Source: Pseudoclavibacter sp. AY1H1 (lineage in GTDB: Bacteria; Actinomycetota; Actinomycetes; Actinomycetales; Microbacteriaceae). From it: 64,000 nt of DNA. Every line of letters starts with the position of its first letter. Positions within the stretch are counted from its first letter, which is position 1. The notes beneath the pieces were generated by a model. It saw nothing but the letters and a program-made list of their open reading frames with translations, ran no database searches and had not been told where the DNA came from. Location of the stretch: contig NZ_PSXX01000006.1 in the NCBI RefSeq assembly GCF_002931055.1, positions 62,001 to 126,000 of the forward strand, in the 5' to 3' direction. This document shows positions 1 to 64,000 of this stretch, piece by piece. A program made the translations under genes and the position numbers.

Positions 1-2553
1 AGACGCTTCCTCGAGGGCGGAGTCGGCGGCGGTGACGTCCGTCTCACCGTCCTCACCTTCCTCGTCTTCCTTCTCGAGTTCGCGGTCGGCGTTCTGCGCG
101 ATCGCGATCACGTAGTCGCTGCTGTCGAGCCTCGCGAACGTCACGCCCATGGAGTCGCGTCCCGTCACCGAGACCTCGGCGACGTTGGAGCGAACGACCT
201 TGCCGGAGCCGAGGATGACCAGGACCTCTTCGTTGTCGTGGACGAGCAGCGCGCCGGCGAGGCCGCCGCGCTCCTCGTTCAGCTTCGCGACCTTGATGCC
301 GAGTCCGCCGCGCTTCTGGATGCGGTACTGCGACACCGAGGTTCGCTTCGCGTAGCCGCCCTCCGTGACGATGAACACGTAGGCATCGTCGCTCGAGGTG
401 ACCGCGGCCGTCAGCAGGTAGTCGCCGTCGCGGAACGACATTCCCTTGACGCCGGAGGTCGACCGGCCCATGGGCCGAAGCGCCTCGTCGTTCGCCTCGA
501 AGCGAAGCGACATTCCGAGGTGCGAGACGCAGAACACGTGGTCCGACTCGTCGGCGAGCATGGCGGAGACCAGCTCGTCCCCTTCGCGAAGGTTGACCGC
601 GATGATGCCAGCCTGACGGTTCGTGTCGTACTCCGTGAGGGCCGTCTTCTTGACGAGCCCCTCACGCGTCGCGAGGACGAGATACTGCGCCTGGCGGTAG
701 TCGCTGATGTCGAGGATCTGCGCGACCTTCTCATCAGGCTGGAGCGGCAGGAGGTTCGCGATGTGCTGCCCCTTCGCGTCCCGTCCCGCCTCCATGAGCT
801 CGTACGCCTTCGCCCGGTACACGCGGCCCAGGTTGGTGAAGAAGAGCAGCCAGTGGTGTGTCGTCGTCACGAAGAACTGCTCGACGACGTCATCCGCTCG
901 GAGCTGCGCGCCCTTGATGCCCTTGCCGCCGCGGTGCTGCGAGCGGTAGTTGTCGCTGCGCGTGCGCTTGATGTAGCCGCCGCGGGTCACGGTGACGACC
1001 ATCTCCTCCTCGGGGATCAGGTCCTCGTCGGTCATGTCGCCGCCAGAGCCACGGAGGATCTCGGTGCGACGATCGTCGCCGAACTTGTCGACGACCTCCT
1101 GCAGCTCTTCGCCGATGATGGTGCGCTGGCGCACTGGGTCGGCGAGGATCGCCTTGTACTCGGCGATCATGGCCTCGAGGCGGGCCGCGTCTTCCATGAT
1201 CTTCTGGCGCTCGAGCGCCGCGAGGCGGCGGAGCTGGAGGTTCAGGATGGCGCTTGCCTGCAGCTCGTCCACGTCGAGCAGCTCCATGAGGCCGGTACGC
1301 GCCTCTTCGACGGTCGGCGACCGGCGGATGAGCGCGATGACCTCGTCGAGCATGTCGAGGGCCTTGAGGTAGCCGCGGAGGATGTGAACCTCGTCCTCGG
1401 CCTTCTTGAGGCGGAACTTCGTGCGACGCACGATGACTTCCACCTGGTGCTGCACCCAGGCGGTGATGAAGCCGTCGATGGCGAGCGTGCGCGGAACCCC
1501 ATCGACGATCGCGAGCATGTTCGCGCCGAAGTTCTCCTGCAGCTGCGTGTGCTTGTAGAGGTTGTTCAGCACGACCTTGGCGACGGCGTCGCGCTTGAGC
1601 ACGATGACGAGGCGCTGTCCCGTGCGGCCGGAGGACTCGTCGCGGATGTCGGCGATGCCGGAGAGTCGCTGATCCTTGACCAGCTCGGCGACCTTGAGCG
1701 CGAGGTTGTCCGGGTTGACCTGGTACGGAAGCTCGGTGATGACCAGGCACGTGCGTCCGTGGATCTCCTCGATCGCGACGACCGCGCGCATCGTGATGGA
1801 GCCGCGACCGGTGCGGTACGCCTCCTGGATGCCCTTGGTGCCGAGGATCTGCGCACCGGTCGGGAAGTCTGGACCGTGAACGCGCTCCATGAGCGCATCC
1901 ATGAGCTCCTCACGAGAGGCGTCCGGGTGTTCGAGGTGCCAGAGCGCGCCTGCTGCGACCTCACGGAGGTTGTGCGGCGGGATGTTCGTGGCCATTCCGA
2001 CGGCGATGCCGACGGAGCCGTTGACAAGGAGGTTCGGGAAGCGAGCGGGCAGCACGGCAGGCTCACGCGTGCGGCCGTCGTAGTTGTCCTGGAAGTCGAC
2101 GGTGTCCTCGTCGATGTCCCTGACCATCTCGAGCGCAAGCGGCGCCATCTTCGTCTCGGTGTAGCGGGGGGCGGCGGCGCCGTCGTTGCCGGCGGAGCCG
2201 AAGTTCCCCTGGCCGAGCGCAAGCGGGTAGCGAAGGGACCACGGCTGCACGAGGCGGACCAGCGCGTCGTAGATCGCCGAGTCACCGTGCGGGTGGAACT
2301 GCCCCATGACGTCGCCGACGACGCGGGCGCACTTCGAGAACGCCTTGTCCGGGCGGTACCCGCCGTCGTACATCGCGTAGATGACGCGACGGTGCACGGG
2401 CTTGAGCCCATCCCGGACCTCGGGCAGTGCTCGTCCGACGATGACGCTCATCGCGTAGTCGAGGTACGAGCGCTGCATCTCGAGCTGCAGGTCGACCTGT
2501 CCGATGCGGTCGCCGCCGTCGGCGTTGGTGGTTGTGACGCGTTCTTCAGCCAT
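1..2553 (-). CDS. gyrA: DNA gyrase subunit A (3' end truncated by window edge)
   Basis: This is the breakage-reunion subunit of DNA gyrase, which introduces negative supercoils together with GyrB. Reading the minus strand from the ATG at 2553 gives 851 codons without a stop, so the C-terminus lies beyond the window. The start reads [19 protein letters not shown]. The catalytic tyrosine sits in APRYTE (Tyr131). The quinolone-determining segment reads [14 protein letters not shown], with Ser92 and Asp96, the residues of the susceptible type. The C-terminal beta-pinwheel repeats follow, and the last visible part is an acidic Glu/Asp-rich stretch typical of actinobacterial GyrA tails. It begins 17 nt after the gyrB stop and has no strong ribosome binding site, so translation is probably coupled to gyrB. 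Confidence 0.97.
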
Positions 2554-2570
2554 AGAGGTGCCTGTGTGCC

Positions 2571-4880
<2,310 letters not shown>

Positions 4881-4958
4881 CTACCAAGGAACCCGGCCCG
4901 AAGCCCGAAGAAGGCGCGTCAAGCGACGAAAACAATGGCCAGGACCGTAAATGCCTCG

Positions 4959-5447
4959 TCAACCGTAGGTATCGCGTGGGCCACGCCCTGGAACCGATCT
5001 GGGACCGCGTTTCCACGAGGGGGCACCCGGGTTCAGAAAGCGGATGCGCTCGACCTTCGCCTCGGCGTACCTCTCGATGAGGTTCGTGAGCAGCAGCGTC
5101 TGCATGCCGCGGAGCTGCGTCGCCCAGGCTGTCGAGTCGCACTGGACGAGCAGCACGCCGTCCTCGATGTGCAGGGGCGTCGAATGCGCGGCCGTCTCCT
5201 TGCCGACGATCTCGGGCCACGCATCCATCAGCTCCGCCTGCTTGATGGGGCCGTTCCAGCCGAACTGCCTGGTGAGCGCCGCGAGAGCGGAACCAGCAGC
5301 GACGGGGTCCCGGCCGAAGCCGAAAGGCTCGGACAGGTCGGTGCCCTGCTCGTCCTTCGCCTTGGCGGCCAGTCGCCTGCGCAAGGAGGTCGTCTTCCCG
5401 CCGAAGACCTCCTTGAAGCGCGCGTAGACTTCCGCGCCCTCACTCAT
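4959..5447 (-). CDS. DUF721 / DciA-like protein
   Basis: A 162-residue DUF721 protein. DciA, the founding functional member, is the ancestral loader of the replicative helicase DnaB in bacteria that lack DnaC or DnaI. The start MSEGAEVYARFK was chosen because its ATG overlaps the recF stop in ATGAGTGA, an 8-nt overlap typical of coupled genes. The family core AWPEIVGKETAAHSTPLHIEDGVL followed by a helix-rich C-terminal half is recognisable. Its place between recF and gyrB is the usual actinobacterial arrangement. The function is inferred from the family; the helicase it would load, dnaB, is also in this window at 39.4 kb. Confidence 0.88.
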   Translation of the reverse strand: MSEGAEVYARFKEVFGGKTTSLRRRLAAKAKDEQGTDLSEPFGFGRDPVAAGSALAALTRQFGWNGPIKQAELMDAWPEIVGKETAAHSTPLHIEDGVLLVQCDSTAWATQLRGMQTLLLTNLIERYAEAKVERIRFLNPGAPSWKRGPRSVPGRGPRDTYG

Positions 5448-6621
5448 CGGCTTGGCCCGTCTGTATCGTTCCAGCGCTGATGCGGATGACCTGCGACCGC
5501 AGCCCCGCTGGCACATCTTCGAGGACCGCCGCGGTGATCAGGACCTGCTCGAAGTCGCCGATCGCCTCTGCAAGGCGCGATCGGCGCGAAGCATCGAGCT
5601 CGGCGAAGACGTCGTCGAGGATCAGGACGGGATCCCCAGCCCGCGACTCGCTCCGCACCAGCTCGGCAGCGGCGAGCTTGAGCGCCAGGGCGAACGACCA
5701 GGACTCCCCGTGGCTCGCCGTGACGCGGGCCGGCAGGCCGTTCAACCAGAAGACGGCGTCGTCGCGGTGCGGGCCCACGAGGCTCACTCCGCGCTCGAGC
5801 TCCCGCGGACGCATGGCAGCGAGCTGTGCTGTGAACCGCTCGCGGATCTCAGACGTCGTGACCTCGCCACCCTCGACCTCGGCCCCCTCGCCATCCGCGT
5901 CGCCCATCACGGAGGCTGCGTGCCCGAATGCCGACACCCGCATGGAGAGCGTCGGACGGTGGTCGGCGCCGACAAGACGCTGATACGAACCGGCGAGGTG
6001 AGGCAGGAGCCGGTCGCAGAGCAGCAGCCGCTCCGCGATGATCTGCGAGCCGAGCTCGAGCATTCGCTCATCCCACACGTCGAGCGTCGCGATCATCGCG
6101 TCGGACGATCGCGGCCCGCGCATGGAGCGGAGCAGGGAGTTCCGCTGCCGAAGCACACGCTCGTAGTCGGCGATGACACCGCCAAGTCTGGGCGAGTGGG
6201 TCACGAGCAGGGAGTCCAGGAACCGACGCCGCGCCCCGGGCTCGCCGCGAACGAGCGTCAGATCCTCCGGTGCGAACAGCACACTGGCAAAGTACCTGGC
6301 CAGGTCCCGAGACCGGACGTTCTGTCCGCCGACCCGCGCCTTGTTCGCACCCGAGCTCGCGATCTGCACGTCGAGGTGCAGCGAGCGCGTCTCGTGGGCC
6401 AGCTCCATCTTGACGACGGCGAACTCCTGGCCGAAGCGCACCAGCGCCTGGTCGCTCGAGACTCGGTGCGAACCGAGCGTGGCCAGGTATCCGATCGCCT
6501 CGACGAGGTTGGTCTTTCCCTGGCCGTTGGAGCCGACGAACAGGTGAGCGCCGGGTCCAAGCGAGAGGTCGGCCGACTCGTAGTTCCTGAAGTCGTGCAG
6601 CTGCAGACGGGTGACGTGCAC
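5440..6621 (-). CDS. recF: DNA replication and repair protein RecF
   Basis: An SMC-like ABC ATPase of 393 residues that acts with RecO and RecR in loading RecA at single-strand gaps. The Walker A motif GSNGQGKT is at residues 30-37, and the Walker B/D-loop region PVLILDDVFAELD is near residue 335. An ABC-signature-like SHGESWS segment precedes it. The start codon is GTG, three bases after the dnaN stop codon, and no separate ribosome binding site is evident, so translation is probably coupled to dnaN. Length and order (dnaN-recF-DUF721) match the family norm. Confidence 0.96.
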   Translation of the reverse strand: MHVTRLQLHDFRNYESADLSLGPGAHLFVGSNGQGKTNLVEAIGYLATLGSHRVSSDQALVRFGQEFAVVKMELAHETRSLHLDVQIASSGANKARVGGQNVRSRDLARYFASVLFAPEDLTLVRGEPGARRRFLDSLLVTHSPRLGGVIADYERVLRQRNSLLRSMRGPRSSDAMIATLDVWDERMLELGSQIIAERLLLCDRLLPHLAGSYQRLVGADHRPTLSMRVSAFGHAASVMGDADGEGAEVEGGEVTTSEIRERFTAQLAAMRPRELERGVSLVGPHRDDAVFWLNGLPARVTASHGESWSFALALKLAAAELVRSESRAGDPVLILDDVFAELDASRRSRLAEAIGDFEQVLITAAVLEDVPAGLRSQVIRISAGTIQTGQADE

Positions 6622-6624
6622 CGG

Positions 6625-7764
6625 TTACCGCATGAGCAGATTCGGCTGCAGCAGGTAGCGGTAGTTCGTCGACTCGCCTTCATCGCGCGAGGTCTGGCTC
6701 GTGAGCAGCACTGGTCCGGGCTTGTTGGGGTTCTCGGAGTTCGTGAACGCGATGCGAACGAACGGCGAGTGGATGGCCCCGACGCCGTCGAGCAGGAACT
6801 GCGGCTTGAGCGAGACGACCATGTCGTTCCCCTGGAGCACCGCGTCGAGGTTCTCGCTCGCCTGCGCCTGCTCGCTGCCGAGCGCTTCCAGGTGGAGTCC
6901 CTCGGTCGTGAACGTGAAGCGCAAGGCCGCCTCGCGCTCGAGGACGAGCTGCACGCGACGAACCGCGTCGACGATGTCGCTCACCGTGAGCACCGCGTAG
7001 TGCGGCGTCTCAGCAGGGAACAGACGCTCGACGGCCGGGAAGTTGCCCTTGATGAGCAGCGAGGTGACGGTCTTGTTGCCGGCAGAGAAGGCGATCAGCT
7101 CGCGGATGTCGTCCTTGACGAGGGTGATGGTGATCTCACCTGAGCTGCCGAGCGACTTGCCGACCTCGGCGAGCGTCTTCGCCGGCACGAGCGCCGTCTC
7201 GGTCTCCGTGAGCGAGCTCTGCCATTCGATCGTGCGAACGGCGACGCGGTAGCGGTCGGTTGCGACGAGGCTCATGGAGTCTGCCTGCAGGGAGAGGTTG
7301 ACGCCCGTGATGACGGGGGCGACATCTTCACGGGAAGCGGCGACGGCGACCTGGGAGATGGCTTCCGAGAAGACGTCGCCGGCGATGGAGCCGCTGGCAC
7401 CCTCGACGACGGGAAGGCTCGGGAACTCCTCGATCGGCATCGTCGGGAGGTGGAACGAAGCGCTTCCACAGCGAATGACAACGCCGGAGTCGTCACGGCT
7501 CAGCTCGACGGGGGCCTGCGGGAGGCGGTTCGCGATGTCTGCGAGAAGACGACCCTGTACGAGGACCGCGCCGGGTTCCTGCACATCAGCGTCGATGCTG
7601 GTGCGGCTTGAGACCTCGTAGTCGAACGACGAGAGCGTGACGCCTGCCTCGCCGACCTCGACGACGACACCGCTGAGGATGGGGAGGGTCGGGCGCTGAG
7701 GCAGAAGCTTGACGACAAACGACACCGCATCGCTGAAGACGTCACGGTTGACAACAAACTTCAC
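6625..7764 (-). CDS. dnaN: DNA polymerase III beta sliding clamp
   Basis: The processivity clamp of replicative DNA polymerase, 379 residues, acting as a ring-shaped dimer. The chosen start is GTG at 7764 (VKFVVNRDVFSDAVSF, the conserved N-terminus). It is preceded by GAGAGGAA at a suitable distance; a longer reading frame upstream would run into oriC and is not credible. The three repeated clamp folds and the characteristic C-terminal YRYLLQPNLLMR are present. It lies immediately downstream of oriC and is followed by recF after 3 nt. Confidence 0.97.
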   Translation of the reverse strand: MKFVVNRDVFSDAVSFVVKLLPQRPTLPILSGVVVEVGEAGVTLSSFDYEVSSRTSIDADVQEPGAVLVQGRLLADIANRLPQAPVELSRDDSGVVIRCGSASFHLPTMPIEEFPSLPVVEGASGSIAGDVFSEAISQVAVAASREDVAPVITGVNLSLQADSMSLVATDRYRVAVRTIEWQSSLTETETALVPAKTLAEVGKSLGSSGEITITLVKDDIRELIAFSAGNKTVTSLLIKGNFPAVERLFPAETPHYAVLTVSDIVDAVRRVQLVLEREAALRFTFTTEGLHLEALGSEQAQASENLDAVLQGNDMVVSLKPQFLLDGVGAIHSPFVRIAFTNSENPNKPGPVLLTSQTSRDEGESTNYRYLLQPNLLMR

Positions 7765-8243
7765 TAGGCGTTCCTCTCGTTGGAATGCCCCAATGGTAGC
7801 CGCCTCGATTCGGTGTGTTGTGACCGATCGCCCGTGCATCCTGTGATGCACGCAGCAGCATGCCCGAGGCGTCGCGCACGCGAAAATACCAGCCCGCCGA
7901 CGTCCAGCCGACCACCGTCCATCGATGTCATCGACTCTCCCAATATCTATAGATTTCTTGTCATCATCGTATTAACAGCTGTGCACACTGTGGATAACTC
8001 CGAACTCACCAGCAGCCCCACGGGAACTACAAGAATGTAAGTTGTGGTCGAGCGGTGGACGCCCTGTGCACGCTGACGAGCACTGGGGTGCACAACTTCG
8101 TGGACTCCACAGCGTCGAGGGCGTTTTCCACAGTCCGTGCTCGCGTGTCGATTCCACAGTCCACAAGTTATCCACAGGCGAAAACGGCAAGAAAAACTCC
8201 ACATCCGAGCACGTGGCGTCGTGATGTGGAGCAGATGGGTCGC
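7765..8243. other. oriC: oriC, chromosomal replication origin
   Basis: A 479-bp intergenic region between dnaA and dnaN, the standard place of actinobacterial oriC. Two perfect DnaA boxes are visible: TGTGGATAA at 7989-7997 and TTATCCACA at 8168-8176, in opposite orientation. One-mismatch boxes are TTTTCCACA at 8124-8132 and GATTCCACA at 8150-8158, with further ACTCCACA-like copies nearby. The stretch 7941-7980 is about 70 percent A+T in an otherwise GC-rich genome and is the likely unwinding element. The region must also carry the dnaN promoter, which could not be placed with confidence. Confidence 0.9.
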
Positions 8244-9710
8244 TCAGGAGCGGCCGTTGCCGTTCTGGCGGATGCGCGCGGTGAGCTCGGTGACCTGGTT
8301 GTAGACGTCTCGCCGCTCGGTCATGAGCTTCGTGATCTTGCGGTGGGCGTACATGACCGTGGTGTGGTCCCGTCCGCCGAACAGCTGCCCGATCTTCGGG
8401 AGCGAGAGGTTCGTCATCTCCCTGCAGATGTACATGGCGATCTGCCTGCTCGTTGCGATCGCCTGAGAGCGGGACGAGCCGTAGAGGTCATCGACGGTCA
8501 GCTGGAAGTACGCGGCAGTGCGGTTGATGATGTCGACCGGAGACACGATGCCCGTGTCCTGGTCGGAGACCAGATCCTTCAGGACGGTCGAGACGAGCGC
8601 AAGATCGACCTTCTCACCGTTGAGGTTCGCATACGCGGTGACTCTGATGAGCGTGCCCTCGAGCTCACGGATGCTGGAGGACACCCGTGCAGCGATGAAC
8701 TCGAGCGCATCGTCGGGAATCAGGAGGTTGTCGACCTGCGACTTCTTCCTCAGGATGGCGATTCGCGTCTCGAGGTCAGGCGACTGCACGTCGGTGATGA
8801 GGCCCCACTCGAAGCGCGACCGCATCCGGTCCTCGAAGCCCGTCAGCTGCTTCGGTGGTAGGTCACTCGTGATCACGACCTGCTTGTTGTGCTCGTGCAG
8901 GGTGTTGAACGTGTGGAAGAAGGCCTCCTGCGTCGAGTCCTTGCCCTGGAGGAACTGGATGTCGTCGATGAGGAGGATGTCGTTGTCGCGGTAGCGCGCC
9001 TGGAACGACTGCGTCCTGTTGTTGGCGATCGAGTTGATGAAGTCGTTCGTGAACTCTTCGCTCGAGACGTACCTGACCTGGATGCCCGGATATATCGACT
9101 CGGCGTAGTTGCCGATGGCGTGGAGCATGTGGGTCTTGCCCAGCCCGGAGCCGCCGTAGACGAAGAGGGGGTTGTACGAGCGAGCCGGTGCTTCCGCTAC
9201 TGCGACCGCGGCAGCATGCGCGAATCGGTTCGACCCTCCGATGATGTAGTTGTCGAAGGTGTAGCGAGGGTTGAGGCGCGACTCCGGGTCTGGCTGTGTG
9301 CGCGCTCCCTGATCCGACGAGGAATGGAGGCCGACCGCCTCCGACTCGACCACGGTGACGGAGCTCGTCGGCGCGGGAGCGGAGCGTGGTGGTGCCACCT
9401 CGATGTAGTCGTGCGAGTCCAGGGGCTCGCTCGCCGATGCTCGAGGCGCAGCATCCGGGTTGACGAGCACCGCGAAGGTCTTGATCTCGGACTCGTCGAG
9501 CTCAGCGATCGCGGCGAGCATCGGCACCCGCGCGCGCGTCTCGATCATCGTGCGAGTCATGTCGTTCGGGACTTCGAGGAGCAGGGCGCCGCTCATGACG
9601 CCCTTCGCCTCGACGAGGCCGAGGAACCCCAGAAGGGAAGCGGGGACGCGGTCGTCTTCACGCAGTGTGGAGAGCAGCGTCTGCCACGTCTCCGAAACGG
9701 GGTCGGTCAC
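8244..9710 (-). CDS. dnaA: Chromosomal replication initiator protein DnaA
   Basis: The AAA+ initiator that binds DnaA boxes and melts oriC; 488 residues. The start is GTG at 9710 (VTDPVSETWQTLLSTL), supported by GGGGGGAG upstream; an earlier in-frame ATG would add 14 unlikely residues. Domain I covers residues 1-90, followed by a variable acidic and proline-rich domain II to about 145. The AAA+ core has Walker A GGSGLGKTH (186-194) and Walker B LLIDDIQF (246-253). The C-terminal DNA-binding domain carries the signature GGRDHTTVMYAHRKI. DnaA boxes lie on both sides of the gene, in oriC and in the upstream region, which suggests autoregulation. Confidence 0.98.
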   Translation of the reverse strand: MTDPVSETWQTLLSTLREDDRVPASLLGFLGLVEAKGVMSGALLLEVPNDMTRTMIETRARVPMLAAIAELDESEIKTFAVLVNPDAAPRASASEPLDSHDYIEVAPPRSAPAPTSSVTVVESEAVGLHSSSDQGARTQPDPESRLNPRYTFDNYIIGGSNRFAHAAAVAVAEAPARSYNPLFVYGGSGLGKTHMLHAIGNYAESIYPGIQVRYVSSEEFTNDFINSIANNRTQSFQARYRDNDILLIDDIQFLQGKDSTQEAFFHTFNTLHEHNKQVVITSDLPPKQLTGFEDRMRSRFEWGLITDVQSPDLETRIAILRKKSQVDNLLIPDDALEFIAARVSSSIRELEGTLIRVTAYANLNGEKVDLALVSTVLKDLVSDQDTGIVSPVDIINRTAAYFQLTVDDLYGSSRSQAIATSRQIAMYICREMTNLSLPKIGQLFGGRDHTTVMYAHRKITKLMTERRDVYNQVTELTARIRQNGNGRS

Positions 9711-10132
9711 CGAAGCACTCCCCCCGTCCCTCTGTACTTCCCAGCTCCGCATCTCTGTGGGCCGGCGTTTCTTCTTGGCTGCGCACTCGCAGCATGGTCA
9801 ACGCACCGGCCGTGTGGCACTGGTGCGCAAGTCATTGTGATCTACCCGGTGAGATATCCACAACTTCTGTGGACAAACGGGCGTCTGCCTGTGCATAACT
9901 CGCAGAGGTAGGGGTCCAGCCTACGCCGGATCAGGGCGTGCGCCAATCGCTTTCGCTGGATCCGGCATGTCGCCGCTCCTCGGCACGAGCTCGTGAGCAT
10001 AATGCGGGGCTTCTGGCGGCAGTTGACTGCCAGGCGCAGGTCACGTAGGTTAAGGCAGTTGTGCCCTTCGGTAGGGCACTTGTGAAAATCCGTACGGCGT
10101 CCGCCGATCGGGTCGTATCTTCCGGAGTTCTC
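9711..10132. promoter_or_regulatory. Divergent dnaA / rpmH control region with DnaA boxes
   Basis: This 422-bp gene-free region drives dnaA leftwards and rpmH rightwards. It holds DnaA-box-like 9-mers ATATCCACA (9854-9862) and TGTGGACAA (9868-9876, the reverse of TTGTCCACA), about 145-165 bp upstream of the dnaA start. This suggests autorepression by DnaA. No convincing dnaA promoter hexamers were found. Confidence 0.6.
10023..10051 (+). promoter_or_regulatory. rpmH promoter (TTGACT-N17-TAGGTT)
   Basis: A good housekeeping-type promoter: TTGACT at 10023-10028, a 17-nt spacer and TAGGTT at 10046-10051. Transcription should start near 10058. The RNA would then begin with a perfect 7-bp hairpin, GTGCCCT/AGGGCAC (10061-10079), ahead of rpmH. 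The promoter call is by motif only. Confidence 0.55.
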
Positions 10133-10270
10133 ATGTCGAAGCGTACTTTCCAGCCAAACAACCGCCGTCGCGCGAAGACCCACGGCTTCCGCCTGCGTAT
10201 GCGCACCCGTGCGGGTCGCGCCATCCTCTCGGCTCGTCGCCGCAAGGGACGCACCGAGCTTTCCGCGTAG
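10133..10270 (+). CDS. rpmH: 50S ribosomal protein bL34
   Basis: A 45-residue, strongly basic ribosomal protein of the large subunit. The sequence [20 protein letters not shown] is the family hallmark, and the C-terminal [11 protein letters not shown] is equally typical. The ATG at 10133 matches the universal start; longer readings upstream are not conserved in character. It is transcribed away from dnaA and is the first gene of the rpmH-rnpA-yidD-yidC-khpB-rsmG series. It has its own recognisable promoter about 80 bp upstream. Confidence 0.98.
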
Positions 10271-10274
10271 CTTC

Positions 10275-10667
10275 TTGCTTCCCTACGCGAACCGCGTCAC
10301 GAAGGGCGATGACTACCAAGCCATCGTTCGACGCGGCGTTCGCGTGGGTGCTCGGGGAATCACGGTCAGCGTGCGCGAGCGCGACACCAACGACACACCT
10401 ACTCGCTTCGGCTTCATTGTCTCGAAGCGGGTAGGTGTGGCCGTTGTGCGCAATCGCATCCGTCGTCGACTCAAAGCCGTCTCCAGGGAGCTTCTCCCTG
10501 AAGTGGGGTCGGGCTTCGACATCGTCTACCGCGTGCACCCCGAAGCAGCTGCGCTCGGCTTCGAGGAGCTGCGGGAGCGTGCACGGTTCGGATCCTTACG
10601 AGGAGTGCGTCGTATCGCCGCCAGCGGCGACGAGAGTGCACCGAGAACCGTGAGCTCGAGCACCTGA
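10275..10667 (+). CDS. rnpA: Ribonuclease P protein component
   Basis: The protein subunit of RNase P, which assists the catalytic RNA in trimming tRNA 5' ends; 130 residues and basic. The start is TTG at 10275, giving LLPYANRVTKGDDY, which matches the conserved N-terminus of the family. It lies 4 nt after the rpmH stop, so the two are probably coupled. The RNR motif region reads VVRNRIRRRLKAV near residues 63-75. The 3' end overlaps the yidD start by one base (TGATG). The start choice is moderately certain because the ribosome binding site is weak. Confidence 0.93.
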   Translation: MLPYANRVTKGDDYQAIVRRGVRVGARGITVSVRERDTNDTPTRFGFIVSKRVGVAVVRNRIRRRLKAVSRELLPEVGSGFDIVYRVHPEAAALGFEELRERARFGSLRGVRRIAASGDESAPRTVSSST

Positions 10668-10966
10668 TGGGCGGCTCACTCCGCGCGGTCGCGCTGTTTC
10701 CCCGCAACGTCGTCATCGCTGTGCTCAACGGCTACCGGCTGTTGATCTCTCCGCTCTACGGAGATGTCTGCCGGTATCACCCCAGCTGCTCCGCGTACTC
10801 TTTAAGAGCCGTGCAGGTTCATGGCGTCCTCCGGGGCGGCTTCCTCACCGGGCGACGACTCGTTCGTTGCCACCCCTGGGCTGCCGGAGGCATTGACGAC
10901 GTGCCAGAGCCTGAACACAGAACCACCACCACTACTGCCCACGGATTCGTAGTCCAGGGCAGCTAG
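10667..10966 (+). CDS. yidD: Membrane protein insertion efficiency factor YidD
   Basis: A 99-residue member of the YidD (DUF37) family, a small membrane-associated protein that helps YidC-dependent insertion. The core GYRLLISPLYGDVCRYHPSC is clear, with Cys residues and the CHPW segment (RRLVRCHPWAAGGIDDVP) typical of the family. Its ATG overlaps the rnpA stop, and yidC follows 31 nt later. The C-terminal Thr-rich end is not conserved. Confidence 0.93.
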   Translation: MGGSLRAVALFPRNVVIAVLNGYRLLISPLYGDVCRYHPSCSAYSLRAVQVHGVLRGGFLTGRRLVRCHPWAAGGIDDVPEPEHRTTTTTAHGFVVQGS

Positions 10967-10997
10967 CGGCATCTAAGAGAAAGACGTCACCACACTC

Positions 10998-12008
10998 ATG
11001 GATATCCTCGGAACCATCCTGTGGCCGATCAAATGGGTCATCGAGCTCATCTTGGTCGGATTCCACTCGCTGTGGACGACGCTCGGTCTCGATGGCACAG
11101 ACGGCTGGACCTGGATCCTGGCGATCCTCGGCCTCGTGCTCGTCGTCCGCTCCGCCATGATTCCCCTCATGGTGAAGCAGGTGAAGTCCCAGCGAGCCAT
11201 GATGGATGTCGCTCCTGAGATCAAGAAGATCCAGGACAAGTACAAGGGCAAGCGCGACCAGTTCTCCATGGAGGCGATGCGCCGCGAGACCATGGCGGTC
11301 TACCAGCGCACCGGCTCGAACCCCATGGCTGGCTGCTGGCCGCTCCTCGTGCAGATGCCGATCTTCTTCGGCCTGTTCTCTGTGCTCAACGGCGCGCAGC
11401 ACAACACGGTGGGTGTCGGCCTCCTCAACCAGGAGCTCGCCACATCCTTCTCGCAGGCAGACATCTGGGGCGCACCGCTGAGTGCGACGTTCCTCAACAA
11501 CGACGGCAACGTCGGAGTGCAGATCCTCGCCGGCGTCATGGTCGTCGTGATGACGGTCTCCCAGTTCATCACCCAGAAGCAGATCACCTCGAAGAACGTG
11601 TCGCAGGCGACCAAGGAGTCGCCGATGTACCGCCAGCAGCAGATGCTGCTGTACATCCTGCCGCTCACGTTCCTGGTATCCGGTGTCATGTTCCCGCTCG
11701 GTGTCATGACGTACTGGCTCATCTCGAACTTCTGGACGATGGGGCAGCAGTACATCATCATCCGCAACATGCCGACGCCCGGCTCTGAAGCCGCGAAGGC
11801 TCGCGAGGACCGGCTCAAGGCTCGGGGCAAGTGGGTCGAGCCTGAGCGCAAGGACGCCAAGGGCAACGTCATCATCGAGGCACCCGTCCAGCAGCCGGTG
11901 CAGCGAACGCAGCCCGTGTCGAAGAACAGGGCCAAGAAGAAGGCCTCCGGCGGCAAGCCGAGCGGTGGCACCTCGTCGGGCAAGAGCAGCCCACCTGCCA
12001 AGAAGTAG
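10998..12008 (+). CDS. yidC: Membrane protein insertase YidC
   Basis: An Oxa1/YidC/Alb3 family insertase of 336 residues, placing proteins in the cytoplasmic membrane with or without SecYEG. Hydrophobic segments lie near residues 8-30, 39-58, 112-133, 170-195 and 215-250. The family region SNPMAGCWPLLVQMPIFFGLFSV is present, with the basic cytoplasmic loop EIKKIQDKYKGKRDQ. The C-terminal tail from about residue 270 is highly basic (KNRAKKKASGGK), a feature that helps ribosome contact in other family members. The ATG start follows a short leader after yidD. Confidence 0.96.
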   Translation: MDILGTILWPIKWVIELILVGFHSLWTTLGLDGTDGWTWILAILGLVLVVRSAMIPLMVKQVKSQRAMMDVAPEIKKIQDKYKGKRDQFSMEAMRRETMAVYQRTGSNPMAGCWPLLVQMPIFFGLFSVLNGAQHNTVGVGLLNQELATSFSQADIWGAPLSATFLNNDGNVGVQILAGVMVVVMTVSQFITQKQITSKNVSQATKESPMYRQQQMLLYILPLTFLVSGVMFPLGVMTYWLISNFWTMGQQYIIIRNMPTPGSEAAKAREDRLKARGKWVEPERKDAKGNVIIEAPVQQPVQRTQPVSKNRAKKKASGGKPSGGTSSGKSSPPAKK

Positions 12009-12047
12009 CTCCCCAACTCTCGCTGCCACACTGTTTAAGGAACCCGC

Positions 12048-12557
12048 ATGACTGAAGCAACTCCTGAGACCATCCCCGCAGATGTCAGCACGCCGGACCC
12101 CCGTGACGACGGTGACATCGCGGCGGATTACCTCGAGGAGCTGCTGGACATCAGCGACGTCGACGGTGACCTCGACATCGAGGTTCGCGAGTCTCGCACG
12201 TACATCTCCGTGAACTCAGACGGTGAGTCGAACCTCTCGAAGCTCGCGGATGGTGAGACGGTTGATGCTCTCCAGCACTTGACTCGTCTGGCCGTCCAAG
12301 CCGAGACCGGAGAGTTCTCGAGACTCATTCTGGACATCGGCGGCTCGCGCGACGCGCGCCGCGCCGAGCTCGTCGGTCTCGTCGACCGGGCCGTGACTCG
12401 CATCGAAGAAGGCGCCTCATCGGCTGCGCTTCCCCCGATGTCGTCCTACGAGCGGAAGATCGTGCACGACATCGTCTCGGAGCGTGGCTACGTGTCCGAG
12501 TCGGAGGGCGAGGCGCGTGAGCGTCACACCGTCATCCGCCCAGTCGCGTCTGCCTGA
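12048..12557 (+). CDS. khpB: KH/R3H RNA-binding protein KhpB (Jag/EloR)
   Basis: A 169-residue protein of the Jag/KhpB family, which binds RNA and affects cell elongation in other Gram-positive bacteria. The order is a short acidic N-terminus, a KH-II-like domain (about 28-100, YLEELLDISDVDGDLDIEV onward) and an R3H domain (about 110-165). The R3H motif is in SSYERKIVHDIV, and the protein ends RHTVIRP, as is usual. It lies between yidC and rsmG as in most actinobacteria. The usual N-terminal Jag_N domain is absent, which is common in this phylum. Confidence 0.93.
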   Translation: MTEATPETIPADVSTPDPRDDGDIAADYLEELLDISDVDGDLDIEVRESRTYISVNSDGESNLSKLADGETVDALQHLTRLAVQAETGEFSRLILDIGGSRDARRAELVGLVDRAVTRIEEGASSAALPPMSSYERKIVHDIVSERGYVSESEGEARERHTVIRPVASA

Positions 12558-12837
12558 TCTAGGACTTATCCACAGGAGTTTCCACAGGCGAGAGTACGCT
12601 CCTCGGCGAGTTCTGCACCTTCCCTCGTTAAAAGCCTGGTCAGGGGCTTATTCCAGGCGATTTGACTCTTGACCCGCCTCGATCCCGCGTTCTCCACAAA
12701 GTTATCCACAGCTTTGTTGTCCGTGGACGACTGTCAGGCGGGTGCGGTCGCCGCCGCACGTGTCAGACTGGTTCGAGCTGATTGCGGGAGGCACTGCAGT
12801 CTGGCGTCAACATTCACGTTCGAGAGGGATCTCCCGT
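12558..12837. promoter_or_regulatory. DnaA-box cluster upstream of rsmG
   Basis: A 280-bp gap with two perfect TTATCCACA boxes (12566-12574 and 12702-12710) and one-mismatch copies GTTTCCACA (12578-12586) and TTCTCCACA (12690-12698), all in the same orientation. Between them is AAAAGCCTGGTCA (12630-12642), which recurs upstream of dnaB. This probably places rsmG expression, or a secondary DnaA-binding locus, under DnaA control; the role is inference. Confidence 0.6.
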
Positions 12838-13476
12838 ATGACTGAGCAGCCGACCGAGGTCGAGGTCGAGCCGGCGATCGCCGCCGAGCTCTTCGCTGAC
12901 CGTATCGACCTTGCGCGGGCGTTCACGTCCGACCTCGCCCAGTACGGGGAGCAGCTCGGTCTGGTTGGACCCCTCGAGTACCCGCGGTTGTGGACGCGCC
13001 ATATCGTGAACTCGGTGCTCATGGCGCCGCTGCTCCGTCCGGGCCTCGTTGGAGACATCGGCTCTGGTGCTGGCTTGCCGGGTATCGTGCTCGCTATCGC
13101 ACGCCCTGATGTCAACTTCGTGCTGATCGAGCCGATGGAGCGTCGTACCGACTGGCTGCAGCGTGAGGTGGATGCGCTTGCCCTCGAGAACGTGCAGGTG
13201 CGTCGTGCTCGTGCCGAAGAGGTCCACGATGAGTTCACGTTCGACCAGCTGACAGCCCGAGCAGTTTCAGCTCTGAGCAAGCTGATCCCGATCACGGTTC
13301 CGCTCGTCCGCTCAGGCGGCGAATTGGTCTTCCTCAAGGGACGCTCCGCAGAAGCGGAGATCGAGAAGGCCAGCAAGGTGATTCGCAAGTTCGGACTCAT
13401 CGATGTTCGCGTCGAAGAACTCGGGGAAGAGCTGGACACCGAGACGACGCGAGTTATTCGCGCGACGGTCGACTGA
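12838..13476 (+). CDS. rsmG: 16S rRNA (guanine-N7)-methyltransferase RsmG
   Basis: The SAM-dependent enzyme that methylates the N7 of G527 (E. coli numbering) in 16S rRNA; it is also called GidB. It has 212 residues from ATG 12838 (MTEQPTEVEV), which is preceded by GAGAGGGA. The SAM-binding motif GDIGSGAGLPG is near residues 72-82, and an acidic ribose-binding residue follows in LIEPMERR. The RNA-binding half contains TARAVSALSKLIPI. In M. tuberculosis the same gene lies between jag and parA, but here about 7 kb of non-coding DNA separates it from parA. Confidence 0.95.
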   Translation: MTEQPTEVEVEPAIAAELFADRIDLARAFTSDLAQYGEQLGLVGPLEYPRLWTRHIVNSVLMAPLLRPGLVGDIGSGAGLPGIVLAIARPDVNFVLIEPMERRTDWLQREVDALALENVQVRRARAEEVHDEFTFDQLTARAVSALSKLIPITVPLVRSGGELVFLKGRSAEAEIEKASKVIRKFGLIDVRVEELGEELDTETTRVIRATVD

Positions 13477-13888
13477 CTGCTCTCGTTCGGTCGTCCTCAG
13501 AGTCACAGTTAAACGCTGACTCTTTGTATCGGTGGAGTTCGATGCAGCTTGGTTTTCTTCGTGAACAACACGGGCGCGGTATTTATCTCACGTGAATCTG
13601 CCGGTCATTGTCGATCAGGTGTCCCGAAGTCGGATTCTTGGTCTGTCGGTGTTGAATCCGCACGGAACAGCGTGCCGTAGCTCTGGAATCGGAGTCAGTC
13701 GGTCAGACGCGAACCGTTCTCGCTCATAGATGGCCCAGGCGCCGTCCCCACGTCACCTGACGCCAACCCCTCGATCAGTTGCGAGAGCCTGTCGCGCACA
13801 GGCAGTCGAATTCGGGCCGTCGTTCCTTTCCTACTCCTGAACTGTGTGCTCCCGACCCATTCGTATGAAGCTCTTCGTCAACGGCGGC

Positions 13889-13904
13889 TGTTTCACGTGA
13901 AACG
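13889..13904. other. parS site 1
   Basis: TGTTTCACGTGAAACG contains the perfect 14-bp palindrome of the ParB site. It is 413 bp after the rsmG stop and is the site nearest oriC. Confidence 0.9.
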
Positions 13905-14658
13905 GTGGATTTTCGTGGCGCGTTGTTATCCAGAAGGCCTATGCGCCGCGAAACTGTCGCTCGCTGCGCATCCATGAGTCGTGCCTGACCACCCTCTGAC
14001 CGACGTGGCTCATGGCGGCGGCCACGGGGGTGTGGGGGGTTCAGATGCCTTGGAAGCGTGCCCCGGACATTGGCGGACTCGGAGAGCTGACCGGTGGCAG
14101 TGCCGATCGTGGTGTGGTGGTGGGCGGCAAGTCCTTTTTGCCTGTCGCCCTGAGCCCTGTCGCTCTCTGCTACCGCTCTCCGCCCGTTGCTCTTTGGGGA
14201 GGTGTGGAAGGGCACATGAAGGCTCGAGCCTTCATGGCGCACGCCGAGACAGTCCCGAGCCAGCGCAGGAAGTCTGAGGCCACTGTGACCGCCCCGAGCC
14301 GCCCCCAACCGCCCCGACGCGGTTCACTGATATCTGAAGTCTCGCGTGCCGTCGCCGTGCTGGTGCGAGGAAGGCTACGTGACGAGCTTGCGGCCGGCTA
14401 CTGGCGACTGGGTAGTCACGGCGGGCTGCGGGCTGCGGGCGACAGACGAATGGCGGTGGGGGTGCGGTTCCGGTTCAGTTGGGGCGATACAGGTATGGGC
14501 ACGGGGTAGGGGCAGAGGAAGGAGGAGAGCGTCCGAGTCGGTAGCGTCTGCAAATCGAGGCGCGGCGCGTGAAAGCCGGCACTGTCACTGTCCGTCCACA
14601 AGCTTGTCGGAGCGCGCGTTGGGCGCTGGAAGCTGGTCTGGTGTGGAGATAGCTTCAC

Positions 14659-14712
14659 TGTGACTGTGACTGTGACTGTGACTGTGACTGTGACTGTGAC
14701 CGTGACCGTGAC
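14659..14712 (+). repeat. Hexamer tandem repeat (TGTGAC)n
   Basis: Seven exact TGTGAC units followed by two CGTGAC variants, 54 bp in all. It is a simple-sequence repeat, rare in bacterial chromosomes, and lies between parS sites 1 and 2. Confidence 0.9.
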
Positions 14713-14984
14713 CCTGCCGCTCTCGTTGCCCCTGTCCGTGCGCGGATCGGCGTTGGCTGTCTCGTGGGGTGCGGTGCTGCTCCCAATCGTCTGGTTACCC
14801 GTGTGGGGGCACAGACCTGGCTGTGGGACCGCACCCGCTCGGGACTACCAAGTGCGATTGCGTCGATGATGAGCTCACGTGAGCCGCTCGATGTTCGGTC
14901 CCGTCGCGGGCAGTGCCTGCACATGACTATGTTCACGTGATCGAACTCGTGACTTCAACCAGTTTCGATGTCTTGTCTTCAAAT

Positions 14985-15000
14985 CGTTCCACGTGAAACA
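14985..15000 (+). other. parS site 2
   Basis: CGTTCCACGTGAAACA is the asymmetric variant with C in the left arm (GTTCC), in forward orientation. Confidence 0.88.
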
Positions 15001-15152
15001 TCGTGCAATTCAGGATCCAAGATCGAGGATTCCGCGGTGGCCGCCAGTTGAGCTCCTCGCACAGTTTCAGAACTTCCTTGATCAAGACGGGCCGGTCGTC
15101 CGGTCGTCCCGTTGTCGATCCACCACTATTCATCCCAAGACCGACTTGGGCT

Positions 15153-15168
15153 TGTTTCACGTGAAACG
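15153..15168. other. parS site 3
   Basis: TGTTTCACGTGAAACG has a perfect palindromic core. It is only 168 bp from site 2. Confidence 0.9.
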
Positions 15169-15562
15169 ACGGCGGTCGCACCGTCACAGCGCAGGCCAAG
15201 GCTTGCAGTCCGTGGTCACCCTGTTGGGACATAGAGCTCGTGTACTCGCGTTCCTGCGTGCTCGCGCGTTGAAGCGAGGAAGAAGTACGAGGGAAATTGG
15301 GTGCCTGCGCTGCCTAGTACTCAGCCTGTTGCAATGACCATTGGGCTGAGCAAGCGCGTGCACCCATGGATCTCCCAAGGCACTGCCGATCGGATTCCCT
15401 CTGCCCCCAGTGGCCCCGCAGTCCTGGGGACCACTCTCACCATGGGTTGGGAGAGGGAATGGGATGAGATTGAGCGGGCCAGCCGAAGCATATCGACCGT
15501 GTGAGTTTGCGGTCTGGAGTCCGAATCAAGTGCAGCGACAGCACTAGGGGTGCCAAGCTGAA

Positions 15563-15610
15563 CTGCGTCTCTGCGTCTCTGCGTCTCTGCGTCTCTGCGT
15601 CTCTGCGTCT
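15563..15610 (+). repeat. Octamer tandem repeat (CTGCGTCT)6
   Basis: Six exact copies of the 8-bp unit CTGCGTCT, 48 bp, ending in CTGCGG. The 8-bp period does not fit a coding repeat. Confidence 0.92.
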
Positions 15611-16022
15611 CTGCGGCGGCCTAGCTGCCTAGTGATGCAGTGATTCACTGACTCAGCTGCGTGAAGTTCCGAGCGTTGACGTTCGATGTGTCCGATCTCA
15701 ATCGCACGCCGGAACCCAGTCGCGGCAAATTGGATCCAAGCTCGCGGCCGCTGGGGCCGGCTAACGGTTGGTGGAGCGCGAGAGTAGTACTGCTTTCCTT
15801 TGGGCCGTAGGCCCGGGCGTTCGGAGTCGCTGCACTTCGCCTCGTTCGGAAGGATACGGATCGTGTGACTGAGAGGGTTCGCGAGAATGCGTTTGTCATC
15901 GAATCAGGCGCGGCAGCAGAGTCCCAGACAGGTGCAACGACTGAACTGTGGATCGTAACCGCGGCGCGAAGTGGGTAGCGGTCCTGCTCCGGCTGTAGGT
16001 AGTGAGAGTCTCTAGGGCGGTG

Positions 16023-16038
16023 TGTTCCACGTGAAACG
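16023..16038 (+). other. parS site 4
   Basis: TGTTCCACGTGAAACG is the asymmetric variant in forward orientation. Confidence 0.88.
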
Positions 16039-16493
16039 GATGATTGTTGGCGCTTGAAGCTAGAGCAACATGACTCGAACACCATGAGGAGCCGGTGTCG
16101 CCTCGTTGTCGACTAGCGGGCTCCAGCAGCCGGCCGTCGCCGAATACTGGATGTTCAGCGGCGGCATCTGGTCCTCTCTGTGGGGCGGAGCGGAGTGTTC
16201 CACGGGGCTCAAGGAGTTCAGCTCGTCGAACGCGCCGGCTGGGCTCACCGGCCTTGGGCAAGGGCGCAGAGCTCGGAACAGTGCCACCTTGTCAATCTGA
16301 GACTCTTGTCTGTCGACGAGTTGAGAGTGCTCTCTACGCCGTGGCCGGACTCGATTCAGCTCCAAGTAGGTTAATAGGAAAAGAGAACCTCAGGTCAGCC
16401 ACCCACCATGTGGGAGATCTATCGGGACGCGTCTTCGGGCAGCGGGCCGAAGGAACGGTGTCATCCCAGCCGCGAATCCTGAGATGAGGGCTG

Positions 16494-16509
16494 TGTTCCA
16501 CGTGAAACA
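16494..16509 (+). other. parS site 5
   Basis: TGTTCCACGTGAAACA is the asymmetric variant in forward orientation. Confidence 0.88.
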
Positions 16510-16914
16510 GAACGTGACGGCTGACGACCGACAGCTGACAGGTCGAGTCACGTCTCAGGCGATGATGATCGTGCGCAGAGGCCCTTCGCATAAAGCTAAT
16601 GCAACGGAGTGGGCCGCCCTGCCAGACCGCATTTGTGTAAGCGTCGGTCCATCTCTCAACAGTGATCTGCTCCGCGATCGATACCTACGGGAGTTCTCGA
16701 TCGATATCGGCATGAGTCGCCGTGGACTGTCCGTCTCCAGGTGCTCAAGCAGTGAGGTCAGGGTAGTTCCGGTACCCGTGGCTGCCAGAGGTTCTGATCC
16801 GTGAGAGAGAGGGCGGCAGTCACGGATTGCGACTCGTGCGAATGAACGCTTCGGGCCAACTGCAACACAGTCCTACGCGTCAATTGGGCCCGCCCGAGTT
16901 TTGGGAGTGAATTG

Positions 16915-16930
16915 CGTTCCACGTGAAACG
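16915..16930 (+). other. parS site 6
   Basis: CGTTCCACGTGAAACG is the asymmetric variant in forward orientation. It abuts a second, degenerate copy GTCACGTGAAC, making a tandem pair. Confidence 0.88.
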
Positions 16931-17086
16931 TCACGTGAACGCTCAGGAAGGCACCGTCCAGTGGAGAAGGAACGACAGCTTGGTGAGATGCGCCCAGAGT
17001 CATGCTGGCTGGCCTCGTCAACGGTTCGCCGTTAGCGGCTGCTGCACTGGGGCTCGACCACCGTATTGAGCGCTAGGAATGCGCCC

Positions 17087-17102
17087 CGTTTCACGTGAAA
17101 CG
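17087..17102. other. parS site 7
   Basis: CGTTTCACGTGAAACG is a fully palindromic 16-mer, 172 bp after site 6. Confidence 0.9.
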
Positions 17103-17870
17103 TGGTCTGCTAGCTGGGTCACCTGAACTCTCAAACAGCCGCAAATGCCAAATGGCAACAAGTAACAGCACATCTGGATCATGGCACGTCTGTGCCGCGA
17201 GTGATCGGAGTGCGTTGAGAACAGGGGCTTGCTGGCGAGGTTAAAGGGTGGGTGTAGGGGGCTGAGAGGCTCCCGCAGTGCTGACAGTCGACTGGTGTGG
17301 TGGAGTCTGGGTCCCAGTACTGGACAGACATGGAACAAATGGAGTGGTCCGACGGGACTCGATTAGGTTCTCATATGAGTTGCGTGAGGTACTCATGTTC
17401 AACCGCTACCGACCCACGGGTACCCCGCGGTTGTGCTGCAACGTGGAATCGGCATGACACAACATAGGGAGTGAAGGCGTTGGCGAAAGCAGTCGGTAGC
17501 CTAAGTTGAATTAGGCCCGTGGTTCCAGTCGTGACCGTCGCCGTGAGGTGCAGCTGCGATCCACTGGTGTTCGGAGCTCATCATGGAGCCCTCATCACAT
17601 GACCGGCGCGCGCTCGGCTATCCCTTGAATCTCAGCGTCCGATGGTCTTGTTTCTGAGCGCCGGACCGGACTCTTCGGTTCGAACTTCGAGGTCTCGCAC
17701 TTGCGAGGTCCGGTGCTCATTCTGCGGCCCGCGCAACCCGCTGACGTGGATATTGGAGTCCTCACACTCTTGTCGTGTCTTCCAGGTCGAGCCGTGCGGC
17801 TTTGTAGCTGTCGGGAGCTTGAGACCCGACCTGGCTTGAGGCCCGAACCGAGCTGTCAGCCGTCGGGTTC

Positions 17871-17886
17871 TGTTCCACGTGAAACG
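17871..17886 (+). other. parS site 8
   Basis: TGTTCCACGTGAAACG is the asymmetric variant in forward orientation. Confidence 0.88.
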
Positions 17887-18123
17887 AAGCCAATACCTTC
17901 GTCTCGGGGTCTGTGGAAGGGGGGCGATCCATTAAGTCCCATCGTCACAAACAAGGCAGTCCCGTGGGACGTGTAAGTTGCGCGGTCGAATCTCGTCGAC
18001 CGTCGGTCCGTCCCATCAGGCCCTGTGAGCGGGCCCATACTGGGCCCCAGTAGGGCCGCCGCCTAGGGTCTGGGCGCAGGCTGATCGTGCAACGGACCAG
18101 AGCAGAACCAGCCTCTCTTCACG

Positions 18124-18139
18124 TGTTTCACGTGGAACG
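18124..18139 (-). other. parS site 9
   Basis: TGTTTCACGTGGAACG is the only asymmetric site in reverse orientation. It overlaps another CACGTG hexamer at 18120-18125. Confidence 0.88.
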
Positions 18140-18696
18140 AATCTTGAACGCCTAGCCCGCTGGGTGAGACCGAAGCCACGTGTGAAGTACTAGCCTCGGC
18201 TCGGCATTTCCAGCGAAGCAAAATACGCAGAGCAGGATGCACGTGAAAGCGTTTGCTGGGCGAGACACGGAGCCCATGCTGCGTCGCGGCGGGCATTAGA
18301 CGAAGAAGCGTGAATGCTCATGGGCTCGTAGGGGCCCCGTACCGCGGAGATCTCGTTCCACAGTCTCCTTACCCGCACTGCGTGTGCGCAGTTGTTTGAC
18401 TAATGATTGTCGCCGCATTTTGGGCCCGTAGTGGCGTTTGAGTGGTGGCGGGTGATTAGCCGAGGTGTCAACGAAGTGCCCGCGCCGGTGCATACAGGGG
18501 GTGGTACTTTCCCTTCGCCAGCTGCATCGCGATCCTGTTCGTCGACGTTGGGCGCCGTCGCCTGCTGAACATCAACGATTCGCTCCAGTGGTGAGGGTGG
18601 GTGCCTCGTAAGAGGGTCGCAAACCCCTTGCTAGTCTCTTGGCCCCCGCAGAGACGGTGGCGGGCGCCAAACAATGGTGGGCTCACGTCCTCCGTG

Positions 18697-18712
18697 TGTT
18701 CCACGTGAAACG
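18697..18712 (+). other. parS site 10
   Basis: TGTTCCACGTGAAACG is the asymmetric variant in forward orientation. Confidence 0.88.
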
Positions 18713-18844
18713 GACTGCAGTGATGACGCTGACTTCCTTCAGAGCGATTGAAGGAGGTCAGCGGGTCAAGGTCAAAGGTCAGTGAGAGCCGGCGATCAAT
18801 CAACACAGGGATCTCGCGCGCAGGCGGCGAATGAGATCGAGTAC

Positions 18845-18890
18845 TCTCCATCTCTCCGTTTCTCCATCTCTCCGTTTCTCCATCTCTCCT
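18845..18890 (+). repeat. 16-bp tandem repeat (TCTCCATCTCTCCGTT)
   Basis: Two exact 16-bp units and a third truncated one, 46 bp, forming a strongly pyrimidine-biased strand. Confidence 0.88.
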
Positions 18891-19423
18891 TCGCCTCGTC
18901 TCTTTGTGTTCCGCGTCCCCGTTGTGTGCTGTGGGGCTATGGGGCCCTGCGGTTTGGTCTGCTGGCCCCTCAGTGTCCTGTCGTGACTTGTGTCCGAAGT
19001 CCACGCTGATTCGCGTCTCTGACGGACTGGACTGGTGCCGAGGAAAAGGCAGACTAGGGCAGTCCTGTAGCGGCCGGAGCTCATTGGTTTCGTGGCCTGA
19101 GGAAGAGGTGAGTGTCCCGTCGGGCTTATTTCAGCAGCCTCTATCGGTCCTGTCCTCAGATCGTTGCTCCTCGCCGCTACTGCGGCAGCGACGATGACAA
19201 CCATTGGTCGGGCCCACTGGGACGAACTTGCGCGTCGCACACAGGGGGTGACATTGGGGCAACCTCGATTCAGGCCTGTCGAAAGCTCTGAGGTTCGGTC
19301 CGTCCTCAAGTTCTTCTTTCGCACCGATGATCATCGGGCTTTAGCCGACGGCCGTCTCTGTGGTCGATTGCAGGCTCGCTCTGGAACATTGGAGGACGCG
19401 GGCAGCTTGGGTGCAATTCCGGC

Positions 19424-19439
19424 CGTTCCACGTGAAACG
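19424..19439 (+). other. parS site 11
   Basis: CGTTCCACGTGAAACG is the asymmetric variant in forward orientation. Confidence 0.88.
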
Positions 19440-20091
19440 TAGTCGTCGAGGTGAATAGACGTCTGAATTTGAGAGGCGCGCCTCACCCTTCGCGCAGATT
19501 GCCCGCCACTGCAGTGGCCTGGGCGCGGTGCGAGTCCACTGAGGCGCACACAGCCGTGTGCCCGTTGGTGGAGCAGGTCGTGCTCCTGCTTCGGCCTCCG
19601 CTTCCGCGGCGCCGGTTGCATCTCTGAGCTGCGGAGGGGCAGGCCACGCCGTCGCTCACGACAACAACAAGGACGCCGGCCTCCTGACTGCCCCGTCGGT
19701 CGTGCTGGTCTCGCTGATCCCTCCCACTTCAAAGCCCGTAGGTCTGGTCAGCAGCAGGGTCCGCAGATCCGTTCGACAACGGGTCCCGACGGGCTGCAGA
19801 ATCCAGTTCCGCCCCGTGATGGCTCGCCGGGTCCTTGGCCCCTCGCCATCGGCTTCTCTTCTGAAGGTCCGGGTGCTGTTGGCGGTAGACGGTGCGGTCT
19901 ACGCGGGATGCGCCTACCGCGTTCGGATCGTGACTCAACGCAGGGTGGTGTTGCGCAGTCCAGCTACACGGTCCTGTGGTTTGCATCAATTCGTGTAGAA
20001 ATTCACGGCGGCGAGCTGTTCGTGCTCGCGGTGGAATGGGAGCGGGTGCCAGGCAGGCACCCGTGCTTTCGTGCAGCTACCCGATGACCAG

Positions 20092-20107
20092 CGTTTCACG
20101 TGAAACA
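20092..20107. other. parS site 12
   Basis: CGTTTCACGTGAAACA has a perfect palindromic core. Confidence 0.9.
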
Positions 20108-20182
20108 CAACCCGTCCGTGGGTCCCTGAGTCCGTGGATCCGCTCCGTGGGGCCGTGGGTCCGTAGGTCCGTGGGTCGGTGA

Positions 20183-20230
20183 GTCCATGTGTCCATGTGT
20201 CCATGTGTCCATGTGTCCGCGTGTCCATCA
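20183..20230 (+). repeat. Octamer tandem repeat (GTCCATGT)
   Basis: Four exact GTCCATGT units and two variants, 48 bp. They follow a looser array of GTCCGTGG-like units from about 20107. Confidence 0.88.
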
Positions 20231-20448
20231 TGCGTACGGCCGTGGGTGTGTACGCGCGTGCGTCACTTCCCCCCCTCACCTCACTCCTGAGGGCTCCCAG
20301 TCTGACGCTACGAGGAGGCAGGGCTTGGGTAAAAACGAGTTCGAGTGGACTGGTCGAGCCTTTTCAGATCCGGCTGGGACCAGCTCTTGGTGTCGGCTGT
20401 CTCCACGGCACCTCAACCCTCTAGCTGAAGTTGATGATGCCAGGCCTA

Positions 20449-20464
20449 TGTTCCACGTGAAACC
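20449..20464 (+). other. parS site 13
   Basis: TGTTCCACGTGAAACC lies 105 bp upstream of the parA start. It could let ParB influence parAB transcription. Confidence 0.88.
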
Positions 20465-20568
20465 AACTACCCCCACCGCGGTGCACTGATTCCACAAGCC
20501 TGAGCGTCACCGCGTTTCCGCGTGCGATCTGGGGCACAATTGAGACGTCTACTTGAGGGAGAGCATTC

Positions 20569-21492
20569 TTGAAAGCTTCATCTGCCGGCGATGCCGCTTC
20601 GCCACCAGCGTCGCAGCTCGACGATTCACCGCTCGCCACGGCTCTCTCTGAACTGAACCAGCGGAGAAAGAGCCTCGTCAAACGAGAGGTTCCCCTCCCC
20701 GATCACACGCGCATCTTCACGATCTCCAACCAGAAGGGTGGAGTCGGGAAGACAACAACCGCGGTCAACCTCGCGGCGGCCCTCGCGACGCTCGGCGCCC
20801 GCGTTCTGGTCATAGACCTGGACCCACAAGGCAATGCTTCTACTGCGCTCGGTATCGAACACCGTGGTGAGACCGCGGGAACCTACGAGGCTCTCCTCGA
20901 CGGAGAACCGCTCAGCGAGCTCATGCAGCAGTGCCCAGACATCGACACCCTCTGGTGCGTGCCGGCGACACTGGACCTGGCGGGCGCAGAAATCGAGCTC
21001 GTCAACCTCGACAAGCGCGACTACCGCCTGCGTCAGGCAATCGCTGGGCTCCTCGACGAGACCACAGGCACTGACCAGGAATTCCACTACGTCTTCATCG
21101 ACTGTCCTCCCTCGCTCGGCCTGTTGACGATCAACGCCTTCGTCGCTGCGCGAGAGGTACTCATCCCCATCCAGTGCGAGTATTACGCCCTTGAGGGACT
21201 CGGACAGCTGATCTCGAACCTCAATCTCCTGTCACAGGACCTCAACCCGCAGCTTCGACTCACGACGATCCTGCTGACGATGTACGACGGGCGCACCAAC
21301 CTGTCGCAGGAGGTCGCCGCCGACGTTCGAGAGCACTTCCCACAGGAGACGCTGAAGGTTGCGATTCCTCGCACCGTCCGTATCTCGGAAGCCCCGAGCT
21401 TCGGCAAGACCATCATTTCCCACGAACCAACCTCGACCGGCGCGATCGCGTATCTCGAAGCGGCCGTCGAAATCGCCCAGCGAGGAGCATAA
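20569..21492 (+). CDS. parA: Chromosome partitioning ATPase ParA
   Basis: A deviant Walker-type ATPase of 307 residues that moves ParB-bound origins to the cell poles or quarter positions. The start is TTG at 20569, supported by GAGGGAGAG directly upstream. About 45 variable residues precede the fold. The deviant Walker A KGGVGKTT is at 56-63 (signature Lys56 and catalytic Lys61), followed by the DLDPQGNAS loop and the FIDCPPSLG Walker B. It forms an operon with parB, which begins 5 nt after its stop. The nearest parS site lies 105 bp upstream. Confidence 0.97.
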   Translation: MKASSAGDAASPPASQLDDSPLATALSELNQRRKSLVKREVPLPDHTRIFTISNQKGGVGKTTTAVNLAAALATLGARVLVIDLDPQGNASTALGIEHRGETAGTYEALLDGEPLSELMQQCPDIDTLWCVPATLDLAGAEIELVNLDKRDYRLRQAIAGLLDETTGTDQEFHYVFIDCPPSLGLLTINAFVAAREVLIPIQCEYYALEGLGQLISNLNLLSQDLNPQLRLTTILLTMYDGRTNLSQEVAADVREHFPQETLKVAIPRTVRISEAPSFGKTIISHEPTSTGAIAYLEAAVEIAQRGA

Positions 21493-21497
21493 ACAAC

Positions 21498-22928
21498 ATG
21501 GCTACAAAAAAACGGACCGGACTCGGTCGGGGCATCGGGGCCCTCATCCCCACGTCAGACCGAGGTGCATCACGCCCCTCCGACGTCTTCTTCGACAGCG
21601 ACACACCTGCTTATCCCACGACTGCATCGACGCGTACCAATGCAGGAAAAGAGGCGACAACGGTCGCGTCTGATGCCGCCGCGGCCGAAGAGGCGGCATC
21701 ACTCGACGCGAAGACCGCAGAGACGGGTACGGAAACGAAGCCCCCCGCGACTCGGGCAAGTCGTGCGAGAGCATCAACGACCCAGGCCCCAACGGCCAAG
21801 GTGTCTGCTGCCAAGACCCCTGCTGCCAAGTCTTCTACTGCCAAGGCCCCTGCCGGAGCCAAGGCCCGCACCACGGCTGCGAAGGCAGCTTCAGGCGACC
21901 CCGCGACTCCGAAGAACGAGGCTGAATCGAAGAAGATCGATTCAACTAGTATGGTCGACGACACCCAGGAGCTCACGAGCACCAGCGCACCGGCGTCGGA
22001 GCGTTCGCCCGAAGCGCTCGATGCAACTGCTGCGCCGAGCAGTGCTGACAGCGACAACGGCGTCGTCGACGGAGACGGCCTCATCGAGATCCCTGGTGCG
22101 ACCCTGCGCGCCCTGGACCCGAGCCGGATCGTTCCGAACGCGCACCAGCCTCGAACCGAGTTCGACGAGGCCGCGCTGCAGGAGCTCATCATCTCCGTCC
22201 GTGAGTTCGGGGTTCTCCAGCCGATCGTCGTTCGCCCGATCCCGGCCGACCACCCGCTCCGCGACGAAGCCGACTTCGAGCTCATCATGGGTGAGCGTCG
22301 CCTGCGGGCGACGAAGGCAGCCGGTCTCTCGAGCATCCCAGCCGTCATCCGCAATACCGAAGACGACGTCATGCTGCGTGACGCGCTCCTCGAGAACCTG
22401 CACCGGAGTCAGCTCAACCCGCTTGAAGAGGCGTCCGCGTACCAGCAGCTCCTCAACGACTTCGGGATCACGCAGGAGGTGCTCGCGGAGCGAATCGGTC
22501 GTTCGCGCCCGCAGATCAGCAACACGCTGCGCCTCCTTCGGCTTCCGCTGGAAGTTCAGCGTCGCGTCGCAGCCGGTGTGCTCTCAGCAGGCCACGCCCG
22601 TGCGATCCTCAGCGCCGGCGAACCGGCAGCCATGCAACAGCTCGCCGACAAGATCGTCAACGAGGACCTGAGCGTTCGCTCGGCCGAAGCTGCCGCCGCC
22701 AAGTCGAGCAGCGCCAAGGCAGACACCCAGGCGCCCATCCACAAGGAGCCCCGCAGCGGCCTCACCGGGTACCTCGACGAGATCGGCGAGCAGCTCGGTG
22801 ACCGCCTCAACACTCGCGTCAAGGTCACCCTGCGGCGCACCAAGGGCCAGATCGTCGTCGACTTCGCCTCCATCGCGGACCTGAATCGGATCCTCGAGGA
22901 GCTCGGGGAGTCGGCACCCGGCAAGTAG
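21498..22928 (+). CDS. parB: Chromosome partitioning protein ParB with long Ala/Lys-rich linker
   Basis: The parS-binding CTPase clamp of 476 residues, against about 300-350 for most chromosomal ParB proteins. The N-terminal ParA-interaction peptide TKKRTGLGRGIGAL is intact. Residues about 20-195 are a low-complexity insert with a basic Ala/Lys/Thr/Pro segment (96-133, with repeats such as AKTPAAK and TAKAPAG), flanked by acidic parts. The CTP-binding motifs follow: NAHQPR (214-219), GERR (266-268 region) and ENLHRSQLNPLEEA (300-313). The helix-turn-helix reads EVLAERIGRSRPQISNTLRL. A second Ala/Lys patch (near 395-410) precedes the C-terminal dimerisation domain. Confidence 0.96.
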   Translation: MATKKRTGLGRGIGALIPTSDRGASRPSDVFFDSDTPAYPTTASTRTNAGKEATTVASDAAAAEEAASLDAKTAETGTETKPPATRASRARASTTQAPTAKVSAAKTPAAKSSTAKAPAGAKARTTAAKAASGDPATPKNEAESKKIDSTSMVDDTQELTSTSAPASERSPEALDATAAPSSADSDNGVVDGDGLIEIPGATLRALDPSRIVPNAHQPRTEFDEAALQELIISVREFGVLQPIVVRPIPADHPLRDEADFELIMGERRLRATKAAGLSSIPAVIRNTEDDVMLRDALLENLHRSQLNPLEEASAYQQLLNDFGITQEVLAERIGRSRPQISNTLRLLRLPLEVQRRVAAGVLSAGHARAILSAGEPAAMQQLADKIVNEDLSVRSAEAAAAKSSSAKADTQAPIHKEPRSGLTGYLDEIGEQLGDRLNTRVKVTLRRTKGQIVVDFASIADLNRILEELGESAPGK

Positions 22929-22938
22929 CTCGGCCCAC

Positions 22939-22965
22939 GTCGGCGCCGCACCTGGCGGCGCCGAC
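22939..22965. terminator. Hairpin after parB
   Basis: A perfect 10-bp stem, GTCGGCGCCG/CGGCGCCGAC, with a 7-nt loop lies 11 bp after the parB stop. There is no U-tract, as is common in high-GC actinobacteria. Confidence 0.6.
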
Positions 22966-23037
22966 AGCCTGCCCGTCTCCCTGCCGTCCCTGGACTGCTT
23001 CGCCACTCGGGTGCAGGTCCAGCGAAGTCCCGCCCAG

Positions 23038-23086
23038 GAACAGCTGGGGTGGATGCGCGTCGACCGCACATCCACCTCAGCTGTTC
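23038..23086. terminator. Bidirectional hairpin between parB and ddl-like gene
   Basis: Two 18-nt arms (23038-23055 and 23069-23086) pair with a single G-T mismatch around a 13-nt loop. It lies between the convergent parB and ddl-like genes, so it can stop transcription from both sides. Confidence 0.65.
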
Positions 23087-23102
23087 TGCGGGGAAGAGCT
23101 GC

Positions 23103-24065
23103 CTACTCGAGTGGTCCGCGCGCTGCGGCAGATGCGGCGAGCTGCGCGTAGATCGCGCTGAGTTCGGAGTCGTCGGCCTCGATGCCGAGGGGCACGATCG
23201 AGGTCTCCGTGAGCCCCGGGATGGGGTCTGCCTCGAGGAACCACACGACGCCGGCCTCATCGACGATGAAGTCGACCCGTGCGATGTCGGAGAGACGGAT
23301 CGTCGCGACCGCGTGCAGGGCCGCCTCGCTGACGCGTTGGGCTTCCTCGTCGGACAGTCTCGCCGGAGCGTAGTACGTCGTCTCACCGGCGTTGTAGCGG
23401 GCCTCGTAGTCGTAGACACCCTTGTTGGCCACGACCTCGACTGCAGGCAGGGCAAGCGGTTCGCCGTCGAGGTCGAGCACGCCGACCATCACCTCGCGGC
23501 CCTCGATGCGCTTCTCGATGAGCACCGTGTCGTCGTAGGTGAACGCGGTGACGAGTGCCTGCGGGAACTCCTCGAACGTCGAGACCGACGTCACGCCCTG
23601 CGCTGACCCGCCCTCGACGGGCTTCACGACAGCTGGCAGCTCGATGCCGCGCGCGATGAGGCGCATGACGGCCTCGGCGCCGAGCTCGCGGAACGTGCTG
23701 TTCTCGAGCACGATCGAAGGGGGAGTCGACAGCCCTGCTCGCTTCGCGAGAGCCTTCGCGGTCGCCTTGTTCCACGCGAGCCGCGCGGACGTCGGCCGGG
23801 ACCCCACGTACGGGATGCGTGCGGCGCGCAGCAGCGAGTACAGGGCACCGTTCTCGCCACTCGAGCCGTGCAGCAGGGGCCAGACGACGTCGGGTTTCGA
23901 CTCTTCGAGAAAGCTGAGCAGGGAGGCGTCGGGTTCGCGGATGGTGACGTTCGCGCCCGCTCGGCTGAGCGCATCCGCGACCCGCCTGCCAGATCGCAGC
24001 GAGACGTCCCGCTCATGCGAGATGCCGCCGGAGAGGATGACGACGTGCAGGCCCTCGATGCTCAA
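23103..24065 (-). CDS. D-alanine--D-alanine ligase-like ATP-grasp ligase
   Basis: An ATP-grasp enzyme of 320 residues resembling D-Ala-D-Ala ligase, which makes the dipeptide end of the peptidoglycan stem. The start is TTG at 24065, preceded by GAAGGGAA. Visible motifs are the family HGSSGENG segment (67-73), AVVKPVEGGSAQG in the ATP-grasp fold, and RVDFIVDEAG. The metal-binding E-x-N motif of typical Ddl reads EADPIPGLT here, with Asp280 where Asn is usual. With the adjacent aminotransferase it occupies the place between parB and trxA where M. tuberculosis has cwlM. Substrate is uncertain; it may be a paralogue of the housekeeping Ddl. Confidence 0.8.
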   Translation of the reverse strand: MSIEGLHVVILSGGISHERDVSLRSGRRVADALSRAGANVTIREPDASLLSFLEESKPDVVWPLLHGSSGENGALYSLLRAARIPYVGSRPTSARLAWNKATAKALAKRAGLSTPPSIVLENSTFRELGAEAVMRLIARGIELPAVVKPVEGGSAQGVTSVSTFEEFPQALVTAFTYDDTVLIEKRIEGREVMVGVLDLDGEPLALPAVEVVANKGVYDYEARYNAGETTYYAPARLSDEEAQRVSEAALHAVATIRLSDIARVDFIVDEAGVVWFLEADPIPGLTETSIVPLGIEADDSELSAIYAQLAASAAARGPLE

Positions 24066-24100
24066 TGGGGTTCCCTTCGTAGGAGAGTCAGGTGCCGCGG

Positions 24101-25423
24101 TCAGGAGATGTTGGGCGGCGGCATATTGACGCGGTCCGCGTCGGGCCCGCGCCGCGTCGACGTTCCGAACGTCTCGACGAGGTCGAGTTCGCCGTTGATG
24201 ACATTCGCGAGACGCCGCACGCCGAGCTTGATGCGCTCGGGGGTCGGGTAGCAGAACGAGAGGCGCATCTCGTGGCGGCCGCGGCCATCGGCGAAGAACG
24301 CGGTTCCTGGCGTGTAGGCGACGAGCTCCTTCACGGCGCGGGGCAGCATCTGCTTCGAGTCGAGCTGCTCGGTGAGGCGCACCCACACGAAGAAGCCGCC
24401 GTCCGGCTTCGTCCAGCTGAGCTGCGGGAGGTGCTCCTGCAGGGCCTGGTCCATGGCGTCGCGACGCTCCCGGTACACGTCCCGGTAGCCCTCGATCTGC
24501 TGTTGCCAGTCGCTCTGCCGCAGGTACTCGGTGACGACCCACTGGTTGAACGTCGACGGGGAGAGGATGGACGCCTCGACGGCGAGGATGAGCTTCTCGC
24601 GGATGGCGTGCGGCGCGAGCGCCCAGCCCACCCTGAGGCCCGGCGAGAGGATCTTCGAGAACGACCCGAGGTATACCACGTTCTCTGCATCCATCGAACG
24701 CAGCGCTGGCAGGCCGGGCTTGTCGAAGTAGAGGAGCCCGTACGGGTTGTCCTCGAGGATCAGGATGTGCTCGCGCTTGCAGATCTCCAGCACGCGGATG
24801 CGCCGCTCGAGGCTCATCGTGACGCCGGCGGGGTTGTTGTAGTTCGCGACGGTGTACAGGAACTTGATGGTCCTGCCTTCGGCACGAAGGTGCGCGATGG
24901 TCTCCTCGAGCGCTTCTGGGATGAGTCCGTTGTCGTCGATCGTGACGTGGGCAACGTCCGCCTGGTACGACTTGAACGTGCCGAGTGCACCCACGTAGCT
25001 GGGTGCCTCCGCGAGGACGACATCTCCCGGATTCAGGAAGAGCTTCGACACGAGGTCGAGGGCATGCTGCGAACCGGTCGTCGTGACGACGTCGTCCGCT
25101 GACGCGTCGTTGATGCCTTCGAGGCTCATGACCTGCAGGATCTGCTCCCGCACCTCGGGGATGCCCTGCCCGCCCCCGTACTGCAGTGCCTCGGAGCCGT
25201 GCTCCCGCATCATCGTGGAGAAAGCGGAGTGGATGAGCTCTTCCGGGAGGGCCTGCACGAACGGCATGCCGCCGGCGAGCGACACGACCTCGGGGCGAGA
25301 GGCGACGGCGAAGAGGGCTCGGACCTCGCTGGCGGCCAGACCGGCGGTGCGGTCGGCGTAGCTGGTGTACCACGGGTCAAGGTTTCGGCCTGTCTGCGGG
25401 CCGACGTCTCCTGGATGCGTCAC
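24101..25423 (-). CDS. PLP-dependent aminotransferase, class I/II fold
   Basis: A 440-residue fold-type I aminotransferase of the LysN/2-aminoadipate type, also related to the catalytic half of MocR regulators but without a DNA-binding domain. The start is GTG at 25423. The PLP-binding lysine is Lys257 in GSFSKILSPGLRVGW. ANYNNPAG supplies the Asn contacting PLP, and the EDNPYGLLYF strand carries the PLP-pairing Asp. The C-terminal Arg for the substrate carboxylate is in HEMRLSFCYP. It lies 35 nt upstream of the Ddl-like gene, so both are probably in one transcript. The substrate cannot be read from sequence. Confidence 0.87.
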   Translation of the reverse strand: MTHPGDVGPQTGRNLDPWYTSYADRTAGLAASEVRALFAVASRPEVVSLAGGMPFVQALPEELIHSAFSTMMREHGSEALQYGGGQGIPEVREQILQVMSLEGINDASADDVVTTTGSQHALDLVSKLFLNPGDVVLAEAPSYVGALGTFKSYQADVAHVTIDDNGLIPEALEETIAHLRAEGRTIKFLYTVANYNNPAGVTMSLERRIRVLEICKREHILILEDNPYGLLYFDKPGLPALRSMDAENVVYLGSFSKILSPGLRVGWALAPHAIREKLILAVEASILSPSTFNQWVVTEYLRQSDWQQQIEGYRDVYRERRDAMDQALQEHLPQLSWTKPDGGFFVWVRLTEQLDSKQMLPRAVKELVAYTPGTAFFADGRGRHEMRLSFCYPTPERIKLGVRRLANVINGELDLVETFGTSTRRGPDADRVNMPPPNIS

Positions 25424-25573
25424 GGGGTTCCTTCGCGAGAGTCGAAATCCCAGGATACGCCCGCGCCGAGCGTTGTCTCGCGAACCGCATGCAGGAAGTG
25501 GACTGATCGGCCCGCGTGCGTGAGCTGCAGGCGAAGTGCGTGCGCAGCCCTGTTTGCGTCCCCAGCCCCCGAA

Positions 25574-26059
25574 TCAGCGCTTCGAGATCGGTGCGCGATG
25601 GCCGTCGACAACCTGCAGGAACGCCGTCGGCGCGACCTCGATGTCGAGCCCGCGGCGTCCGCCGGAGACGAAGACCGTCGGATGCGCGAACGCCGACTCG
25701 TCGAGGTACGTCGGCAGTCGCATCCGCTGGCCGAACGGACTGATGCCACCTCGCACGTACCCGGTCCGCTTCTCTGCGAGCGCGGTGTCGGCGAGCGCCG
25801 CGCGCTTGCAGCCAGCGGCCTGAGCGAGCCCGCGCAGGTCGAGCGACCCGCTGACGGGCACGACGGCGACAGCCAGCTGCTTCTCGTCGAGCTGCACGAT
25901 CAGCGTCTTGAAGACGCGGGCCTCGTCGATGCCGAGCTTCGCAGCCGCCTCGGCGCCGAACGCAGAGACGCCGGGGTCGTGCACGTAGCTGTGAACCACG
26001 TGCTCGACCCCGGCAGCGACGAGCGCCTTCGTTGCGGGCGTTATCGGCACCCTCGCCAT
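25574..26059 (-). CDS. ybaK: YbaK/EbsC family aminoacyl-tRNA deacylase
   Basis: A 161-residue protein of the YbaK family, which hydrolyses Cys-tRNA(Pro) formed by misacylation. Conserved features are the FKTLIVQLD strand, the lysine in GCKRAALAD and the GYVRGGISPFGQ loop. The C-terminal half VFVSGGRRGLDIEVAP is typical. It follows trxA by 24 nt and probably shares the trxB-trxA transcript. The gene is separated from the downstream aminotransferase by 150 nt without clear features. Confidence 0.9.
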   Translation of the reverse strand: MARVPITPATKALVAAGVEHVVHSYVHDPGVSAFGAEAAAKLGIDEARVFKTLIVQLDEKQLAVAVVPVSGSLDLRGLAQAAGCKRAALADTALAEKRTGYVRGGISPFGQRMRLPTYLDESAFAHPTVFVSGGRRGLDIEVAPTAFLQVVDGHRAPISKR

Positions 26060-26083
26060 GTCTGCTTCCTTCGCCGGTCGGGT

Positions 26084-26407
26084 CTAGCCCAGGTAGTCGG
26101 CGAACTGCTTCTCGAGTGCCGCACGCGGGTATGCGCCGACGACCTCCTTGACGACCTCGCCGTTCGAGAACAGCTTGAGGGCCGGGATGCTCGTGATGCG
26201 GAACTTCATGGCCAGGTCAGGCTCGTCATCGACGTTGACCTTGACGATGGAGAGGTTCTCGTGCGCCTCGCTCATCTGGTCGAGCACTGGGGCGACCTGG
26301 CGGCACGGGCCGCACCAGGGCGCCCAGAAGTCGACGATGACGGGACCCGGGGCGTCTGCCACGATCTGGTCGAAGTTCGCCGTGGTGGCGACGATCGGTT
26401 CTGACAT
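26084..26407 (-). CDS. trxA: Thioredoxin
   Basis: A 107-residue cytoplasmic thioredoxin with the active site WCGPC at residues 31-35 and the cis-proline in ITSIPALKLF. A strong GGAGG lies before the ATG. It is reduced by the thioredoxin reductase encoded 91 nt upstream, and both reside in the trxB-trxA block conserved near actinobacterial origins. Confidence 0.97.
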   Translation of the reverse strand: MSEPIVATTANFDQIVADAPGPVIVDFWAPWCGPCRQVAPVLDQMSEAHENLSIVKVNVDDEPDLAMKFRITSIPALKLFSNGEVVKEVVGAYPRAALEKQFADYLG

Positions 26408-26498
26408 TGGTACCTCCGTGGGAGTTGTCGTGCTTCGTGGTGAATGGTGTTCGGGGCGGAGTGCCTGCTCGGATTGAGTCTGCGTGCGCTCCGGTCGA

Positions 26499-27491
26499 TC
26501 AGACGATGACGGTTTCGCTCTCCGTCACCGCGGCGGCTGCCTGGTCTTCCGACTCCTCCGCGATCGGCTCGGGGAGAGCCGCCAGGAACGCTTCCGCGTC
26601 GAGTGCCGCGACCGTGCCGGAGCCCGCAGCCGTGATGGCCTGACGGTAGTGGGGGTCGATGACGTCGCCGGCGGCGAAGACACCGGGGATGCTCGTGCGC
26701 GAGGAGCGGCCATCCACCCAGATCGTGCCCTCCTCGGTGATGTCGAGGACATCCTTGAAGAGGTCGATGCGGGGGTCGTTGCCGATCGCGACGAACACGC
26801 CCGTCACGGGCAGCTCGGTGCGCTCGTCGGTCGCCGTGTTGAGGACGCTCGCCGACTCGACGCTCGCCTCACCGGTGATGTCCTCGATACGGGAGTTGAG
26901 CATCCACTCGATCTTCGGGTTCTGCTCCGCACGCTCGCGCATGATGACCGATGCGCGGAGGTTCTCGGAGCGGTGGATGATCGTGACCTTGCTCGCGAAG
27001 CGCGTCAGGAAGGTCGCCTCCTCCATCGCCGAGTCGCCGCCGCCGACGACCGCGATGTGCTGGTCCTTGAAGAACGCGCCGTCGCAGGTCGCGCACCAGG
27101 AGACGCCGCGGCCCGAGAGCCTGCCTTCAGCGTCGAGGCCCAGCTTCCGGTAGGCGGAACCGGTCGAGATGATGACCGTGCGCGCCTCGAAGTCGCCGCT
27201 GTACGACGTGGAGACCTTCTTGACGTCGCCCTCGAGGTCGACTGTCGTGACGTCGTCGTAGACGAGCTCGGCGCCGAAGCGCTCAGCCTGCGCCTGCATG
27301 CGCTCCATGAGGTCTGGGCCGAGGATGCCCTCGGGGAAGCCGGGGAAGTTCTCGACGTCGGTCGTGTTCATCAGCTCGCCGCCGACTTCGACGCTCGAGG
27401 TGATGACGACAGGCTTGAGGCCAGCACGGGCCGCGTAGATCGCAGCCGTGTAGCCGGCGGGGCCTGAACCGATGATGATGACGTTCCGCAT
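26499..27491 (-). CDS. trxB: Thioredoxin reductase (NADPH)
   Basis: A flavoprotein of 330 residues transferring electrons from NADPH to thioredoxin. The start MRNVIIIGSGPAGYTAA at 27491 is preceded by GGAGG. The FAD motif GSGPAG is at 8-13, the redox-active CATC at 133-136, and the NADPH motif GGGDSAMEEA follows. The C-terminal FAD-binding signature reads GVFAAGDV. It belongs to the low-molecular-weight bacterial class. The tail after residue 310 is Glu/Ala rich. Confidence 0.96.
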   Translation of the reverse strand: MRNVIIIGSGPAGYTAAIYAARAGLKPVVITSSVEVGGELMNTTDVENFPGFPEGILGPDLMERMQAQAERFGAELVYDDVTTVDLEGDVKKVSTSYSGDFEARTVIISTGSAYRKLGLDAEGRLSGRGVSWCATCDGAFFKDQHIAVVGGGDSAMEEATFLTRFASKVTIIHRSENLRASVIMRERAEQNPKIEWMLNSRIEDITGEASVESASVLNTATDERTELPVTGVFVAIGNDPRIDLFKDVLDITEEGTIWVDGRSSRTSIPGVFAAGDVIDPHYRQAITAAGSGTVAALDAEAFLAALPEPIAEESEDQAAAAVTESETVIV

Positions 27492-27562
27492 GAGTCCTCC
27501 GCACTTCTCCGAGTCGCGGGAATCGCGGCTCGACATACAGGCAAACGCGTTGAGACTAGCGA

Positions 27563-29644
27563 CTATTCCTTCGGACGAGGTGTTGAACCGCGCCCGTCGT
27601 CGTCATCGGCCTGGCTCCGGGCCTCACGGGCGAGACGCGCCTCTTCTTCACGGCGGGCGGCCAGCTCGATCACAGCTCGGCGCTCCTCCTCGCGACGCTC
27701 CCGGCGGGTGCGGGGCGGTTCCTGGCGGCCGACCTTCGGGATCTCGGTCGTCCGCGAGTGCATGGGCAGGATGATGCCGGCGGTCGAGAGGTCCTCGGTG
27801 GCGCCACCGAACGCCCAGGAGGCCGCGTTGACTCGCTCCTCGCGCTGTTCCTGCTCCGCAGCCTGCCTGCGTTCGTCCGCAGGGTCTGGCTCGATCTCCT
27901 CGGATGCGAGATTCCATGGCGTCGGTGCCGAGTCCTCCGCGCCAACGGTGACGGTTTCTGGGAACGCCGGAAGGTCATCCTCGTCGAGCCCCTCCTCGCC
28001 GGGGCGGGCTGGACTCGATGGCGGGCCGGGCTTGATGCCGAAACGAGCGAGGAGTGGGCCGGCGAAGCCCCGGAACTCGGGTGACTTGAGCAGCCAGAGC
28101 AGGGGGAAGTAGAAGAGGGCCATGATGCCGGCGCCGATCGCGCACGAGACGAGCGCCTGGAAGATGCCGGAGCGGGGGAAGCCGTCCTCCTGGAACGTGC
28201 CGAGCAGCACCATGACGATCAGGGCTGGGATGGATGCAGCGATGGCCGCGATCGTGAAGCGCACGTAGGAGCGAACGATGTTCGCGAAGTCGAGCTGGCC
28301 CATCCGCTTCCGCAGGATGAAGAGCAGGATCGCGAGCCGCAGGGTCGACATGATCGACTGCATCAGGGCGAGGCCCACGACGATGAGCTCGACCGGCCCG
28401 ATCGCGGCGAGCGCCATGCCGAAGATGTGCAGTGGCAACGTGAAGAGGAACACGAAGAAGATGGTCTTGGTGTCCTCGAGCGCGTAGAAGGCGCGCTGCA
28501 CGAGGAACAGGCCACTGAACGGGATGAGGCCGACCAGGAACGCGATGAGGATCGCCGCGATCGAGTTGATGCCGGCATCCGTCGTCGCGAAGATCCGCGC
28601 GAACGGCACAGCCACGAGTGCGAGGCCGAACCCGGCGAACAGCAAGAACATGCCGATGAGGCGCGAGCCCTCGGAGAGGTCGCGGATGAAGTCCTGGGGT
28701 CTGTCGTCACTGATCGCCGCGCTCATGCGGGTGAAGAACGCAGTGGCGATCGAGACGGCGATGACGGCGTGCGGGAGCGCGAAGATGAGGAACGCGTTCT
28801 GCATGGCCGCGATCGACGCGTTCTCACCGGATGCCAGGTAGGCGACGATCGTCTCCACGAGCCCCGCGAGTTGCATGACGAGCAGCATGCCGAGCGTCCA
28901 CCCGGCGAGCTTGCCGACCTGTCCGAGGCCCGTGCCGCGGAACTGGAAGTCCAGGCCGAAGCGCAGGCCCGCGCGACGCCAGAAGAACAGCAGCACGATC
29001 GTCTGCATCGCGACGCCGAGCGTGGCGGTGCCGCCGAGCATCGCGATCATCGTCGGGTCCCACGAGTCGATGTTGCGCCCGGTACCCGTCGGGTCGGCGC
29101 CGAACACGGAGCTGAACAGCAGCAGGCCTGCGATGCCGACGACGTTGTTGATGACGGGCGCCCACGCGAACGGCCCGAAGAGGCCGCGGGCGTTGAGGAT
29201 CTCGCCGAGGACGGCGTACATGCCGTAGAAGAAGATCTGCGGCATGCACCAGTAGGCGAACGCCACGAGGAGCCCCAGCTGTTCGGGGCTGAGGCTCGCG
29301 CCGTAGAGCGCGCCGATGATGGGCGCGCCCACGGTCGCGAGGATCGTCAGCCCGCCCAGCAGCACCATGGCGAGCGTCACGAGCCTGTTGACGTAGAGCT
29401 GACCGCCGTCTTCGTGTCTCGCTGCCTTGACGACCTGCGGCACGATGACGGCGTTGAGGAGCCCGACCGAGATGATCGAGTAGATGTTGCTCGGCAGCTG
29501 GTTCGCCCCGGCGTAGGCGTCGGCGGAGACGCCGATGACACCGATCGTCTGCGCGATGACGATGGCCTTCACGAAGCCCAGCACGCGAGACACCATGGTG
29601 CCCGATGCCAGGAGCGCGCTCGCCCGAGCGATGCCCTGAGCCAT
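27563..29644 (-). CDS. murJ: Lipid II flippase MurJ with cytoplasmic tail
   Basis: An MOP-superfamily membrane protein, 693 residues, that flips lipid II across the membrane for peptidoglycan synthesis. The first 540 residues contain about 14 hydrophobic helices, starting LLASGTMVSRVLGFVKAIVIA. A roughly 150-residue hydrophilic tail, rich in Glu, Arg and Ala, follows; the mycobacterial homologue also has a cytoplasmic C-terminal extension, there carrying a pseudokinase, but no kinase motif is visible here. It begins 2 nt after the stop of the DUF6049 gene, giving tight coupling. Confidence 0.93.
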   Translation of the reverse strand: MAQGIARASALLASGTMVSRVLGFVKAIVIAQTIGVIGVSADAYAGANQLPSNIYSIISVGLLNAVIVPQVVKAARHEDGGQLYVNRLVTLAMVLLGGLTILATVGAPIIGALYGASLSPEQLGLLVAFAYWCMPQIFFYGMYAVLGEILNARGLFGPFAWAPVINNVVGIAGLLLFSSVFGADPTGTGRNIDSWDPTMIAMLGGTATLGVAMQTIVLLFFWRRAGLRFGLDFQFRGTGLGQVGKLAGWTLGMLLVMQLAGLVETIVAYLASGENASIAAMQNAFLIFALPHAVIAVSIATAFFTRMSAAISDDRPQDFIRDLSEGSRLIGMFLLFAGFGLALVAVPFARIFATTDAGINSIAAILIAFLVGLIPFSGLFLVQRAFYALEDTKTIFFVFLFTLPLHIFGMALAAIGPVELIVVGLALMQSIMSTLRLAILLFILRKRMGQLDFANIVRSYVRFTIAAIAASIPALIVMVLLGTFQEDGFPRSGIFQALVSCAIGAGIMALFYFPLLWLLKSPEFRGFAGPLLARFGIKPGPPSSPARPGEEGLDEDDLPAFPETVTVGAEDSAPTPWNLASEEIEPDPADERRQAAEQEQREERVNAASWAFGGATEDLSTAGIILPMHSRTTEIPKVGRQEPPRTRRERREEERRAVIELAARREEEARLAREARSQADDDDGRGSTPRPKE

Positions 29645-29646
29645 GC

Positions 29647-32064
29647 CTACTCCTCGGTCTTCGCCGCGTCGGCGGTCTGGGTGTCAGCCGCGTCGGCTTG
29701 GGTGCTGTCCTCGGCGGAAGTCTGAGCGTCCGAAGGCTCGGCTCCGGGTCCGGCCACTGCTGCGAGCCGACGACGGATGGTGCGCACGAGACCCGCGATG
29801 AAGAGCACGGCCAGGCCGGCGCTCGCGACCAGGATCGCGATGCTCTCCCATTCGGCGCGCACATCCAGGCGAATCTGCTTCGTCGAGGAGAGCTGCTCGC
29901 CATCCGGGGTCATGACGTTCACGGTGACGTACGTCGGTCCGTTGGCGATCGCCTTGATGGGGATGCCGACCCGCGACATCGAGTTCGGCTCGATCGTGAG
30001 GGCGACGGCGTCGCCAGTCTCGACGGCGCCCGTCGTCGGCCTCAACTCGACGAGCACGGTGACTTTGCGGTTCTGGATCGCGTTGGACACGAAGAGCGGC
30101 AGCTCGGTGTCGCGGCCGACGATGAGCGCCTCGCTCGTGTCGCCGAGCTGGACATACGACTCCGTGAGCGTGACGTGGTTGCGGAGCCCGCTGACGGCAG
30201 TCTGCGCCTCTGCCGGTGTGGTCGCCCACCCGGTTGCGAGGGCGCCGATGCCGGCGACTCGGACCGGCTCGCTGTAGTCCTGCGGGTCCTCGAAGATCGT
30301 CGAGATGACCTGCGCACGCTCGATGGTCTGCATGACGTTCGTCATGCGGTTGAACGCGGACTCGCCGACGCTTCCGTCGATGAGGGAGGCCTCCCGCCGC
30401 CCGGTGTCGGCGTCGCTCGGGAACGTCAGCGGTGTCGCTGAAGCCCAGCTCAGCCCATCCACGAACTGCAGGGTCTGTGCGAGGCGATCGCCGTCGAACT
30501 CGTCGCGCGTCACCGTGCCGACCAGCGTGCGCGGCTCGTAGGGGAGTTCGCGCGTCACGACGGCCAGGAGCGTCGCGATGCGCGTCGCCGCCTCGTTCCA
30601 TTCCTCGTCCGTGGTGGCGTGCACGGCGTCGTCGATCGCGTCGTCGAGGGTCTTCTCGGCGATGACCGCGCTCCAGCCTGCGACCGTGGCCTGCGCGCTC
30701 TCGGTGAAGTCCGCGTCCGCGCTGACCCCCGTGTTGGAGTCGTCCAGGATGAGGGACTCGCCGCCCCAGTCGCGGAACCTGTCGAGGTCTGCCGACTGGA
30801 CGGTGCCAGCTTGCGGCCAGACGACGCCGCTCATCGTGTATGGGAAGCTGACGAGGCTCTCGGTCGTGGGCAGCGGCGGTGCGACCGGCTCAGGATCCTC
30901 TGTGGCGGTTGGCGCGGGGGACTCGGTCGTGGTCGCCTCGGGGGACGAGGACGATTCCGCGCTGCCCTCTGCGTCGGTGCCCGCCGCCTCGTCCTCGGAG
31001 GGGGTGAGCGTCCCGGTGTCGGCGCTCTCGGTCGGCGTCGGCGTCGGCGTCTGGGTTTCCGCGGGATCGGCGAAGTTCGCGGGATCGATGTCGAAGTCGA
31101 AGTTCGTGACCTCCAGCGGCTGCTGGGCCCCCCACTGCGACTGGAGGGTGAGGCTCGCGTCTGCGAAGGGAAGCTCGAACGTCTGATTGTCGATCGCCGT
31201 CAGCCGGTCCAGCCATGTGAGCGCCGATTGCGGCGCTGCAGAACCGAGCACGCGGATCGAGGCCAGGAGGCGGGGGTCGATTGCGACCGTCGAGTTCGGG
31301 CTGGCCTCGACCGCGGTGAGGATCTTCTCGAGGCGCCCGCCCGGGGCCGTCTCCTCGGCAAGCCGCGCACTGCTGAGCAGCGCCTCATCGGCATCGACGA
31401 ACAGGCCGGAGGTGATGGGAACGACGGTCGAGACGAGCGTCGGCTCAGCGGCAGCGACGCCGTTGAGCACGATCGTGGAACGCGCCTGTGCGAGCTTCGA
31501 GTCACCGCTCGTGAGGGTCGCGGCCATGGCTCGGGGACCGAAGTCGTCGGTGGCGGCGAACGGCAGCCCCTCCGCAGATACCGACACGTTCACGAGCTCG
31601 GTCTCCCCGGGCGGGACGCTCTCCGTTGCGAGGTCCGCGACTACGTCGAGCCGGTCAACCGCGGACTCGTTGCTCGAGGAGCTCCACGCATTCAACGCGA
31701 ACCTCGTGTCGATCGTCGACGAACCGACCGCGAGCTCGAGCTGGCCGGGCGCGATCTCGGCATCCGTCTTGTTCACGACGACGAGCTCCACGACGAGCGG
31801 TCCGCCTGGCTGCACGAGACCGCCGTCGGCCGGCGCGGCGAAGATCGAGACCTGCCCGTCCGGCGCGTCGGCGATGGCTCGCGGCGCGGCTGTCGAGGCG
31901 CTGACCGTGGCCGGGCTCGTCTGGTTCGTGGGTGCAGCTGACGCGCCACCGGTGACCCCGAGCGCCAGCACCGACGCCAGGAGCGTCGCAGGGACAACCC
32001 GGCGTGCACAGGCACGCAGGAACCGTGGCACAGCGGCGCGCGGTGCGTGGTCCATGACCTCCAT
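29647..32064 (-). CDS. DUF6049-type exported envelope protein
   Basis: An 805-residue protein with an N-terminal signal sequence (about 21-43, ending GGASA-AP), a very long extracytoplasmic part, and one transmembrane helix near the C-terminus (IAILVASAGLAVLFIAGLV) followed by RTIRRRL. A Thr/Pro/Glu/Ser-rich low-complexity segment lies near residues 325-390. Its place directly upstream of murJ and divergent from pcnA corresponds to Rv3909 in M. tuberculosis. The function is unknown; a role with MurJ in the envelope is inferred from conserved context. The start is uncertain: an ATG three codons later at 32055 is preceded closely by GGAGG. Confidence 0.82.
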   Translation of the reverse strand: MEVMDHAPRAAVPRFLRACARRVVPATLLASVLALGVTGGASAAPTNQTSPATVSASTAAPRAIADAPDGQVSIFAAPADGGLVQPGGPLVVELVVVNKTDAEIAPGQLELAVGSSTIDTRFALNAWSSSSNESAVDRLDVVADLATESVPPGETELVNVSVSAEGLPFAATDDFGPRAMAATLTSGDSKLAQARSTIVLNGVAAAEPTLVSTVVPITSGLFVDADEALLSSARLAEETAPGGRLEKILTAVEASPNSTVAIDPRLLASIRVLGSAAPQSALTWLDRLTAIDNQTFELPFADASLTLQSQWGAQQPLEVTNFDFDIDPANFADPAETQTPTPTPTESADTGTLTPSEDEAAGTDAEGSAESSSSPEATTTESPAPTATEDPEPVAPPLPTTESLVSFPYTMSGVVWPQAGTVQSADLDRFRDWGGESLILDDSNTGVSADADFTESAQATVAGWSAVIAEKTLDDAIDDAVHATTDEEWNEAATRIATLLAVVTRELPYEPRTLVGTVTRDEFDGDRLAQTLQFVDGLSWASATPLTFPSDADTGRREASLIDGSVGESAFNRMTNVMQTIERAQVISTIFEDPQDYSEPVRVAGIGALATGWATTPAEAQTAVSGLRNHVTLTESYVQLGDTSEALIVGRDTELPLFVSNAIQNRKVTVLVELRPTTGAVETGDAVALTIEPNSMSRVGIPIKAIANGPTYVTVNVMTPDGEQLSSTKQIRLDVRAEWESIAILVASAGLAVLFIAGLVRTIRRRLAAVAGPGAEPSDAQTSAEDSTQADAADTQTADAAKTEE

Positions 32065-32147
32065 AGTAAGGACGGACGGCGAGGTGGCGAGCTGAACGCG
32101 CCCTCAGAGGCGAGCCGACCGTCCGCCTCGCCTCGTAGAATGAGCGG

Positions 32148-33578
32148 ATGCAAAACGTGCAGTCCGCCATGGAACGCCTTCGCGGACTCGCGACCGCGTC
32201 TCCCGTCGCCGAGCTCGCCTCCGCCTTCGAGGCCGCGGGCTTCGAGCTCGCCCTGGTCGGCGGTCCGGTGCGAGATGCCTTCCTCGGGAGGGACGTCACC
32301 GACCTCGACTTCACGACGAACGCTCGGCCAGATGAGATCCTCCGCATCGTCGCCCCGATCGCGGATGCGCACTGGGACATCGGTCGCGAGTTCGGCACGA
32401 TCGGGGCACGGTTCTCCGGTGAGACCGTCGAGATCACGACCTACCGCGCCGACAGCTACGACGGGACCTCCCGGAAGCCCGTCGTGGCGTTCGGCGACAC
32501 CATCGACGGCGACCTGCATCGGCGCGACTTCACCGTCAACGCGCTTGCCCTGCAGCTCCCGGCGCTCACGCTCGTCGACCCCTCCGACGGCACGAAAGAC
32601 CTCATCGAGACGACCCTGCGCACGCCCATCGAGGCCGCAGTATCGTTCGGCGACGACCCGCTGCGGATGCTGCGGGCGGTGCGGTTCACCTCGCAGCTCG
32701 GCTTCCAGCTCGACCGCGACTCCTTCGACGCGATCGTCGAGCTGCGGCGGCGCATCCTCGACATCTCCGCGGAACGAGTGCGCGACGAGCTCGTGAAGCT
32801 GCTCAAGACGGACACGCCTCGGCCAGGCCTCGAGCTGTTCGTCGAGACGGGGCTCGCCGAGCTCGTGCTGCCGGAGCTGCCCGCGCTGCAGCTCGAACGC
32901 GACGACGCGCACCGGCACAAGGACGTCTACGAGCACTCCATCACGGTGCTCGAACAGGCCATCAGCCTCGAGCGCGAGCGCAACCCCGGAGCGGACTCGG
33001 ACCTCGTCCTGCGCCTCGCCGCGCTGCTGCACGACATCGGCAAGCCCAAGACGAGACGCTTCGGCGAGGGGCGGAAGGTCACCTTCTACAACCACGACGT
33101 CGTCGGCGCGAAGCTCGCGCGCAAGCGCCTCACGTCACTGCGGTTCGATAACGACACCATCAAGTCGGTGGCGCGCCTCGTCGAACTCCACATGCGGGTC
33201 TTCAACTACGAGGGCGCGGGCTGGACCGACTCGGCGGTGCGACGATTCGCGCGAGACGCCGGACCAGAGCTGCAGCGGCTCCTCATCCTCATCCGCGCCG
33301 ACATCACGACACGCAACCAGCGGAAGTCCGATCGGCTCCTCTTCGCGATCGACGACCTCGAGCGGCGCATCCTGGAACTGCAGGAGAAGGAGGAGCTCGA
33401 CTCCGTGCGCCCCAGTCTCGATGGGGAGCAGATCATGGCGATCCTCGACATCGCCCCCGGCCCGCTCGTCGGCAAGGCATACAAGCACCTGCTCGAGGTG
33501 CGCCTCGACGAGGGCCCGCTCGAGCACGACGACGCGAAGCAGCGACTGCTCGACTGGTGGGAGCAGAACCGGCCGTAG
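32148..33578 (+). CDS. pcnA: CCA-adding tRNA nucleotidyltransferase
   Basis: A class II nucleotidyltransferase with a C-terminal HD domain, 476 residues, completing the CCA end of tRNA. The nucleotidyltransferase signature LVGGPVRDAFLGR (37-48) is followed by the two metal-binding Asp residues in TDLDF (51-55). The RRDFTVNAL and DPLRMLRA segments are conserved. The HD motif is in LLHDIGKPKTRRF. It is transcribed divergently from DUF6049-murJ. The M. tuberculosis mutT4 gene, which lies next to pcnA there, is absent here. Confidence 0.95.
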   Translation: MQNVQSAMERLRGLATASPVAELASAFEAAGFELALVGGPVRDAFLGRDVTDLDFTTNARPDEILRIVAPIADAHWDIGREFGTIGARFSGETVEITTYRADSYDGTSRKPVVAFGDTIDGDLHRRDFTVNALALQLPALTLVDPSDGTKDLIETTLRTPIEAAVSFGDDPLRMLRAVRFTSQLGFQLDRDSFDAIVELRRRILDISAERVRDELVKLLKTDTPRPGLELFVETGLAELVLPELPALQLERDDAHRHKDVYEHSITVLEQAISLERERNPGADSDLVLRLAALLHDIGKPKTRRFGEGRKVTFYNHDVVGAKLARKRLTSLRFDNDTIKSVARLVELHMRVFNYEGAGWTDSAVRRFARDAGPELQRLLILIRADITTRNQRKSDRLLFAIDDLERRILELQEKEELDSVRPSLDGEQIMAILDIAPGPLVGKAYKHLLEVRLDEGPLEHDDAKQRLLDWWEQNRP

Positions 33579-33660
33579 CGGCACCGCTCCGAAGCGGCAC
33601 CAGTCCGAGGCGGCACCGGTCCGTCGTGGCGCCGTTGAGGCGCGTGATGACTTTCGGTGA

Positions 33661-33686
33661 CGGTGATGGGTTCTTTCCCATCACCG
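33661..33686. terminator. Hairpin downstream of pcnA
   Basis: A perfect 10-bp stem, CGGTGATGGG/CCCATCACCG, with a TTCTTT loop lies about 80 bp after pcnA. A third copy of the arm, AACCCATCAC, follows at about 33696 and could form an alternative pairing. Confidence 0.5.
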
Positions 33687-33788
33687 GTCGTGAAAACCCA
33701 TCACGGACGGTGCACGTTTGGATGCACGGGCAGGGGATTCAGCGCGGCTGGTCTGCCAAGCGAACTCTGGTCTGTCGAAGCAACGCAG

Positions 33789-33816
33789 AACGGCCCCCTC
33801 CGAAGAGGGGGCCGTT
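33789..33816. terminator. Strong hairpin between pcnA and the Tyr/Gly-rich gene
   Basis: A perfect 12-bp stem, AACGGCCCCCTC/GAGGGGGCCGTT, with a CGAA tetraloop, 20 bp from the stop of the minus-strand gene. It is the likely terminator of that gene and could serve both directions. Confidence 0.75.
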
Positions 33817-33835
33817 CGTGTCGATGCGACTGGAG

Positions 33836-35275
33836 CTACTCGGCGAGCGCGTACTGCGAGAGGTTCGAGTCGTAGCAGGAGACGTAGCTTGAGCTACTCG
33901 CCTCCACGATCACGGTTCCATTGACCGTCAGGGTGCAGGAGAGCTCTGACTGGTCGTTGTAGTCGCTGTGGCTCGCGGAAACAGATGCGAGGGTGCTGTC
34001 GTATCCGTACGAAGCCTCGTACTTCATCGTGGTGGTCTCCGACCACGGCACTGCTGTCGCAAGCGCCTCCGTGTCGACCTGGACACGGTCCGAGCCAGCC
34101 AGGCCGTTCTCGTAGCTGTACGTGATGTCGACCGGGGAGGTGCCCGTGCTGGTGATGGTCAGTTCGATCTCCAGCTCGCCGGATGACTCGTCAGAGAGCT
34201 CATCGATCTGTGTCGTGGCCTCGTCGGAGATGTCCTGCGCAACCCCGGCGCTCGTGGCCAGGGTGATCGCCCAGCCGCCGAGCAGCGCGATGCCGCCAAG
34301 CGCTACGCCGATGATTGCGAAGAGCTTCTTCGCGTTGAAGCGCTTGACGACGAGGCCGGCGATGCCCAGGCCGATCGCGGCGAGCGCGAACACGATCGCC
34401 AAGAAGTACCCGGCGAAGGGAATGAGGCAGATCAAGAGAGCCAAGGCACCCGCGATCGTTGCGATCAGGCCGAGAACGTTGAAGCCGCCCTTGCCCTGCG
34501 GGGCGTAGTTGCCATACTGCTGCTGCTGGCCTCCGCCAGCACCGCCGGCTGCTCCGTAGGCAGGAGCCGCTCCGTAGGCGCCGGGAGCTGCGTTCGGGTC
34601 CTGGGACTGGGCGCCGTAGGCGTTGCCCTGTCCGGACGTGCCGTACGCGTCGGGTGCCGGAGCCGAGCCGTACGCGTTGTTCTGCGCTGATGCCCCGTAC
34701 GCGTCGGGTGCGGGTGCTGACCCGTAGGACCCGGGTGCGCTGTCGTTCCCGTAGCCGTTTCCGGCCGAGTAGTCGGGAGTGCTGCCGTAGCTCGGAGCCG
34801 AGTAGTCGCTTCCGGATGCGGAGGGTGCCGTGTACGAGGTGTCCCCCGTGTACGAGCCAGCGCTCGGCGACGAGTACGAGTTGTCGCTCGACGCCCCGTA
34901 GCTGGAGTTGTCGCTCGACGAACCGTAGTTGGGGGTCGAGTAGCCCGAGTTCGACGATGCGCTCGGCACGCTCGAACCGGTCGAACCGGAGTAGGACGAC
35001 TGCCCGCCCTGGTAGCCGGATGCGGAGCCCGGGGCCTCGTAGGAGCCGCCAGGCGCCGTGTAGTTGCCCGGGGCCTGGTAGTTGTCGCCGCTCGAGCCGT
35101 AGCTGCTGCCGACGCCGTAGCCGTTGCTCGAGCCCTGCTCGGCTGCGCCGGGCTGGTCGCCGAACGCCGCCTGAGGAGCCTGCGACGCCGCAGCGTCGCC
35201 TTCCTGCGGTGCTGAGTTCTGTGGCACTGGGGCGTTCGGGTCGCGTTCGCCCGCGCCGCCTGTTGGATCGCTCAT
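33836..35275 (-). CDS. Membrane protein with Tyr/Gly/Ser-rich disordered N-terminus and MmpS-like C-terminus
   Basis: 479 residues in three parts. Residues 1-255 are low-complexity, rich in Ser, Gly, Tyr, Ala and Asn with regularly spaced tyrosines (SYGSS, NYGSS, DAYG), including a 12-residue repeat AYGSAPAPDAYG. Residues about 265-345 form two or three hydrophobic helices of a DUF4190-like kind. Residues about 360-479 are predicted exported and resemble the MmpS fold (LEIELTITSTGTSPVDITY), with two cysteines that could pair. The ATG has AGGGGAA upstream. The function is unknown. Gly/Tyr-rich N-termini occur in other actinobacterial membrane proteins, but this one is unusually long. Confidence 0.85.
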   Translation of the reverse strand: MSDPTGGAGERDPNAPVPQNSAPQEGDAAASQAPQAAFGDQPGAAEQGSSNGYGVGSSYGSSGDNYQAPGNYTAPGGSYEAPGSASGYQGGQSSYSGSTGSSVPSASSNSGYSTPNYGSSSDNSSYGASSDNSYSSPSAGSYTGDTSYTAPSASGSDYSAPSYGSTPDYSAGNGYGNDSAPGSYGSAPAPDAYGASAQNNAYGSAPAPDAYGTSGQGNAYGAQSQDPNAAPGAYGAAPAYGAAGGAGGGQQQQYGNYAPQGKGGFNVLGLIATIAGALALLICLIPFAGYFLAIVFALAAIGLGIAGLVVKRFNAKKLFAIIGVALGGIALLGGWAITLATSAGVAQDISDEATTQIDELSDESSGELEIELTITSTGTSPVDITYSYENGLAGSDRVQVDTEALATAVPWSETTTMKYEASYGYDSTLASVSASHSDYNDQSELSCTLTVNGTVIVEASSSSYVSCYDSNLSQYALAE

Positions 35276-35457
35276 GATTCCCCTAGGTAGTGGTGCGTTT
35301 CAGCGGACCACGGGGGCCGCCGGTTGTGCTGGAAAGAGCATATTCGTTCGCGAGTCGGGGAGTTCTTCCAATTGACTGGCATTTAGGAGCCGGAAGCGAC
35401 TATGCTTGCCAGGTTGTCTGAGCGATCAACTGCCCAGGCACGCGCAATAACCCTCCT

Positions 35458-35476
35458 GCTGCAGATCGTCTGCAGC
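35458..35476 (+). promoter_or_regulatory. Hairpin in the rpsF leader
   Basis: A perfect 8-bp stem, GCTGCAGA/TCTGCAGC, with a TCG loop lies 12 nt before the rpsF ribosome binding site. It is followed by GCCGTTC. It may be part of an S6:S18 autoregulatory leader, known for this operon in other bacteria; that match is not established. Confidence 0.35.
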
Positions 35477-35505
35477 CGTTCTAGACCGAAGGAGGTGGGT
35501 TTATC

Positions 35506-35892
35506 GTGCATCAGTATGAGTTGATGGTGATCCTCGATCCAGAGATCGACGAGCGCACCGTAGCTCCGAGCCTCGATAAGTTCCTCAACGTCATTCGCAA
35601 TGACGGTGGAACCATCGAGAAGACCGACATCTGGGGCCGTCGTCGCCTCGCCTACGAGATCAACAAGAAGAGCGAAGGCATCTACGCCGTCGTTGACTTC
35701 ACGTCGACCTCGGCAACGGCGAACGAGCTCGACCGCCAGCTGAACCTGTCCGAAGCTGTCATGCGCACCAAGGTGCTCCGCGCAGAAGAGGCCATCGCTC
35801 GCGTCGCCTCCGAGGCGAAGCGCGACGAGGCTCGCAAGGCTGCCAAGGCCGCTGCTATTGCAGCGAAGCCCGCGGCGACCACCGAGGCCTAG
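35506..35892 (+). CDS. rpsF: 30S ribosomal protein bS6
   Basis: A 128-residue small-subunit protein that pairs with bS18. The start is GTG at 35506 ([18 protein letters not shown]), with an excellent AAGGAGGTG at 35489-35497. The conserved core [20 protein letters not shown] is present. The C-terminus is extended by an Ala/Lys-rich tail of about 25 residues. First gene of rpsF-ssb-rpsR-rplI. Confidence 0.98.
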
Positions 35893-35894
35893 TC

Positions 35895-36491
35895 ATGGCT
35901 GGCGACACGATCATCACCGTGGTGGGCAACCTCACGGCTGACCCCGAACTGCGGTACACGCAGAACGGGCTCGCAGTCGCGAACTTCACCATCGCATCCA
36001 CCCCCCGCGTGTTCGACCGTCAGGCGAACGAGTGGAAGGACGGCGAGGCACTCTTCCTTCGGGCGAGCGTCTGGCGTGAGTTTGCGGAGCATGTCGCCTC
36101 GAGCCTCTCAAAGGGCTCGCGAGTCATCGCGCAGGGTCGCCTCAAGCAGCGCTCCTACGAGACGAAGGAAGGCGAGAAGCGCACTTCCATCGAGCTCGAG
36201 ATCGAGGAGATCGGTCCTAGCCTCCGCTACGCCACTGCGCAGCTCACCCGCACGTCCTCCGGCGGCGCCGGCGGACAGCAGGGTGGCGGCCAGGGTGGCT
36301 TCGGCGGTGGCCAGCAGCGTTCCTTCGGTGGCAACGGCGGCGGCAACAGCAACGGCAACGCGTCAGGTGGACGTCAGTCCGCCCCGGCGGACGAGCCATG
36401 GGGCCAGCCTGCTGGCCAGCCCCGCGACAACGGCGCATCCGGCTGGGCGACGCCCGGCGCATCGAACGATTTTGACGAGCCCCCCTTCTAA
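35895..36491 (+). CDS. ssb: Single-stranded DNA-binding protein
   Basis: A 198-residue SSB that coats single-stranded DNA at forks and recruits partners through its C-terminal tip. The OB fold (about 1-115) starts [20 protein letters not shown] Gly/Gln/Asn-rich flexible linker follows. The tail ends DFDEPPF, the acidic interaction tip. The gene starts 2 nt after the rpsF stop. Confidence 0.97.
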
Positions 36492-36529
36492 AGGGCGCTC
36501 GCAAACACACTCAACGAAAGAAGATCCCA

Positions 36530-36790
36530 ATGGCTGGAAAGTCAAGCGGCGACCGCCGCAAGGGTGTACGCGGGAAGGGCGGCAAGCCCGCTGCTCCCGC
36601 GAAGCAGATCCGGGTCGGAGTCATCGACTACAAGGATGTCAACACCCTCCGCAAGTTCATCTCGGAGCGCGGAAAGATTCGCGCTCGTCGCATCACCGGC
36701 GTCTCCGTCCAGGAGCAGCGCCTCATCGCACGTGCAGTCAAGAACGCACGTGAAATGGCGCTCCTGCCCTACGCCGGCTCTGGCCGCTAA
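36530..36790 (+). CDS. rpsR: 30S ribosomal protein bS18
   Basis: An 86-residue basic protein of the small-subunit platform and binding partner of bS6. The core [19 protein letters not shown] is conserved. It contains no cysteine, so it is a zinc-independent form. It lies between ssb and rplI, as is usual. Confidence 0.97.
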
Positions 36791-36802
36791 GGAGTAGTCG
36801 AC

Positions 36803-37255
36803 ATGGCAAAGGTAATTCTTACGCACGAGGTCTCCGGCCTCGGTGCAGCCGGTGACGTCATCGAGGTCAAGAGCGGGTACGCCCGCAACTACCTCGTCCC
36901 CAAGGGCTACGCAGTCAGCTGGTCCCGTGGCAGCGAGAAGCAGGTCGAGCAGATTCGTTCCGCTCGTGCCGCACGCGAACTCGCAACCCTCGAAGAGGCG
37001 AAGGCGCTCAAGGACAAGATCGAGTCCGCCATCGTCAAGCTTCACGTGAAGTCGGGCGCCGAAGGCCGCCTCTTCGGTTCCGTTCGCGGTGCCGACGTCG
37101 CGACCGCCGTCGAAGAAGCTGGCCTCGGCCAGATCGACAAGCGCAAGGTCGAGTTCCCGAACCCGATCAAGTACACGGGCAACCACGAGGCGACTGTTCG
37201 CCTCCGTGACGACCTCGTTGCGACCGTCAAGCTCCAGGTCATCGCCCAGCGATAG
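36803..37255 (+). CDS. rplI: 50S ribosomal protein bL9
   Basis: A 150-residue two-domain ribosomal protein. The N-terminal signature [20 protein letters not shown] and the [11 protein letters not shown] loop are followed by a connecting helix and the C-terminal RNA-binding domain ([13 protein letters not shown]). Last gene of the rpsF operon. Confidence 0.97.
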
Positions 37256-37307
37256 CCAGTAGCCGCCTCGGCGCTCGAGCAGCACCTCGGTAGCTGATCG
37301 ACAGAGC

Positions 37308-37339
37308 ACGGCCCCGGACATCTCGATGTCCGGGGCCGT
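37308..37339 (+). terminator. Terminator of the rpsF-rplI operon
   Basis: A perfect 15-bp stem (arms 37308-37322 and 37325-37339, GC-rich, beginning ACGGCCCCGGAC) lies about 50 bp after rplI and is followed by TCCTGTCC. Confidence 0.8.
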
Positions 37340-37475
37340 TCCTGTCCCGCGTCGGGCCCCAAGGTCGCACCCCACGGCCTGCTCGCACCAGTCTGGGGTG
37401 GATGCGCGAGCGGACGCTATAAGGTCAGCGGAGTCCAGCATCCAGCTCGTTCCCTTTCCTGATTGACACACGAAC

Positions 37476-39044
37476 ATGTCGAACCAAACGCACCGACCGG
37501 CAGCAGAGCACGAGCCGCGCCGGTTTCCGGTGACGGTGAGCCCGACGGTCCTCGGTTTCATCGGGTCGCTGTTCATCCTCGTCGGATCGTTCGGCGCTGG
37601 CTGGATCGGCGACGGCCTCGGTATCCGCGAGTGGTTCCCCATTGCCTTCTTCCGCAGCTCGCCAGACCTGACTCGTCTCTGCACGATGCTGCTCATCGTC
37701 GGCGGCTTCCTGCTCCTCATCGCCTGGATCCGCTTCCGGCCGAGCATTCGCGACGACGACGCCTCGCTGCGACGCGTGATCAGGACGGCGGTCATCTGGG
37801 CCCTGCCGCTGCTGATCTGCATCCCCGTCTTCAGTCGGGACATGTTCTCGTACGTCGCGGTCGGACGCCTCATGGCGGCGGGGATCGACCCGTACCAGCA
37901 TGGCGTCAACGAGATCGCCGGCTGGTACTCGCTCGGCGTCGATCCCTTCTGGTCCAGCACGGAGTCGCCCTACGGTCCGCTGTTCCTCGGCGTCGCGGCC
38001 GTCTTCTCCTGGCTCGGGGCAGAGATCCCCGAGTACGCCCTGTTCCTGAATCGCGTCGCCGCAACCGCGGGCGCCGTGCTCATGGTGGTGGCCTTCCTGA
38101 AGATCGCCGCACTTCGCGGGCGCAACCGCGCTTTCGTCGCCTGGATGATCGCAGCGAACCCCCTCACGCTCCTCCTGTTCATCGCCTCAGGGCACAACGA
38201 CGGCCTCATGCTCGCCGGTATGGGGTTCGGCCTGCTCGCGGCGCTCAAGGGGCATCGTGTCCTCGGAGTGGTCTGGATCGCGCTCGCTGTGGCGATCAAG
38301 CCGATCGCGCTCATCGCCCTCCCCATCGTGGCGCTCATCGGCAGGCCCAGTTCACTCCCCGTGTGGGACAGGGTGAAGAGCTGGACACTGCACGGCGCCA
38401 TCGCCATCGGACTTGTTGGTGCCATCGGCCTCGTGCTGGGGTTGGGATTCGGCTGGGTGACGGCCCTCACCGTGCCGGGGGCGATCCAGCACTGGTACTC
38501 CCCGTTGACGCTCATGGTCGGCACCGTGCGCGGCCTCGCGGAGCTCGTGACCCTCGACCCGTTCGTCTTCGAGGTCATCCTCAAGATCATCGCCTTCTCG
38601 ATCGCCGGTCTCGTCGCCGCGTGGGTCGTCCTCACGAAGCGGCCCATCGACCCGCTGCTGCGCCTCGTGCTGTGCACGGCGGTCATCGTCGCCGCATCCA
38701 CTGCCATCCACCCCTGGTACGTCATGTGGATACTTCCGTTCGCGGCCGTCGCGGGTCCGTGGAGGAAGGGGCAGGAGCACCTCGCGATGCTGGTGACCAT
38801 CTTCTTCACGACCGTGACGCTCGCTGAGCCCACCGACTCGTTCTTCGAGGGGCCGTACACGCGCCTCGCGGTGGCCAGCATCACGGTGCTGTTCGCGCTG
38901 TCGGTGCTCGTCTGGTGGTGGCGGTCGAGCAACGTGTCGGGGCGGGCGGTGGTCATCGCCGTTCCATACGGGCAGGTGCTCGTCGATCGCTGGAGCGCGA
39001 GACGGCAGCGCAAGCTGAGGGAGCGCGCTCACACGCAGCGCTGA
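37476..39044 (+). CDS. Polyprenol phosphomannose-dependent alpha-1,6-mannosyltransferase (MptB-like)
   Basis: A GT-C type multi-pass glycosyltransferase of 522 residues. MptB and related enzymes use decaprenyl-phosphomannose to extend the mannan of lipoglycans such as lipomannan outside the membrane. About 12 hydrophobic helices are visible. The first extracytoplasmic loop carries the family segment FSRDMFSYVAVGRLMAAGID with PYQHG, including the acidic pair expected of GT-C enzymes, and SPYGPLF follows. IHPWYVMW near residue 410 is also characteristic. The C-terminal tail is Arg-rich. The exact sugar acceptor is not known. Confidence 0.85.
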   Translation: MSNQTHRPAAEHEPRRFPVTVSPTVLGFIGSLFILVGSFGAGWIGDGLGIREWFPIAFFRSSPDLTRLCTMLLIVGGFLLLIAWIRFRPSIRDDDASLRRVIRTAVIWALPLLICIPVFSRDMFSYVAVGRLMAAGIDPYQHGVNEIAGWYSLGVDPFWSSTESPYGPLFLGVAAVFSWLGAEIPEYALFLNRVAATAGAVLMVVAFLKIAALRGRNRAFVAWMIAANPLTLLLFIASGHNDGLMLAGMGFGLLAALKGHRVLGVVWIALAVAIKPIALIALPIVALIGRPSSLPVWDRVKSWTLHGAIAIGLVGAIGLVLGLGFGWVTALTVPGAIQHWYSPLTLMVGTVRGLAELVTLDPFVFEVILKIIAFSIAGLVAAWVVLTKRPIDPLLRLVLCTAVIVAASTAIHPWYVMWILPFAAVAGPWRKGQEHLAMLVTIFFTTVTLAEPTDSFFEGPYTRLAVASITVLFALSVLVWWWRSSNVSGRAVVIAVPYGQVLVDRWSARRQRKLRERAHTQR

Positions 39045-39397
39045 GCGCACGCTCGCGAGGTTGTGGAAAACGCCCGGATATCCCCGGTTTGCGTGGGGAA
39101 GCGGGCGGATGTTATGCACAGTCCCGCTTGCAGGTTTCAACCTTCAATGGATGCTTCACACCTGTTGTGCACACCAGATGTGCGCAATAAAAAGCCTGGT
39201 CAAGGCCGCTTTATCGCCTCATGCTCGGCAAGTATCCCCGATGTTATCCACAGAGTTTCCACACATCGTCCGGCGCGTCTCCACAGTTACCCACAGAGTT
39301 ATCCACAGGCACGCCGGTGATGGTTCGCCCGGCTGGGGAGCTGGGGACTACTGTGGTCAAATCTCTCACCGGCATTCGAGCGAAGTCAGGAGCATCC
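39045..39397. promoter_or_regulatory. DnaA-box cluster upstream of dnaB
   Basis: A 353-bp gene-free region. Between 39244 and 39307 it has five same-orientation DnaA-box-like 9-mers: TTATCCACA (39244-39252), GTTTCCACA (39255-39263), GTCTCCACA (39277-39285), TTACCCACA (39287-39295) and TTATCCACA (39299-39307). TGTGGAAAA (39062-39070) and TTATGCACA (39112-39120) lie further upstream. AAAAGCCTGGTCA at 39190-39202 repeats an element from the cluster upstream of rsmG. DnaA control of dnaB is the simplest reading. Confidence 0.65.
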
Positions 39398-40783
39398 GTG
39401 TCGATCGCGCATCTCGGTTCCTCATCTCAGGGTGAGCGGGAGACGCACGACGGGGTTCGCACGCCTCCCCACGACCTGCTCGCCGAGCAGTCCGCCATCG
39501 GCGGCATGCTCCTCTCGAAGGACGCGGTCGCCGACGTCGTCGAGGCCGTGCGCGGCATCGACTTCTACGTGCCGAAGCACGAGATCATCTTCGACTCCAT
39601 CCACGCGCTCTACGCCGCCGGTGAGCCCACGGATGTCATCACCGTCACCGACCACCTCACGAAGTCGGGTGAGCTCTCGCGCGCCGGCGGTGCCGAGTAC
39701 CTGCACACGCTGGCCGGCATCGTGCCGACAGCAGCGAACGCCGGCTACTACGCGGCGATCGTCTCGGAGCGCGCCGTCCTGCGGCGCCTGGTCGAGGCCG
39801 GCACCCGCATCGTGCAGATGGGCTACCTCGCGGAAGGTGAGGTCGTCGACCTCGTCAACCAGGCCCAGGCCGAGATCTACGGCGTCACCGGTGCTGTCGA
39901 GAAGGAGGACTACGTCGTCCTCGCCGAGGCCATCCTCGAGGCCCAGAACGACATCGACGCCGCGCAGAACAAATCCGGCGGCATGACCGGAGTGCCGACT
40001 GGGTTCAGCGACCTCGACCGCATCACGAACGGCTTCCACGGCGGCCAGCTCATCATCGTCGCCGCCCGCCCCGGTCTCGGAAAGTCGACGGTGGCGCTCG
40101 ACTTCGCACGGTCCGCGTCCATCACGCACGGCAAGGCCTCGATCTTCTTCAGCCTCGAGATGGGCAAGAGCGAGATCGCCATGCGCCTGATCTCGGCAGA
40201 GGCGAGCGTTCGGCTCCAGCACATGCGCGCCGGCGGCCTCACGCAGGAAGATCTCACGCAGATCGCCCGCACGCAGGGCGATATCTCCGACGCCCCGCTC
40301 TACATCGACGACAGCCCGAATATGACGCTCGTCGAGATCCGCGCGAAGTGCCGCAGGCTCAAGCAGAAGGTCGGGCTGTCGCTCGTCGTCATCGACTACC
40401 TGCAGCTCATGACAAGCGGCAAGCGCGTCGAGAGCCGCCAGCAGGAGGTGTCGGAGTTCTCGCGCGCGCTGAAGCTGCTCGCGAAGGAGCTCGACGTTCC
40501 CGTCATCGCGCTGTCACAGCTGAACCGTGGTCCCGAGCAGCGCGCCGACAAGCGCCCGGCGGCGAGCGACCTCCGCGAGTCCGGATCGCTCGAGCAGGAC
40601 GCCGACATGATCATCCTGCTCCACCGCGAAGGCGCGTACGACCGGGAGAGCCCGCGCGGCGGTGAAGCCGACTTCATCCTCGCCAAGCACCGCAACGGTC
40701 CGACCGACACGATCACCGTCACCTTCCAGGGGCACTTCTCTCGCTTCATGGACATGGCGCCCGGCTACGCGACGGGGCAGTAG
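39398..40783 (+). CDS. dnaB: Replicative DNA helicase DnaB
   Basis: A hexameric RecA-fold helicase of 461 residues that unwinds DNA at the fork. The start is GTG at 39398 (VSIAHLGSSSQGER), with AGGAG 5 nt upstream; earlier in-frame starts would run through the DnaA-box cluster and are rejected. The N-terminal DnaB domain begins PPHDLLAEQSAIGGMLLS. The Walker A is in AARPGLGKST, Walker B in SLVVIDYLQLM, and the arginine-finger region is at QLNRGPEQR. No intein interrupts the RecA domain. Its likely loader is the DciA-like protein encoded at 5 kb. Confidence 0.97.
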   Translation: MSIAHLGSSSQGERETHDGVRTPPHDLLAEQSAIGGMLLSKDAVADVVEAVRGIDFYVPKHEIIFDSIHALYAAGEPTDVITVTDHLTKSGELSRAGGAEYLHTLAGIVPTAANAGYYAAIVSERAVLRRLVEAGTRIVQMGYLAEGEVVDLVNQAQAEIYGVTGAVEKEDYVVLAEAILEAQNDIDAAQNKSGGMTGVPTGFSDLDRITNGFHGGQLIIVAARPGLGKSTVALDFARSASITHGKASIFFSLEMGKSEIAMRLISAEASVRLQHMRAGGLTQEDLTQIARTQGDISDAPLYIDDSPNMTLVEIRAKCRRLKQKVGLSLVVIDYLQLMTSGKRVESRQQEVSEFSRALKLLAKELDVPVIALSQLNRGPEQRADKRPAASDLRESGSLEQDADMIILLHREGAYDRESPRGGEADFILAKHRNGPTDTITVTFQGHFSRFMDMAPGYATGQ

Positions 40784-41035
40784 GCGAACGCGGCCGCGCC
40801 TCATCGACGACCTCGTCACCAACGCGCCGCCGGAGAATCGCGAGGTGGAGGCGGTCGAGGGACGCGAGCGGCATGAGAAGCGGATGGAGCGCGAAGCTCG
40901 TATCCGCACCACGAGCTCGTCGGTCTCATCCCTCCGGCTATCGAGTTCAGCCCCGCGGCCGAAGCGCCGAGGCTCCTGTGCTTCGTACCTTGAATGCAGC
41001 ACCCACTCGCGGTGACAGGGACATAGGGAGAGATC

Positions 41036-41338
41036 ATGAACGCTGACGCGACGCAGCCGGCCAGCATGAAGCAGCGCCGATCGATACGCATCCTCACGAT
41101 CGCGATGAGCGTTCTACTGCTCGCGGTGCTCGTCATGCTGGTTGCCGGGGTCATGGCCAGCTCTGCGCCCATGATCATCGCCGGCAGCAGCGGATGCGCC
41201 GCGATCGCCACGGCCTGGACAACCGGCGTCCTCGCGATCCGCCAGCAGGCCAGCAAGGAGGCCGAACGCGATCGCCGAGGCGGCGAGGCATCTGCCAGAC
41301 TGAGCGCACCGACCCCAACTGGAGGAACCCAATGGTGA
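41036..41338 (+). CDS. Small two-helix membrane protein of unknown function
   Basis: 100 residues with a good GGGAGAG ribosome binding site. A basic N-terminus (MKQRRSIR) precedes two hydrophobic segments (about 18-43 and 45-67) separated by a short turn, then a charged tail KEAERDRRGG. No family was recognised. Its stop overlaps the start of the cupin gene in ATGGTGA, so the two are probably co-translated. Confidence 0.6.
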   Translation: MNADATQPASMKQRRSIRILTIAMSVLLLAVLVMLVAGVMASSAPMIIAGSSGCAAIATAWTTGVLAIRQQASKEAERDRRGGEASARLSAPTPTGGTQW

Positions 41339-41811
41339 GTTCTGAAGAGATCGTCCTGGGCGACCTGCCCGCAGGTATCGTCCGAGCCGACGAGGCCGTG
41401 GCCGGCCGTGTCTGGAATGTGCTCGGCCACACCTACATCACGAAGGCAGAGAGCGCCTCGACCTACTCATGGCTCTCGCTCGACCCGGCCGGAACCGGGG
41501 TGCCGCCGCACGTGCACCCCACCCAGGACGAGTTCATCTACGTGTTCGACGGGGTCTACACCCTCTACCTCGACGGCCAGTGGACCTCGGCCGGCCCGGG
41601 CGACCTCGTGCAGATGCCGAAGGGCATCCCGCACGCTTACTACAACAAGCAGGACGAGGCAGCGAAGTCGCTCTTCTGGGTGAGCCCAGGCGGCCAGCTG
41701 GCGAACCTCTTCAGCCTGCTGCACAACGTGACCGACCCGGCCGAGGTCGTGCGTCTCTCAGCCCTGAACGGCGTCGACTTCCTGCCAGAGGGTGCCGTGG
41801 AAGGCGCGTGA
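41332..41811 (+). CDS. Cupin-domain protein
   Basis: 159 residues from ATG 41332, which has a strong GGAGGAA upstream. A single cupin barrel is evident: motif 1 PPHVHPTQDEFIYVFDG (two His and a Glu for metal binding) and motif 2 PGDLVQMPKGIPHAYYN (third His). Such proteins serve as small dioxygenases, isomerases or binding proteins; the substrate cannot be told. An alpha/beta hydrolase gene follows after 10 nt. Confidence 0.85.
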   Translation: MVSSEEIVLGDLPAGIVRADEAVAGRVWNVLGHTYITKAESASTYSWLSLDPAGTGVPPHVHPTQDEFIYVFDGVYTLYLDGQWTSAGPGDLVQMPKGIPHAYYNKQDEAAKSLFWVSPGGQLANLFSLLHNVTDPAEVVRLSALNGVDFLPEGAVEGA

Positions 41812-41821
41812 GGCGGCGCAC

Positions 41822-42580
41822 GTGACGGATGCGAGCGTCCGGGGCATGCCGGGCGACCCTGAGGCGAGGCGTGAGACATACGGGTCGGACGCAGATCAGC
41901 ATCTGACGTTCTGGGCGGCTTCCGGGTCCGTGCGCGGGCTCGCCGTGCTCATCCACGGTGGGTATTGGCGATCGCAGTTCACCGACGAGCTCATGCTCCC
42001 GCTGGTGCCGGAATTCACCCGACGCGGCTGGTCCGTGGCGAATCTCGAGTACCGGCGGGGCGACGATGGATGGTCGGCGACCCGCGGGGACCTCTCGCGT
42101 GGCCTCTCGGCGGCGCGCAGCGAGGCGTCCCGGTTGACGCCGGATGCGCGGCTCGTGATCGTCGGGCACTCGGTTGGCGGTCAGCTCGCACTGCTCGGCG
42201 GAGAACCAGGCGACGCGGTCGTGGCGCTCGCGCCCGTCACTGACCTCGCGCGCGGCTACGAAGAGGGCAACGGCGACGGAGCCGTCTCGGAGTTCTTCCG
42301 CGTGGCGCCCTCCCAAGCCCCGGAGGTCTACGCGTCGGCGTCACCGATCGAGCATTTGCCTCTGCAGGCACGGGCGCTGCTTGTGCACGGAGTCGATGAC
42401 GAGCGTGTGCCGGTCGAGCACACCCGCGCCTACGTTGCCGCCGCCAGGCAGGCTGGCGCCGACGTCGAGCTCATCGAGCCCGCGACCCTCGAGCATCGCG
42501 CCGCGATCGCGCCGGATGCGCCGCACTGGCCAGACGTGAATGCCTGGCTCGACGCGTTCGCATTCGCGCGCCACACCTGA
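41822..42580 (+). CDS. Alpha/beta hydrolase, kynurenine formamidase-like
   Basis: 252 residues from GTG 41822 (VTDASVRGMPGDPEARRETYG); a start ten codons upstream, overlapping the cupin gene, is possible. The oxyanion-hole motif HGGYW is the signature of the kynurenine formamidase/esterase group, and the nucleophile is in GHSVGGQ. The catalytic Asp is probably in HGVDDERVPVEH, and the His in the C-terminal LEHR. No other kynurenine pathway gene is nearby, so a general esterase is as likely. Confidence 0.8.
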   Translation: MTDASVRGMPGDPEARRETYGSDADQHLTFWAASGSVRGLAVLIHGGYWRSQFTDELMLPLVPEFTRRGWSVANLEYRRGDDGWSATRGDLSRGLSAARSEASRLTPDARLVIVGHSVGGQLALLGGEPGDAVVALAPVTDLARGYEEGNGDGAVSEFFRVAPSQAPEVYASASPIEHLPLQARALLVHGVDDERVPVEHTRAYVAAARQAGADVELIEPATLEHRAAIAPDAPHWPDVNAWLDAFAFARHT

Positions 42581-42710
42581 GGCAGTCGACTTGACGCCAA
42601 GGAGGGATTGACAGGACCTGCCTGACGACCCCGCGCGTCTCCGCTGGGACGTATGCTTCCATCCGGCGAGAAGTCTGAGCACAGACCCCGCCGTCGTGGA
42701 GGGGAAGCCA

Positions 42711-44552
42711 TTGGGCCAGCAGAAACAGGATTGGGTCCGTCTCGTCGCGGACCGTCTGCGCACCGAGTCGGGAAGCGCCCTCCTGCTCGTCGGCGTCGCG
42801 GTGTTCGCGCTGCTCTGGGCGAACTCGCCCTGGTCTGAGTCGTACGTGCAGCTGTGGGAGACCCACGCCGCCATCGGCATCGGCGATTTCCGCATCGACA
42901 TGAGCCTGCACCACTGGGTGAACGACGGCTTCATGGTCATCTTCTTCTTCCTCATCGGTCTGGAGGTGCGACAAGAGCTCGCGGTCGGCTCGCTGCGTGA
43001 CCGGCGCCAGGCTCTTGTGCCTATCGTCGCGGGCCTTGCCGGAGTCGCTCTCCCAGCGCTCATCTACCTCGCCATCGCCGGGCGGGACGCCCCGGAAGCG
43101 TGGGGAGCCGTCATCGGCACGGACACGGCGTTCCTCCTGGGCGCGCTTGCGCTGGTCGGTCCGAAGATGTCGAGCCAGCTGCGCGTCTTCCTGCTGACCC
43201 TCACCGTCGTCGACGACTTCCTCGCCGTCGCCATCATCGGCATCGTCTACACGGAGTCCGTGCAGTGGATGCCCCTCGGCATCGCCGTCGTCTGCCTCGT
43301 CTTCCTGTTCCTCCTGGCCCGCGCGAACGAGTGGCGCAGCAGTCCCTACATCGTCGTCATCGTCGTGCTGTGGGCCGCGACGCTGCTCTCCGGTGTGCAT
43401 CCGTCACTCGCCGGAATGGCCGCTGGGCTGCTCATCCCGGCCTCTGACCCAGACCGGGAGGACGTGGTGCGGGCGAAGCGGCTCTTCCGCGACTTCTGGC
43501 AGTCACCTCGCGCCGATGCTGCCCGCAACGTGCGGCTCGGCCTCGCCAAGTCGATCTCCGTCAACGAACGGCTCCACGAGGTGCTGCTCAGCCCCGTCGC
43601 GCTCTTCATCGTGCCGGTCTTCGCGCTCGCGAACGCGGGGGTCGACCTGCGGGGCGGGATGCTCGGCGATGCGCTCACCTCCCCGGTCACGTGGGGTGTC
43701 GTCGCAGGTCTTGTCCTCGGCAAGTTCGGCGGCATCGCCCTCGGCAGCTGGATCGCCGTGCGTGCTGGCCTCGGCACACTCCCGCAGGGCGTCGGCATGG
43801 GCAGCGTCTTCGGCGGCGCCGCGCTCAGCGGCATCGGCTTCACGATGTCGCTGCTCATCATCTCGCTGGCGCTCGAGGGCGAAGTCGCCGGGCAGGCCAT
43901 CGTGGGCGTGTTCATCGCCATGGTGCTCTCCTGGGTCCTCGGCTGGCTCACCTTCACGTTCGCGCGCGTCAAGATGAACGAGACGACGGCCGACCTGCCG
44001 ACGAAGCTGTCGCGCCCCGTCGACCCCGAGCGCGACCACCTCCTCGGCGACCCGGACGCGCCGGTCACGATCGTCGAGTACCTCGACTTCGAATGCCCGT
44101 TCTGCGCGCGAGCGACCGGCATGTGGCAGGACCTCGGCGAGTACTTCACCGACGGAGGGGCGCGCTACGTGGTGCGCCACCTGCCGCTCGAGGACTACCA
44201 CCCGCACGCCTTCCAGGCCGCGATCGCCGCCGAGGCCGCCGCGAACCAGGGGAAGTTCTGGGAGATGCACAACCTGCTCTTCGCGAACCAGGAGCGTCTC
44301 GACGTGCAGTTCCTGCGCGGCTACGCGGAGGAGATCGGGCTCGACCTCGACCGGTTCGACCTCGACATGCTCGACGACGAGCTGCCGAGGCGCATCCGCG
44401 ACGACATGCAGAGCGCCATCGATAGCGGTGCGCGCGGCACTCCCACGTTCTTCCTCGGCGAGACGCGCCACAGCGGTGCGCATGACGCGCGCACGCTCAT
44501 CGCGACGATCGAGGCGCAGCGCAAGGAAGCTGCCATCCGCCGTCGTTCCTAG
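42711..44552 (+). CDS. nhaA: NhaA Na+/H+ antiporter fused to a thioredoxin/DsbA domain
   Basis: 613 residues. The start TTG 42711 (GQQKQDWVRL) is preceded by GGAGGGG at 6 nt spacing; a GTG at 42696 is in frame but lacks a ribosome binding site. Residues about 20-420 are NhaA, an electrogenic antiporter extruding Na+ for H+; the paired transport aspartates are in TLTVVDDFLAVA (about 168-169), after GTDTAFLLGAL. The C-terminal 185 residues form a DsbA-like thioredoxin domain with the redox motif CPFC (about 462-465) and the cis-Pro loop RGTPTFFLG. NhaA-thioredoxin fusions are known in actinobacteria; the purpose of the domain is unclear. Confidence 0.93.
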   Translation: MGQQKQDWVRLVADRLRTESGSALLLVGVAVFALLWANSPWSESYVQLWETHAAIGIGDFRIDMSLHHWVNDGFMVIFFFLIGLEVRQELAVGSLRDRRQALVPIVAGLAGVALPALIYLAIAGRDAPEAWGAVIGTDTAFLLGALALVGPKMSSQLRVFLLTLTVVDDFLAVAIIGIVYTESVQWMPLGIAVVCLVFLFLLARANEWRSSPYIVVIVVLWAATLLSGVHPSLAGMAAGLLIPASDPDREDVVRAKRLFRDFWQSPRADAARNVRLGLAKSISVNERLHEVLLSPVALFIVPVFALANAGVDLRGGMLGDALTSPVTWGVVAGLVLGKFGGIALGSWIAVRAGLGTLPQGVGMGSVFGGAALSGIGFTMSLLIISLALEGEVAGQAIVGVFIAMVLSWVLGWLTFTFARVKMNETTADLPTKLSRPVDPERDHLLGDPDAPVTIVEYLDFECPFCARATGMWQDLGEYFTDGGARYVVRHLPLEDYHPHAFQAAIAAEAAANQGKFWEMHNLLFANQERLDVQFLRGYAEEIGLDLDRFDLDMLDDELPRRIRDDMQSAIDSGARGTPTFFLGETRHSGAHDARTLIATIEAQRKEAAIRRRS

Positions 44553-44618
44553 CGCGAAGCTCGAGGCAGATGGGCCTTGGCATCCCCGGCACGAGGCGCC
44601 GGGTCGTACGATCTCCTC

Positions 44619-45221
44619 ATGGCTGACACGAAGAGCGCTCTCGTCGAGGAGAGTGCGGCACCGGACACCGACGCTGTGCGATTCGAGGCACGCGTCATCG
44701 CCGCCCCGGTCGTCGGCGATTCGGGCGAGCGGTTCATCGTCCGGTTCCCGGACGACGCGAGCAGGATGCTGCCGTCCCGCGGCCAGGTTGCCGTGACCGG
44801 TTCGATCCGGCCGGATGGCGCGGAGACGGCTAGACTCTTCGACTCCGTCATCGAACCCGACGGGCTCCGGGGTCACTGGCTGGACGTCGCGGCCGCGCTC
44901 GGTGCGGGTATCAGGGCCGGCGATGTCGTGGCCGTCGAGCTGCGACCTCGAGGCGACTGGCCAGAGCCGGTCGTTCCCGAGGACTTCGCCGCCGCGCTCG
45001 CGGAGGCACCCGAATCCGTCGCCACCTGGAACGACATCACGCCGATGGCGAGGTGGGAGTGGGTGCGATGGATCAACGCGACCCGCAACCCGCAGACGCG
45101 TCTGCGCCGCGTCGAGGTCGGCCTCTCGAAGCTCGAGGCGGGCAAGCGCCGCCCGTGCTGCTTCGACCTCTCCTCGTGCACCGACCCTGAGCTGTCGAAG
45201 AGCGGCAAGCTCGCGGTCTAG
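44619..45221 (+). CDS. YdeI/OmpD-associated family protein with DUF1905 domain
   Basis: 200 residues from ATG 44619. The N-terminal half (about 20-100, VRFEARVIAA to GDVVAVELRP) matches the DUF1905 barrel. The C-terminal half (PEDFAAALAEAPESVATWND to NPQTRLRRVEVGLSKLEAGK) is the YdeI/OmpD-associated helical domain. These proteins have no settled function. The stop codon shares the tetramer CTAG with the stop of the convergent UbiB-type gene. Confidence 0.8.
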   Translation: MADTKSALVEESAAPDTDAVRFEARVIAAPVVGDSGERFIVRFPDDASRMLPSRGQVAVTGSIRPDGAETARLFDSVIEPDGLRGHWLDVAAALGAGIRAGDVVAVELRPRGDWPEPVVPEDFAAALAEAPESVATWNDITPMARWEWVRWINATRNPQTRLRRVEVGLSKLEAGKRRPCCFDLSSCTDPELSKSGKLAV

Positions 45222-47062
45222 CCCCGACGCCGACCGAAGACCGCCCCTGCGGCGAGCAGCAGCGGCACGACCGAGACGCTCATGAGCACGATCCCGAGCG
45301 GGGCGAGCTGCGGCAGCAGGAGCACACCCGCGATGAGCAGCGCGGCGAACACGATCGCCGAGACGACCCCGCGCAGCATCCGCTCGAGTGAGCGCATATG
45401 CCGGTCGACGCTGGGCGTCTGCACCTTGAGCTGGCCGGCCTCGAGGCGAGTGGTGAGCGCATCGAGTCGACCGGGGAGGGTGACTGCGGTCGCCAGCGCG
45501 GAGATCGCCTGCTTGGCGACGGCCTGCACCGTGTTGCCGCCCTCGTCGCGGGTGAGGGTGCGGGCGAACGGGTCGACCGCCTCCCACATGTTGAAGTCCT
45601 TGTCGAGCGCCGAGGTCACGCCGGAGACCAGCGAGATCGCTCGGATGATGAGCAGGAAGTTCTCGGGCAGCTGGAACGGCATCTCGCGGATGGTGTCGCG
45701 GAAGCGGTCGGCGAAGTCGCCGAGCTCGGCGGGGTCGACGCGTTGCAGCTCGGCGACGCCCATCCCTCCGAAGCGCCCGAAGAGCTCGGTCATCGCCTGC
45801 TCGAGCTCGATGGTGTCACCGGCAGGGAGGAGCACGCCGACGCTGCGCATCGACCGCACGAGCCCCGGCCCGTCGCGAGAGACGATCGCGAAGATCAGCT
45901 GGCGGAGGCTCGCCCGGAGGGTGTCGGAGATGACGCCCATCATGCCGAAGTCGATGTAGGTCAGCTCCCACGTGACGGGCGCGGGCGTCTCGGGGCCGCC
46001 CTCGGCATCGACGTCCGTCGGGGCGGGCAGCCTCGGTGTGGTCAAGGGGGTGACGAAGATGTTGCCGGGATGCGGGTCGGCGTGGAAGAACCCGGCGACG
46101 AACAGCTGCTGGAACGTGGCCCTCGCCAGTTCGTTGGCGACCTCGACGGGGTCGATGCCCGCCGCGCGCAGGGCATCCACGTCGGTGATCTTGATCGCGG
46201 TGACGTCGGAGAGGGTGAGGATGCGCGACGCGGTGCGCTCCCACACGACCTGGGCGGCCCCCACACGGGGGTCGGTCTCGAAGTCGGCGGCGAATCGCTC
46301 GGCGCTCGTGCCCTCGTGGATGTAGTCGATCTCCTCGAGGCTCGTCGCGGCGAACTCCTCGACGAGGGCGGGGGCGTCAGCACGCTTGGAGACGAGCTCG
46401 ACTCGCTTGAGGAGCTGGCCGACGCGGCGCAGTGCGCGAAGGTCGGTCTCCACGAGGTCCTCGATGCCCGGCCGCTGCACCTTCACGACGACGTTGGAGT
46501 ATCCGGTCTCCTCGGCGAGCGCGGGGGTGAGTACAGCCCGGTGCGCCTGCCCGAAGGAGGCGGCGGCGATCGGACTCTCGTCGAATCTCGCGTAGGCCTG
46601 CCCGAGCGGCATGCCGAGCTCAGCCTCCGCCTGCGCGCGGATGGCCGGGAACGCGACCGCGGGCACCTCATCCTGGAGCCCCTCGAGCTCTGCGGTGATC
46701 TCCGGTGGCAGCACGTCGAGGCGCGACGACAGGAACTGGCCCACCTTGATCATGAGCCCGCCGAGCTCGACCGCGAGGGCGTGGAAGCGGCGGGCGAGGC
46801 GCTGCATGCGCGCCGTCCGTCCGCGTTCCGCGAGCTTCCCGAGGCGGATGCGCGGCAGGAAGATCTCGAACCACCAGATCTGCACCATCGCACGCTGCGC
46901 GAACCGCACGATCCTGCGGTACCTGGCACGGCCTTCCGCCGAGAGCTTCGTATCGCTGCTGCGGACGGCGCCGGGCCGGGTGACGGCTCGCGCCTGCGCC
47001 GCGGCTGCGGTCAGTCTGCTCTCGGCGGCCAGCTCCTCCGTGAGGCCGGGGCCATCGGTCAC
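45218..47062 (-). CDS. ABC1/UbiB-family atypical kinase
   Basis: 614 residues from GTG 47062 (VTDGPGLTEELAAESRL), two bases after the stop of the PadR gene and with GAGGAC upstream. The UbiB family are protein-kinase-like ATPases linked to isoprenoid and quinone metabolism. Conserved parts are the KxGQ-like motif in LMIKVGQFLSSR, AAASFGQAHRAVL in the Ala-rich loop, VVKVQRPGIEDLV, the catalytic FHADPHPGNIFV and the DFG-type YIDFGMMG. Two C-terminal hydrophobic helices anchor it to the membrane. Regulation by the co-transcribed PadR protein is likely. Confidence 0.9.
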   Translation of the reverse strand: MTDGPGLTEELAAESRLTAAAAQARAVTRPGAVRSSDTKLSAEGRARYRRIVRFAQRAMVQIWWFEIFLPRIRLGKLAERGRTARMQRLARRFHALAVELGGLMIKVGQFLSSRLDVLPPEITAELEGLQDEVPAVAFPAIRAQAEAELGMPLGQAYARFDESPIAAASFGQAHRAVLTPALAEETGYSNVVVKVQRPGIEDLVETDLRALRRVGQLLKRVELVSKRADAPALVEEFAATSLEEIDYIHEGTSAERFAADFETDPRVGAAQVVWERTASRILTLSDVTAIKITDVDALRAAGIDPVEVANELARATFQQLFVAGFFHADPHPGNIFVTPLTTPRLPAPTDVDAEGGPETPAPVTWELTYIDFGMMGVISDTLRASLRQLIFAIVSRDGPGLVRSMRSVGVLLPAGDTIELEQAMTELFGRFGGMGVAELQRVDPAELGDFADRFRDTIREMPFQLPENFLLIIRAISLVSGVTSALDKDFNMWEAVDPFARTLTRDEGGNTVQAVAKQAISALATAVTLPGRLDALTTRLEAGQLKVQTPSVDRHMRSLERMLRGVVSAIVFAALLIAGVLLLPQLAPLGIVLMSVSVVPLLLAAGAVFGRRRG

Positions 47063-47064
47063 GT

Positions 47065-47601
47065 TCAGTCCTCGGCGAGGATCGAGTACAGCTTGCGCCG
47101 TGTCTCGTCGAGGAGCGCTGCGGCCCGTTCGGCCTGATCGGGGGTGGCGCTGCTCTGCACCTGGACGACGGCCTGGGCGAGGCGAGCGCCGGCCTTCGGG
47201 AGGGTCGCTGCGCGCTCGGCGCGGCGGGCGGCGGGCGACTCCCAGGGGAGCTCCCCGGCTGAGGCATCCACTGCGACGGCGCGGCCTTCTTCGGTGAGCG
47301 CGTAGACCTTGCGCTCGCCGGTGACCTCGGGCACGACGAGGCCCTCGTCGGAGAGCAGCTGGAGCGTGGGGTAGACGGAGCCGGGGCTCGGCTTCCAAGC
47401 GCCACTCGTGCGGGCTTCGATGGCCTGGATCAGCTGGTAGCCGTGCTGTGGGCCCTCGAGGAGCGCGACGAGGAGGGCGGTCCTGACATCTCCGCGGCCG
47501 GCTCGAGCAGTGGTCGGTCGCGAGGCGAAGGTCTCGCGGATCTCATCGACGGCTTCGCGGAGGCCGAAGCCGAGTCCGCCTGGGGTGTGCTGAGCGACCA
47601 T
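47065..47601 (-). CDS. PadR-family transcriptional regulator
   Basis: 178 residues. The start at 47601 (MVAQHTPGGLGFG) was chosen because AAAGGA lies 6 nt upstream; another ATG two codons earlier is too close to it. The winged helix includes ALLVALLEGPQHGYQLIQAIE and the recognition and wing part GSVYPTLQLLSDEGLV. The C-terminal half is an Ala/Arg-rich helical dimerisation region. It is coupled to the UbiB-type kinase and is divergent from a second PadR gene 231 bp away. Confidence 0.88.
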   Translation of the reverse strand: MVAQHTPGGLGFGLREAVDEIRETFASRPTTARAGRGDVRTALLVALLEGPQHGYQLIQAIEARTSGAWKPSPGSVYPTLQLLSDEGLVVPEVTGERKVYALTEEGRAVAVDASAGELPWESPAARRAERAATLPKAGARLAQAVVQVQSSATPDQAERAAALLDETRRKLYSILAED

Positions 47602-47832
47602 GTGCATTCCTTTCGAGTGCCGAGCATCCGGTGGCGATCGTGTCGACCGGGTGGATGCGCGGATTGGCGATACCTGACGACACCCGACGATACATCGGTG
47701 AATGTCGGCGAAGCTGTGCATTCCGGGTGGCTCTGAGTGTTGACAGACAATCACTTGTCTTTGTTGCTAAGTACCAGTACTCGGTGTTACTTTGTACCGG
47801 TATTCATTGTTACTGAGTAGAGAAGGTGGCCG
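47602..47832. promoter_or_regulatory. Divergent control region between two padR genes
   Basis: It contains TTGACA at 47740-47745, with a weak TTGCTA 18 nt later (47764-47769). A perfect inverted repeat AGACAA-tcac-TTGTCT (47745-47760) overlaps the -35 element, and palindromic AGTACCAGTACT and TACCGGTA elements follow to about 47802. These are good operator candidates for one or both PadR proteins; binding is inferred. Confidence 0.5.
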
Positions 47833-48204
47833 ATGGGCAGGCAGGCATCCGAGATGCTCAAGGGCACGCTCGAAGGCATCGTGCTCGCGATCCTCGCGAA
47901 GCGCTCCGCCTACGGGTACGAGATCACGAGCTGGCTCCGCGAGCAGGGCTTCGTCGACATCGCCGAGGGAACGGTCTACGCGCTCCTCGTGCGCATCGAG
48001 CAGAAAGGCCTCGTCGACGTCGAGAAAGTCCCGTCCGAGAAGGGCCCGCCGCGGAAGGTCTACACGATCAACGCCGCGGGCACCGAGTACCTCGCGGAGT
48101 TCTGGCGCACGTGGGGCTTCCTCGTCGAACGCCTCGAGCAGCTCCGAGGCGCCATCACCGCACCATCCGCTGCAACCAGCACAGACATCGAGAGAGGCAA
48201 CTGA
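47833..48204 (+). CDS. PadR-family transcriptional regulator (short)
   Basis: 123 residues with AGAAGGTGG before the ATG. The winged helix reads LKGTLEGIVLAILAKRSAYG onward and GTVYALLVRIEQKGLV, with the wing VPSEKGPPRKVYTI. A short C-terminal helix completes a typical subfamily-2 PadR. It is followed, after one base, by the DUF1048 gene, a common pair in Gram-positive bacteria. Confidence 0.9.
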   Translation: MGRQASEMLKGTLEGIVLAILAKRSAYGYEITSWLREQGFVDIAEGTVYALLVRIEQKGLVDVEKVPSEKGPPRKVYTINAAGTEYLAEFWRTWGFLVERLEQLRGAITAPSAATSTDIERGN

Positions 48205-48205
48205 C

Positions 48206-48568
48206 ATGGCCGCCAAGTGGATCGAATCGCTCACGGGCTCATTCGAGGAGAAGAAGCAGTACAAGGAGGCACAGGCCCGGCTGGATGCGCTGCCGGAGCC
48301 CTACGGCAGGGTCGCGAAGGCCGTCCAGCGCTACCTCATGTACTCCAGTGGCGTCGTCGATGGCGAGTCGATGGTGCGCATGAACGCTGATCTCGCCGAC
48401 CTCTGGGAGCGGGCCGTGGCCGATGACGCGCCTGTCCGCGACATCGTGGGCAGCGACCCGGTCGACTTCGCCGAGACGTTCGGGCAGTCGTACTCAGGGA
48501 AGCAGTGGATCGACAAGGAGCGCGCACGCCTGGTCACGGCCGTCGAAGAAGCGGAGCGAGGGCAGTAG
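48206..48568 (+). CDS. DUF1048 protein
   Basis: 120 residues, helical and charged: WIESLTGSFEEKKQYKEAQA and LPEPYGRVAKAVQRYLMYS are the typical beginning of DUF1048 proteins, which regularly follow padR genes and probably take part in the same response. AGAGAGG lies upstream, overlapping the end of the padR gene. The molecular role is unknown. Confidence 0.85.
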   Translation: MAAKWIESLTGSFEEKKQYKEAQARLDALPEPYGRVAKAVQRYLMYSSGVVDGESMVRMNADLADLWERAVADDAPVRDIVGSDPVDFAETFGQSYSGKQWIDKERARLVTAVEEAERGQ

Positions 48569-48588
48569 TCAGCCCCCCACCGACGGTC

Positions 48589-49230
48589 TCAGGCGGGCGG
48601 GAACGTGCAGGTGACGGTGGGGAGCTCGATTCTGAGGTCGTCGTTCGCCATCAGGTCGCTTGGAGCGATCGCCTTCGAGAAGAGCAGTCGCAGCGTGACC
48701 ATTCCAGCCGCGCCTCCGGAGTGGTGGGCGAACGTGATCGGGGTCATCTTCGGGTCTGCGCTCTGCGTGACCGGAAGCGTCTGTGTCGGCGCCGGATCGG
48801 CGGATGCCGTGGAGAGCACTGCGAGGGATTCGATCATCGTCCCCCTCCCGTCGACGACCTCCACGGCGACCGCCGCGGGGCGGCTCGACCCCGCTGCAGA
48901 CGAGCGGCGGGTCGCGCACGCCCGGGTGGTGAAGGTGTACGTGCGGCCAGGGGTCACCGGGAAGGCGTAGCTCGCACTCCAGGTGGCGGGAGCAGCCGTG
49001 CCAGCGGCGTCCATCCCGGAGACCAGGGTGATGCCCGTCGGGCTCTCGAAGCCGTTTGTGCCCGAGCCCTCGACGAACGCACCCGTGAGCGGGCCGGCGT
49101 CGATCTTCCACGCCGAGCGTGAGGTGGAGTTTCCGAGGCAGGGGTACTCGGGGGGAGCAGTAGGGGCGACCGCGGCCGCAACGACAGGTGCGCTCCAGGC
49201 CGGGCCCCTCAGAATCCGTCGCGCGGTCAT
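48589..49230 (-). CDS. Exported protein of unknown function
   Basis: 213 residues. The N-terminus ARRILRGPAWSAPVVAAAVA resembles the short twin-arginine-like leaders common in surface proteins of Microbacteriaceae. The rest is Thr/Ala/Ser-rich with a beta-sandwich look (VTPGRTYTFTTRACATR) and two further Cys residues, in CLGNS and CTFPPA. No enzyme motif was seen. It lies downstream of the Asp23 operon on the same strand. Confidence 0.65.
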   Translation of the reverse strand: MTARRILRGPAWSAPVVAAAVAPTAPPEYPCLGNSTSRSAWKIDAGPLTGAFVEGSGTNGFESPTGITLVSGMDAAGTAAPATWSASYAFPVTPGRTYTFTTRACATRRSSAAGSSRPAAVAVEVVDGRGTMIESLAVLSTASADPAPTQTLPVTQSADPKMTPITFAHHSGGAAGMVTLRLLFSKAIAPSDLMANDDLRIELPTVTCTFPPA

Positions 49231-49244
49231 CTGCAGGGTGGCGG

Positions 49245-49340
49245 TCAGTGTCGGTTCCCGTCGCGCTTCTGCTGTCGCTTTTTCGCGCTGCGTCGTTTGG
49301 TGATGATGCCGAGGGCAAAGGTGATGATGCGGAGGAACAT
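49245..49340 (-). CDS. Possible 31-residue basic small protein
   Basis: A small frame between the Asp23 operon and the exported protein: MFLRIITFALGIITKRR followed by a Lys/Arg/Gln-rich tail ending RDGNRH. It has a hydrophobic first half and a strongly cationic second half, 54 nt after the AmaP-like gene. No strong ribosome binding site was found, so it could be chance. Confidence 0.3.
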   Translation of the reverse strand: MFLRIITFALGIITKRRSAKKRQQKRDGNRH

Positions 49341-49394
49341 GGTGGTGGAGCTTTCGGGTTGGAGCTGGGGCGTGCTTGTTGGGTGGGGGTCTGG

Positions 49395-50000
49395 CTACTG
49401 CAGGCGAGTCGGCTTCTGGGTCTGTGCTCTGAACCCGCCGGTCAGCTGGAGGAGCACCGGCAGTTCCCTGCCGAGCAGAGCGTCGAGGGTGTGGAGGTCA
49501 CGTTCGACGAGGTCTGTTGCGTCCCTCGGGGAGACCCCTCGCCGACAGCTCGCCGAGACTTTCAGCGCCGGGGTTCCGCGCACCTCGTAGGCGGAGACGC
49601 TGGTCGAGAGGAACTCATCGCGTTCGCCGAGCGAGTCCGAGAGCGCGTCTCTGGCGACACTGACGTCCACGACAGTCGGTCCCGCCTTCGACGCGCGGTC
49701 GTGGATGAGGGGTCCCGTCCGACCCTGCCCCTGTCGGAGGCTGAAGGCGAGGAGCAGGATGATGCCCACCACGAGGACGGCGACGACGGCGATCATCAGC
49801 CAGCTGAAGTCCGTGCCGGGGAAGGGGGTCTGCTGGAGCCAGCTGCCGACCTGCGTGGTGACCGTTTCAGAGATCGGGGTCCAGGTGTCCTTGGCTCCGG
49901 GCAGCCAGGCGCCGATGGCGGCGGCTGCGCCCACAATGAGCAGAAGGAGCCCTGTGGCGACGATGAGGAGCCGGTTCAGGCCTCGGTTCGTGCTGTTCAT
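49395..50000 (-). CDS. Alkaline-shock membrane anchor (AmaP-like) protein
   Basis: 201 residues with two membrane helices (about 11-31 and 66-87) around a short exported loop, then a cytoplasmic domain with VVDVSVARDALSDSL and LVERDLHTLDALLGR. This is the topology of AmaP, which anchors Asp23 to the membrane. Its start overlaps the stop of the upstream gene by ATGA. Last of a five-gene envelope-stress cluster. Confidence 0.75.
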   Translation of the reverse strand: MNSTNRGLNRLLIVATGLLLLIVGAAAAIGAWLPGAKDTWTPISETVTTQVGSWLQQTPFPGTDFSWLMIAVVAVLVVGIILLLAFSLRQGQGRTGPLIHDRASKAGPTVVDVSVARDALSDSLGERDEFLSTSVSAYEVRGTPALKVSASCRRGVSPRDATDLVERDLHTLDALLGRELPVLLQLTGGFRAQTQKPTRLQ

Positions 50001-50578
50001 GCGCCGACCTTCCCGTTCTCTGCGACGCGGACCTTGGCGGTGACGCGTGGGGTGAGCTCGTACTGCTCGAGCTGCCGGGTGACGGCCGCTTCGATGGAGG
50101 CGGCGTCGACGGGCACCCCGGAGGCGGGCACGAGGTGGACGTCGGCGCGACGGTGCGAGACCGAGACGGTGACGTTGTCCGGGCTGACGTGGCCAGCTCG
50201 AGCCGCGTGGCGGGCGAGCGCCGAGGCGATGACCGCGTTGTCCGCGACGGTCGCGGTCCGCGACGAGCGCAGCGTGTGGCGCGCTCGCCGTCCGGGGGCG
50301 AGCCCCGCGATGAGCAGGACCAGACCCAGGATGGCGACCACGACGCCCGCGATCCCGACGTACTGGGCTGGCTGCTCGAGCACCCCGAGGGTCGACGTGA
50401 ACATGTCGACCGGCGCGACGAGCAGCGCGGGGAGCGCCAGAAGCGCCAGGACGATCTCCGTGCCGACCCAGGCCGCGACGACGATGAGCAGCACGGCCAG
50501 GACGATCGCGAGCGCCGACCGTGGCGAATGCGTCTCGCGCCGAGCGACCCGTTTGTAGAGGGAATCGTGGTTGCTCAT
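49997..50578 (-). CDS. DUF6286-type membrane protein
   Basis: 193 residues. A basic N-terminus precedes two hydrophobic segments (about 22-50 and 70-95), then a cytoplasmic domain (VADNAVIASALARHAARAGH, DNVTVSVSHRRADVHL) that resembles half of an Asp23-like fold. It overlaps both neighbours by 4 nt. It belongs with the Asp23 group by context and domain type; its biochemical role is unknown. Confidence 0.75.
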   Translation of the reverse strand: MSNHDSLYKRVARRETHSPRSALAIVLAVLLIVVAAWVGTEIVLALLALPALLVAPVDMFTSTLGVLEQPAQYVGIAGVVVAILGLVLLIAGLAPGRRARHTLRSSRTATVADNAVIASALARHAARAGHVSPDNVTVSVSHRRADVHLVPASGVPVDAASIEAAVTRQLEQYELTPRVTAKVRVAENGKVGA

Positions 50579-50955
50579 GTGACTCGTTCCTCGGTTCGGA
50601 TGTCGAGCCCGGTGATCCGCAGCATGACGCGGTCGACGCGCGAGTCGGTCAACGTCTGGAAGCGGTCCCGGATCGCGACCTTCGCGGCTTCGACTCGATC
50701 GAGGATCGCCCCGCCGCTGCGTTCGATGGCGGCGTCCTGCGAGCGGATGCGGGAGAGGGAGGGCACACGAATCGGTGTGCTGATCCGCAGCGCGAGGTTG
50801 CCGTTGTGGTCGTCGAGGTCGACGTTGACGTTGCCGGCGTCGACCCCGAGGGCGTCACCGGCGACAGCTGACGCGACACGAGTCAGGGCCTTCGCGGTGA
50901 GTCGTGTTGTGCCTCGCTGCGCCGCGCCGTGGTGTGTGGTCGCGGCGATGCTCAT
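50575..50955 (-). CDS. Second Asp23-like protein
   Basis: 126 residues: TRLTAKALTRVASAVAGDAL and NVNVDLDDHNGNLALRISTPI match the Asp23/Gls24 alpha-beta fold, and a long amphipathic helix (about 70-105) follows. It lacks membrane helices. The ATG overlaps the preceding stop by 4 nt and its own stop overlaps the next start. It probably forms mixed assemblies with the first Asp23 protein. Confidence 0.75.
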   Translation of the reverse strand: MSIAATTHHGAAQRGTTRLTAKALTRVASAVAGDALGVDAGNVNVDLDDHNGNLALRISTPIRVPSLSRIRSQDAAIERSGGAILDRVEAAKVAIRDRFQTLTDSRVDRVMLRITGLDIRTEERVT

Positions 50956-51152
50956 GAGGAGGTGTTCCGTCCTCGGATGACGTCGACGAGGGCGCTGGCG
51001 TCGAGCTTTCCTTCGAGGATGCGTCCGATGACGCCGCCGATGATCATCGCGATCGCGACGAAGAAGAAGGCCCAGAAGCCGAGGATGATCCAGGTGAGCG
51101 CGAGGACTGCGCCGATGAGGATGCCGGTTCGGGTGAGGGATGCGGTGTTCAC
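50952..51152 (-). CDS. DUF2273-type small membrane protein
   Basis: 66 residues starting at GTG 51152, overlapping the Asp23 stop by 4 nt (GTGA). Two close hydrophobic helices (about 9-28 and 30-45) and a C-terminal LDASALVDVIRGR are typical of the DUF2273 partners found in Asp23 operons. Confidence 0.78.
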   Translation of the reverse strand: MNTASLTRTGILIGAVLALTWIILGFWAFFFVAIAMIIGGVIGRILEGKLDASALVDVIRGRNTSS

Positions 51153-51601
51153 TGGACTCGCGCTTCTTCCGCCTTGTTGGTGTCGTTGTCTTCGGAGGGG
51201 AGGTGGACGTCGTTGACGGTGACGTTGACTTCGGTGACCTCGAGGCCGACGATCGTCTCGACGGCGCGGATCACGTCGGCGCGGACGCCGTCGGCGACGT
51301 CCTGGAGGGAGACTGGGTACTCGGCGACGATGGTCACGTCGACGGCGACCTGCTTCTCGCCGACCTCGACGCTGATGCCCTGGCTCTGGTCGGTGGCGTT
51401 GATGGCGTTGCGGATGGCGCCGATCGCGCGGGCCGCACCGCCACCGAGGTCGTAGACACCACGGGCGTCGCGGGCGGCGATGCCGGCGACCTTCGCGACG
51501 ACGCCGTCATCGATCGTGGTCTTGCCGTTGGCGGCGTGAGCGGGGCGCAGATCCTTGCGGTCGCTGGACGAGGTGCTGACGTTCGGGGTGGTGTTCGACA
51601 T
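51149..51601 (-). CDS. Asp23/Gls24 family envelope stress protein
   Basis: 150 residues from ATG 51601, with AAGGAGAG upstream. The Asp23 core spans about 28-135: TTIDDGVVAKVAGIAARDAR, a Gly-rich loop, and VDVTIVAEYPVSLQDVADGVR. Asp23 proteins gather under the membrane and respond to cell-wall stress. It is the first gene of a tightly overlapping five-gene operon (51601-49395) on the minus strand. Confidence 0.9.
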   Translation of the reverse strand: MSNTTPNVSTSSSDRKDLRPAHAANGKTTIDDGVVAKVAGIAARDARGVYDLGGGAARAIGAIRNAINATDQSQGISVEVGEKQVAVDVTIVAEYPVSLQDVADGVRADVIRAVETIVGLEVTEVNVTVNDVHLPSEDNDTNKAEEARVQ

Positions 51602-52227
51602 GATGCTCTCCTTGTGGTTGCCCGGCGGTGCGGGTGCACCTGCTGCGGGGTCGTGCTGGTGAGACGTGTGCTTTTCATGATTTGTCACGAAATACTTGAG
51701 AAAAAAAATCTGGGGCCCGATCGCGCGTCGTGATGGTGCGGGCGAAGGGGTGAGAAGAGGTCTTGGTTGGGGTGGAGGTCGCAGCTGCGGTCCGCTGTAA
51801 TGCGCGAGTGGTATTTCACATTGCGTGCACCTAGCGAAGTGAACTCGTATCTGCCCGGTGAGCATATGCACGGCGTACGCGGCGGTAGCCGAGAGTTCCT
51901 CCCCGCTTTGTGGCCCAATTCGGGTCTGATACGTCTCCTGATCTGGGTTTTCCTGTGAATGCGAATACTGGATCGGCTCGCGGACGACTTTGATTCAGCT
52001 CGCCGACGGAAATGATTCTGGCGGGGAAGAAGTCGCCGAGTGACTCGCAGTTTGCTGCGTTCCAGCTCACTTCCCCGGGTGTTTTCATCCGGTGAGATGC
52101 CCGACCTGGTTCTCCAACCCATCCGACAGAATGGAATGTGTGACGAACGCCGCGCTCGTGTCGTCTCACCAGGGAACGTGCGGTCTGCGCGTTCTCCGAA
52201 TGACATCGAGCGATTGGAGTGGGTGAG
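51602..52227. other. Gene-free region between the Asp23 operon and the AraC-type gene
   Basis: 626 bp without a credible gene. An operator-like ATTTGTCACGAAAT lies at 51680-51693, next to an A8 run just downstream on the plus strand. Both lie about 80-110 bp upstream of the Asp23 start, a plausible promoter zone. The rest shows no recognisable element and is lower in G+C than the genes around it. Confidence 0.45.
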
Positions 52228-53217
52228 GTGCAGGAGCACACGAGTCAGGCAGACACCGAGGTTGCCGTGAGGGAGTCGAGCGACGGCCAGTGGCCGACGC
52301 GGACGGAACTCCCTCGGGTGGTCTCGCTCACTGTCGACGAGGTGGGGCCGGAGGCCGTCGAGACCGTGCGGGGCTGGGGATGGCATCTCCAGTCGGACGG
52401 TCAGGACTTCAGGGTCGTCGGCGATGTGCTCAAGAACGACACCTTCGCCCTCAGCCGCTACCGCCACACGGCAGCGACCTTCCGATACGAAGTCCCGAGC
52501 GCCTTCGCCGGGGGCGCCGCCAGGCTGCTCCTCGCCTGCCTGGAAGGCGAGGTCGTGGTCGACATCGCCGGAACGCTGGAGACGCTCACCCCCGGCAGCG
52601 TGCTGTTCGCCAACCCGGAGGATCTCGTCAGCAAGACGTCGAATGGCCCGGTCAGCAGCCTCCTGGTCATCTTCCCCCGCCCCCAGTCCTTCACGGAGAA
52701 CTACGTCGGAACGACCTCGGCGTCGGATGCCTACCTGCAGGTGCTCGTCGACGCCTCCGCATCCATCCTCAGCGGCGGACTCCGTGCTGAGGACCCCGCC
52801 TTCACCCGCGTCGGGCTGGGCGTCGAGGCGCTGGTCTGGGCGCTGGCGACTCAGACCGAGCTCCGCACGCTCAGCACGGCGAGCACCGACCTCGCTCACG
52901 TCTACAGCGAGGCCGTCAAGTACGTCTCCCGGTTCGCGTCAGACGAGGCGACCACGGTGAACTCGATGGCCGCCGCCCTCGGCGCATCCCGGGCGCACCT
53001 GTATCGGGCATTCGCCGCGACGGGTGACACCGCGTCGGCCTACCTCAGGAGGGCGCGCGTGCGCCTCGCACAGCGCCTGCTGCTCGAGGGAGCGAATCAG
53101 GATGCGGCCGCCAGGGGCGCGGGTTTCGGCACGGCGCGGCGCATGCGGAGTGCCCTGGCCGCGGCCCCGGACGCCGCGGTGTCGCCGCAGAAGGCGATCC
53201 TTCCCGCGGCGGAGTGA
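52228..53217 (+). CDS. AraC-family transcriptional regulator
   Basis: 329 residues from GTG 52228 (8 nt after GGAG); a GTG three codons upstream is also possible. The N-terminal half is an AraC-binding-like domain resembling the TetR-unrelated ARPC type (LKNDTFALSRYRHTAATFRY, LACLEGEVVVDI). The C-terminal HTH is recognisable as TVNSMAAALGASRAHLYRAF, but the second helix-turn-helix is poor: GAGFGTARRMRSAL replaces the usual GFxxxSYFxRxF motif. It is therefore a diverged member. Its target is unknown. Confidence 0.75.
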   Translation: MQEHTSQADTEVAVRESSDGQWPTRTELPRVVSLTVDEVGPEAVETVRGWGWHLQSDGQDFRVVGDVLKNDTFALSRYRHTAATFRYEVPSAFAGGAARLLLACLEGEVVVDIAGTLETLTPGSVLFANPEDLVSKTSNGPVSSLLVIFPRPQSFTENYVGTTSASDAYLQVLVDASASILSGGLRAEDPAFTRVGLGVEALVWALATQTELRTLSTASTDLAHVYSEAVKYVSRFASDEATTVNSMAAALGASRAHLYRAFAATGDTASAYLRRARVRLAQRLLLEGANQDAAARGAGFGTARRMRSALAAAPDAAVSPQKAILPAAE

Positions 53218-53309
53218 GCTGACGCTCGCTTGCTCGTCTCGCCCGCACGGAGTCTCGTCTTTCCGTCGAGCCCTCCGCTCGGCAGTCTGCCTCAGGGATA
53301 GATCGGGGT

Positions 53310-53777
53310 TCAGGGGTGCGAGTCCTGCGCAGCCACGTGCTCGACGCGCGTGTTCTCGCTCGTCAGCAAGCTCCCATCGGCGGCCTTCGGGGTGAGCTCC
53401 GGCACCCGGATGCCGTCCTCGCCGACCAGTGACGAGTGCGCCTCCCCGCTGGAGAAGGCGTGGTGTTCGCCCCACTGCCGCAGCGCGACGATGACGGGAA
53501 AGAGGTCACGACCCGCTTCAGTGAGCTCGTACACTCTGCGTTTCCCGGTCGGCGCATCCACCTGGGCCAGGAGCCCGGCCGAGATGAGTTTCCGGAGTCG
53601 ATCGGTGAGGATGTTGCGCGCGATGCCGGTCCGCTGCTGGAAGTCGGTGAAGGAACGGGCGCCGTCCATGGCGTCGCGGACGACAAGCAGGCTCCAGCGG
53701 TCGCCGACCAGGTCAACGGTGCGGGCAACTGGACAGCTCGGGTCTGTCCAGTCTTGGCTCGCCGTGGAGCTCGACAT
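53310..53777 (-). CDS. HxlR-family transcriptional regulator
   Basis: 155 residues from ATG 53777, with AAGGGAG upstream. The family start CPVARTVDLVGDRWSLLVVRDAM and RSFTDFQQRTGIARNILTDRLRKL define the winged helix. The cysteine in CPVA is the position that senses electrophiles in HypR and related proteins. It is divergent from an MFS exporter gene, and two identical-format inverted repeats lie in the 82-bp gap, so it most likely represses the exporter and itself. Confidence 0.92.
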   Translation of the reverse strand: MSSSTASQDWTDPSCPVARTVDLVGDRWSLLVVRDAMDGARSFTDFQQRTGIARNILTDRLRKLISAGLLAQVDAPTGKRRVYELTEAGRDLFPVIVALRQWGEHHAFSSGEAHSSLVGEDGIRVPELTPKAADGSLLTSENTRVEHVAAQDSHP

Positions 53778-53859
53778 GTGATCTCCCTTGAGTTGCGTAC
53801 TGCAACCATTTTGCCCTACGTTCAAACAGTTGCAATGTGCAACTGATTGCGAGGGGTCT
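53778..53859. promoter_or_regulatory. HxlR/MFS divergent operator region
   Basis: Two copies of GTTGC-N5-GCAAC, at 53792-53806 and 53829-53843, lie 37 bp apart in the 82-bp gap. HxlR proteins bind such spaced palindromes as dimers. The repeats are direct evidence; the assignment is inference. Confidence 0.7.
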
Positions 53860-55065
53860 GTGAATCGAGGTACGAGAGCGCTGCTCGCGGTCATCTGCGG
53901 AGTCGCCGTGGCGAGCATCTACGCGAGCCAGCCAGTGCTCGGACAGATGGGTCGCGAGTTGTCGGTGCCCGTCGAGGCCGTCGGGTGGCTTGTCGCCGCC
54001 GCCCAGCTCGGCTACCTCGTCGGCCTGATCCTGCTCGTGCCATTGGGGGACCTGCTCAACCGCAGACGGCTCATCGTGGTGCACCTCGTCCTGCTGGCCG
54101 GTGCACTTGCCCTCGTCGCGGCTGCGCCCGTCGCCTGGGTCGCCTTCGCGGGCCTCGCGAGCACCGGGATGCTCGCCGTCGTCGTGCAGACGGTCGTCGC
54201 CTACGCCGCCGCGCTCTCGGACCCTGCGGAGCGCGGCCGCACCCTGGGTGTCGTCACCTCCGGCGTGGTCATCGGGATCCTCGGTTCCCGCATCCTGTCT
54301 GGCGCCCTTGCCGACCTCTGGGGCTGGCGCAGCATGTTCGTCGCCCTCGCGGTGCTCGCCGTAGGCCTCGCGGCGGTCGCCCTGTTCAGGCTCCGGGCGG
54401 ACTCCCGCACCGGACTGGTGCCGTCGTACCTGGGGGTGCTGCGCTCGTTCTTCCACCTGCTCGCGCAGCCGTCCCTGCTCGGACGCGGTGCGATCGCCTT
54501 CTTCCTCTTCGCCTCATTCGGCGCACTGTGGAGCGGGATGACCGTGCCTCTGGCGGGTGCTCCCTGGCATCTCAGCGAGACGCTCATCGGTGTCGTGGGC
54601 ATCGCGGGACTCACAGGTGCCCTCGGCGCAGCACGAGCCGGACGGTGGGCGGACGCGGGACACGCGAATCGCGTGGCGGGAATCGCGCTCGTCGTGCTCC
54701 TCGCGTCCTGGCTCCTCATCGCCCAGCTCACCTGGTCGCTCATCCTCCTGCTGCTGGGAGTCGTCGTCCTGGACTTCGCCGTCCAGGCCGTGCACGTCAG
54801 CAACCAGCACATCCTCACCAGCGCCGACCCGGGCCGGGTCAGCACCACCATCGGCGCATATATGGTCTTCTACTCCCTTGGCTCGGCCACCGGTGCGGCG
54901 TCCACCACCGCCGTCTACGCCTGGGCGGGTTGGCACGGGTCCGCGATGCTCGGAGCCGCGTTCGCGGCCGCCGGCCTCGTCGCCTGGGTGCTCGCCTCTT
55001 CCGTGCGGCGGGCCCCACACGCGACCGACGGAATGTCGGAGCCCCGTCCTAGGCTGGTCGCATGA
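53860..55065 (+). CDS. MFS transporter
   Basis: 401 residues from GTG 53860 (VNRGTRALLAVICGVAVASI), with GAGGGG just upstream. Twelve hydrophobic helices are visible. The A-motif is in LVPLGDLLNRRRLI (about 56-69), and the second half begins near FHLLAQPSLLGRG. It resembles drug or metabolite exporters of the YbcL/AraJ-like type. The HxlR regulator is divergent, and the tyrosine phosphatase gene overlaps its stop by 4 nt. Confidence 0.88.
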   Translation: MNRGTRALLAVICGVAVASIYASQPVLGQMGRELSVPVEAVGWLVAAAQLGYLVGLILLVPLGDLLNRRRLIVVHLVLLAGALALVAAAPVAWVAFAGLASTGMLAVVVQTVVAYAAALSDPAERGRTLGVVTSGVVIGILGSRILSGALADLWGWRSMFVALAVLAVGLAAVALFRLRADSRTGLVPSYLGVLRSFFHLLAQPSLLGRGAIAFFLFASFGALWSGMTVPLAGAPWHLSETLIGVVGIAGLTGALGAARAGRWADAGHANRVAGIALVVLLASWLLIAQLTWSLILLLLGVVVLDFAVQAVHVSNQHILTSADPGRVSTTIGAYMVFYSLGSATGAASTTAVYAWAGWHGSAMLGAAFAAAGLVAWVLASSVRRAPHATDGMSEPRPRLVA

Positions 55066-55874
55066 CGACGGCGACATCACTTCAGGGCACCTTCAACTTC
55101 CGAGACACCGGCGGCATGCCGCTGGCGGCCGGCGGTACGACGACGCCCGGCGTCTTCTACAGGTCAGATGCGCTGAGCTCCCTCACCCAGACCGGCCTCG
55201 AGGAGCTCGCCGCGAGCGATATCGGTGTCATCGTCGACTTCCGCACCCTCTCCGAGCGGCAGATGGCGCCGGACCGCCTCCCCGTGAGTCGCCCGTTCCG
55301 CGTCGCGGAGCTGCCCCTGCTCGAGGGTGCCGTGTCCGGTCTCGTCCAGCAGGGCCTGCAGTCGGCGGCGGGCGGTGGAGACCCGTCTGAGCAGGCGAAG
55401 GCTCTCGAGGCGGTGCTGGCGCAGATCCCCTCGCTCGGCGAGCTCTACGTCGGCATGCTCGAGCACGGGGCCGCGTCGTTCGCTGAGCTCGCACGCCTGG
55501 TCGCCAACGCGACGACCGCCCCGCCGACAGCGGTGCTCGTGCATTGCACCGCAGGCAAGGACCGCACCGGAGTGGGCTCGGCGTTGCTGCTCGACGCGGT
55601 CGGCGTCGAGCGATCGGCGATCGTCGCCGACTACACGTCGTCCGGTGAGCGCCTCGCGGGCGAGTGGGCTGAGCGCATGTACGGCATGGTCGCGCAGTAC
55701 GGCCTGCCGCTCACCGACGAGATCAAGGACCTCGTCGCCGCGACCCCGGCCTCGGCCATCGAGCGTGCCCTCGAATGGGTGGATGCCCACGGCGGCTCGG
55801 CAGCCTACCTGCAGTCAGGCGGGCTCACCGGTGCGGAGCTCGCCGCGCTCAAGGGTCGTCTCACGGGCGCTTGA
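55062..55874 (+). CDS. Tyrosine-protein phosphatase (PtpB-like)
   Basis: 270 residues. The P-loop HCTAGKDRTGVGS, with nucleophile Cys and Arg, marks the DSP-like tyrosine/phosphoinositide phosphatases of which mycobacterial PtpB is an example. The N-terminal FNFRDTGGMPLAAGG and YRSDALSSLTQTG are typical. It is coupled to the MFS gene by ATGA. Its last 60 bp overlap the 3' end of the convergent EamA-type gene. Confidence 0.9.
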   Translation: MTTATSLQGTFNFRDTGGMPLAAGGTTTPGVFYRSDALSSLTQTGLEELAASDIGVIVDFRTLSERQMAPDRLPVSRPFRVAELPLLEGAVSGLVQQGLQSAAGGGDPSEQAKALEAVLAQIPSLGELYVGMLEHGAASFAELARLVANATTAPPTAVLVHCTAGKDRTGVGSALLLDAVGVERSAIVADYTSSGERLAGEWAERMYGMVAQYGLPLTDEIKDLVAATPASAIERALEWVDAHGGSAAYLQSGGLTGAELAALKGRLTGA

Positions 55875-56771
55875 ACCGGGATCACCGGGAGTCGGGGCGC
55901 TCGGCGGCGCGGCGCGTCCCGCCGAGCGTTCGACGCCGATCCCCGCCGCGATGACCAGCGCGAGACCCACAACCGGCAGGATGCCCGGCACCTGGTGCAG
56001 GAGCAGCAGCCCGATGACCAGTGCGACGGCGGGCTCAAGGCTCGTGAGGGTTCCGTACGCGGCCGCGGTGATGCGGCGCAGCGCCTGGATCTCGAGCATG
56101 AACGGCACGGTCGGCAGGAGAACGGCCAGGCCCAGGCCGGCGAGCGCGGCCTCCCAGGTGAGCAGCGGGATCGTGCTCGGCGCCGCGATGAGGCTCGCGA
56201 TGACGGCGGCGACCGGAATCGACACGGCGAGGCCGCGTACCCCGCTCAGCTCGTCACCCACCCGCTGCGTGCAGAGGATATAGACGGCCCAGCAGGCGGC
56301 GGCGGCGAGCGCATACAGGACGCCGAGCGGGTCGATGTTCCCCGTCCACGGCTCAGTGAGCAGCCCGACCCCGACGGCCGCGATCAGCGGCCAGAGCAGA
56401 GCCCGGCCGCGGCTGCGCAGCACGGCGACGGCAAGCGGGCCGAGGAACTCGAGGGCCGCGGCAGTGCCGAGGGGGATGCGGTCGATCGCGAGCGTGAAGA
56501 GCAGGGTCATTCCCGAGGTCGCCGCGCCGAGCACAACGCACGCCAGGAAGCTGCTGCGCGTGAACCATGAACGGCGTGGGCGCACGATGACCAGCACGAG
56601 CGCTGCCGCGAACACGAGGCGGATCCAACCGGTGCCGAGCGGGCCGAGCTGCTCGAACAGGCCAGTGCTGAGCGCGAGCCCGAGTTGCACGAAGAGCATC
56701 GCCGAGATGGTCATGAGCGTGCCGGAACGCGCAGTTCCCCGCGGAGCTGGCGCGAGCTTGGACGTGGTCAT
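55815..56771 (-). CDS. EamA-family transporter (RhtA-like)
   Basis: 318 residues from ATG 56771. Ten hydrophobic helices form two EamA repeats; AIDRIPLGTAAALEFLGPLAVA and LRRITAAAYGTLTSLEPAVA are the matching repeat segments, as in the threonine/homoserine exporter RhtA. The C-terminal 35 residues are hydrophilic. It is divergent from a LysR-type gene, which probably controls it. Confidence 0.88.
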   Translation of the reverse strand: MTTSKLAPAPRGTARSGTLMTISAMLFVQLGLALSTGLFEQLGPLGTGWIRLVFAAALVLVIVRPRRSWFTRSSFLACVVLGAATSGMTLLFTLAIDRIPLGTAAALEFLGPLAVAVLRSRGRALLWPLIAAVGVGLLTEPWTGNIDPLGVLYALAAAACWAVYILCTQRVGDELSGVRGLAVSIPVAAVIASLIAAPSTIPLLTWEAALAGLGLAVLLPTVPFMLEIQALRRITAAAYGTLTSLEPAVALVIGLLLLHQVPGILPVVGLALVIAAGIGVERSAGRAAPPSAPTPGDPGSSARETTLERGELRTGEPA

Positions 56772-56816
56772 GGAATCAGGATGTCGCTCGGCGGTGTCCG
56801 TGTCCACGCGAGATGA

Positions 56817-56833
56817 GCGAACACATCGTTCGC
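56817..56833. promoter_or_regulatory. Palindromic operator between EamA and LysR genes
   Basis: A perfect GCGAAC-N5-GTTCGC in the 126-bp divergent gap, 46 bp from the EamA start and 65 bp from the LysR start. It is a candidate LysR-type binding site. Confidence 0.5.
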
Positions 56834-56897
56834 GAAAGACGCACAATGATGGAGTGGACGGTGACGCCCGCGACCAGGATCACCGGCTGGAGGGCCC

Positions 56898-57794
56898 ATG
56901 GAGACACGACGCCTCGAGTACCTCGTCGACCTCGACCGGCTCGGCTCCATGCGCGCGGTCGCCGAGCTCCACCGAACCACGACGTCCGTCGTGTCACAGC
57001 AGCTCGCACTCCTGCAGCAGGAGCTGGGTGCGCGACTCCTCGAGCGAATCGGACGCGGGGTGCGGCTGACCGCCGCGGGTGCTCGGCTCGCGACGCGCGC
57101 ATCCGGGATACTGGCGAGCCTCGACGATGCGAAGCGCGACTTCGACCCCGACGGTGAGCCGCAAGGCACGCTGCGCGTTGCCGGCTTCGCCACGGCGGCC
57201 CGCGCCCTGTTCCCGATCATGCGCGAACTCGCCGCCTCGCACCCCGGGGTGCGGCTCGTGCTCGAGGAGCAGGAACCCGACGAAGCGCTCGCGCTCGTGG
57301 ATGCTGGCCGAATCGACCTGGCACTCGTCTACGACTACACGCTCGCGCCGCTGCGCATCCCCACCCGCTACGAGAGCGTGCGGCTCTGGCAGGGGGAGTG
57401 GGGCATCGGCATGGCGGACCGCCACGCCGACGCGCTCCAGGGCCGCGGGCGGGTGCCGCTGCCGAACCGCGAGCTCATGCTCGCGCTGCGCGACCAGGAG
57501 TGGATCGGCAACTCCAGGAACAACGCCGATGAGATCGCGATCGGCGTGCTCGCATCGCTCGCCGACTACGAGCCGAACGTCACCCACCAGTCCGACGACC
57601 TGGCCCTCGTCGAAGACCTCATCGCCGCCGAGTTCGGGGTCGGGATGCTGCCCCTCACGAGGCAGCAGCGCGACAACGTGCGGATCGTGCGGATGCAGGA
57701 CCCGCCCATGCTGCGCGCATCCGCCGCTTACCTCCGCGGCACCGCGGAGTGGCCGCTGCTGCGCCACGTGCTCGACCGGCTCACCCCCGGCTGA
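56898..57794 (+). CDS. LysR-family transcriptional regulator
   Basis: 298 residues. The N-terminal HTH reads RLEYLVDLDRLGSMRAVAEL and TTTSVVSQQLALLQQELG, with LLERIGRGVRLTAAG as the wing. The effector-binding domain begins about residue 90 (GTLRVAGFATAARALFP). It probably regulates the divergent EamA-type exporter. Confidence 0.92.
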   Translation: METRRLEYLVDLDRLGSMRAVAELHRTTTSVVSQQLALLQQELGARLLERIGRGVRLTAAGARLATRASGILASLDDAKRDFDPDGEPQGTLRVAGFATAARALFPIMRELAASHPGVRLVLEEQEPDEALALVDAGRIDLALVYDYTLAPLRIPTRYESVRLWQGEWGIGMADRHADALQGRGRVPLPNRELMLALRDQEWIGNSRNNADEIAIGVLASLADYEPNVTHQSDDLALVEDLIAAEFGVGMLPLTRQQRDNVRIVRMQDPPMLRASAAYLRGTAEWPLLRHVLDRLTPG

Positions 57795-58169
57795 CCTGGT
57801 TGCGCCCCCTCCTGCTGGCCTTCCGTCCGCGGTCCGCCCGGTGTTCGCTCCACATCCGGGCCCCGGGCCCCTGGCCCCTGGCTCTCGGGATGGGTTCCAC
57901 GCTTCGGGATGGGTTGCAAGCCATCTGCGTGCGTCGGAGCCATCCCGAAGCGTCGGTGTCCTCCTGACCTGAGTCCGCGGTCGCCGACGGCCGACCGGAT
58001 TGGCGCGGCGGACCGGACGCGGTTCCGCGAATCTCCCTCGCGCATGGGTGTGGCTGCTGTTTCGGGATGGGTTCCACGCCTCGGGGTGGGTTGCAAACCA
58101 TCCCGAGGCGTGGAACCCATCCCGAAACGGGGTGGTGGGTGGCCGAGCCGCCGCGCTGGAGCCGCCGCC
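57795..58169. repeat. Repeat-rich intergenic region with two related palindromes
   Basis: 375 bp between the convergent LysR and response-regulator genes. A roughly 40-bp unit beginning CGGGATGGGTTCCACGC occurs at about 57887 and 58063 with few differences. Each copy folds: the first has 14-bp arms 57899-57912 and 57940-57953; the second has 30-bp arms 58060-58089 and 58098-58127 with one mismatch and an 8-nt loop. No gene is present. It looks like a REP-type element that may also serve as a bidirectional terminator. Confidence 0.8.
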
Positions 58170-58772
58170 CTAGATCCAGCCGCGCTCGCGGGCCACGACG
58201 GTCGCCTGCTGCCGGGTCGAAACGGCGAGCTTGCCGAGCGCCGACGACACGTGGTTGCGGACGGTGCCGGGGGAGAGGTGCAGGGTGCGGGCGATCTCCG
58301 CGATCGTCTCGCCGCGCTGCCCGGCCCGCAGAACGTCGAGCTCTCGGTCGGTGAGGGGGCTGCGTTCGTCGGCGAGCGCATCCGCGGCGATCTCCGGGTC
58401 GACGTAGCGTCGGCCAGCGGCGACGCGGCGGATGATGTCGGCCACCTCCTCGGCGCGGCGGGACTTCGGGATGAACCCCTCCACCCCCGCGGAGAGCGCC
58501 CGACGTAGCACCCCGGGCCTCGCGTGCCTCGTGACGACGATGCACCGCACCTCGGGCAGCCCGTGCAGACGCTCGGCGACTTCGACACCGTCGAGGCCGG
58601 GCATCTCGAGGTCGAGCAGGCAGATGTCGGGCTTGAGGCGCAGGGCCGTCTCGACGGCGGCCGTACCCGTGCTGCACTCGGCGATCACCTCAAGGTCGTC
58701 CTCGAGGCGCAGCAGCGAGGCGAGCGCCGTGCGGATCATGTCCTCGTCGTCGGCGAGCAGGACCCGGATCAT
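58170..58772 (-). CDS. NarL/LuxR-family response regulator
   Basis: 200 residues. The receiver domain has the acidic pair Asp8-Asp9, phosphoacceptor Asp54 in LLDLEMPG, and the Lys in GFIPKS. The C-terminal LuxR-type HTH reads LTDRELDVLRAGQRGETIAE and LHLSPGTVRNHVSSALGKL. It is coupled to the histidine kinase by an ATGA overlap. This pair has the DesK-DesR layout; the target genes are not evident. Confidence 0.94.
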   Translation of the reverse strand: MIRVLLADDEDMIRTALASLLRLEDDLEVIAECSTGTAAVETALRLKPDICLLDLEMPGLDGVEVAERLHGLPEVRCIVVTRHARPGVLRRALSAGVEGFIPKSRRAEEVADIIRRVAAGRRYVDPEIAADALADERSPLTDRELDVLRAGQRGETIAEIARTLHLSPGTVRNHVSSALGKLAVSTRQQATVVARERGWI

Positions 58773-60043
58773 GCGTGTCCCTCTGCGCTCGCCGCAGCCT
58801 GCTGGGCGGCGACGGGCAGTCGCACCTGCACCGTGAAGCTCGTGCCGTCGTTCCAGGCTTCGACTTCACCGCCGCTCGACTCGAGGCGCTCGCCCATGCC
58901 CGTGAGGCCGCTGCCCCAGGCGACGTCGGCACCGGCGCGAGTCCCGGAATGAGTACCGGCCCCGGCGCCGACCCCGCTGATGTCACTGCGGTCGGCGGCA
59001 TCGTTCACCATCCGGTAGAGCCACGTGTCGCCGTCACGGCTGAGCTCGATCCGGGCGCGGGCGCCGTCGCCGTGCTTGAGCACGTTGGTGACGCTCTCGC
59101 GCACGATCGGTCCGAGCACAGCGGCTGGGGCGGATGCGGTGCCCGATCCCACGTGCATCCGCACGTCGTGGCCGGCGGCGCGCAGCAGGTCGGCCGCGTT
59201 CTCGAGCTCGTCGGGCAGGGGCACGCCTCGGAAGCTCGTCGCGAGCGCCCGGGTGCCGGCGCGCGCCTCGTCGACGGCGCCCTGGGCGGCGCGGATCTGC
59301 TCTGCAGCCGCCGCCGGGTCCTTCGTGAGGAGCCGCTCGGCGAGCTCGAGCTGCAGCGCGATCACCTGCAGGTGGTGGCCCTGCAGGTCGTGGACGTCGT
59401 TGGCGAGGCGAAGGCGCTCACGGGTCGCGGCGAGCTGGCTCTCGGCGGCGCGGGCCCGGTCGAGTTCGAGGACGATCTCCCACCACCAGAGCGAGAAGGC
59501 GGTCATGGTGGGCAGCATCACGATGAAGAACGCGGGTGCCGAGAACGCGCTGGAGGGGATGCCCTGCCTCGTGAAGCTGGACGCCTCCACGAAGACGAGC
59601 GCGGTCACGAGCACCGTCGCCCCGACGACGACCCGCCACCGCACGCCGGGTGTCCACGGCCGGACGGCCAGGACGAACCCGAGAACCCCGACCGCGGCCA
59701 GTACCGACGACGTGCCGACTCCGAGCAACAGCGCGCCCAGAGCGGCGAACGCGAACCCGGTCATGTTGAGCGGCGACCGCGGGTGCCGTTCGCCGTCACG
59801 GGCGGCGTGCACGCTCGGTCGGTAGTCGAGGAGCAGGAAGACGCTGGACGCGATCCAGGCGGCCCCGCCGACGATCGCGACGGGGAGCCGCCAGGGCGCG
59901 TCGAGCGCCGGCGACGCCCAGGCCCACAAGACCCAGAACATGCCCGTGAACGCGACGAAGGAGACGACCCCCACCGCCGTGTACCACCAGGTGGCGGTCA
60001 CGCCGCGGGCCAGCGCGATCTCGCCGATGCGTGGAGTGCTCAT
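58769..60043 (-). CDS. Sensor histidine kinase, DesK/NarX-like
   Basis: 424 residues from ATG 60043 (MSTPRIGEIAL); the purine-rich GTGGAGGA lies very close, so a start 14 codons upstream is not excluded. Four to six membrane helices occupy residues 15-190. The HisKA_3 dimerisation helix carries the phosphoacceptor His in NDVHDLQGHHLQVIALQLEL. The ATPase part has the N-box RESVTNVLKHG and a G-box GSGLTGMGERLE; a Gly/Ala/Thr-rich insert of about 15 residues precedes the latter. Confidence 0.92.
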   Translation of the reverse strand: MSTPRIGEIALARGVTATWWYTAVGVVSFVAFTGMFWVLWAWASPALDAPWRLPVAIVGGAAWIASSVFLLLDYRPSVHAARDGERHPRSPLNMTGFAFAALGALLLGVGTSSVLAAVGVLGFVLAVRPWTPGVRWRVVVGATVLVTALVFVEASSFTRQGIPSSAFSAPAFFIVMLPTMTAFSLWWWEIVLELDRARAAESQLAATRERLRLANDVHDLQGHHLQVIALQLELAERLLTKDPAAAAEQIRAAQGAVDEARAGTRALATSFRGVPLPDELENAADLLRAAGHDVRMHVGSGTASAPAAVLGPIVRESVTNVLKHGDGARARIELSRDGDTWLYRMVNDAADRSDISGVGAGAGTHSGTRAGADVAWGSGLTGMGERLESSGGEVEAWNDGTSFTVQVRLPVAAQQAAASAEGHA

Positions 60044-60227
60044 TCCTCCACGGTAGGCCAGCGGCGGGTGCCCGACCCGTGACATATGTCACGAACCGGC
60101 ACGCACATCCTCACGAGGAGTGGTGACGCGGTGACACTGCCGCTGCACGCGCATCCCGACTGGAATGGAGTCATCACCGCGGTACTCCGACGCGGCAGCC
60201 CAGATCGCAGCTTCGAAAGGCCACACC

Positions 60228-60722
60228 ATGAATCCCATCGCAGAGCTCATCCTCGGCTTCCAGAACCTGATGGCGCAGCTGCCCGAGTGGCTCCAGCCGC
60301 TCATCGTGGCGCTCGCCGGCGCGGTTCCCTTCATCGAGGGGGAGGGGGCGGCGACGATCGGCATCATCGGCGGCATCAACCCGGTCATCGCCGCGGTGGC
60401 GGGCGCCGTCGGCAACTTCATCGCGGTAGCCCTGGTCGTGTACCTGGGCGCTGCCATCCGGGCACGCTTCGCGAAGTCGCCGGCGGACGCGAAGCCGAAG
60501 ACCGCGAGCCGCGAGAAGTTCCAGCGCGCGTTCAACCGCTACGGGGTCGCCGGTGTGAGCCTCCTCGGCCCGCTGCTGCTCCCGACGCACTTCACGGCCG
60601 CCGCGCTCGCGGGAAGCGGCATCTCGAAGGGGCGTGTGCTGGTGTGGCAGGCGGCCGCGATCATCCTGTGGACCACCCTGCTGACGCTCATCATCACGGG
60701 CGTCATCCAGTTCGCGGTCTGA
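60228..60722 (+). CDS. Small multi-pass membrane protein (small multidrug efflux-type)
   Basis: 164 residues from ATG 60228 with GAAAGG upstream. Hydrophobic segments are at about 20-40, 45-75, 100-130 and 140-160. The loop PFIEGEGAATIGIIGGINP, with its acidic residues in the membrane, is characteristic of a protein group often called small multidrug efflux proteins; experimental support for that name is thin. It is divergent from the histidine kinase gene. Confidence 0.7.
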   Translation: MNPIAELILGFQNLMAQLPEWLQPLIVALAGAVPFIEGEGAATIGIIGGINPVIAAVAGAVGNFIAVALVVYLGAAIRARFAKSPADAKPKTASREKFQRAFNRYGVAGVSLLGPLLLPTHFTAAALAGSGISKGRVLVWQAAAIILWTTLLTLIITGVIQFAV

Positions 60723-60777
60723 CGGCTCGCTGTTCGAGCCGACGCCACGTCAGGCTGAGGATGGCGGCTGGCGCGGG

Positions 60778-61530
60778 TCAGCTCTGAGGGGTCCACCCGA
60801 ACGGGGTGGGTCCCTCGAGTGTCGCGCGCTCGCGGTCGGCTGCCGCTGACCAGCCCTGGGCCGCATCCACGGCGTCGAACCCGCCGCGCGCGACGCGGAA
60901 CCCGACGTCCTCGTGGTGCATGCGGGGCGCACCGCCGCGGCGAACGGAGGCGCGGACGCTCCACGTGTCGTCGGCGTAGCCGCCGCCCCTGAACACGCGG
61001 TAGTCGTCGTAGCGGGCAGGGTCGAGGTGATCCCAGCACCATTCCCACGTGTTCCCGAGGGTGTCGAAGAGGCCGTTGAGGTTGGGGTGCTTGCCGCCGA
61101 CGGGCTGCGGACTGGTGACGCCGTCGAGGCTCGTCCAGGCGACGTCGGCGAGCGGCCCGTACTGGGCGGTGGTCGACCCGGCGCGGCACGCGAACTCCCA
61201 CTCCGATTCGGTGGGGAGGCGGATGCCGTCGGAGTCGACGTGCCACGTGACCTGCTCGCCGTCGTACGAGTAGGCGGGGTCGAGCCCTTCCCATTCGGAG
61301 GCGGCGTTGCAGAAGCGGATGGCGCGCAGCCAGCTGACGTCGGTCGCTGGCCGTTCGGGGTGGCTGGTCCCATCGTCGGTGGCTTCGCCGAGGAGCTCGC
61401 CGAGCTGCGACTGGGTGACGGCGTAGACGCCGATCTCGAACGGCTCCAGCTCGACGCGCCTGCGCAGCTTCCGTCGGGCGTCGTGCAGCTCGACGGTGCC
61501 GCCCTCGATGGCCGAGAATTCGATATCCAT
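60778..61530 (-). CDS. FGE/SUMF1-domain protein
   Basis: 250 residues from ATG 61530 (MDIEFSAIEGGTVELHD). The formylglycine-generating-enzyme fold is clear: GVYAVTQSQL, the LPTESEWEFACRAG motif, GNTWEWCWD, VFRGGGYADD and ending GFRVARG. The oxygenase members use two copper-binding cysteines near the C-terminus; that pair is not visible here (only FCNAAS, FACRAG and EWCWD cysteines), so it may not be a true formylglycine-generating enzyme. No sulfatase gene is nearby. Confidence 0.85.
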   Translation of the reverse strand: MDIEFSAIEGGTVELHDARRKLRRRVELEPFEIGVYAVTQSQLGELLGEATDDGTSHPERPATDVSWLRAIRFCNAASEWEGLDPAYSYDGEQVTWHVDSDGIRLPTESEWEFACRAGSTTAQYGPLADVAWTSLDGVTSPQPVGGKHPNLNGLFDTLGNTWEWCWDHLDPARYDDYRVFRGGGYADDTWSVRASVRRGGAPRMHHEDVGFRVARGGFDAVDAAQGWSAAADRERATLEGPTPFGWTPQS

Positions 61531-61603
61531 TGGGGCCATCCTCGCACCGGAGGCTGCCACCGGCGCCTGGCGAGTGGTTGTCGGGGCGTGAGAGCATGCC
61601 GGG

Positions 61604-62503
61604 ATGATCGACTCCGCCGCCTTCGTGACCACCCCCGACGGTCGTCGACTGCGCACGTTCGCGAGCGGGCCGCTCGATGCAGGCACGGTGGTCGTGCTCG
61701 AGGCGGGTCTCGGTGCGAGCGGACTGTACTGGGGGCTCGTGCACCGGATGCTCGCGGAGCGCGTGCGGGTCGTCGCCTACGAGCGTGCCGGATACGGAGA
61801 GAGCACGCCGGATCCCGCACCGCGCACGTTGGAGCGGCTCGCGGATGACCTCGACACGGTGGTGAACGCACAGGAGCCCTCTCGGCTGGTGCTTGTCGGC
61901 CACAGTTGGGGTGGGCCCATCGTGCGGCGCTTGGCAGCACGTCGCCTGGCGGCGGGTGCGCCGATGGATGGTGTTGTGCTGGTCGACCAGAGCGACGAGC
62001 ACGCGGCACTGTATTTCCGGCCTTCGACGCGGCGGCTGTTCGCGTTCTCGGCCGCGGTGCTGGAGCCCGCTGCCCGACTCGGCCTGCTGCGTGCGCAGCT
62101 GCGGAGCCTCGTCGATGGCATGGACCCGATCGCGGCGGCGCAGGCGCTGGATGCGTCGACGAACCCGGGCGCTGCGCGGGCCGCCGCCGCGGAGCAGCGA
62201 ATGGTGCGCAGCGAGCTCGCCGGGTTGCGTTCGCGTCCGCCGCGGCTTGGCGACCTCCCCATGCGGGTGATCTCTGGCATGAAGGAGACGCCGGCCGACC
62301 GCACGCGCGCCCCGCTGATCGCGGCGCACCTCGAGACGGTCGCCGCGCATCCGGGGGCCGTGCACGTGCGGGCGGAGCAGTCGGGCCACGTGGTCACTGC
62401 GTCCGAGCCTGAGCTGGTGGCGCAGCAGGTGCCCGAGTTGGCGCTGCACGCCGTCGATCGCGGGGTCGACTCGCGTGCATCCGGAGACGATTCATCGATC
62501 TGA
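61604..62503 (+). CDS. Alpha/beta hydrolase
   Basis: 299 residues. VVLEAGLGASGLYWG supplies the oxyanion loop, the nucleophile Ser is in VLVGHSWGGPIV (about residue 102), and the catalytic His is probably in VRAEQSGHVV near the C-terminus. It belongs to the broad alpha/beta-hydrolase fold-1 family; the substrate is unknown. It stands alone between genes on the opposite strand. Confidence 0.85.
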   Translation: MIDSAAFVTTPDGRRLRTFASGPLDAGTVVVLEAGLGASGLYWGLVHRMLAERVRVVAYERAGYGESTPDPAPRTLERLADDLDTVVNAQEPSRLVLVGHSWGGPIVRRLAARRLAAGAPMDGVVLVDQSDEHAALYFRPSTRRLFAFSAAVLEPAARLGLLRAQLRSLVDGMDPIAAAQALDASTNPGAARAAAAEQRMVRSELAGLRSRPPRLGDLPMRVISGMKETPADRTRAPLIAAHLETVAAHPGAVHVRAEQSGHVVTASEPELVAQQVPELALHAVDRGVDSRASGDDSSI

Positions 62504-62561
62504 GGGCCAAAGGGACGCGGTCGCCAACGCCCCCGAGCCCGCCAGGATCAGCGGCGCCGTC

Positions 62562-63584
62562 TCACGGTTCGAGAGCATCGAGGATCGTGGCGATAGGCCC
62601 CTCTTTCGCCTCTCGCCAGCCCTGTCCTGCCCAGAGGTTGACGAGCGTGCTGTCGCCCGCGGCCGTGGCTTTCGCTCGCATGGTCCGGGTCAGGTGATGC
62701 AGCGCTGGGTACCCGACCGGGGCATCCACGTGGCTCGCGACGAAGGCGTTGACGAGCGCACGTGCGGGGCGACCCGTGAAGGCCCGCGTGAAGGCCGTCT
62801 CGGTGTATTGCTCATCTGCGAGCGCGGCCTTGTGCACTGCAGACGCTCCGCTCTCCTCTGACCGAAGCACCGCGGTGCCGACCGCGACCATGTCAGCGCC
62901 TGCGCCGAGGAGCTCGAGCACCTGCTCGCGACGCGTGATCCCACCCGACGCGATCAGGGGCAGGTCCGTGACGGTCCGGACGCGCTCGATGAGCGTCGCG
63001 AGCGCGATGTTCTCAGGGAAGGTGTCCGGATTCCACACGCCGCTGTGTCCGCCGGCGTCGTGCCCCTGAACGGTGAGGGCGTCGGCGCCGGCTGCCGCGG
63101 CCTGTCGCGCCTCATCGACGGAGGTCACCGTCTGGATCGTGAGAACCCCTGCCGCCTGCAGCCTCCGAAACGTAACCGCCGAGGGCAGCCCGAACGTGAA
63201 GCTCACCACCGGCGTCCGGCTGAGGATGACCGCATCCAGCTTCTCCGACCATTCGTCGTCGTCTTCCAGTCTGGCGGCCATGGTCGCGGCATCATCGTGC
63301 GTCGACGCGTGCTCGCGGATGCTCTCCCAGTACGCGGCGTAACCCGCCTCGTCGATGGGGTGGGGGTTGGGGACGAACAGATTGACGCCGAACGCCGACA
63401 CCCCGGCCTCGGTCACCTCGGCGATCTGCGCGTTCAGCGCCGCCGCGGTTTTGTACCCGCCGGCGAGCTGCGCGAAGTGTCCTGCGCGGGCCGCGGCGAT
63501 GACGAGGCCAGGGCTGCTCGGGCCGCCGGCCATGGGTGCGACGGCAACGGACCTGAGCGTGTCCAGTGGGGAGGGGAGCGTCAT
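62562..63584 (-). CDS. Nitronate monooxygenase-like flavoprotein
   Basis: 340 residues. The ATG at 63584 has GGAAAGG at 7 nt; another ATG two codons earlier is too close. A TIM barrel with FMN motifs is visible: VAVAPMAGGPSSPGLVIAAA at the start, GADALTVQGHDAGGHSG in the middle (with the conserved His) and LIASGGITRREQVLELLGAGAD. These enzymes oxidise alkyl nitronates. The upstream GntR/FCD gene, 43 nt away on the same strand, may control it. Confidence 0.88.
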   Translation of the reverse strand: MTLPSPLDTLRSVAVAPMAGGPSSPGLVIAAARAGHFAQLAGGYKTAAALNAQIAEVTEAGVSAFGVNLFVPNPHPIDEAGYAAYWESIREHASTHDDAATMAARLEDDDEWSEKLDAVILSRTPVVSFTFGLPSAVTFRRLQAAGVLTIQTVTSVDEARQAAAAGADALTVQGHDAGGHSGVWNPDTFPENIALATLIERVRTVTDLPLIASGGITRREQVLELLGAGADMVAVGTAVLRSEESGASAVHKAALADEQYTETAFTRAFTGRPARALVNAFVASHVDAPVGYPALHHLTRTMRAKATAAGDSTLVNLWAGQGWREAKEGPIATILDALEP

Positions 63585-63627
63585 GGTCATGCCTTTCCGC
63601 GGGTGTGCATTGGTTCGGTGATGTGGG

Positions 63628-64000
63628 TCACAGTGGCCCCATGAGGGACCCGTGCGTGTGATGGATGTGCGCGCGGAGCTCGGCGAGGAACGCGCCTCGA
63701 TCCCCGGTGCGGACGTGCTCGACGAGGCGTCGGTGCTCCGCGATGAACTCCGACCACCGGCCAGCGACGTCGTCGTAGGTTCGGAGCGTCATCGCCGCCT
63801 GACGCTGTCGGAGCTTGTCGTAGAACTCCAACAGGATCGGGTTCCCTCCTGCTTCGACGAAGATGCGGTGGAAGTCGATCGTGAGCTGCACGACGCGTTC
63901 GTAGCTGCCCTGCTCGAGCTCGGTCAGCTGATCCTGGATGGACTTCTCGAGCCGGATGCACAACCGCTGCCGTGCCTCGACGGACAGGGAGTCCAGGGCG
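63628..64000 (-). CDS. GntR-family regulator, FCD domain (N-terminus beyond the window)
   Basis: Only the C-terminal 123 residues are visible, and the frame stays open to the window edge. The all-helical FCD ligand-binding domain is recognisable: LTIDFHRIFVEAGGNPILLE, EHRRLVEHVRTGDRGAFLAE and HIHHTHG supply the Asp/His metal-binding residues. The DNA-binding winged helix would lie to the right of the window. It is probably co-transcribed with the flavoprotein gene. Confidence 0.85.
   Translation of the reverse strand, partial: ALDSLSVEARQRLCIRLEKSIQDQLTELEQGSYERVVQLTIDFHRIFVEAGGNPILLEFYDKLRQRQAAMTLRTYDDVAGRWSEFIAEHRRLVEHVRTGDRGAFLAELRAHIHHTHGSLMGPL

What the first reader, a model, noticed from the sequence alone, without database searches (positions are those of the whole stretch)
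13477..20568. A 7.1-kb gene-free field with 13 parS sites between rsmG and parA
Thirteen sites matching GTTTCACGTGAAAC or GTTCCACGTGAAAC occur between 13889 and 20464, spaced 168 to 1096 bp apart (mean about 550 bp); none was found elsewhere in the window. The DNA between them has no credible gene and lower G+C than its neighbours. In studied bacteria parS sites are usually fewer or lie scattered among genes around the origin; here the array and spacer DNA seem to form a dedicated centromere. Whether relatives share this is not known to me.
Basis: partly seen in the sequence, partly recalled or inferred. Interest (0 to 1): 0.85.

Follow-up and report, generated by a model that had tools for sequence, protein, structure and literature searches.

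The report
Gene-free bacterial centromere with 13 sites
Near its replication origin this bacterium keeps about 7,000 letters of DNA without recognisable genes that hold 13 docking sites for the chromosome-segregation protein ParB; relatives have such fields too, but in other gaps and with largely different filler DNA, somewhat as the centromere DNA of animals and plants changes quickly while its job stays the same.

Summary
Confirmed: 13 exact parS sites (13,890-20,463) lie in 7,092 bp without detectable genes between rsmG and parA of a Pseudoclavibacter chromosome; the 4.2-Mb assembly has no other exact site. The rsmG-parA gap has a median of 146 bp in 135 sampled family genomes; this one (7,096 bp) is the largest. 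Relatives show a type: in a fixed gene order jag-rsmG-parA-parB-ddl, one gap may be swollen and carry the sites: rsmG|parA here, jag|rsmG in other Pseudoclavibacter and Gulosibacter, parB|ddl in Actinomyces; at least 10 changes of place on a quick tree. Sites are more evenly spaced than chance in 9 of 16 fields, this one included. Filler diverges fast: 60% identity (shuffled 55%) between two species whose 15 other compared gaps are 79-99.6% identical; in a closer Actinomyces pair 13 of 13 sites are unchanged while filler is 78% identical. Best reading: a dedicated multi-site ParABS centromere, selected for site number and spread rather than filler. ParB binding and lack of transcription are inferred. 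New variant of a known kind; nearest known is the Myxococcus xanthus parS cluster.

The parts
13477..20568 (.). gene-free parS field between rsmG and parA
   Evidence: no ORF with coding signal, no family hits among the 10 ORFs tried, 13 exact parS
13890..13903 (+). parS 1 GTTTCACGTGAAAC
14986..14999 (+). parS 2 GTTCCACGTGAAAC
15154..15167 (+). parS 3 GTTTCACGTGAAAC
16024..16037 (+). parS 4 GTTCCACGTGAAAC
16495..16508 (+). parS 5 GTTCCACGTGAAAC
16916..16929 (+). parS 6 GTTCCACGTGAAAC
17088..17101 (+). parS 7 GTTTCACGTGAAAC
17872..17885 (+). parS 8 GTTCCACGTGAAAC
18125..18138 (+). parS 9 GTTTCACGTGGAAC (the only asymmetric site in the opposite orientation)
18698..18711 (+). parS 10 GTTCCACGTGAAAC
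19425..19438 (+). parS 11 GTTCCACGTGAAAC
20093..20106 (+). parS 12 GTTTCACGTGAAAC
20450..20463 (+). parS 13 GTTCCACGTGAAAC, 119 bp before parA; a site lies 115-119 bp before parA in L005, L006 and L007 too
   Evidence: it lies in the one part of the field that aligns readily among the four species
20415..20568 (+). presumed parA promoter / leader, 77.5-78.7% identical to L005-L007
13588..13595 (.). TCACGTGA, possible decayed or nascent parS
   Evidence: place; 4 such 8-mers outside full sites, 0.14 expected, 0 of 200 shuffles reach it
14875..14882 (.). TCACGTGA, possible decayed or nascent parS
14933..14940 (.). TCACGTGA, possible decayed or nascent parS
16931..16938 (.). TCACGTGA beside parS 6, possible decayed or nascent parS
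14657..14712 (.). 6-bp microsatellite, 9.3 copies
15563..15615 (.). 8-bp microsatellite, 6.6 copies
18844..18889 (.). 8/16-bp microsatellite
20114..20228 (.). 8-bp microsatellite-like tract
12838..13476 (+). rsmG (16S rRNA G527 methyltransferase; start chosen by me), upstream border
   Evidence: TIGR00138 127.5 bits, cutoff 99.5
20569..21492 (+). parA (partition ATPase), downstream border
   Evidence: PF13614 6.8e-53
21498..22928 (+). parB: ParB_N, HTH_ParB and ParB_C domains behind a 195-aa N-terminal region
   Evidence: PF02195, PF17762, PF23552; length of the N-terminal region
8244..9752 (-). dnaA
   Evidence: PF00308, PF08299

Best explanation
The field is the chromosomal centromere of a ParABS system: ParB (gene at 21498) loads at the 13 parS sites, spreads along the spacer DNA as CTP-dependent clamps, and the ParB-DNA body is moved by ParA and probably loads SMC. 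What is special is the lay-out. All exact loading sites of the genome are collected in one stretch of about 7 kb without genes beside parAB, and selection appears to act on the number of sites, their spread and the absence of genes, not on spacer sequence. The likely gain is a run of DNA without RNA polymerase in which clamps from neighbouring sites can slide and meet, giving a dense and stable partition body. Shown: the sites, lack of coding signal, even spacing, fast loss of spacer similarity, the same type in relatives, full site retention in one close pair of another genus. Inferred from known ParB biology: binding, spreading, ParA and SMC action. Conjecture: that freedom from transcription is the reason for the field.
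For: 13 exact sites in 7.1 kb and none elsewhere in the assembly. ParA and ParB with their domains beside it. Same type in L005, L006, L007: gaps 6.8, 6.3, 6.3 kb with 13, 18, 12 sites, G+C 0.60-0.62. Own gap the largest of 135 family genomes, median 146 bp. Of 230 gaps measured in 82 loci, 45 of 47 gaps of 1 kb or more hold at least 2 parS, against 21 of 183 shorter gaps (18 of the loci were chosen by me). Spacing more even than uniform random: p 0.0135 for the window; p < 0.05 in 9 of 16 fields; Fisher p 7.5e-11, fields not fully independent. Actinomyces pair L057/L058: 13 of 13 sites identical, spacer 78%. L006/L007: field 60% identical against 79-99.6% for 15 other gaps.
Against: No ParB ChIP or RNA data. 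In the window's own group single sites are not well kept: only the site nearest parA is plainly orthologous in all four species; aligned sharing is 5 sites for L006/L007 (random mean 2.4, maximum 4 in 25 trials) but 1 for window/L005 (random mean 2.1). Seven of 16 fields (L005, L006, L063, L072, L077, L080, L082) show no significant evenness, and 3 of the 19 fields given had fewer than 5 sites and were not tested. One parS suffices for near-normal growth in C. glutamicum, and ParB from one site spreads over some 32 kb of its genes (PMC7083940 passages), so neither 13 sites nor a gene-free run is a general need. 29 of 66 loci with all three gaps measured have no swollen gap at all.
Confidence: 0.77

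Rival explanations
1. Tolerated filler: a region that ParB and SMC keep silent accumulates non-coding DNA and spare parS copies by slippage and duplication; the extra sites and the length do little.
For: Spacer is hardly conserved; microsatellites of period up to 20 cover 3.8% of the field against 0.39% of the rest of the window, though 5 of the 12 fields scanned have none; tandem parS copies of 130 bp in L014; one parS suffices in C. glutamicum; 7 of 16 fields are not evenly spaced.
Against: Even spacing in 9 of 16 fields, retention of 13 of 13 sites in L057/L058, similar length and site number in four species although the spacer has changed, and the tie between swollen gaps and parS point to maintenance.
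Confidence: 0.3
2. Remains of an integrated plasmid, phage or other mobile element that brought its own parS array.
For: The field sits in different gaps in relatives, as an insert might.
Against: 13477-20400 has no phage match and only matches inside its microsatellite in two plasmid records; no PHROG or Pfam hits in the 10 ORFs tried; in the loci seen, the field lies within two genes of parA.
Confidence: 0.05
3. The field carries unrecognised small genes or regulatory RNAs and the parS sites are secondary.
For: 7 kb is long, and short ORFs and RNAs can escape detection.
Against: No coding signal, no Rfam match, and blastn among the four species finds only the parA leader and a few short pieces.
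Confidence: 0.07
4. The array serves mainly to titrate ParB, or to control replication start through ParA and DnaA, rather than to build a partition body.
For: It lies 3.7 kb from dnaA, with DnaA-box words in the jag-rsmG gap at 12566 and 12702.
Against: No exact DnaA-box word inside the field (one with one mismatch at 13926); titration would not need even spacing.
Confidence: 0.1

Closest known systems
Myxococcus xanthus parS cluster (PMC3899335, passages seen)
   Same: 22 parS in one cluster close to parA and oriC; the cluster DNA is bound by ParB in vitro
   Different: about 3 kb, so about 145 bp between sites (my arithmetic), 4 kb upstream of parA; the passages seen do not say whether it is gene-free and report no comparison of spacer or place among relatives
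Corynebacterium glutamicum parS region (PMC7083940, passages seen)
   Same: actinobacterium, 10 parS near oriC, 9 of them intergenic, ParB binding shown by ChIP-seq
   Different: spread over 35 kb, 73 kb from oriC
Streptomyces parS set (PMC7333895, passages seen: up to 20-23 sites near the origin; counts of 8-35 in genomes coded f20 g107, which I take to be Streptomyces from recall)
   Same: many origin-proximal sites
   Different: recalled, not tested here: spread over a far longer region among genes
Fast-evolving regional centromeres of eukaryotes (recalled)
   Same: function kept while sequence and repeats turn over; place can shift
   Different: here a sequence-specific site is kept and the proteins are unrelated

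Membership tests
Chromosomal ParABS centromere | consensus parS sites near oriC | tested here: met
   13 sites; dnaA at 8244-9752; the place of oriC is inferred from dnaA
Chromosomal ParABS centromere | adjacent parA and parB with their domains | tested here: met
Chromosomal ParABS centromere | sites kept by selection | tested here: inconclusive
   met in L057/L058 (13 of 13); in the window's own group single sites turn over while number and spread persist
Chromosomal ParABS centromere | ParB binds the sites and spreads in vivo | not testable with these tools
   needs ChIP-seq
Myxococcus-type dense parS cluster | more than ten sites within a few kb near parAB | tested here: met
   13 in 6.6 kb; M. 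xanthus figures
Myxococcus-type dense parS cluster | common descent with the M. xanthus cluster | not tested
   M. xanthus DNA was not fetched
Plasmid or phage partition array | similarity to plasmid or phage DNA | tested here: not met

The most novel reading that the evidence does not exclude
Some Micrococcales and Actinomycetaceae build a regional centromere: a gene-free parS field that shifts among the gaps of a fixed gene block (jag|rsmG, rsmG|parA, parB|ddl), whose spacer diverges faster than every other gap compared in three species pairs, and whose function is kept by site number and spread. It would be a bacterial parallel of the eukaryotic centromere paradox, and free of transcription by design.
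Probability: 0.43. Interest if true: 0.85.

Novelty: new variant of a known kind. Interest (0 to 1): 0.65.

Why it matters
[quoted passage not shown] Here loci with the same gene order carry 2 to 19 sites, with field place, length and spacing varying naturally, so these questions can be put to direct comparison and experiment. It may also be a rare long stretch of bacterial DNA without coding constraint next to an important function.

Tried and rejected
Protein-coding content: codon-use scoring, Pfam, PHROGs and Rfam, all empty. The first scoring took its background from the field itself, which pushes field ORFs below zero, and some of its 34 training ORFs may be false; the second mends both and agrees. 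With the first scoring genes do show up elsewhere: 4 of 24 fields examined have an ORF above 12 (L036, L077, L079, L039).

Mobile-element origin: see rivals. Transcription signals: 1 promoter-like and 7 terminator-like places in 13300-20800, no more than shuffles give (1.0 and 5.1), so uninformative. Half-parS words (2 against 1.71 expected) and CACGTG (6 against 3.14) outside full sites are not enriched; TCACGTGA was one of four patterns tried.

A long ParB N-terminal region (195 aa here, 42-60 aa in most of the other Microbacteriaceae loci) goes with many parS over 79 loci (Spearman 0.52; linker of 100 aa or more and 9 or more sites: 14 both, 9 linker only, 4 sites only, 52 neither), but the tree holds only 3 independent pairs, too few to test, so I do not claim it.

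Blastn with ordinary scores suggested that L006 and L007 fields share little but the parA leader; with gentler scores they are collinear at 56-63% in pieces, with 0 hits in 20 shuffles, so I speak of very fast divergence, not of replacement.

G004 and G007 of the genus gave no rsmG, parA, parB or parS match; their assemblies may lack the region, so they count neither way. Of the 82 loci left, the 18 were chosen by me, four as genus members and the rest for many sites or a wide gap, so 47 of 230 is no natural frequency; the 135 genomes are the even sample. Gaps run between ends of protein matches, so some are tens of bp too long.
Full report
The observation. The window comes from a genome whose nearest named relatives are Pseudoclavibacter sp. 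AY1F1, RFBB5 and P. terrae (92-93% RsmG identity). The pattern GTTYCACGTGRAAC has 13 exact matches, all between 13890 and 20463, and the whole 4.2-Mb assembly of 25 contigs has these 13 and no more. Between the stop of rsmG (13476) and the start of parA (20569) lie 7,092 bp. None of 41 ORFs of 60 aa or more has a positive codon-use score under either of two scorings; the 10 ORFs I chose have no Pfam hit at E 0.1 and no PHROG hit at 0.01; Rfam gives nothing in the window. ParA and ParB have their usual domains.

How unusual the gap is. In a sample of 140 genomes drawn evenly from the family, rsmG and parA were found on one contig in 135: median gap 146 bp, 27 gaps above 1 kb, 13 above 2 kb, 2 above 5 kb, both of this genus. 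The site count as such is not a record: in 158 genomes of the class it runs from 0 to 35, the highest counts in one genus.

The same thing in relatives, in other places. In L005, L006 and L007 the field has the same place, 6.8, 6.3 and 6.3 kb, 13, 18 and 12 sites. Two further genus members, L072 and L075, have 2.5 and 1.8 kb with 7 and 4 sites in rsmG|parA; two more, L073 and L074, have 8.4 and 4.7 kb with 11 and 8 sites one gap earlier, jag|rsmG. In the branch of Gulosibacter (L010 is G. sediminis, L036 is Gulosibacter sp. 10; L076 and L077 are unnamed and placed there by the tree) L010, L076 and L077 have 3.5, 4.8 and 3.8 kb with 13, 16 and 7 sites in jag|rsmG, and L036 has 7.0 kb with 14 sites in rsmG|parA. 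L057, L058 and L063 (Actinomyces) have 4.6, 4.7 and 3.8 kb with 13, 15 and 11 sites in parB|ddl. Not all fields are wholly free of coding signal: L077 holds a 413-aa ORF and L036 a 123-aa ORF near rsmG; the other ten of the Pseudoclavibacter-Gulosibacter group have no ORF above +4; of 24 fields examined in all, four have an ORF above 12.

Over 82 loci and 230 gaps measured, 45 of the 47 gaps of 1 kb or more hold at least two sites, and 21 of 183 shorter gaps do. Of 66 loci with all three gaps measured 29 have no swollen gap, 35 one and 2 two, and in those two the second gap holds no parS. In the same loci dnaA|rpmH (78 measured, up to 1,235 bp), rpmH|yidC (79) and yidC|jag (82) hold no site; parA|parB (81) holds 5 in all. 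On a quick tree of DnaA, YidC, RsmG and ParA the place changes at least 10 times among the 45 field-bearing loci and at least 3 times among the 12 of the Pseudoclavibacter-Gulosibacter clade. The tree is a short search without mixture model and warns of long branches, so the larger number is rough.

The filler changes fast. L006 and L007 are 92.6% identical in six genes and 77.7% at four-fold sites (81.2% over the ten genes matched). Fifteen other gaps in three 20-kb stretches are 79-99.6% identical where aligned (coverage 0.55-1.00); the field is 60.2% identical (coverage 0.94), shuffled DNA giving 55.3%. These control gaps lie between ORFs of my own simple gene finder, and at least one (dnaA to yidC) contains small genes, which makes it look more conserved. 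With gentler scoring the two fields are collinear in pieces at 56-63%. In two more pairs the field is again the most diverged gap: L010/L076 0.708 against 0.938 and 0.883; L057/L058 0.778 against 0.910, 0.929 and 0.814. Four-fold sites and ordinary gaps are under some selection, so part of the contrast may be that this is a stretch with almost none.

The sites persist, in two ways. In L057/L058 all 13 sites of one are present and identical in the other (which has 15), where spacer is 78.0% identical; the aligned stretch includes the end of parB and some 570 bp of ddl. In the window's group number and density persist while single sites do not do so clearly: aligned sharing beats random placing for L006/L007 (5; random maximum 4), window/L007 (6; maximum 5) and barely for L005/L006 (6; reached in 4% of trials), but not for window/L005 (1; mean 2.1), 25 trials each. 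The site nearest parA is 115-119 bp before it in all four. Signs of turnover in the window: four TCACGTGA cores outside full sites where 0.14 are expected (0 of 200 shuffles; places), and microsatellites at 3.8% against 0.39% in the rest of the window; of 12 fields scanned 7 have such repeats and 5 have none.

Spacing. The 13 sites are more evenly spread than uniform random places (p 0.0135). Of 19 fields given, 3 had fewer than five sites and were passed over; of the 16 tested 9 give p below 0.05 and 7 do not; Fisher's combined p is 7.5e-11, with the limit that some fields are related.

Mechanism. Known ParB biology (recalled, and in abstracts listed) gives loading at parS, CTP-dependent clamp sliding, ParA-driven movement and SMC loading. 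On that basis the field is the loading and sliding ground of the partition body. Site number, spread, length and lack of genes are what lineages keep while sequence is rewritten; that is what one would expect if clamps from many loading points must fill a run of DNA not swept by RNA polymerase. The last step is conjecture: no expression data were available, and promoter and terminator scans were uninformative.

What is known. M. xanthus has 22 sites in 3 kb about 4 kb upstream of parA (passages, PMC3899335). C. glutamicum has ten over 35 kb, nine intergenic, and one is enough for wild-type-like growth (passages, PMC7083940). A review asks why numbers vary and what drives clustering (passages, PMC7333895). 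The listings of my full-text searches for parS with Microbacteriaceae, with Gulosibacter, Pseudoclavibacter, Agromyces or Actinomyces oris, and with gene-free, array, noncoding or rapidly evolving show no description of such a field (of the Gulosibacter paper PMC9477822 I saw passages). The library is open-access only, and the basic survey of parS in bacteria (Livny 2007) is not held and may list some of these counts. I therefore call it a new variant of a known kind.

Noticed in passing
window 39062-39360; L090 8347-8592: Seven DnaA-box-like words (TTRTCCACA, up to one mismatch) in about 300 bp just before dnaB (ORF 39221-40783, TIGR00665; the true start is probably near 39400); six rows (five places) in L090, in a stretch I take to be the matching one. 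Denser than the dnaA-dnaN gap of this window, which has three.
   Followed up: partly
window 12566-12710: Two exact DnaA-box words and one with a mismatch in the jag-rsmG gap, about 1.2 kb before the first parS.
   Followed up: no
window 21498-22928: ParB has a 195-aa N-terminal region before the CTPase domain; 118-259 aa in the 12 Pseudoclavibacter-Gulosibacter loci and 140-254 aa in the 8 Actinomyces loci that could be measured, 42-60 aa in most of the other Microbacteriaceae loci.
   Followed up: partly
L014 13026-13962: Cryobacterium sp. Y11: a parS-bearing 130-bp unit in 7.2 tandem copies, 94% matches, downstream of parB; a satellite-like parS array.
   Followed up: partly
window parS 13890-20463: Of the nine asymmetric sites eight point the same way and one the other way; not so in L005 (4 and 6).
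   Followed up: no
L057 11182, 11967, 12225: Actinomyces oris has parS sites inside the parA and parB coding regions; L058 has sites at like places.
   Followed up: no
G004, G007: Two genomes placed in the same genus give no rsmG, parA, parB or parS match; one is rated 97% complete.
   Followed up: partly
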